The notes below the pieces were generated by a model. It did no database searches and was not told the origin of the DNA. It worked only from the letters and a program-made list of their open reading frames with translations. This document shows, in pieces, positions 1-25,299 of a stretch of DNA of 25,299 nt (positions are counted from its first letter, which is position 1; every line of letters starts with the position of its first letter). This DNA comes from a virus. The stretch lies in IMG/VR virus record IMGVR_UViG_3300024346_005995, positions 1 through 25,299 of that record; one strand, 5' to 3'. The translations under genes were made by a program, and so were the position numbers.

Positions 1-1034
1 CTTTCCGTTACAGATACAGTTACTGACTCTAAGTCAAAAGAAACCTCACCGATAGCGTCTTCAAATTCTAAATCAGAGTATTGTCTCCACTCTACTTTGA
101 AATCTGTAATAGCTACTGATTGTGCTGACCATCCTGCTGCTGCGTCATATGTTTCAACATCAGCTTCTAAATGTATGATACCATCAGCATCACATATTTG
201 TTGGAATTGACCACCTGGTGTAGCTGCTGAATCCTTTGAAGTTAAACCTCCAACGATACCTTGACCATACTTCTGAGTTACTACTCTAAAGTCTACTTCT
301 TTATCGTTTAATTTAACTGTTAATGAAGCTAAGAATTCTTCTGAATCTACTTCTTGACCGTTTGGTCCGTGTAATTTACCAGCACCTGCATCTTGGAAAC
401 CTTTAAAGTTTAATTTTACTTTAGATACTGCTGAAGATAAATCATCAGTTGACGTTAAATCTCCTACTGAACCTACAATGTTATTGTCTGGGTCTGCTAC
501 TACGATTGCCGTACCTGCTACAGAACCTTGGATGTAATCACCTTTTGAGTAATCAAACATTCCTGAGTCAGTTGAACCATCTTCGTAGAATCTATCATAT
601 AAATTCTTTGAATCTTCATATCCTGCCATTGATGAGTTAGCGTATTCAGTTCCACCTGGGAATCCGAATGGCTTATAGTGACCATTATCACTTTTTCTAT
701 CTTGTACCTTTGGTACGAAGAAGAATAATTTACCGATTGGTAAGTTCATAGCTTGTACCGATACGATATCGTTAGCTAATAATTTTGAGAATACTCTTCT
801 TACGATTGGAAATACTACAGTTTCGAATGAACCTGCTGAATCCGTGTGAGCTGCCTCGTTAATTAAGTACGATGCTTGGTTTTCAAATAACTGTGCAACG
901 TTCTCTTTTTGGTGACCGTTAAGACCTTCTAAAAATCCTAATTTGTCCCATTTGTTAATTGTGTCTTCTTTGATAACTTTTAGGTGTTTTAACCCGATGT
1001 TACCAACTAATCCTGATTCTAATAATGCTCCCAT
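1..1034 (-). CDS. 23: Major capsid protein, T4 gp23-like (partial, C-terminus off left edge)
   Basis: Main shell protein of the phage head. I translated it by hand from the ATG at 1034; 344 codons lie in the window and no stop is reached. The stretch at about residues 70-110, containing VVFPIVRRVFSKLLANDIVS followed by VQAMNLPIGKLFFF, matches the gp23 signature (in T4, MVRRAIPNLIA-DI-GVQPM-GPTG). The protein lies directly downstream of the scaffold gene, as in T4 (22 then 23). The N-terminal ~60 residues resemble the removable propeptide of gp23: an (I/L)-x-E site, I58-N59-E60 followed by Ala, lies close to where T4 gp23 is cut (residue 65). The leader is A-rich with no Shine-Dalgarno and has no clear promoter of its own, so transcription may continue from the scaffold gene. 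Family is confident; the cleavage site is inference. Confidence 0.93.
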   Translation of the reverse strand, partial: MGALLESGLVGNIGLKHLKVIKEDTINKWDKLGFLEGLNGHQKENVAQLFENQASYLINEAAHTDSAGSFETVVFPIVRRVFSKLLANDIVSVQAMNLPIGKLFFFVPKVQDRKSDNGHYKPFGFPGGTEYANSSMAGYEDSKNLYDRFYEDGSTDSGMFDYSKGDYIQGSVAGTAIVVADPDNNIVGSVGDLTSTDDLSSAVSKVKLNFKGFQDAGAGKLHGPNGQEVDSEEFLASLTVKLNDKEVDFRVVTQKYGQGIVGGLTSKDSAATPGGQFQQICDADGIIHLEADVETYDAAAGWSAQSVAITDFKVEWRQYSDLEFEDAIGEVSFDLESVTVSVTE

Positions 1035-1069
1035 TTTAATTTGGTTTTATATTAATTTTATTTATTTTA

Positions 1070-2335
1070 TTATTTAACAATACCCATCATCTCTTTGATT
1101 CTTCTAATCTGTGGATTCTCATAAGTTTTAGACTCCACTAATTTTTCAGATGAACCTGATTTTGGTGATGATGAAATTTTGTTTACAACTGTTTCAGTTA
1201 ACTTTGTATCTGAAGCAGTTAATTCATTTTTAATCGAATTGTATAACGACTTAGATTCTTTTAACGTTTCAATACCGTCAAATCTCTTTAAGATGTTTAA
1301 TTTCTCCGATTTCGTAGTTGTGTGTTCCGTAAACAATCTCGTAGCGTATGCTAAGTTTGCGTTGAATACTCCAACTTCGTTTAATTTGTCTCTGAATACC
1401 TTTAAGGCTTCAGTTAATTCGCCGTTCTTCGTTTTCAAAGTTTTAATATCTTCGCTTAAGTCAGCACGACCTGCTTTATATTTTTTACCTTGATTTGAAG
1501 GGACTCTTGCGTCAGCTGCGTGAGTTCTTGATGCCTCTTCCATATCAGCTTCAGGAGTTTCTTCTTCTTCCTCAGACTCGTCAGTGATTTCTTCAGTTTC
1601 AGTAACCTCTTCGGCAACTTCTTCGTCAGATACTTCTTCGTCTAATTCGATTTCATAAACTACTTCTTCATCAGACGACTCTTCGATAGGTTCCGTTGAC
1701 TCCGATACTTCCTCTTCAGCAACTTCCTCTTCAGACGATTCGTCTTCAGATTCGTTAACTTCAATTCTGTATTCGTCGTCTCCGTCCTCTAAGTGAACAG
1801 TTCCGTCTTCTTCTTGTGATACGATGATACCGTCTTCTTCTCCCATGGATTTGAAGACTTTTAGAATCTCTTCGTCAGATGCGCCTGTCATATCAATAAC
1901 CTCGTCCTCCTCATCATCAAGTGATGGTAATTCTAACGTTGGCATTTCAATGTCTCCGAATTCCGATTCCTCTTCTGACTCTTCTTTAGAATCGAAGTCT
2001 TCTAACTCCTCTGACTCATCGTCATCGTTGTCTTCGTCTTCGTCTTCTATTTCGTCGTCATCTGATTCTTCAGATTCGTCTTCATCTTCAGACCCCTCAA
2101 ATTGTTCGTCTAATTCAGTTTCTTCTACGTCTGTAGATTCTTCTGATAATTCTTCTGTAGGTTCCATCTCTAACGATGCTTCTACGTCCTCTTGAGGTTC
2201 TTCCATAGATTCTCTTACTAGCTCATCAATTTCTTGCTTCATTGTAGATGCAAGTATTTCTTTTGCGTTGTTCTTAACCGCTTCCTCAAGTTGTGACACC
2301 TGAAGTAATGCTTCTTCTAAGATTGATTTAGCCAT
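1070..2335 (-). CDS. 22: Prohead core scaffold protein, T4 gp22-like
   Basis: Internal scaffold on which the capsid shell assembles; normally degraded by the prohead protease during maturation. 421 residues, against about 270 for T4 gp22; the extra length is a very acidic Glu/Asp/Ser tract at roughly residues 45-285. A helical N-terminus (MAKSILEEALLQVSQLEEAV) precedes it. The C-terminal ~135 residues are basic and helical. They contain LNEVGVFNANLAYATRLF, a pattern typical of gp22-like core proteins, and end in PQIRRIKEMMGIVK. Position between protease (21) and capsid protein (23) supports the call. A TATTTATA element lies 41 nt upstream. An imperfectly spaced inverted repeat at 2387-2415 would fall near the start of its mRNA. 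A serine-rich ORF on the opposite strand is only the shadow of the Glu/Asp codons. Confidence 0.85.
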   Translation of the reverse strand: MAKSILEEALLQVSQLEEAVKNNAKEILASTMKQEIDELVRESMEEPQEDVEASLEMEPTEELSEESTDVEETELDEQFEGSEDEDESEESDDDEIEDEDEDNDDDESEELEDFDSKEESEEESEFGDIEMPTLELPSLDDEEDEVIDMTGASDEEILKVFKSMGEEDGIIVSQEEDGTVHLEDGDDEYRIEVNESEDESSEEEVAEEEVSESTEPIEESSDEEVVYEIELDEEVSDEEVAEEVTETEEITDESEEEEETPEADMEEASRTHAADARVPSNQGKKYKAGRADLSEDIKTLKTKNGELTEALKVFRDKLNEVGVFNANLAYATRLFTEHTTTKSEKLNILKRFDGIETLKESKSLYNSIKNELTASDTKLTETVVNKISSSPKSGSSEKLVESKTYENPQIRRIKEMMGIVK

Positions 2336-2376
2336 TTTTTCTATGTTTTTTTAATGTATTTATTTTATTATACTTA

Positions 2377-2384
2377 TATAAATA
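2377..2384 (-). promoter_or_regulatory. TATTTATA element upstream of scaffold gene
   Basis: Perfect TATTTATA on the coding strand, 41 nt before the scaffold ATG, in context ATATTTATATAAGTA. One member of the putative late-promoter set discussed in the findings. Confidence 0.45.
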
Positions 2385-2386
2385 TA

Positions 2387-2415
2387 TTTGTAGTACGAAA
2401 AAAACATACTACAAA
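2387..2415. repeat. Inverted repeat between protease and scaffold genes
   Basis: Perfect 9-bp arms, TTTGTAGTA (2387-2395) and TACTACAAA (2407-2415), separated by an 11-nt A-rich loop. Each arm carries TTTG preceded by A/T-rich sequence, so both strands look a little like a Bacteroidota -7 box (TATATTTG at 2383-2390 on +, TTCGTTTG on -), but no -33 element is seen for either. It could be an operator or an mRNA hairpin; function unknown. Confidence 0.4.
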
Positions 2416-2437
2416 CGAATAAATATTAAGTTTTTTT

Positions 2438-3127
2438 TTATTTTCCTAAGAATGAGTTTAATTTATTCATTAAGTTTAGTGTCTTATTATCAGTGATAGT
2501 AGGTTCTTTCTTATCTATAGACTCAGCATATTTCTCTCTATCCCCCTCGTCTTGGAATAGATATGCCCCTGGTGTAGATGGTGATGATACTAAATCAAAA
2601 CAAACCATTTCGAAGTCATCTTGTACTTCATTATATTCTCCTGATTTCTTTAACGACCCAACACCTCTTGATGAGATACCTAATGTGACTCCGTGTAATA
2701 ATAAATTCGCTGCGATATCACCCATACACGTAATCTGTCCTGTAGACCTAAATGCTTCAGATGTTAATAATTCAACTTTACCCATTAATATTTTACCGTC
2801 CCACCAACACTCAGTAATACGGTGTGATGTTCTCTCTAAATCGACTAAAGAAGTTTCAGGGTGATTTAATTCACCTAACGCTCTTCCTTGTTCTATTAAT
2901 GTTTTATAGTTGTCGGTTTCTCTCTTTAGGATTCTTTCACCGTAGATTCTACCGTTTTTGTTTGGGGTATCGTATTTTTGAAGTACCGCATACAACACAA
3001 AGTTATCTTTATTCATCTCCTTCATCTCTCTGATAACTGATTTGTTTTCAGAAGGTTTTATATGACCAGCGTCATATTCTATAAGGATACCTCTTGTGTT
3101 CGTATCGTTTTGGTTCAATATTTTCAT
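2438..3127 (-). CDS. 21: Prohead maturation serine protease, T4 gp21-like
   Basis: Protease that cleaves scaffold and capsid propeptides inside the prohead. 229 residues, close to the T4 size (212). Visible family marks are NGRIYGERIL (about 59-68), GELNHPE with the likely catalytic His (about 85-91), ISSRGVGS with the likely catalytic Ser (about 152-159) and FDLVSSPSTPGAYLF (about 177-191). These fit the herpesvirus-assemblin-like fold of peptidase family U9/S80. It is followed by the scaffold gene with about 100 bp between. A TATTTATA element lies 22 nt upstream, and a terminator just beyond it (3195-3220) closes the preceding gene, so this gene probably starts its own transcript. Likely autocatalytic, as in T4; that part is family knowledge. 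Confidence 0.92.
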   Translation of the reverse strand: MKILNQNDTNTRGILIEYDAGHIKPSENKSVIREMKEMNKDNFVLYAVLQKYDTPNKNGRIYGERILKRETDNYKTLIEQGRALGELNHPETSLVDLERTSHRITECWWDGKILMGKVELLTSEAFRSTGQITCMGDIAANLLLHGVTLGISSRGVGSLKKSGEYNEVQDDFEMVCFDLVSSPSTPGAYLFQDEGDREKYAESIDKKEPTITDNKTLNLMNKLNSFLGK

Positions 3128-3149
3128 AATGTTACATATGTTTCTATAC

Positions 3150-3157
3150 TATAAATA
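3150..3157 (-). promoter_or_regulatory. TATTTATA element upstream of prohead protease
   Basis: Coding-strand ATATATTTATAGTATAG, 22 nt before the ATG and just downstream of the terminator of the preceding gene, where a new promoter is needed. Confidence 0.5.
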
Positions 3158-3194
3158 TATTAATACAAAGAAAAATTTTATAAAGTTTGAGCAT

Positions 3195-3220
3195 AAAAAA
3201 AGAGAGGACTAACCTCTCTT
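3195..3220 (-). terminator. Rho-independent terminator overlapping the end of the 145-aa gene
   Basis: On the minus strand, 8-bp stem AAGAGAGG/CCTCTCTT with a 5-nt loop followed by a T-run. The stem includes the last codons (Lys-Arg-Gly) of the upstream gene, and its TAG stop sits in the loop (3211-3209). Confidence 0.85.
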
Positions 3221-3646
3221 ACTTTTATAGTACGTAAAACTTGAATAGGGGATAACCGAATTATCGATTATATTCTCTATTATGTGATTAACATCTGTTT
3301 TAAAATCTACGTCTCTAATCTCATAACTACCATTTGTAAACAGTGTTATTTCACAGTTCATAAAAGACTTCTTACCTTTTTCTAATCCACTCGCCCTAAT
3401 ATCTAAATCAACAATAAACCTATCCTTTTTAAATTTATCTGTAATATTTAGAGTTTCTGTTAATTTACCTGATATCTTACGTTTTAAACCACCTATTACG
3501 GTATTCCAATTAGTTACGTTATTTGTTGGTTCAATCCAACAGGTTATTTTAGAGTATATTGATTTTAAGTTTTTTGAGTCTACAGTTCCGTACCCACATT
3601 TAAATTGTTCATTAACATTTAAATTTATGAATTTACCTGATTTCAT
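3209..3646 (-). CDS. Unknown protein, 145 aa, in head module
   Basis: Not recognised. A soluble protein of mixed composition, with a basic middle (GLKRKISGKLTETLNITDKF, about 49-68), alternating hydrophobic segments suggesting beta-strands, and a Tyr/Lys-rich C-terminus (SSFTYYKSKRG). No membrane segment or signal peptide. It lies between the 241-aa gene and the prohead protease, where T4 carries the small prohead-core genes 67 and 68, but I see no sequence resemblance to them. Its own transcript probably begins at a TATCTTTG box about 100 nt upstream (3749-3756) and ends at the terminator built into its 3' end. This promoter type differs from that of the adjacent structural genes, so a non-virion role is possible. 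Confidence 0.8.
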   Translation of the reverse strand: MKSGKFINLNVNEQFKCGYGTVDSKNLKSIYSKITCWIEPTNNVTNWNTVIGGLKRKISGKLTETLNITDKFKKDRFIVDLDIRASGLEKGKKSFMNCEITLFTNGSYEIRDVDFKTDVNHIIENIIDNSVIPYSSFTYYKSKRG

Positions 3647-3738
3647 ATATTATCATAATCTTTTCTTTTTATTGTCCCTGATAATATTATAGTAAAAATA
3701 ACCATACATGTCAAAAAACTTACTTTTTTTTAGAAGTA

Positions 3739-3771
3739 TTGTATAATACAAAGATATTCCGTATATTTATA
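3739..3771 (+). promoter_or_regulatory. Probable bS21 promoter
   Basis: TTG (3739-3741), 20-bp spacer, then TATATTTA (3762-3769), one base from the Bacteroidota -7 consensus TAnnTTTG with the usual spacing. The same stretch contains TATTTATA (3764-3771), the putative late element, 25 nt before the bS21 ATG. It may therefore belong to either class or serve both. Confidence 0.5.
3749..3756 (-). promoter_or_regulatory. Host-like -7 box (TATCTTTG) for the 145-aa gene
   Basis: Perfect TAnnTTTG on the minus strand, about 93 nt upstream of the 145-aa gene. No TTG is seen at the expected -33 distance. It overlaps the divergent bS21 promoter, so the two could interfere. Confidence 0.4.
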
Positions 3772-3796
3772 ATAAATAAGAATTTAAATACAATAT

Positions 3797-3991
3797 ATGT
3801 TAATTATAAAATTAGGAAAAAATGAATCTATCGAAAGAGCCTTGAAGAGATACAAAAGGAAAGTTCGTAACGTTAAACAACAACAACAAATAAGAGAAAA
3901 TAGATATCACGAAAAACCTTCGTCTATTAAAAGAAAACAAAAATCTAAGGCGGTATACCTACAAGCTAAAAGTGATAGAGAAGAACTTTAA
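3797..3991 (+). CDS. rpsU: Phage-encoded ribosomal protein bS21
   Basis: Small-subunit ribosomal protein near the 16S rRNA 3' end that takes part in translation initiation. 64 residues, the usual length. The N-terminal signature NESIERALKRYKRKV and the EKPS turn followed by a basic helix (KRKQKSKAVY) are clear. Aligned without gaps to my recollection of the Flavobacterium protein, Tyr54 (in KAVYLQ) falls at the position of the tyrosine implicated in holding the 16S anti-Shine-Dalgarno tail in Bacteroidota ribosomes. The central segment (RENRYHEKPS) looks more like other bacterial bS21s. It is the only rightward gene in the head module; its stop overlaps the stop of the convergent 241-aa gene by 3 nt. 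Phage bS21 genes are known from several large phages and are thought to replace the host copy. Confidence 0.93.
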   Translation: MLIIKLGKNESIERALKRYKRKVRNVKQQQQIRENRYHEKPSSIKRKQKSKAVYLQAKSDREEL

Positions 3992-4713
3992 GATAAACTT
4001 TCTTTAAGTTGTTCTAATTTTACTAAAGATAATAAATCAGAACCACTCTCGTCTACTTTCTTTTCAACTTCTAAAACAATCTCTTTTAATTCAACATTAG
4101 ACTTCAATTCATTAATTGACTCTCTAAGTTGTGTTTTTAATTCAGTAACTATATCATTAACTTCTGACGTATTCATGTCAGTATATTTCTTAAACTTTTC
4201 TTTCTCAGATTCAGTCATTACCGAAAATTTGTCATTAAATTTAGTTACCAATAAAGAAGATAATATTGATTGTGTTACAGGATTAGTAGACTCCTTAATC
4301 TCTTTAGGTTCGGTTAAAATACCAACTAAAGTATTCTTTGACTCGATACGTTCCACTAATGTTTCGTAACCGTGATTGTGAACTAAAATATCTAAATGTT
4401 TTGTAGTTTCATTCTCATTACATTTTACTTGACCAACCAACGTAGAAAGTTTCTTAACCCCTGAAACATAATCTTTAGTCATTAAAGATTTGATTTCATT
4501 TACTGCCTCAATAATAAACTCTGAAGCAATTTCTTTACTAGAAATGTGTCTAGTTTCGAAATCTGTATAAATGTTAAAAACCTTATTAAGAGATTTGTTT
4601 TCATTTAATACTGTCATTATAGAATTAAACGTTTTCTTAAACGATTCTTTCTTTGTATATTCTTCGGCTAAGCGAGTATAAACCTGTTGTCTTAATTTTC
4701 CTAAAGCAATCAT
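3988..4713 (-). CDS. Unknown helical protein, 241 aa, between portal and protease
   Basis: Not recognised. Predominantly helical and charged, rich in Lys, Glu, Ser and Thr; the C-terminal ~75 residues (from SEKEKFKKYT to VKLEQLKESLS) look like coiled coil. No membrane segment or catalytic motif. It follows the portal gene, in the place of T4 core genes 67/68, so a role in the prohead core or portal assembly is a reasonable guess from position alone. A TATTTATT element lies 17 nt upstream. It shares TTAA at its 3' end with the convergent bS21 gene (both stops within 3988-3991), so the two transcripts overlap antisense unless one terminates early; no hairpin is seen there. Confidence 0.82.
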   Translation of the reverse strand: MIALGKLRQQVYTRLAEEYTKKESFKKTFNSIMTVLNENKSLNKVFNIYTDFETRHISSKEIASEFIIEAVNEIKSLMTKDYVSGVKKLSTLVGQVKCNENETTKHLDILVHNHGYETLVERIESKNTLVGILTEPKEIKESTNPVTQSILSSLLVTKFNDKFSVMTESEKEKFKKYTDMNTSEVNDIVTELKTQLRESINELKSNVELKEIVLEVEKKVDESGSDLLSLVKLEQLKESLS

Positions 4714-4730
4714 ATTACAATGTGTTTACT

Positions 4731-4738
4731 AATAAATA
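4731..4738 (-). promoter_or_regulatory. TATTTATT element upstream of the 241-aa gene
   Basis: Seven of eight bases match TATTTATA (context GATATTTATTAGTAA), 17 nt before the ATG, within the 43-bp gap after the portal gene. Confidence 0.35.
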
Positions 4739-4756
4739 TCTTAAAGTTTGTATTAA

Positions 4757-6589
4757 TTACTCTCCTAAGATATTTTTAAGCTTTTTTTCTAATTCAGTAG
4801 TCACTTCTTGACCCTTCATTAGATTTAATTTTTTAGGGACACCAAAGTCCTTAGTTTCTAATATAATGGATAAATCTTCTTCGGTATTACTCTCACCTAA
4901 TTCACCACCATCAGTGTCCATTGGGATATCGTCAACAGGTTCTTCCGTTGCTGGAGAATCCATACCTGTGTCTCCCATACCTCCCATATCAGAACCATCA
5001 TTCACATCACCTGTAGGTTCAGGAGCATCAGGGTCTCCGTATAATTCATCTATATTTGTAAAGACACCTGTTTTCTTTATCACTTCTGATGTCGTTTCCA
5101 ATTCATTAGCAATCGCCTTTTCAAAACGTTGTTGTTGTAAATCAAGTTTAACCTCTTCATCAGACATACCTAAAATTGTTTTCTTAGCCCATGTGTGTGA
5201 TACTGCAGATATACCATTTCCTGGGTCACTTACCGCATCTTTATAAAGTAATATCTTTTCTTTCCAAGCCTCAACCTTAAGTAAGTCAGACTGTGTTGAA
5301 GGATTTGTTAAACCTAATGTGAAGTTATTAAGTTCATCCTCCATCCCTAACATATATAAATGGATTACGGCAATTTTATTTAACTCTTGAATCATTGCCT
5401 TTTGAATACGATTAATAGTTCTTGCGAAACGTATATCTTGTAATGATAAGTTTTTACCGTCAGCGACCACATCTTCAAACCCTAAAAATGCTTTAGGTAT
5501 ACGAAGTGCCGCTAATAATTTCTTTTGTATGTATTCGATATCAGCAATCTCAGAAAGGTTTTGTGCTCCTGGTAGTGTATCGATTGGGTTAGGTGCGTTA
5601 GGGTCACGTACAGGAATAAAGTAATCTTGGTCAACCGCCATTTGATTATACCTTTGGTCCACTTGCCCATTTGCAGGGTCTACTACATTATCTCTTTTAA
5701 ACTTGTTCGCAATTCGTTGTACATATTGGTCGACATCTTTATCGTCCATATTACCCACAAATACTTTGAATACCCTTCTTTCAGGTGCTCTTGAAGTTCT
5801 ATAGATTAACATCGCATCCTCAGCTAAAACTAATTGTTTCCAAATACGTCTTGCTTTTTCTAACATAGAAGTACCATAAGGTAATTTTCTATCGTCACCC
5901 AATAATCTAAAGTGTGCTATTTCCCACACATTAAACTCCATATCTTTTTCTTTCCAAACATATTTGGTTTCTCTTGATTCTGAAGAATTACTTTGATTAC
6001 CACTTGACCCGTGAACATTCATTCCTTTCTCTATTCTTTCAACTTCCATATTCGGTAATTGGTTACAACCAATAATACCTTTCTTTGGGTCTAATTTAAG
6101 ATAAAGAAAATTATCACCATACTTACATGTGTTTCTAGTCCACATAGGTAAGTTAGTGTCAATGTCTAATATGTTGTTAAATAAATCACCTAATATTGAT
6201 TTAATTCTTTTACTCTCTGAATAAACATTTAAGATATACCCTTGTTCTGACAATGTCGTTGCTTCTTCAGCATATATATCTAAAGCCGCTGATATCTCAG
6301 GGGTAAACTCCATAGACTCATAATCATAATACGCAGCCATCCTATTTGGTTCATGAAAAACCGCCTGTTGGTATAACTGACTATCAATTTTAGTCCATTG
6401 GTTATTTAAGAACAACGCTTGTTGTGCTTGTAGTTTTTCCTGTTCATACTCCGCACTATCCGTAGTCCTTAACAATTCTTTCTTATCAAAATTGTATGTA
6501 GGTGCTGGGTCACTAACAGGACTTGCTCCTGTAGTTCCTCCAAATAGTTTACCTAATCTTTGATAAATTGTATAATTTTGCTCTGCCAT
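4757..6589 (-). CDS. 20: Portal vertex protein, T4 gp20-like
   Basis: Forms the dodecameric portal at one vertex, through which the terminase pumps DNA and to which the neck attaches; it also nucleates prohead assembly. 610 residues against 524 in T4. Recognisable segments are AAYYDYESMEFTPEISAALD with the following IYAEEATT (about 84-112), KYGDNFLYLKLDPKKGIIG (about 156-174), the VWEIAHFRLLGDDRKLPYGT region (about 221-240), and ALRIPKAFLGFED with LSLQDIRFARTINRIQKAM (about 365-400), the portal crown/stem region of this family. The C-terminal ~110 residues are an acidic Gly/Asp/Pro-rich extension. It lies 55 bp downstream of the terminase; T4 genes 18 and 19 (tail sheath and tube), which separate 17 and 20 in T4, are not here. 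Confidence 0.95.
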   Translation of the reverse strand: MAEQNYTIYQRLGKLFGGTTGASPVSDPAPTYNFDKKELLRTTDSAEYEQEKLQAQQALFLNNQWTKIDSQLYQQAVFHEPNRMAAYYDYESMEFTPEISAALDIYAEEATTLSEQGYILNVYSESKRIKSILGDLFNNILDIDTNLPMWTRNTCKYGDNFLYLKLDPKKGIIGCNQLPNMEVERIEKGMNVHGSSGNQSNSSESRETKYVWKEKDMEFNVWEIAHFRLLGDDRKLPYGTSMLEKARRIWKQLVLAEDAMLIYRTSRAPERRVFKVFVGNMDDKDVDQYVQRIANKFKRDNVVDPANGQVDQRYNQMAVDQDYFIPVRDPNAPNPIDTLPGAQNLSEIADIEYIQKKLLAALRIPKAFLGFEDVVADGKNLSLQDIRFARTINRIQKAMIQELNKIAVIHLYMLGMEDELNNFTLGLTNPSTQSDLLKVEAWKEKILLYKDAVSDPGNGISAVSHTWAKKTILGMSDEEVKLDLQQQRFEKAIANELETTSEVIKKTGVFTNIDELYGDPDAPEPTGDVNDGSDMGGMGDTGMDSPATEEPVDDIPMDTDGGELGESNTEEDLSIILETKDFGVPKKLNLMKGQEVTTELEKKLKNILGE

Positions 6590-6596
6590 GTTAACA

Positions 6597-6604
6597 TATA
6601 AATA
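6597..6604 (-). promoter_or_regulatory. TATTTATA element upstream of portal gene
   Basis: Coding-strand GAATATTTATATGTTAAC, ending 7 nt before the portal ATG. If it is a promoter the message would be almost leaderless. Confidence 0.4.
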
Positions 6605-6644
6605 TTCAAAATAATATTAGTTGAAATATTATTCTAAGTCAATA

Positions 6645-8423
6645 TTAATTATTCCTTCTTTTACCACCCATTAACCATGAAAAATCCGAATAGTCTTGTC
6701 TACCGGCAACACGGTTTGGATTTGATGGGTTATTTGGTGCAATACCTCTAAACGGGTCCAGTGACCCTAATTGTCTTCTATTACTGTTCTGTTGTGGTTG
6801 AGGTGTGTTAGGACTATCTGTAACTGTCCATCCCTCTAATAATGCCTTTGTTGATGCTTCTGACTTTTTTAATAGTGAAAATGAGAATTCACCAACATAT
6901 ACACACATCGCCATAGCCATGATTAAATCATCGTGATGACCTTTCATATGGTCTGCCTTCCCATTAATATAGACAAAGGTATTCATTTCATTTACTAATC
7001 TGGTCGATTTTACAACAAAATTATGTCTTAATGATTCCTCAAAGGCAGCAACTATTTGTGTTCGTTTACTGTTAAATGATAAACCTGGCATTTTTTCATG
7101 TGCCTTAGGATTCCAAGACCATTTATCAAACGCATTGATACCATCAACATATAAATCTTTATAACCTAATTCTTGTAGTTTTCTTACCGTTGCAACACCC
7201 ATACCTCCTGTGATATCCACAACTGTAAATGCTGAATACATACTACCCCATTTGAAACAAACATCCGCTAATTCGTCGGGGGGTATCTTACCTAAGTACT
7301 CAGCGACTTGTTCTCTGGTATCAAAATCGACTATACAAATAGACGATGAATCTTCGGAATCTCCTCGAGACACATCAACACCCATAATATACCTGTGGTC
7401 TTTAATCGGTTCATTCCAAACCCACATTTGACCCGCCATATACTTTTCTTTAGGTTCTTCTAACATTCGTTCCCTTATCATTTCAATGGTGTCAGGAGGT
7501 ATTACGTTATCTCCCGAACCTAAGAAATTGTTCTCTAACTCTTGTGATATCTTACGTCTATCATATTTTAATTTTTTAGACATTTGTTCAAACCAACTAG
7601 AATATGGTTTATAACCTTTCTTAATTAATTTAGAAAACTCATCTTGATTATTTTCTATTAATACCACCTCATCGTCGTTATATTTATCCCTATTTAGAAT
7701 GTAGTCAACAATGTCTTTAGTTTTTATCCACTTTAAGTCTTTGGTGAATCTAGGGTCTTTATACCATACCATTTCGGTAATCTTAAAATCGTTTAACCCT
7801 TGTTGGCTCTGAGCGTATATCTCATAATAAATTTTATCAAACCCGTTAGGTGTTGATACTACGATTACTTTACCACCCGTAGATAGAGACGCCATACATG
7901 CCGCCCAAAAATCGTTACCGGCATCAATATATGCTGCTTCATCAAAAACCAATACCGTTGGTGTGTACCCCCTTAGTGCATCCATAGAGGTTGCAACCGC
8001 CTTAACCTCACAACCATTATTCAAACGGAAGTGTGACTGAGAATCTTTATCTTTAGAAAATCCTACGTTTATCCATTCGGGCCATTGGTTCAAAAACCCT
8101 CTAACCTTATTCGCCATTTCTTTGGCGGTATCAAGTTTGTTCGCAATAATTAGAACTTTCTCAGGTTGTTTAGGGGACGCAAATTGTAATTTTTTACTAA
8201 CCCAAGCCGAGGTTGCCGTAGAAACACCCGCCTGTCTATACTTAAGGGCTAAGTTTTCATTATACGTATCGTAATCTTTTATTAGTTGTTCTTGGTCAGG
8301 GAATAATTCAAAGGGGACATACTTAGACTGAGTATTATCATACGTCTCTAAATAAGTCTTCAATGCGTAAGGAGTGTCCTTTAAACATTTAGTATATTCT
8401 GTTATTAATTCCTGTTTAGTCAT
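6645..8423 (-). CDS. 17: Terminase large subunit (packaging ATPase/nuclease), T4 gp17-like
   Basis: Motor that drives DNA into the prohead and cuts the concatemer. 592 residues (T4: 610). ATPase domain: Walker A-type loop RQAGVST (63-69), Walker B VLVFDEA (157-163) and motif III VVSTPNG (188-194). RNase H-like nuclease domain: MGVDVSRGD with Asp350, VVDITGG with Asp403 and HHDDL with Asp498/499 as the metal-binding acidic set. The Asn/Gln/Pro-rich tail (after about 540) is probably flexible. It begins 3 nt after the stop of the glycosyltransferase-like gene, so the two are transcribed together. No small terminase (gp16) could be identified among the neighbours. Confidence 0.97.
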   Translation of the reverse strand: MTKQELITEYTKCLKDTPYALKTYLETYDNTQSKYVPFELFPDQEQLIKDYDTYNENLALKYRQAGVSTATSAWVSKKLQFASPKQPEKVLIIANKLDTAKEMANKVRGFLNQWPEWINVGFSKDKDSQSHFRLNNGCEVKAVATSMDALRGYTPTVLVFDEAAYIDAGNDFWAACMASLSTGGKVIVVSTPNGFDKIYYEIYAQSQQGLNDFKITEMVWYKDPRFTKDLKWIKTKDIVDYILNRDKYNDDEVVLIENNQDEFSKLIKKGYKPYSSWFEQMSKKLKYDRRKISQELENNFLGSGDNVIPPDTIEMIRERMLEEPKEKYMAGQMWVWNEPIKDHRYIMGVDVSRGDSEDSSSICIVDFDTREQVAEYLGKIPPDELADVCFKWGSMYSAFTVVDITGGMGVATVRKLQELGYKDLYVDGINAFDKWSWNPKAHEKMPGLSFNSKRTQIVAAFEESLRHNFVVKSTRLVNEMNTFVYINGKADHMKGHHDDLIMAMAMCVYVGEFSFSLLKKSEASTKALLEGWTVTDSPNTPQPQQNSNRRQLGSLDPFRGIAPNNPSNPNRVAGRQDYSDFSWLMGGKRRNN

Positions 8424-8426
8424 ATA

Positions 8427-9107
8427 CTATAAATATAAATCTAATTGTTTTATCATATCCCTACTAATACCAAAGAATTTTTTATACCCATCAAAATGTA
8501 AATACTCAGTAGTCATTCTAAACTCATAATTAGTGAATTGTGTCGCACAATGTGAAAGATTCCAAGTTTCAACAATTCTAGCGTCTAATGTTTTAGTCAT
8601 TAACTCCTTATATAAATTAATATGGTAATCTAAAACCTCCCTATCTTTAAACCATAACAATCCAGCATTTAACCACTCTCTAACCATTGGATATTCAGGG
8701 TACTTTTTTGAGAAATATGATAACCTCTCATAATACTTGTCATCCAATGTGGTGCTTTTCTCATACATAAACCTAACATCGTCTTTAATATTAAACTTAG
8801 TCGATATGAAAATATCAGGGTCGACCCAAATAAAATCACAATCTTTTTGGTCCTCTAAAACCTCCAACTTCGCACCACAAAAAAATTCAGGTGTCGTTTT
8901 TAATTCGTGTAATGTTATAGGTAAATCGTTATAATGTTTTTCGCTCTCCTTATCACAATACAAATGAATGTCAGAATAAAATTTTAATGCCGATTTAATA
9001 GACACCCTAGTCATTGTGATTATCTCTTCTTTTAGGTCTCTGTTAAAAAAGTATTCAAAACCCTGCCTAAGTGAAGGGTCTAAATGTTGTGCGAATAATA
9101 ATCTCAT
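8427..9107 (-). CDS. Glycosyltransferase-like protein (GT-A type)
   Basis: Probable nucleotide-sugar-dependent glycosyltransferase or a relative; substrate unknown. 226 residues. Features fitting a GT-A fold are an early strand-helix unit with SDIHLYCDKE (about 45-54), a DxD-type metal/nucleotide-sugar motif in DFIWVDPDIF (Asp96 and Asp98), and WLNAGLLWF (about 145-153), the acceptor-side NAG-hydrophobic pattern common in such enzymes. It resembles Bacteroidota proteins annotated as DUF6734, from memory. No signal peptide or membrane segment, so it is cytoplasmic. It sits between a terminator (9132-9159) and the terminase gene, an odd place for a sugar transferase. Possible roles are modification of a virion protein or of phage DNA bases. 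Function is inference. Confidence 0.65.
   Translation of the reverse strand: MRLLFAQHLDPSLRQGFEYFFNRDLKEEIITMTRVSIKSALKFYSDIHLYCDKESEKHYNDLPITLHELKTTPEFFCGAKLEVLEDQKDCDFIWVDPDIFISTKFNIKDDVRFMYEKSTTLDDKYYERLSYFSKKYPEYPMVREWLNAGLLWFKDREVLDYHINLYKELMTKTLDARIVETWNLSHCATQFTNYEFRMTTEYLHFDGYKKFFGISRDMIKQLDLYL
8428..8435 (-). promoter_or_regulatory. TATTTATA element upstream of terminase
   Basis: Coding-strand TATATTTATAGTAT, ending 4 nt before the terminase ATG and lying in the last codons (Leu-Tyr-Leu-stop) of the upstream gene. This proximity makes it the weakest member of the set as a promoter; it may be chance from the Leu/Tyr codons. Confidence 0.25.
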
Positions 9108-9131
9108 AGTGTGCGAATAATAATTTTATGT

Positions 9132-9159
9132 AAAAAAAATGGGGACATAAAGCCCCCAT
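9132..9159 (-). terminator. Rho-independent terminator after the 455-aa gene
   Basis: On the minus strand, stem ATGGGG/CCCCAT with a GC-containing loop followed by eight T. It closes the 9184-14417 gene block ahead of the glycosyltransferase/terminase pair. Confidence 0.88.
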
Positions 9160-9183
9160 AGTATTTAATATGATTGTTTGTGT

Positions 9184-10551
9184 TTAGTTCAATCCGATAC
9201 CAAAGTCACTCAAAAAGTCACCTAAATCATCATCACTAAAACCATCATTAATATCTTCCATAGAGTTACGGAACTCTTCCATTGCTTCCTCAGACTCCTC
9301 ACCTTTCATTCTTTCAATAATACCATCAACTAATTGTTGTAAAACTAACTTACCTCTATCAGTACCACTCATTACCTCATTAGATAATGATAGTAATGTT
9401 TTGGCGTCCATCACAACAAACTCAGCATAAAGGGCGTTTTGTAGAAATTTCTTGTCGTCATCCATTAAAACTTCTTGTGGATATGACGCTCTGAATCTAT
9501 CCCAAATAGCTGGACCTAATCTTAAATCCCATATCTCCTTATCTAACGTATCTTCTAATTCAACTACTTTATCTGCTTGGTCAGGTGATAAATCATCCAT
9601 AGAATATGCTCCTAAGTATTCTTTAATTCCTTTAATCAGTTCGTGTAATAAAATTGGAAACGAAATTGCCGTAGCTTTAATCGTTGGTGGGTCAGTTTCC
9701 ATATCCACTTCTTCTCTACCACCGACAGGTGCATCACCACCACCAGGAGAACCTCCCGGTAACATAGTCGATGCTGGTACTTGCCAATATAACATATCGT
9801 TAGCAGTCATCATAATACCGTATTGATTGAATAAGTTATCAGAACCTGTTAGTTCTCTTAACTCTCTTTGTACCAATGCGTACATGTAATGTCCTCTTTT
9901 AGATGAACCTTGCATGATTGCGTTTATAAAACGTCTTTTAGCCCTTTCTAATTTTAAGTCTTCGAAAGTCTCAAATGCTTGTTCTTCTTGTTCAAATTCT
10001 TCTTCTGTTGGTTCTTCGGGTGTTTGTGTAAAATCATCTTGTTTTACTTGTCCCATACCAACCAATTTAGACTCTAATCTAAATCTTTTTTCAGGGTGTG
10101 ATTTTATTCCATATATCCCTGGCTCAAATTCAGTTAATCCTTCTTCATCAGCAACTAATTTAATAGAAAGTCTTTCTAATTCTGACTTATACCTACTTTC
10201 TGTTGCTTGAACCTGTTGGAATGATTGTCCAATCATCGGCATTAATTGCATAATACCTTGCATACCTGTTTGAACGTCTGAAGTGAACCCTGTGGCGTCT
10301 TTAAACTTATCGACCACCTGTTTGTATCTCTCTGAGGCTAAAAGCTCTTCAAAGGTATCAGGAATATCGTTGTTATCAACGTCAATATCTAACGCAGGGT
10401 TGTCAGATAATGGACTGTCTTTATCTGCAATCGTTTTTTCTATCGAAGGGTCGGGTCTTTGAGTCCCGTCAAATTTCATTGGCATCTCGTCTAAATTTTT
10501 TTTAATTTCAGCTAAGATACTACCTTTCGATATGAATCCAAAATCTTTCAT
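9184..10551 (-). CDS. Unknown acidic protein, 455 aa (possible virion protein)
   Basis: Not recognised. Residues 25-75 are polar and disordered-looking. A helical region with Met/Gln-rich MQGIMQLMPMIGQSFQQVQA lies at about 98-117, a Glu-rich stretch around 180-200, a helical segment around 200-235 (KLERAKRRFINAIMQGSS), a Gly/Pro loop (MLPGGSPGGGDAP) near 263-275, and a mainly helical C-terminal half ending in an acidic tail (DDDLGDFLSDFGIGLN). No catalytic motif or membrane span. It starts 3 nt after the 278-aa gene stops and ends at a strong terminator. Length, composition and location between head genes suggest a structural or assembly protein; this is inference. Proteomics of purified virions would settle it. 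Confidence 0.8.
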   Translation of the reverse strand: MKDFGFISKGSILAEIKKNLDEMPMKFDGTQRPDPSIEKTIADKDSPLSDNPALDIDVDNNDIPDTFEELLASERYKQVVDKFKDATGFTSDVQTGMQGIMQLMPMIGQSFQQVQATESRYKSELERLSIKLVADEEGLTEFEPGIYGIKSHPEKRFRLESKLVGMGQVKQDDFTQTPEEPTEEEFEQEEQAFETFEDLKLERAKRRFINAIMQGSSKRGHYMYALVQRELRELTGSDNLFNQYGIMMTANDMLYWQVPASTMLPGGSPGGGDAPVGGREEVDMETDPPTIKATAISFPILLHELIKGIKEYLGAYSMDDLSPDQADKVVELEDTLDKEIWDLRLGPAIWDRFRASYPQEVLMDDDKKFLQNALYAEFVVMDAKTLLSLSNEVMSGTDRGKLVLQQLVDGIIERMKGEESEEAMEEFRNSMEDINDGFSDDDLGDFLSDFGIGLN

Positions 10552-10554
10552 ACC

Positions 10555-11391
10555 TTATTTTTTCATTTGTTGAGGTTTAGAACCTCTTTGTTTAGGTAAC
10601 CCACCTTTCTTCTCATCACCACCAGCGAAAGTTCTTCCATTTTCTTCGATGTTTTCATCTTCCATCTGTGCTTTTGGTTTTGGTGAGTGTCTTGGTTTAA
10701 CAATTGGTTTACCTGGTTTTATACCTGGTGTTGTTGTTGGTTTTACAGGTGTCTCTACAGGTGAGTTTCCTAATATGTCACCTAATTTTCCATCAAAAAT
10801 GTCTATATCCATAAAGTCGGGTAATTTATCTGTTTTAGTTTGAGATGCTAAGGTAGTGTTTTCTACCATTTCAGATATGAATTTTACCAATTCTTTTTTG
10901 GTTGTTTTTGATTCTGACATTGAAGACCCTGAAGTGGACTTAGTCCCTTTCTTTTTACCTCCAATATTAACTTTTTCTTTTGGTTGTGCAAATCCTGTAT
11001 GTCCCGACTTAGAAACTTCTTTAGCTTGTTTCCCTTTTTCAACAAACTTAACAGAGTTTAATGTTCCGTCAGCTTTGTCTAATCTATTGTCCGATACTTG
11101 TTTTGAGTGTGTGTCTTGTTTCCATCCCTTATCCGCAGATACGGGTTTAGTGAAATCAGACTCCTCATCTAATTCCTCTTCATGTGTTTCATCCTCCTCA
11201 GTAACTTCAATAGTGTCATCACTATCGACTTTATCTTTAATTTGGTCCACATTGTCTGAAGAAACCTTATATGTCGCTTCAGAGAAAATCCTACTATGTA
11301 AGATTGCGATTTTTTTCTCATTAAGAATAGATAGGGTCTTTTCTGTAAACCCTTCCCTTAATAAATCATTATATTTTTTATTATTCTTCAT
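10555..11391 (-). CDS. Unknown low-complexity charged protein, 278 aa
   Basis: Not recognised. The N-terminal ~45 residues are helical (NDLLREGFTEKTLSILNEKK). The rest looks largely disordered: an acidic stretch (about 57-80), a Lys/Ser/Gly-rich middle, a short helix TTKKELVKFISEMVENTTLA (about 163-182), a Pro/Lys-rich segment with repeated KP (about 215-242), and a basic tail ending QRGSKPQQMKK. Its start codon lies inside the upstream 140-aa gene (11-nt overlap) and it ends 3 nt before the 455-aa gene, implying translational coupling in one operon. The mix of acidic N-half and basic tail would suit an assembly or linker protein, but no function can be assigned. Confidence 0.75.
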   Translation of the reverse strand: MKNNKKYNDLLREGFTEKTLSILNEKKIAILHSRIFSEATYKVSSDNVDQIKDKVDSDDTIEVTEEDETHEEELDEESDFTKPVSADKGWKQDTHSKQVSDNRLDKADGTLNSVKFVEKGKQAKEVSKSGHTGFAQPKEKVNIGGKKKGTKSTSGSSMSESKTTKKELVKFISEMVENTTLASQTKTDKLPDFMDIDIFDGKLGDILGNSPVETPVKPTTTPGIKPGKPIVKPRHSPKPKAQMEDENIEENGRTFAGGDEKKGGLPKQRGSKPQQMKK

Positions 11392-11803
11392 CTTGTTCTA
11401 CGATATCAATTACTTTATCAAAGGTTAAAACAAAATCCCTCTCGTATAGTTTGTCTGAAACTGAATCTAACGACTCACCAAACCTAAACACTAAACGAGT
11501 TAAACCTTTGTCTACAATCTCCTCAGTATCAGCATCTTCCCACCCTAAAGCGACAACATCTTCAACTGCGTCATAAACACAAAAATAGTCTGAATTTTGT
11601 ATTAAGTGTAGTTTTAAATTTGATTCTTTTAATATTCCAACCTTTTTTATGTATTGTAACTCAGGAGGATTTGCGTTACCCGCAGCTGGTACAGATTCCC
11701 ATCCGTCACCAAAAGGTTCTACCTCATTACTACCAAATATAAATTCATAAATATTATTACCTATGTAGTTTGGTCCAAGTTCATTAACATAAATTAATCT
11801 CAT
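11381..11803 (-). CDS. Unknown protein, 140 aa
   Basis: Not recognised. A compact, acidic, probably globular protein beginning MRLIYVNELGPNYIGNNIYE, with several beta-like hydrophobic stretches (LKLHLIQNSDYFCVYDAV at about 63-80; TRLVFRFGESL at about 102-112) and an acidic C-terminus. No motif seen. It begins 1 nt after the stop of the 508-aa gene and overlaps the next gene by 11 nt, so it belongs firmly to the operon running from about 14.4 kb to the terminator at 9.1 kb. The MRLIYVNELG opening resembles small proteins encoded beside structural genes in other large phages, from memory only. Confidence 0.78.
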   Translation of the reverse strand: MRLIYVNELGPNYIGNNIYEFIFGSNEVEPFGDGWESVPAAGNANPPELQYIKKVGILKESNLKLHLIQNSDYFCVYDAVEDVVALGWEDADTEEIVDKGLTRLVFRFGESLDSVSDKLYERDFVLTFDKVIDIVEQDEE

Positions 11804-11804
11804 A

Positions 11805-13331
11805 TTATTTGAAGTATTTACCTAAAACGTTATCTATTTTTGTTGAAACTTCACTCTCACTTAAGTCTCCAAAGATTAAGTTACCTAACTTATCGATTTC
11901 ACTATCTGTTGGATTTACGTTCTTTAACTTTTTAGAAAATGTTCCATCAGTGTCTATAGTGTCGGATTTGTCTAATTTATCAGCAATTTTGTTAGTTCCC
12001 TTTGAAATCGCTTTAGCACCTAAATCATTTACCATCTTTCTAGCTTCAGGATTTTCTTTATAATATGTTAAAAATTTAGAACCTAATGTTTTAAGACCGT
12101 CCATAAACGCTCCTTCATCTAAATCCATTTCTAAATTTGGTTCCATACCCATATCCTCATCTTCAACCGCTGGTTCGAACATTTTAACTAACATATCAAA
12201 AGTTTCTTTGAAGTATGCTCTTAAGTAACATCTCTTACCGTGTTCGATTAATCCGTTTCTGTCTTCTTCATATTCTGACCAATCATCCCAATAGAAATAA
12301 ACCGCTGATTCAACTGCCGATTCAAACTCTGATGAGAATGGTGATGGCATTTTTTCAGGTTCACCTAAGTCGGTGTGTACTGAACGATTAAATGCAGTCT
12401 GGTCTGAACTTCCCCACTCGTTTAATTCTTTTTCTTCTTCATCTATATCAATAACTTCGGATAAATCATCTTCTAACTCCATTTCATCCTCTTCAGATGG
12501 TAAAGCATCCATATCTAAACCTAAGTCTTCTAATCCTGATTCTTCATCTGACGAATCTAATGACTCTTCACCATCAATTTCGAATTCATCTAACTCTTCA
12601 AAGTTAGTCATAACATCTTCTAAGTCTTCAGAATTTAACTTTGTTAAGTCTACTGCTGAAATTATTGAATTTAATACGTATTTAATGTCAGAAGACTCTA
12701 AGTCGATTTTAATCTCTCTTAAAGCTTGTCCTAACTTACCTGTTAATTTTTGTACTTTTTTTAATGACCCACTTCCTTCTTCTTCGTCTTTAGGTTCTTC
12801 AATCTCAGAATCCATATCTAAATCATCTTCGATATCGATATCCTCTTCTGAATCATCACCTAAATTAAGACCTGATAAGTCTAAATCTTCATCCTCTACG
12901 TCCATTGCTGGCTCATCCATCATTGGTTCATCCATTGCAGGTTCTTCTGAAGGAGCTGCTGGTTTCTTTAAAACATATTTAGTCTCATTTAATACAGGGT
13001 CTTCTTTACCTTCATTAAACTGTTCGTTCAATGGCTTAATAATTAAATTAATTTTCTTAAGTGCTCCTGAATAAGAACTAAATCTATTCTTATTTTTGTT
13101 TAAAATACCATCAACATAATCTAATGATGACTCGTTTAAACCTGTTTTAACGTAATACCCATCGTTTTCTTTAACGATTGCGTACGTATTACCATCAACT
13201 GCGTATTTAGTATACTCAGTTGTTGACTCATTCACAGAATGGTCCGTTGTCTTATAGTTGGCAATTTCAATCATTCTTTGAATCTTATCTTGCCCTGTTA
13301 GCTTTTCGCTACCTAATGGTTTCATTTTCAT
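11805..13331 (-). CDS. Unknown large acidic protein, 508 aa
   Basis: Not recognised. The N-terminal ~110 residues look folded, with a short beta-hairpin-like segment YAVDGNTYAIVKENDGYYVK (about 43-62). Then come a Pro/Met/Glu/Asp repeat-like stretch with four variants of (D/E)EPxMD (about 128-145) and long acidic tracts (145-195 and 250-310). The helical region KKVQKLTGKLGQALREIK (about 190-207) lies between them. A folded segment with FYWDDWSEYEEDRNG (about 347-361) and a basic helical end (about 405-508) follow. The composition parallels the scaffold protein encoded in the same genome, suggesting a second core/assembly protein; this is a guess. The first Met is used; a second Met lies at residue 3. 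A TATTTATA element is 45 nt upstream. Confidence 0.78.
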   Translation of the reverse strand: MKMKPLGSEKLTGQDKIQRMIEIANYKTTDHSVNESTTEYTKYAVDGNTYAIVKENDGYYVKTGLNESSLDYVDGILNKNKNRFSSYSGALKKINLIIKPLNEQFNEGKEDPVLNETKYVLKKPAAPSEEPAMDEPMMDEPAMDVEDEDLDLSGLNLGDDSEEDIDIEDDLDMDSEIEEPKDEEEGSGSLKKVQKLTGKLGQALREIKIDLESSDIKYVLNSIISAVDLTKLNSEDLEDVMTNFEELDEFEIDGEESLDSSDEESGLEDLGLDMDALPSEEDEMELEDDLSEVIDIDEEEKELNEWGSSDQTAFNRSVHTDLGEPEKMPSPFSSEFESAVESAVYFYWDDWSEYEEDRNGLIEHGKRCYLRAYFKETFDMLVKMFEPAVEDEDMGMEPNLEMDLDEGAFMDGLKTLGSKFLTYYKENPEARKMVNDLGAKAISKGTNKIADKLDKSDTIDTDGTFSKKLKNVNPTDSEIDKLGNLIFGDLSESEVSTKIDNVLGKYFK

Positions 13332-13345
13332 TTTAAAATGTCTTT

Positions 13346-13359
13346 AACTAAATTTAGTT
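13346..13359. repeat. 14-bp perfect palindrome upstream of the 508-aa gene
   Basis: AACTAAATTTAGTT, 14 nt before the ATG at 13331 and between it and the TATTTATA element. It could be a protein-binding site, but in sequence this AT-rich a palindrome of this size can arise by chance. Confidence 0.25.
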
Positions 13360-13376
13360 TATCGTGTATATACTAT

Positions 13377-13384
13377 TATAAATA
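13377..13384 (-). promoter_or_regulatory. TATTTATA element upstream of the 508-aa gene
   Basis: Coding-strand GATATTTATAATAGTA, 45 nt before the ATG, in the 74-bp gap after the nucleotidyltransferase gene. Confidence 0.45.
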
Positions 13385-13405
13385 TCTGTTTTTAACAAAA
13401 AAATA

Positions 13406-14170
13406 TTATTCTTCTACTTTATCCTCATCTAACGACAAAGACTTATCATATAGTTCGTTCTTAGCATCTAATAATTTACCTATATAACCGTTTCTCCTTA
13501 AGAATTTGAAAACCAAGTTTTCATATGAATATTCACCGTATTCTTCTAACCCTGTTGAACGGAAACGTTTTAATTTTTTTCTTATTTTATTTATATCCTC
13601 CATGATTTTATCATAATCACCTGTACCCTTAGAATCTTCAACAACCTCATCGATTATCTTCATCCACTGTGTTACCTTAGATATTAATTTTTCTTCGTCA
13701 GGTTCTCTACCACCTGATTTTGGTTCTACAATCCACTTATCTTTTAATATCGAATACACACCTGAAGAAAAATGTGCTTCATTTGCATCTTGTACATATA
13801 ACTCAACCTCAAAACCTTTTACTTGAATATTATGTGATGTATTCCAATTGATACGTTTACTGTCAAAAAACTCTTTAATGAATGAAACGTTTTCACCAAC
13901 ATCCTCAAAGTCTAATACAACGTGTAAATCAACGTCTGAGAATTCAGACCAATTATAGTTAGATAAAGAACCTGTCATTATCACGTCAGCAATGTCTAAT
14001 TCAATAACTAAGAAATCTAAAAATTCGTTAGTAATCTCCATTAAACGTTCTCTAATTTCAGAAACCATTTTAGGACTACCTTCAGTTCCTTCCCAAATAT
14101 CACTACATAACTCGTCCTTAGTTTTGAAACTTTGTATGATTTTAGGGTCTTTTTGTTCTTTAATTTTCAT
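13406..14170 (-). CDS. Nucleotidyltransferase (DNA polymerase beta superfamily)
   Basis: Transfers a nucleotide to an unknown acceptor (protein, RNA or small molecule). The superfamily motif is clear: MTGSLSNYNWSEFSDVDLHV gives Gly67-Ser68 and metal-binding Asp79 and Asp81, and GFEVELYV gives the third acidic residue, Glu121 or Glu123. 254 residues from the ATG at 14170. A longer open frame reaches 14299, but it would lie wholly inside the KTSC gene and its first 43 residues read as out-of-frame sequence, so the internal start (11-nt overlap with the upstream gene) is preferred. The C-terminal ~100 residues are helical (KIMEDINKIRKKLKRFRS). Phage members of this fold include tRNA- and protein-modifying enzymes; the target cannot be read from the sequence. 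Confidence 0.85.
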   Translation of the reverse strand: MKIKEQKDPKIIQSFKTKDELCSDIWEGTEGSPKMVSEIRERLMEITNEFLDFLVIELDIADVIMTGSLSNYNWSEFSDVDLHVVLDFEDVGENVSFIKEFFDSKRINWNTSHNIQVKGFEVELYVQDANEAHFSSGVYSILKDKWIVEPKSGGREPDEEKLISKVTQWMKIIDEVVEDSKGTGDYDKIMEDINKIRKKLKRFRSTGLEEYGEYSYENLVFKFLRRNGYIGKLLDAKNELYDKSLSLDEDKVEE

Positions 14171-14417
14171 CTTCTTCGATTTTTTTATACTCAAAAACAC
14201 GTCCAATATTTTTATTGAAGAAACTTCCCTGTGAATCTGCCATTCTGAATTTTGTGAATATTTCCCACGGAACGTCAGAATATTCGTACTCGACACCATT
14301 TTTAAACTCTACTAAAAGAGTTTTACTGTCTGTATGATATGTTGCTTCTTTTAAGTTAGACGAATCTAACACAACATTAATTTTTTTACCTAATATCTTT
14401 TCTGAGATGATTGCCAT
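14160..14417 (-). CDS. KTSC-domain protein
   Basis: Small protein, 85 residues, consisting almost entirely of a KTSC domain (PF13619). It shows the family pattern of a beta-strand pair TLLVEFKNGVEYEYSDVPWE (about 33-52), then ADSQGSFFNKNIGRVFEY (about 60-77), matching the canonical ApSkGkyFnknI. The domain occurs alone or fused to lysyl-tRNA synthetases and other proteins; its biochemical role is poorly understood. It is the first gene after the dnaK terminator, has a TATTTATA element 19 nt upstream, and its 3' end overlaps the nucleotidyltransferase start by 11 nt. The tight coupling suggests the two act together, perhaps on RNA; that is inference. Confidence 0.85.
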   Translation of the reverse strand: MAIISEKILGKKINVVLDSSNLKEATYHTDSKTLLVEFKNGVEYEYSDVPWEIFTKFRMADSQGSFFNKNIGRVFEYKKIEEDEN

Positions 14418-14436
14418 AAATACGCGTGTTTATTAA

Positions 14437-14444
14437 TATAAATA
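14437..14444 (-). promoter_or_regulatory. TATTTATA element upstream of the KTSC gene
   Basis: Coding-strand TTAATATTTATATTAATA, 19 nt before the ATG and directly after the dnaK terminator; it would start the 14.4-9.1 kb operon. Confidence 0.5.
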
Positions 14445-14465
14445 TTAAGAATTATATTAAAATAG

Positions 14466-14489
14466 AAAACCCCTCTTTCGAGGGGTTTT
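14466..14489 (-). terminator. Terminator of dnaK
   Basis: 10-bp stem AAAACCCCTC/GAGGGGTTTT closed, on the minus strand, by a stable GAAA tetraloop. It lies 10 nt after the dnaK stop; the T-run after the stem is broken (TTTTCTATTTT). Confidence 0.85.
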
Positions 14490-14498
14490 AATTTATAC

Positions 14499-16358
14499 TT
14501 AAACTTCTTCGTAATCGACATCTTGTGTCCCCTCATCAGGTCCACCACTATCACCTGTTTCACCTGTTTGATAGAGTCTCGTGGTTATTTGATTCCACAC
14601 ACCCTCAAGTTCAGATTTCTTACTCGTGATAAGTTCTAAGTTTTCTGAAGTCTTAGCATCATTAAGTTCTCCTATTAACTTCTCTAAGTTTGTTTTTTCA
14701 TCTTCAGAGATTTTGTCACCTAACTCAGACATTTGTTTCTCTGTTGTAAACACATACGAATCGGCTTCATTAATAAGTTTAATCTTTTCTTCCTTCTTTT
14801 TATCCTCTTCTCTATTTTGTTCTGCCTCGTCTTTCATCTTTTGGATGTCTGCGTCAGATAAACCTGTTGAGGATTCAATCTTAATCTTTTGTTCTTTACC
14901 GGTTCCTTTATCTTTAGCCGAAACATTTAAAATACCATTGGCGTCAATATCAAAAGTTACTTCTACCTGTGGGATACCTCTTGGTGCCATTGGAATACTT
15001 TCTAATTTGAATTTACCTAATGTTCTGTTATTTGTGGCCATTGGTCTTTCACCTTGTAAAACGTGTATTTCTACTACCGTTTGATTGTCGATTGCCGTTG
15101 AGAACGTCTGTGACTTATTAGTGGGGATTGTTGTATTTGATTCAATCAATTTTGTCATAACACCACCCATTGTTTCAATACCTAATGAAAGTGGAGTAAC
15201 ATCCAATAATAATACATCTGTAACGTCTCCTGATAATACACCTCCCTGAATCGATGCACCCATTGCAACAACCTCATCAGGGTTTACCCCTTTATTTGGT
15301 TCTTTACCGAATAACTTCTTAACCGCATCCTGTACTGCTGGTATACGAGTTGAACCTCCTACTAAGATTACCTCATCAATCTCACCAATTGTTAGGTTCG
15401 CATCTGACAATGCTTTTTCACAAGGTTTGATTGAACGGTCAACTAAATTAGATGTTAATCTATCAAAGTCTGCTCTGGTTAATGTAGTCTCAAAGTGAAT
15501 TGGCCCACTAGCACCTGCAGAAATATAAGGTAAACTAATAGAGGTTTGATTTGCCGTTGATAATTCCACCTTAGCTTTCTCAGCCGCCTCTCTAACTCTT
15601 TGAATCGCCATTGGGTCTTCAGAAATATCTACGTTTGATTGAATCTCGATTAGAGACATAAAGTGGTCGATAATTGCTTCATCGAAGTTATCCCCACCTA
15701 ATTGTGTATCACCGTTAGTAGATAATACCTCAAAGATACCATCACCTAATTCTAAAATAGATACATCAAATGTACCACCACCTAAGTCAAAGACAACGAC
15801 CTTCATGTCTTTATCTTTCTTATCCAATCCATATGCTAACGCAGCTGCCGTTGGTTCGTTAATTATACGTAAGACCTTTAAACCTGCGATTTCACCAGCT
15901 TCTTTAGTTGCTTGACGTTGTGAATCGTTAAAATAAGCTGGTACCGTAATAACCGCTTCAGTAACAGACTCACCTAAAAACGATTCGGCGCTTTTACGAA
16001 TGTTTTGTAAGACCATTGCTGAAATCTCTTGAGGTACGTAGTCTCTACCATTTGCGGTTATAACAACAGAGTCGTTATTTCCCTTTTTAATTTTATATGC
16101 GACGTTTTTATGGTCGTCATTTAACTCACTATATCTCTGACCGATAAATCTTTTAGCCGAGTATATGGTGTTTAAAGGATTTGTAACGGAAACTCTTTTT
16201 GCGGTGTTTCCTACTTTAATATCGCCATCCTTAAACGATACAATTGAAGGGGTAGTCCTACCTCCCTCATTATTTACAATAACTTTAGGTTCTCCACCCT
16301 CCATAAAAGAGATACATGAGTTTGTTGTTCCTAAGTCAATACCAATTACTTTTCCCAT
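14499..16358 (-). CDS. dnaK: Molecular chaperone DnaK (Hsp70), phage-encoded
   Basis: ATP-dependent chaperone, full length at 619 residues (bacterial DnaK about 640). ATPase domain: phosphate loop IDLGTTNS (7-14), [11 protein letters not shown] (190-200), [10 protein letters not shown] (331-340); interdomain linker DVLLLDVTP (381-389). The substrate-binding domain and helical lid follow, and the protein ends TQDVDYEEV, the usual acidic C-terminus. It resembles Bacteroidota DnaK strongly, for example [17 protein letters not shown] in the lid, so it was probably taken from a host. No dnaJ or grpE is present in the window, so host co-chaperones would be needed. A host-like promoter precedes it, and it is divergent from clpC across 286 bp. 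All motifs appear intact, so it should be active. Confidence 0.98.
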
Positions 16359-16383
16359 ATGTTTTTTAATTTGTTTATATTAG

Positions 16384-16437
16384 ACGTTTGTAGTCATACC
16401 AAAAGTAAATAATCTTTTTAAAAGATTCAACAAACGT
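16384..16437. repeat. Long-spaced inverted repeat around the dnaK promoter
   Basis: ACGTTTGT (16384-16391) and ACAAACGT (16430-16437) are perfect 8-bp inverted copies flanking the -7 region and ending at the -33 element. With the internal palindrome (16411-16427) this suggests regulator binding, but it could be chance. Confidence 0.35.
16400..16430 (-). promoter_or_regulatory. dnaK promoter with palindromic spacer
   Basis: On the minus strand, TTG (16430-16428), 20-bp spacer, then TACTTTTG (16407-16400): a full Bacteroidota-type promoter whose start would lie about 35-40 nt before the dnaK ATG. The spacer contains AATCTTTT-T-AAAAGATT (16411-16427), a perfect 17-bp palindrome well placed to act as an operator. 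Confidence 0.7.
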
Positions 16438-16461
16438 TTTGATTTATTTAATATGTTATGT

Positions 16462-16493
16462 TTTGGTTGATTAAACTATAATACATATCTTTG
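16462..16493 (+). promoter_or_regulatory. clpC distal promoter P1
   Basis: TTTG (16462-16465), 20-bp spacer, TATCTTTG (16486-16493). It would give an mRNA with a ~145-nt leader containing the hairpin at 16527-16555. Confidence 0.6.
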
Positions 16494-16526
16494 TGGTTCC
16501 TTAGGTCAAAAAAAATACCGAATAGG

Positions 16527-16555
16527 GATTAACTGACAAAGTGTCAGTTGTAATC
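16527..16555 (+). promoter_or_regulatory. Inverted repeat / leader hairpin in the dnaK-clpC control region
   Basis: AACTGACA-AAG-TGTCAGTT (16531-16549) is a perfect 8-bp inverted repeat with a 3-nt loop. Flanking GATT (16527-16530) and AATC (16552-16555) extend it to 12 bp if GT is bulged. A further copy of ACTGACAA occurs at 16563-16570, just upstream of promoter P2. It may be an operator with an extra half-site or an RNA hairpin in the P1 leader; there is no T-run, so it is not a terminator. Confidence 0.5.
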
Positions 16556-16582
16556 TAATAATACTGACAAATAGTAATTCTA

Positions 16583-16612
16583 TTGTTTTTTAGATAAAAT
16601 GTAGTATATTTG
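16583..16612 (+). promoter_or_regulatory. clpC proximal promoter P2
   Basis: TTG (16583-16585), 19-bp spacer, TATATTTG (16605-16612), a textbook Bacteroidota promoter with the clpC ATG 32 nt downstream. Confidence 0.75.
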
Positions 16613-16644
16613 TAGAGTCAAAAACAAAAAAAAAGTTTTTATAT

Positions 16645-18675
16645 ATGGATACAGAATTCGAAGAACAAGGAGGAGGTAGAAGACTTCCAATGAAGAAAAG
16701 TAAAAACGATTCGAGAACACCCGTGTTGGATAATTTCTCTCGTGATTTAATTAAATTAGCAGAGCAAGGAAAACTTGACCCTGTAATTGGTAGAGAGAAA
16801 GAGATTAATAGAATCGCACAGATTTTATCTCGTCGTAAAAAGAATAACCCGATTGTTATTGGTGAACCTGGTTCAGGTAAAACCGCAATCGTGGAAGGGT
16901 TAGCAATAAAAATACACCAAGGAGACTGTCCTAAGAACTTAGCGGATAAACGTATAGTTTCATTAGACTTAACTTCTGTTGTTGCGGGTACTAAATACCG
17001 TGGACAGTTTGAGGAAAGACTTAAGGCAATTTTAGAAGAGTTGGTTGATAATGATAATGTAGTAGTCTTTATTGATGAGATACATACCATCATTGGAACT
17101 GGTAACTCTTCAGGTTCATTAGATGCTTCGAACATCATTAAACCAGCACTGTCTCGTGGTGAAATACAATGTATTGGTGCCACTACGTTAGACGAGTATC
17201 GTGAGAATATTGAAAAAGACGGAGCATTAGAAAGACGTTTCCAAAAAGTATTGGTTGAACCTGCGACAACTGAAGAAACAATGATTATCCTTTCTAATAT
17301 CAAATCTAAATACGAGAATCATCATAAGGTTAAGTATAGCGAAGAATCATTAGAGGCTTGTGTTATCTTATCGGACAGATACATTACTGACCGTGAATTA
17401 CCTGACAAGGCTATCGATATCTTAGATGAGGTAGGTGCAAAGGCGCAAATCGATGTTAAATTACCTGAATTTATCGAAGACCTTAAATTACAAGTTGCTG
17501 AGATTAAGAGAAAGAAATTGGATGTGGTTAAGACACAAAACTATGAAATCGCTGCTGAACTAAGAGACCAAGAAAAGAAGTTAATTAATAAGTTAACAAC
17601 TGAGAAAGAGGAGTGGGAACAAAAACAAAATGAAAACAGAACTTTAATTACTGAAGATGATGTTTATAAAATTGTTTCAGATATGACTAATATTCCTGTA
17701 ACTCGTTTAGACAGTGACGAAGCTAAGTCATTACTTAACTTAGAAAACACATTAAAGGCTAACGTCATCGGACAAGACGATGCGGTTACTAAAATTTCTA
17801 AAGCAATTCGTAGAAATCGTGTAGGGATTAAAGAACCTAATAGACCAATCGGTTCTTTTATCTTCTTAGGGTCTACAGGTGTGGGTAAAACTCACTTAGC
17901 TAAAACATTAGCACGTGAAATCTTTGGTGATGAATCAGCAATGATTCGTGTGGATATGTCAGAGTTAATGGAAAAACACTCAGTATCAAGATTAGTAGGG
18001 TCTCCTCCAGGATACGTAGGACACGACGAAGGTGGTCAATTAACCGAACAAGTTAAAAACAAACCTTACTCTGTAATACTTTTCGATGAGATTGAGAAAG
18101 CACATAGAGATGTCTTTAATATCTTACTTCAAGTATTAGATGAGGGTCACTTAACAGATGGTTTAGGTCGTAAGATTAACTTTAAAAATACTTTAATTAT
18201 TATGACTTCTAATGTTGGAGCAAGAAAACTACAAGACTTCGGAACGGGGTTAGGATTTAGTACAGACTCTACAGTTTCACAACACGAAGAACTCACTAAA
18301 GGTGTTATTCAAAAAGCACTAAAGGCAGAATTCTCACCTGAATTCTTAAACCGTTTAGATGATATTGTTGTATTCAAAGCTTTAGAGAAAGAAAACATTG
18401 GTAAAATCGTAAAGATTGAAATGAATAAACTCTCAAAGAGAATTGTAGAAAGAGGTTACAACATTAGTTTTGGACCATCAATCATCGACTTTATCGCAGA
18501 CAAAGGGTTTGATGCCAAATACGGAGCAAGACCAATACGTAGAGCGATTCAGGAATACATTGAAGACTTTATCGCTGAGGAAGTGTTAGGTAAAGGTATT
18601 GTTGAGGGGAAGAGTTACTCCCTTAAAATAAATAAGGATTCTGAAAAAATTTCAGTAACAGAAAAAAAGTCATAA
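16645..18675 (+). CDS. clpC: ClpC-like AAA+ unfoldase lacking the N-domain
   Basis: Class I Clp/Hsp100 ATPase that unfolds proteins and normally feeds them to ClpP. 676 residues; Bacteroidota ClpC is about 850. The protein begins in the Gly-rich linker (EEQGGGRR) that in the host protein follows the N-domain, so the ~150-residue adaptor/substrate-binding N-domain is missing. D1: Walker A GEPGSGKT (73-80), Walker B VVVFIDEIH (139-147), arginine-finger region ERRF (196-199). A short coiled-coil middle domain with a UVR-like segment (NYEIAAELRDQEKKL, 299-313) marks it as ClpC rather than ClpB. D2: Walker A GSTGVGKT (409-416), Walker B VILFDEI (477-483). A Leu-Gly-Phe tripeptide (536-538) sits where ClpP-docking loops lie. 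Two host-like promoters precede it. The upstream sequence holds no remnant of the N-domain. Confidence 0.95.
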   Translation: MDTEFEEQGGGRRLPMKKSKNDSRTPVLDNFSRDLIKLAEQGKLDPVIGREKEINRIAQILSRRKKNNPIVIGEPGSGKTAIVEGLAIKIHQGDCPKNLADKRIVSLDLTSVVAGTKYRGQFEERLKAILEELVDNDNVVVFIDEIHTIIGTGNSSGSLDASNIIKPALSRGEIQCIGATTLDEYRENIEKDGALERRFQKVLVEPATTEETMIILSNIKSKYENHHKVKYSEESLEACVILSDRYITDRELPDKAIDILDEVGAKAQIDVKLPEFIEDLKLQVAEIKRKKLDVVKTQNYEIAAELRDQEKKLINKLTTEKEEWEQKQNENRTLITEDDVYKIVSDMTNIPVTRLDSDEAKSLLNLENTLKANVIGQDDAVTKISKAIRRNRVGIKEPNRPIGSFIFLGSTGVGKTHLAKTLAREIFGDESAMIRVDMSELMEKHSVSRLVGSPPGYVGHDEGGQLTEQVKNKPYSVILFDEIEKAHRDVFNILLQVLDEGHLTDGLGRKINFKNTLIIMTSNVGARKLQDFGTGLGFSTDSTVSQHEELTKGVIQKALKAEFSPEFLNRLDDIVVFKALEKENIGKIVKIEMNKLSKRIVERGYNISFGPSIIDFIADKGFDAKYGARPIRRAIQEYIEDFIAEEVLGKGIVEGKSYSLKINKDSEKISVTEKKS

Positions 18676-18679
18676 TCTT

Positions 18680-18711
18680 TTTGGTTACTTAAATAATAAA
18701 GAGTATATTTG
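18680..18711 (+). promoter_or_regulatory. Promoter of the M20 peptidase gene
   Basis: TTTG (18680-18683), 20-bp spacer, TATATTTG (18704-18711), in the 54-bp gap after clpC. The -7 region with flanks (AGTATATTTGTA) is identical to that of clpC P2, hinting at coordinated expression. Confidence 0.75.
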
Positions 18712-18729
18712 TACTCAAATTAATAAACG

Positions 18730-19779
18730 ATGAACGAACAAAGGTTAAATAGGTTTAAAAAACTACTTTCAGTACCAAGTAAGTCAAGAAATGAGTCTCA
18801 GATGATTAACTTCATCTGTACTCAACTTGACAATATGATTGACAGTGGAGTTAATCTCGATTACTACTTAGACGAACTTAGTAACATTTATGTGACTAAA
18901 GGAGAGTCTGAATCGTACCCGTGTTTTATCTCACACACTGACACGGTACACGAAATAGACTCCATCAACGTAGTTGAAGGGATTAAAACTAAACCTAACA
19001 CTTTCGGTAAGTCATTTGGTGACGAAGAATTCGATGTTCTTTACGCAGTTAACGACCAAGGAAATCCTACGGGTATTGGTGGTGACGACAAATCAGGGAT
19101 TTTTATTTGTTTAGAAATCCTTCGTAACGTCCAAGAGTGTAAATTGGCTTTCTTTGTTTCTGAAGAAATTGGTTGTATAGGGTCATCAAACGCAGATGTC
19201 GAGTTTTTTAACGATGTAACATTTGTTTGTGAGTATGACGCACCTGGAGACCACTTAATTACCGAGATTTGTTCGGGAGTTCGTTTGTATGAAGTAAACG
19301 GTGAATTTATCAACACAATGAAACCAATCATCGAAAATTCCTTTGGTAACCCGATGATTGAACAATCACATCCTTTTACCGACGTGATGCAACTTAAAAA
19401 CAAGTTACCTGTGTCGTGTATCAATATCTCATGTGGATATTATAACATGCACAGTGTGAATGAATTTATTGCACTGGTAGACGTAGAAAAAGCGATTGAC
19501 TGTGGTATTAGTATGACTATGTATGGTTTACAGGATAAATACTATTATGAAAATGACACACCTAAATATTTTAACGATTCTAAAGAGGATGTTTACGAAT
19601 CTGAAAACTCTAAATGGTTAAGTGAAGGTGTTGTAATATTTGATGAGGATTCATCGGGAATTACGATTGAGGAATACGAAACAGGAAACTGTGTCTACCT
19701 AACAGAGAAAGAATGTAAGAAATTATATGAAACTCTAAAGTCGAAATTCACACCCTCGTCACAGTACCGTTTATTTTAA
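18730..19779 (+). CDS. M20-family metallopeptidase, lidless, PepT-like
   Basis: Di-zinc peptidase, probably cleaving short peptides in the cytoplasm. 349 residues. The complete M20 active-site set is visible in order: HTD (His69, Asp71 as the helper acid), GIGGDDKSG (Asp119 or Asp120 bridging the metals), SEEIG (Glu145 general base, Glu146 ligand), EYD (Asp170 ligand) and NMHSVNE (His241 ligand). Only 71 residues separate Asp170 from His241; in PepT the gap is about 180 because it holds the dimerisation/lid domain, so that domain is absent here. About 100 residues after His241 (YYYENDTPKYF onward) form a C-terminal extension I do not recognise. It directly follows clpC with a matching promoter, suggesting it trims peptides released by Clp-dependent degradation; this is inference. 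Confidence 0.85.
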   Translation: MNEQRLNRFKKLLSVPSKSRNESQMINFICTQLDNMIDSGVNLDYYLDELSNIYVTKGESESYPCFISHTDTVHEIDSINVVEGIKTKPNTFGKSFGDEEFDVLYAVNDQGNPTGIGGDDKSGIFICLEILRNVQECKLAFFVSEEIGCIGSSNADVEFFNDVTFVCEYDAPGDHLITEICSGVRLYEVNGEFINTMKPIIENSFGNPMIEQSHPFTDVMQLKNKLPVSCINISCGYYNMHSVNEFIALVDVEKAIDCGISMTMYGLQDKYYYENDTPKYFNDSKEDVYESENSKWLSEGVVIFDEDSSGITIEEYETGNCVYLTEKECKKLYETLKSKFTPSSQYRLF

Positions 19780-19791
19780 ACACAAAAAAAG

Positions 19792-19815
19792 AAACACCCA
19801 ATAGGGTGTTTTTTT
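19792..19815. terminator. Bidirectional terminator
   Basis: AAACACCC-AATA-GGGTGTTT with a T-run to the right (for the M20 gene) and, on the minus strand, TTTCTTTTTTT (for the converging lysozyme-fusion gene, whose stop is about 1 nt away). Confidence 0.9.
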
Positions 19816-22609
19816 ATTTAAGGAATAATTTAGATTCTCTTTGTCTTCTTGATATCAAACCCTTACTAAATTTACCATTAATCATTGTACTGTCTTTCGG
19901 CAAGATATTAGCGGCGGATTTATATTTTCTTTGTTTAACTAATTTAATGAAATTAGATTTTCTTAAACCTTGGCAACCCGCGTTAAATACCAACGATACT
20001 AATACGTCAAACATATTTTGAGTAATCATATGATTATTTTTTGTGGTGTCATCTGACTTCCACTCGTTTAGAAAACGTCTAACACAATTTGCCGATTCAG
20101 TAGCATCGTTCTGTAAGTATTTTTGTGCTTGTTCTTTAGTGATTATATCACCAACTTTAGGGGTTGGTTCAGAAAGTGCTCCTGTGTGTCCCCATCCGAT
20201 TGTGACTCTACCATCTCCTAATTTATATGCTTTCAATACGGGCTCTCCTTTTTGTTTTACACTACCCTCATCAGTTTTTATTGTATTCCAAAAATTTTGA
20301 GATGCCTTTAGTTTAGTACCGTCTACGTAATTTTCATTAGTAACTACTTTGGTTTCTTTTTTCGTTGGGGGTGTTTTAGGTATTCTATTGGTGATTAGTT
20401 TTATTGATGGGTAAACAACACCTTGACGATTAGTTGAATAATCCTCTATTTTTACTATTTCTTTTTTACCTTTGGTGGTAAAGACTAAAGTTTCACCTTT
20501 TAATCTAATGTTATTACCACGAATAACTATTTTGGCGGGAGAACCAATTAAATCGACATTACCCTCTCCATAATATTTAACTAAATCACTCATCATAGCA
20601 TAGTATAACGACATTGTTTCTTCGTCTTGTTCAAACAAACTTCTCTTAATTATGTGAGGAGATTCTTTTAATTCTAAACTGGTTTGAGTTAATAAGGTTA
20701 TTATATCGTCAGATTCGACTTGTCTTATATATGACCTTCCGTAATCCACATCATTATTTGTATTGATAATACTAATTCTATGGTATCCTGTATCTATAGA
20801 ATACCCCAAATATATAAACTCTCCACCGTTAGCGGTTTTGTATTTATGCTTATCATACATTGAACGTTGCAGGTCCCATGTTGAAAGATATTTAGAATCC
20901 GCATAATTTGAAGAAGGGTAGTTAAGAATATCGAAACCATATTTAAGTAATTTTACACGGTCTTCCTTAAACTCATCAACCTCAAGTTCATACTCATCAT
21001 TAATTTTATCGATTAACGATGCCACCCAATCCTTTTTAAATTCTGTAAATGCTGGACCTCTTTCTGAGTCATCAAAATATTCGTATTTGGCATCTGACAT
21101 ATTAAATAAATCGGATTGCGAACCAACACCATACCTCAAGTGTTTAGACTTTTCGATTGTGTCTTGGATATTATAACCCCTATGTGATGGTCTAATTAAA
21201 TATTTAAAAAGTCCTGATACTTGTATTTCGTATTCTCGTAATTCATCTTTCTCTATTAACCCGATAGTTTTAAACCCGTGTTCCAACCAATCATTATATA
21301 CTTTTTCTATTTCCTTTGCAAACCCTTCAGCATAGCAATATGTGGTGAATTCTTGGTATTCTTCCGCTAGTTTTCTCTCATCTTTATTAAACATCGATTT
21401 TAAAGTATCCGATATATACTCGTCAAGTTCAAAATCATCGGCGCGTCCTTCAATTTTTTCTCTCTTTGCTATTAATCCTTTTTCAATAAGAACGTTATAT
21501 AATTTTTTTAAGTCATCTGTATCAATATCTCGTATATGATAACTTTCAGAGTCAACATCGTCCCAAGCCCCATCTGAATAATATTCATAATCAGGTTGTC
21601 GGTATCTAACATTCCATAACTCATAATTATCGGTCTGACCATCGGCAAAAAATTGTGAAAAATCGTCATCATCTTCAAACTCAACGGAAAAATAACCTTT
21701 ACGTCCGTCAACAACAAGGTCAATGGACCTTAGCTCTACTTCATTGTCGATATGTTTTTCTAACATCTCGTCTTCATATATACCACTTAAAACAATATAA
21801 CATAAGTTATACAAATCAGGGGTTTCATTAAAGGCGTCGATTAATCTTTGTTGTGATGGGGAGTAGGTCTTTTCTTCAGTGTCTTCACTTAATCTTTTAG
21901 ATTTACCAGTTCTACTGTATTGTTTAACTTCATATTTGTTTTCTTCAACCCACTTCATAACGTCATGAATAGAATCACCTATTCTAAAAGGGATATTTAA
22001 CCCATTGTTTTTTAAGGACTCTGATGAGACATACTTACCACCTTTCGTATAGTATATCATAGACGATTTTGATAACATTGCGAAACCACCCTTCTTATGA
22101 ATAACCATTCGGTTACATAACGGTTTAATCGACTCTATCGATAGGTCTTCATTAATTTTTTCAGGTCTATTCATCATAAATCCAATACTATTTTCTTGGT
22201 AGTGTTTATTATAAATATCAATAATTTTGATACCGTCTGAATCTCTATCTGCTTTATCAAACTCATTTTTTAAATATTTAATACCATTTAGGTGTTCATT
22301 GTTTAGTTCGTCATAAACTATTAAGTCTTTTAGTTCATAACCATTACCCCTATATAGTCCATATTTTTGTGAAGACATTTGATTGTGAATGTTTGGGTTT
22401 TTAATGATTAGATATGCTAACACACCCATTGTGATGTGTTCGTCAAAATCACTATCGTCGTCTCTTTTTGTTGTACACCATTTTGTGTTTGCACCATACT
22501 TACACGATGCCGTGTGTGTTAATGGTACAACCAATAAATAATTTTCGTCGTCGTAAATCTTTTTATATTCAGACTTATCAACTTTAAACCCCTCGTTAAT
22601 TTTAGACAT
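19814..22609 (-). CDS. Large multidomain protein with C-terminal GH24 lysozyme
   Basis: 931 residues. The C-terminal ~165 form a phage-lysozyme (GH24) domain that cuts peptidoglycan: TIKTDEG with catalytic Glu781, AYKLGDGRVTIGWGHT with Thr803 in the family's T-I-G-Y/W-G-H motif, ITKEQAQKYLQNDA (823-836), MFDVLVSLVFNAGCQGLRKS (866-885) and ISRRQRESKLF at the end. The ~765 residues before it are not a normal endolysin. The N-terminus has YGANTKWCTTK (about 38-48), a TKWC motif I recall from uncharacterised phage proteins. A charged region with FEDDDDFSQFFADGQT lies at about 311-326, then a long mixed region and a Pro/Lys-rich linker (about 735-755). No signal peptide or membrane span. It may be a virion-associated lysozyme delivered at infection or a polyprotein cut to release an endolysin. 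Lysozyme call firm; role of the rest unknown. Confidence 0.85.
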   Translation of the reverse strand: MSKINEGFKVDKSEYKKIYDDENYLLVVPLTHTASCKYGANTKWCTTKRDDDSDFDEHITMGVLAYLIIKNPNIHNQMSSQKYGLYRGNGYELKDLIVYDELNNEHLNGIKYLKNEFDKADRDSDGIKIIDIYNKHYQENSIGFMMNRPEKINEDLSIESIKPLCNRMVIHKKGGFAMLSKSSMIYYTKGGKYVSSESLKNNGLNIPFRIGDSIHDVMKWVEENKYEVKQYSRTGKSKRLSEDTEEKTYSPSQQRLIDAFNETPDLYNLCYIVLSGIYEDEMLEKHIDNEVELRSIDLVVDGRKGYFSVEFEDDDDFSQFFADGQTDNYELWNVRYRQPDYEYYSDGAWDDVDSESYHIRDIDTDDLKKLYNVLIEKGLIAKREKIEGRADDFELDEYISDTLKSMFNKDERKLAEEYQEFTTYCYAEGFAKEIEKVYNDWLEHGFKTIGLIEKDELREYEIQVSGLFKYLIRPSHRGYNIQDTIEKSKHLRYGVGSQSDLFNMSDAKYEYFDDSERGPAFTEFKKDWVASLIDKINDEYELEVDEFKEDRVKLLKYGFDILNYPSSNYADSKYLSTWDLQRSMYDKHKYKTANGGEFIYLGYSIDTGYHRISIINTNNDVDYGRSYIRQVESDDIITLLTQTSLELKESPHIIKRSLFEQDEETMSLYYAMMSDLVKYYGEGNVDLIGSPAKIVIRGNNIRLKGETLVFTTKGKKEIVKIEDYSTNRQGVVYPSIKLITNRIPKTPPTKKETKVVTNENYVDGTKLKASQNFWNTIKTDEGSVKQKGEPVLKAYKLGDGRVTIGWGHTGALSEPTPKVGDIITKEQAQKYLQNDATESANCVRRFLNEWKSDDTTKNNHMITQNMFDVLVSLVFNAGCQGLRKSNFIKLVKQRKYKSAANILPKDSTMINGKFSKGLISRRQRESKLFLK

Positions 22610-22624
22610 AATCTATATTATTAA

Positions 22625-22632
22625 TATAAATA
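22625..22632 (-). promoter_or_regulatory. TATTTATA element upstream of the lysozyme-fusion gene
   Basis: Coding-strand ATATTTATATTAATA, 15 nt before the ATG. It forms one arm of an imperfect inverted repeat (22626-22653) whose other arm gives TATTTATC on the plus strand (22647-22654), so the pair could fire divergently. Confidence 0.45.
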
Positions 22633-22659
22633 TATCCTTAAAGGGATATTTATCAATAC

Positions 22660-22735
22660 AGTAGAGTAGAATCTATATGTATTAAATTTATTTAAAGCCT
22701 CAGGTCTACAGTTGTACAGACTTGAGGTTTTTTTT
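22660..22735 (+). ncRNA. Possible ~75-nt small RNA ending in an orphan terminator
   Basis: No ORF lies upstream of the terminator at 22698-22735 on its strand, so something short and non-coding may end there. A TATTTATC element (22647-22654) could start it. The predicted RNA contains AATCTATAT (22670-22678), complementary to 9 nt just before the start codon of the lysozyme-fusion mRNA. Ends are guesses and AT-rich sequence makes short matches easy. Confidence 0.22.
22698..22735 (+). terminator. Orphan rho-independent terminator
   Basis: 10-bp stem CCTCAGGTCT/AGACTTGAGG (one G-T pair), 10-nt loop, then eight T. It points rightward with no rightward gene before it. The rest of the 246-bp gap (22610-22855) holds only the promoter-like elements listed. 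Confidence 0.82.
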
Positions 22736-22828
22736 ATGATAACACTTTACTAATATTTTTTTACACTTACTAGTTCTAGCATCCCAGCACTTTTAACAAA
22801 TAATATTTAAAAATCAAATAAATTATAC

Positions 22829-22836
22829 TATTTATA
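22829..22836 (+). promoter_or_regulatory. TATTTATA element upstream of the papain-like protease
   Basis: TACTATTTATATTATATA, 19 nt before the ATG. Confidence 0.45.
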
Positions 22837-22855
22837 TTATATATAAAGTGCGCAT

Positions 22856-23635
22856 ATGGTAAATTTTGATTTATTGAACGAAGAAATAAGTCCCTTCGAT
22901 GAAAGAGACATACAAGTTGAAGGATTACTCAATCCTGATTTACAACTACCTAAAAAAATTGACTACCGAAAAGAACTTCCAGGAGCATGGAATCAAGGTA
23001 TTGATGGTCCGTGTTCCGCATATGCTGCCGCAGCAATGAAACAATGGCAAGAACTTAAAGACTACGGACTAAAAAAAACCCTTTCTAAACATTTCATTTA
23101 TAATCTTAGGTCTAATAAACCACAAAGAGGAATGTACGCACGAAATACGATGCAAATACTACAAAAATATGGGTTACCGTATGATAAGTCATTCAGAAAA
23201 AAATGGAAAGACATTGAAGACATACCTTCTGAGGTATTTAAAGAAGCTTTAAACCACACGATTGTTGGATATGCGAAAGTTAATACGATAGATGGGTTGA
23301 AGAAGTCGTTATATAAAAACGGTCCGTGTTATGCGACATTCCCTGTTTATTCTAACGAACCTGAATTTTGGGTACCCTCGTTTGGAAATAATAGAATTAA
23401 AGGTGGACATGCCGTTTGTATTGTTGGTTATGATAAACACGGTTTTATTATAAGAAATTCGTGGGGATGGGATTGGGCCGATAACGGACATTCCACATAC
23501 TATTACGAGCAATGGGGTTCACATATGGAAATTTGGACAACAATCGATGACACCACTTCTGAGTTAGTCATTCCTTACAAAAGAAAGAGAAAAACAATCA
23601 AAGAATTTTTTAAGAACATTTTTGGTAAAAAATAG
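22856..23635 (+). CDS. Papain-like (C1 family) cysteine protease
   Basis: Cysteine endopeptidase, 259 residues. WNQGIDGPCSAYAAAAM carries oxyanion-hole Gln47 and nucleophile Cys53, six residues apart exactly as Gln19/Cys25 in papain. GGHAVCIVGYD supplies His185, and IIRNSWGWDWADNG supplies Asn201 in the canonical NSWG motif. LPKKIDYRKELPGAWNQG (31-48) matches the start of the mature papain domain, so there is only a ~30-residue N-terminal segment and no full inhibitory propeptide. No signal peptide is seen. The C-terminus is a basic, amphipathic tail (KRKRKTIKEFFKNIFGKK). It carries a TATTTATA-type upstream element rather than a host-like promoter, and lies just before the tRNA cluster. Possible jobs are late cleavage of host proteins or processing of virion proteins; the substrate is unknown. 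Confidence 0.93.
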   Translation: MVNFDLLNEEISPFDERDIQVEGLLNPDLQLPKKIDYRKELPGAWNQGIDGPCSAYAAAAMKQWQELKDYGLKKTLSKHFIYNLRSNKPQRGMYARNTMQILQKYGLPYDKSFRKKWKDIEDIPSEVFKEALNHTIVGYAKVNTIDGLKKSLYKNGPCYATFPVYSNEPEFWVPSFGNNRIKGGHAVCIVGYDKHGFIIRNSWGWDWADNGHSTYYYEQWGSHMEIWTTIDDTTSELVIPYKRKRKTIKEFFKNIFGKK

Positions 23636-23658
23636 AAGAAAGTACGGTCTTTTATTAT

Positions 23659-23666
23659 TATCTTTG
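23659..23666 (+). promoter_or_regulatory. Host-like -7 box of the tRNA cluster
   Basis: TATCTTTG, 15 nt before the tRNA-Thr 5' end; no TTG at the expected -33 position. It probably starts the transcript tRNA-Thr, two small ORFs and tRNA-Ser, which ends at 24159. Confidence 0.45.
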
Positions 23667-23681
23667 TATATATATGTTCAC

Positions 23682-23754
23682 GCCTCTTTAGCTCAGTTGG
23701 TAGAGCAGCTGATTTGTAATCAGCAGGTCGTCAGTTCAAGTCTGGCAAGAGGCT
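23682..23754 (+). tRNA. tRNA-Thr (anticodon UGU)
   Basis: Cloverleaf by eye: acceptor GCCTCTT/AAGAGGC, D-arm GCTCAGTTGGTAGAGC, anticodon stem GCTGA/TCAGC with loop TTTGTAA (anticodon TGT), T-arm GTCAG-TTCAAGT-CTGGC, discriminator T. The full CCA is not encoded. It decodes ACA, common in this AT-rich genome. Confidence 0.95.
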
Positions 23755-23770
23755 CAATAAAAAGATAATA

Positions 23771-23920
23771 ATGACAATGGAATCAAATCAACAATCGAAC
23801 GGTAACACACAATTAAATAGTGTCCGAGAAACATTCAACAGTAAAGTATCAAGACTAAGAATGTTAGGGAGCACGAAAAAAGTGGCTTGGGACAATCGCA
23901 GACGAAACAGAGCAATTTAA
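23771..23920 (+). CDS. Small unknown protein between tRNAs, 49 aa
   Basis: Begins MTMESNQQSNGNTQLNSV; the second half is strongly basic and helical (SKVSRLRMLGSTKKVAWDN, then RRRNRAI). The start could be Met1 or Met3. It fills the space between the two tRNA genes and is followed one base after its stop by the next small ORF, a spacing typical of coupled translation. Basic charge suggests nucleic-acid binding, but no family is recognised. Confidence 0.5.
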   Translation: MTMESNQQSNGNTQLNSVRETFNSKVSRLRMLGSTKKVAWDNRRRNRAI

Positions 23921-23921
23921 T

Positions 23922-24041
23922 ATGGTTACTAAAATTCCATTAACTTCAGAAAATAGAATGTTACGAATTGGGTTTGGTAAGAATAAGGGTAATTGGTTTA
24001 TACGAGTAGACCTTTGGTATGTCGGGTATCGAATATCTTAA
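23922..24041 (+). CDS. Small unknown protein between tRNAs, 39 aa
   Basis: [20 protein letters not shown] followed by [19 protein letters not shown]. Unusually rich in aromatic and beta-forming residues at its end, and resembling, from memory, short phage proteins with a GFGKNKGxWFxRVDLWFxGxR pattern. It starts at TAATATG after the previous ORF and ends 2 nt before tRNA-Ser, so the genes are fully packed. Function unknown. Confidence 0.55.
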
Positions 24042-24043
24042 TA

Positions 24044-24129
<86 letters not shown>

Positions 24130-24136
24130 ATAGATT

Positions 24137-24159
24137 AAAGAGGGTAACCTCTTTTTTTT
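24137..24159 (+). terminator. Terminator of the tRNA cluster
   Basis: AAAGAGG-GTAA-CCTCTTT running into eight T, 8 nt after tRNA-Ser. Confidence 0.9.
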
Positions 24160-24168
24160 ATGCAATAT

Positions 24169-24176
24169 TTTTTATA
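24169..24176 (+). promoter_or_regulatory. TATTTATA-like element (TTTTTATA) upstream of the coiled-coil gene
   Basis: Seven of eight bases match, in context TTTTTATATTATTA, 21 nt before the ATG and just past the tRNA terminator. Confidence 0.28.
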
Positions 24177-24197
24177 TTATTATAAAAACATCTCATT

Positions 24198-24881
24198 ATG
24201 GCAGTGACATTTAACAAAGGAAACCAAGAAGGACAACCAAACCCAAACAATATTATTAAAAAATTAGTGGAGGTTATTCAGAAATTGGAACAAGAAATAA
24301 TTGACAATAAAAGAACAATTAACTCTAAAGTTAATGGTAATACTTTTTCGTTAACCGAAAAACTTAGAAGTTTCGACGATGTTGTTGAAAGTATTAACGT
24401 TAGAGTATCAACAATTGGAGAAAGAACCCCTGAAGAATTAACCACAGAACCTGTTAAGAGTTTAATTGTGGATGGATATAATTCTATTCAAATAAAATGT
24501 TCCGCAGAGATTTTAAATAAATCGACCGAACTAACATCTGTAGACCACTCGTTATCGACTAGAATTAATGAGGAAAAGGTTTTAAGAGAGAAAGACGTAT
24601 TATCATTAGCGACTAACTTAGTCAGCTTTGATGAAAGAAATAATATTGTTGTTTCCGAGTTAAAAAGTAGATTTGATGGTATAAACCCAACAAACCCTTC
24701 TTCAGACTCTTTAATGGGGTTATCACAAAAAATAGAAAATCTAACAACAGAAGTCACTAACTTACGTAATAATATTAATGTTGTTAGTGCCAAATTAGAT
24801 AAGGAAGTGTTTACAGAAATGAATAGTCGAATCAACTCTATTAAATCTATTGAGACAAGATTGTTAATGTTAGGTGGTTAA
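24198..24881 (+). CDS. Unknown coiled-coil protein, 227 aa
   Basis: Not recognised. Almost wholly helical with heptad-like hydrophobic spacing, in three stretches: about 18-70 (NIIKKLVEVIQKLEQEIIDN), 105-155 and 170-225 (LSQKIENLTTEVTNLRNNIN). These are separated by short Pro/Asn-rich breaks (GINPTNPSSD near 160-170). No signal peptide, membrane span or enzyme motif. It ends MLGG. Such elongated proteins are often fibre, whisker or tape-like parts of virions or lysis-control proteins; there is no specific evidence for either. It starts after the tRNA terminator and overlaps the 3' end of the convergent membrane-protein gene by 4 nt. Confidence 0.8.
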   Translation: MAVTFNKGNQEGQPNPNNIIKKLVEVIQKLEQEIIDNKRTINSKVNGNTFSLTEKLRSFDDVVESINVRVSTIGERTPEELTTEPVKSLIVDGYNSIQIKCSAEILNKSTELTSVDHSLSTRINEEKVLREKDVLSLATNLVSFDERNNIVVSELKSRFDGINPTNPSSDSLMGLSQKIENLTTEVTNLRNNINVVSAKLDKEVFTEMNSRINSIKSIETRLLMLGG

Positions 24882-25105
24882 TTCTTTTTTTTTATTGCGA
24901 TTAAAATCATCCCATAAACGTAACCTATCATTTGTGATAATATCAATATTTTAAAAATACTATTAACACCATAAAGTGTTTTCATAGTTAAATTACTGTG
25001 TTCTACTAAGAGAACCATAACTACTGAATTGATTTTACTTAAAAAAATAAGACCTAAAAACCCCCCACAAATAAAAGAGGTATATGGGTATTTTTTTTTA
25101 TTCAT
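24878..25105 (-). CDS. Small membrane protein, 75 aa
   Basis: Two probable membrane helices, about residues 8-32 (SFICGGFLGLIFLSK onward) and 50-70 (IFKILILSQMIGYVYGMILI), with Lys-rich ends (MNKKK and IAIKKKN). Size and layout would suit a holin, antiholin or superinfection-exclusion protein, but no family is recognised. A TATTTATA element lies 14 nt upstream on its strand, which supports it being a real gene, and its stop overlaps that of the coiled-coil gene. Confidence 0.62.
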   Translation of the reverse strand: MNKKKYPYTSFICGGFLGLIFLSKINSVVMVLLVEHSNLTMKTLYGVNSIFKILILSQMIGYVYGMILIAIKKKN

Positions 25106-25119
25106 GGATTTTTCTTTTA

Positions 25120-25127
25120 TATAAATA
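25120..25127 (-). promoter_or_regulatory. TATTTATA element upstream of the small membrane protein gene
   Basis: Coding-strand TTAATATTTATATAAAA, 14 nt before the ATG. Confidence 0.4.
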
Positions 25128-25137
25128 TTAAATTTAC

Positions 25138-25145
25138 TATCTTTG
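25138..25145 (+). promoter_or_regulatory. Host-like -7 box (TATCTTTG) for the lipoprotein gene
   Basis: Perfect TAnnTTTG, 27 nt before the ATG; no clear TTG at -33. Confidence 0.45.
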
Positions 25146-25172
25146 TCTCCTAATTATAAAATATAAATAACT

Positions 25173-25299
25173 ATGAAGGATTATAGTAAAACTTTTCTTA
25201 AACTTTCGATAATATACTTATCGATAATGTTTTTTTTATTGTCTTGTGAGCAAGAACCATATTTACGAGTTGATGAAATCGACTCGATAGAGACTGAAT
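25173..25299 (+). CDS. Lipoprotein with signal peptide (partial, 3' end off right edge)
   Basis: Only 42 residues are visible. MKDYSK is followed by a hydrophobic stretch ending in the lipobox LLSC (Cys25), a type II signal peptide; the mature protein would begin CEQEPYLRVDEIDSIETE. Acidic residues straight after the Cys resemble the Bacteroidota lipoprotein export signal for surface display. The EPYLRV opening recalls BACON/Ig-like domain starts, but too little is present to assign a domain. Phage lipoproteins are often superinfection-exclusion proteins or spanin subunits. The host-like promoter suggests earlier expression than the structural genes. Confidence 0.72.
   Translation, partial: MKDYSKTFLKLSIIYLSIMFFLLSCEQEPYLRVDEIDSIETE

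Follow-up and report, generated by a model that had tools for sequence, protein, structure and literature searches.

The window analysed here is the whole of IMG/VR virus record IMGVR_UViG_3300024346_005995, 25,299 bases long with a G+C content of 33.6%. Within a T4-like head module, whose genes run on the other strand, sits a gene for ribosomal protein bS21, and the features of the locus are as follows.

2438–3127, minus strand: prohead protease (Peptidase_S77) of the gp21 type; PF03420, 81.1 bits; PHROG 207.
3209–3646, minus strand: h3209, a conserved neighbour of 145 aa, divergent from bS21 and kept in 15 aligned loci.
3736–3749, unstranded: palindrome GTATT-N4-AATAC, upstream of the TATTTATA box; in the window it may be a chance occurrence.
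3764–3771, plus strand: late-type box TATTTATA, 33 nt before the bS21 start.
3797–3991, plus strand: phage bS21 (rpsU), 64 aa, ATG to TAA, with Tyr54 and no Shine–Dalgarno (SD) sequence.
3988–4713, minus strand: h3988, an ORF for a hypothetical protein of 241 aa, running towards bS21 and sharing 4 bases with the end of that gene.
4757–6589, minus strand: portal protein of the T4 (gp20) type; PF07230, 272.9 bits; PHROG 213.
6645–8423, minus strand: large terminase subunit of the T4 type; PF03237; PHROG 2.

The bS21 reading frame scored 51.7 bits against the Pfam profile PF01165 (cut-off 27) and 43.5 bits against the NCBIfam profile TIGR00030 (cut-off 28.95), and it matched PHROG 21469, annotated as ‘ribosomal protein S21’. 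Its top match in the PDB by phmmer was the bS21 of Flavobacterium johnsoniae (7jil_z, E = 1.1e-9), to which it aligned over residues 1–61 without gaps and with Tyr54 opposite Tyr54, the difference lying in the middle of the protein, at about residues 24–37. The earlier note on this DNA had claimed a gap-free alignment to the flavobacterial protein in which Tyr54 is kept and the middle differs, and all three points hold against this real flavobacterial sequence. In F. johnsoniae, the nucleotide of the 16S tail on which Tyr54 of bS21 stacks is A1534 (PMC9976891; 7jil). The phage protein resembles this bS21 in its length of 64 aa, its ungapped alignment and its Tyr54, but differs in a more basic C-terminal part and another middle, its identity to the canonical type averages about 42%, and its gene lacks the extended SD. 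A Foldseek search of the bS21 model against the PDB gave weak matches only, all of them to bS21 and none with E < 0.001, which is what a pair of helices lacking a core would be expected to give, and a tblastn search with the window bS21 for the closest named phage gave no meaningful match.

With a portal protein matching PF07230, a protease matching PF03420 and a terminase matching PF03237, the window carries the head module of a T4-like myovirus, and the placement of bS21 inside it was correctly read from the sequence at the outset; bS21 runs opposite to these three genes. Two scans of IMG/VR yielded 43 distinct phage bS21 sequences, 42 of them full-length, and the same head module was found, as far as the contigs extend, in 29 of the full-length loci; these contain h3209, the portal and the terminase, in most cases together with h3988 and the protease, all opposite to bS21. 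The h3209 gene adjoins bS21 throughout this group; the AlphaFold model of its product (pLDDT 88.5, pTM 0.84) had a single strong match by fold, to an uncharacterised myovirus protein, and h3209 is a likely candidate for the gene that corresponds to the published bS21_CN. Homologues of h3988 occur in most relatives at 25–100% identity, and the protein has no PHROG match. No phage-borne gene for bS18, the pocket partner of bS21, was present among 11 related records, several of which are fragments.

Chen et al. (2022; PMC9723584) described 47 freshwater Bacteroidetes myophage genomes with bS21, in clades a–e, in which a reverse-strand bS21 gene lies between two hypothetical genes near those for TerL, portal, protease and capsid. 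In that study, Tyr54 was present in 54 of 61 phage bS21 proteins, the remainder having another aromatic residue, bS21 was highly expressed along with late structural genes, and the phage protein was proposed to substitute into Bacteroidetes ribosomes. The window shares with these phages, as judged from the published description, a bS21 gene opposite TerL, portal and protease and between two conserved hypothetical genes (an order repeated in its relatives), the retention of Tyr54, and the presence of Clp proteins and chaperones alongside bS21; a difference is that the published set is freshwater. The chromosomal bS21 nearest to that of the window are from Flavobacteriaceae, and the relatives of its portal include Flavobacterium phages. 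The window is a further member of these bS21 phages, real and ordinary for its kind. The core idea, Tyr54 and ribosome substitution (PMC9723584), as well as autoregulation (PMC9976891), are already published, and what is added here is the SD contrast, a second host bS21 type and a promoter-like box.

Tyr54 is present in all 29 distinct bS21 proteins of the head-module group, which are kin and do not amount to 29 independent events. In the 13 full-length phage bS21 proteins from other contexts, residue 54 is Tyr in eight, Lys in three, and Phe and Arg in one each; a phage bS21 need not, then, have Tyr54. The phage proteins with Phe, Lys or Arg at this position (loci L193, L220, L232, L240 and L241) all lie outside the head-module context, and anti-SD masking by Tyr54 may be absent from the hosts of these phages. 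On the host side, Tyr54 was found in 18/18 canonical copies from two-copy genomes and in 78/78 copies of the second type described below; these 18 unselected copies were used because the ‘canonical’ comparison group had been chosen by Tyr54 and SD strength, which makes its own 19/19 values circular. A phylum-wide Bacteroidota search gave Arg54 in 27 of 30 loci, a biased draw consisting of the best Pfam scorers. We took the Arg54 loci to lie outside class Bacteroidia; Chlorobia are described in the literature as being without Tyr54.

McNutt et al. (2023; PMC9976891), who also discuss phage bS21, showed that masking of the anti-SD depends on Tyr54 and on the C-terminal part of bS21, and that rpsU controls itself by way of an extended SD, of which it is usually the sole carrier in Flavobacteriales. 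Either Y54A or a C-terminal deletion of bS21 derepresses the SD-dependent rpsU, and the C-terminal deletion reduces initiation on SD-less mRNA. These results support the premise of the earlier note that Tyr54 is tied to masking and that host rpsU is autoregulated.

SD pairing energies were computed against the 16S tail AUCACCUCCUUUCU. The region upstream of the window bS21 pairs at −1.4 kcal/mol, and none of the 22 window starts pairs with the tail at −6 kcal/mol or better. The phage starts are thus free of SD sequences, as had been claimed, although composition-matched shuffles are nearly equal (mean −1.35 kcal/mol for the window upstreams against −1.24 for the shuffles). Because the two means are so close, the A+T richness of the window suffices to account for the absence of SD sequences, and we discarded the idea of a selected trait of phage genes, which is indistinguishable from the effect of composition. 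Across the 42 full-length phage bS21 genes the best value was −4.8 kcal/mol, and none came up to −10. In each of 18 two-copy Flavobacteriaceae genomes, exactly one bS21 gene pairs with the tail, with an energy of about −17.5 to −17.6 kcal/mol, and the other has no SD. The hallmark of an autoregulated rpsU, the extended SD, is therefore absent from the phage gene (−1.4 kcal/mol, compared with about −17.6 for canonical host rpsU), which lacks the feedback signal of its canonical host counterpart.

The chromosomal homologues came from scanning 84,980 species of bacteria and archaea, from which the best 80 genomes were taken; all were Flavobacteriaceae or Bacteroidota MAGs, and two bear the title Algicola, which is also in use for another phylum. 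Among them, the closest bS21 proteins were from Flavobacteriaceae (e.g. Lacinutrix, Psychroserpens and Tamlana), and the genes matched were nearly all of one type without an SD. When 20 of these genomes were searched in full, 18 had at least two bS21 genes, the two-gene genomes combining a canonical copy with an extended SD and a second type with the signature RK(H/V)RN(V/I)(K/Q) at residues 21–27 and no SD. In one family, 44 of 151 genomes had a copy with 70% identity or more to a query of the second type, a cut-off chosen here, and in a phylum-wide sample 191 of the 197 bS21-bearing genomes had a single copy. The gene for the primary sigma factor, rpoD, lies in the flank of 77 of 125 second-type loci, some of which come from the same genome and some of which have short flanks. 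We also observed the second type in a proline-biosynthesis region in two loci (L056 and L099), a tyrosine-recombinase gene adjoining rpsU in two of three canonical loci read, and, next to a cold-shock-like gene in locus L174 (genome G006), a divergent bS21 (MLIIKIKPGERIDGVLKRYRNKVRKTKQ...) that is the third of its genome and could be phage-derived. Bacteroidota are not named in the list of taxa with extra bS21 copies in PMC9976891, and we found no description of the paired canonical and second bS21 in Flavobacteriaceae in the open literature searched, which does not prove its absence; the two-gene arrangement is possibly undescribed.

The window protein is closer to the second host type than to the canonical type (mean identities of 51.5 and 42.2%, respectively). 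Like the second type, it has Tyr54, no SD and RNVK at residues 24–27, although in the wider phage set K27 alone is common to both; the second type differs in being chromosomal and often beside rpoD. As the second type was delimited by its RNVK-type signature, the comparison shows that such a type exists but not that it is uniform. The divergent middle of the window bS21 is not phage-specific, because the second host type also has RNVK. Descent of the phage protein from the second host type was considered in view of the higher identity and not adopted: in trees built on 64 columns, too few to place the origin of phage bS21, the phage, canonical and second-type proteins stay apart, and there is weak evidence against the window's group forming a clade with the second type alone (AU test, p = 0.03). 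In addition, the head-module phage proteins carry a charge of +13.5, compared with +10.3 and +9.8 for the host types, and most of the excess falls in residues 43–64 (+5.0 against +1.6 and +2.1); a more basic phage bS21 would suit tighter binding to rRNA.

The earlier note had mentioned a late-type element with bS21, and this was borne out: of the 22 window starts, 10 have the TATTTATA box in the 60 nt that precede them, compared with 0.84 in shuffles and none in the antisense orientation. The related motif TATTTAT lies upstream of 27 of the 43 distinct phage bS21 genes, nearly all in the head-module group. TATTTATA is the T4 late consensus TATAAATA read as its reverse complement; the consensus itself was rejected as a sense-strand signal, as it precedes 0/22 starts and only the complementary form is enriched. 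Late expression of the window bS21 appears likely, because the head position and its own TATTTATA box both fit. In relatives (L015–L054, L217 and L235–L247), a palindromic GTCAA-N3/4-TTGA(C) lies about 35–48 nt upstream of bS21, and in each of four scanned loci of 10–12 kb it was found before bS21 only; the palindrome before bS21 is a possible operator.

The motif TATATTTG lies upstream (16585–16645 and 18670–18730) of the plus-strand genes for a Clp ATPase and an M20/M42-like peptidase, and resembles the Bacteroidota vegetative −7 element TAnnTTTG, which suggests that these two genes, in contrast to those of the head, may be transcribed early from promoters of the host type. The Clp ATPase (16645–18675, plus strand) is ClpA/ClpC-like, without an N-terminal domain, and has a GLGF loop at the position of the ClpP-binding loop; ClpP is encoded by three large relatives (L309–L311). 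A phage protease that removes host bS21 has been suggested (PMC9976891), and the window ATPase with the relatives' ClpP fits this suggestion but proves nothing. The window also encodes a full-length DnaK (Hsp70; 14499–16358, minus strand; 836 bits) with no TATTTATA box upstream, a papain-family (C1) cysteine protease (22856–23635, plus strand) with such a box upstream, and tRNA-Thr(TGT) (23682–23755) and tRNA-Ser(TGA) (24044–24129).

The reading that we favour, to which we give roughly an even chance, is that a feedback-blind phage bS21 keeps the ribosomes replete and host rpsU off. A T4-like flavobacterial phage would express a bS21 of its own from a TATTTATA-type promoter that it also supplies, probably late in infection, and on the host 30S subunit the protein would occupy the place of bS21, where its Tyr54 would hold the 3′ tail of the 16S rRNA masked. 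Ribosomes would remain replete and efficient on SD-less mRNAs, those of the phage included, and canonical host rpsU, which depends on a free anti-SD, would be repressed, so that host bS21 would not be resupplied from it; the phage gene, having no SD, would be blind to this feedback. The model draws on homology, Tyr54, the SD contrast, the conserved locus and the box enrichment found here, and takes masking and autoregulation from the F. johnsoniae publications.

Two claims of the earlier note have to be revised. Masking alone cannot favour phage mRNAs, as had been proposed, because masking is already the state of replete host ribosomes and the mRNAs of Flavobacteriales are SD-less too. The predicted repression of host genes that use SD sites stands for rpsU but not in the plural, since rpsU is the only such gene in most Flavobacteriales (PMC9976891). 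Several further points weigh against the feedback model: the SD-less host mRNAs leave no selectivity for phage mRNA; the SD-less second bS21 of many likely hosts would bypass the feedback without a phage, and in such hosts the advantage from a phage bS21 would be smaller; Tyr54 could have been kept simply because any bS21 that fits such a ribosome needs it; and the only published incorporation test, as far as the citation in PMC9723584 goes, concerns the bS21 of Pelagibacter phage HTVC008M, which enters Escherichia coli ribosomes (Mizuno et al. 2019; PMC6375957). That protein is phage-borne like the one in the window, a likeness taken from its description, but its host belongs to another phylum.

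A bolder form of the feedback model, which we regard as tentative and rather doubtful, is that the phage protein hijacks the feedback itself: the cell would read ‘bS21 replete’, canonical rpsU would stay off, and the ribosomes would be progressively refilled with the phage protein, the second host bS21 being either the same trick or a way round it.

The specialised ribosome proposed by Chen et al. (2022), in which changed N-terminal and middle parts of bS21, and not masking, recruit phage mRNAs, seems to us unlikely. The middle is indeed the region of greatest difference between phage and canonical host bS21, and published mapping places divergent residues on the mRNA path (PMC9723584), but the RNVK middle is found in the second host bS21 as well and so is not confined to phages, and we saw no leader motif shared by phage mRNAs beyond the promoter-like box. 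Equally improbable, in our judgement, is a role in maintenance only, whereby loosely bound bS21 is lost, host resupply halts and the phage copy sustains late translation without any regulatory takeover. The poor initiation of bS21-deficient F. johnsoniae ribosomes on SD-less mRNA (PMC9976891) is in line with such a role, and the DnaK and Clp ATPase of the window would suit general support of translation and proteostasis; it leaves the missing SD unexplained, a weak objection, since the window is rich in A+T and the second host copy has no SD either. A function outside the ribosome, for example RNA or DNA binding in the virion or in packaging, is very improbable: the conserved place between head genes and the possibility of encapsidation raised in PMC9723584 speak for it, but a virion role would not need the Tyr54 and bS21 core that are kept, and the Pelagibacter phage homologue, as cited there, enters ribosomes.

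For the bacteria that carry the second, SD-less bS21, autoregulation of rpsU may be bypassed. For the phages, the feedback reading, if true, would mean that translation is taken over by satisfying a ribosomal feedback sensor rather than by host shut-off, and the question posed by bS21 as the commonest phage ribosomal protein would become testable in one genetic system, as rpsU reporters exist in F. johnsoniae.
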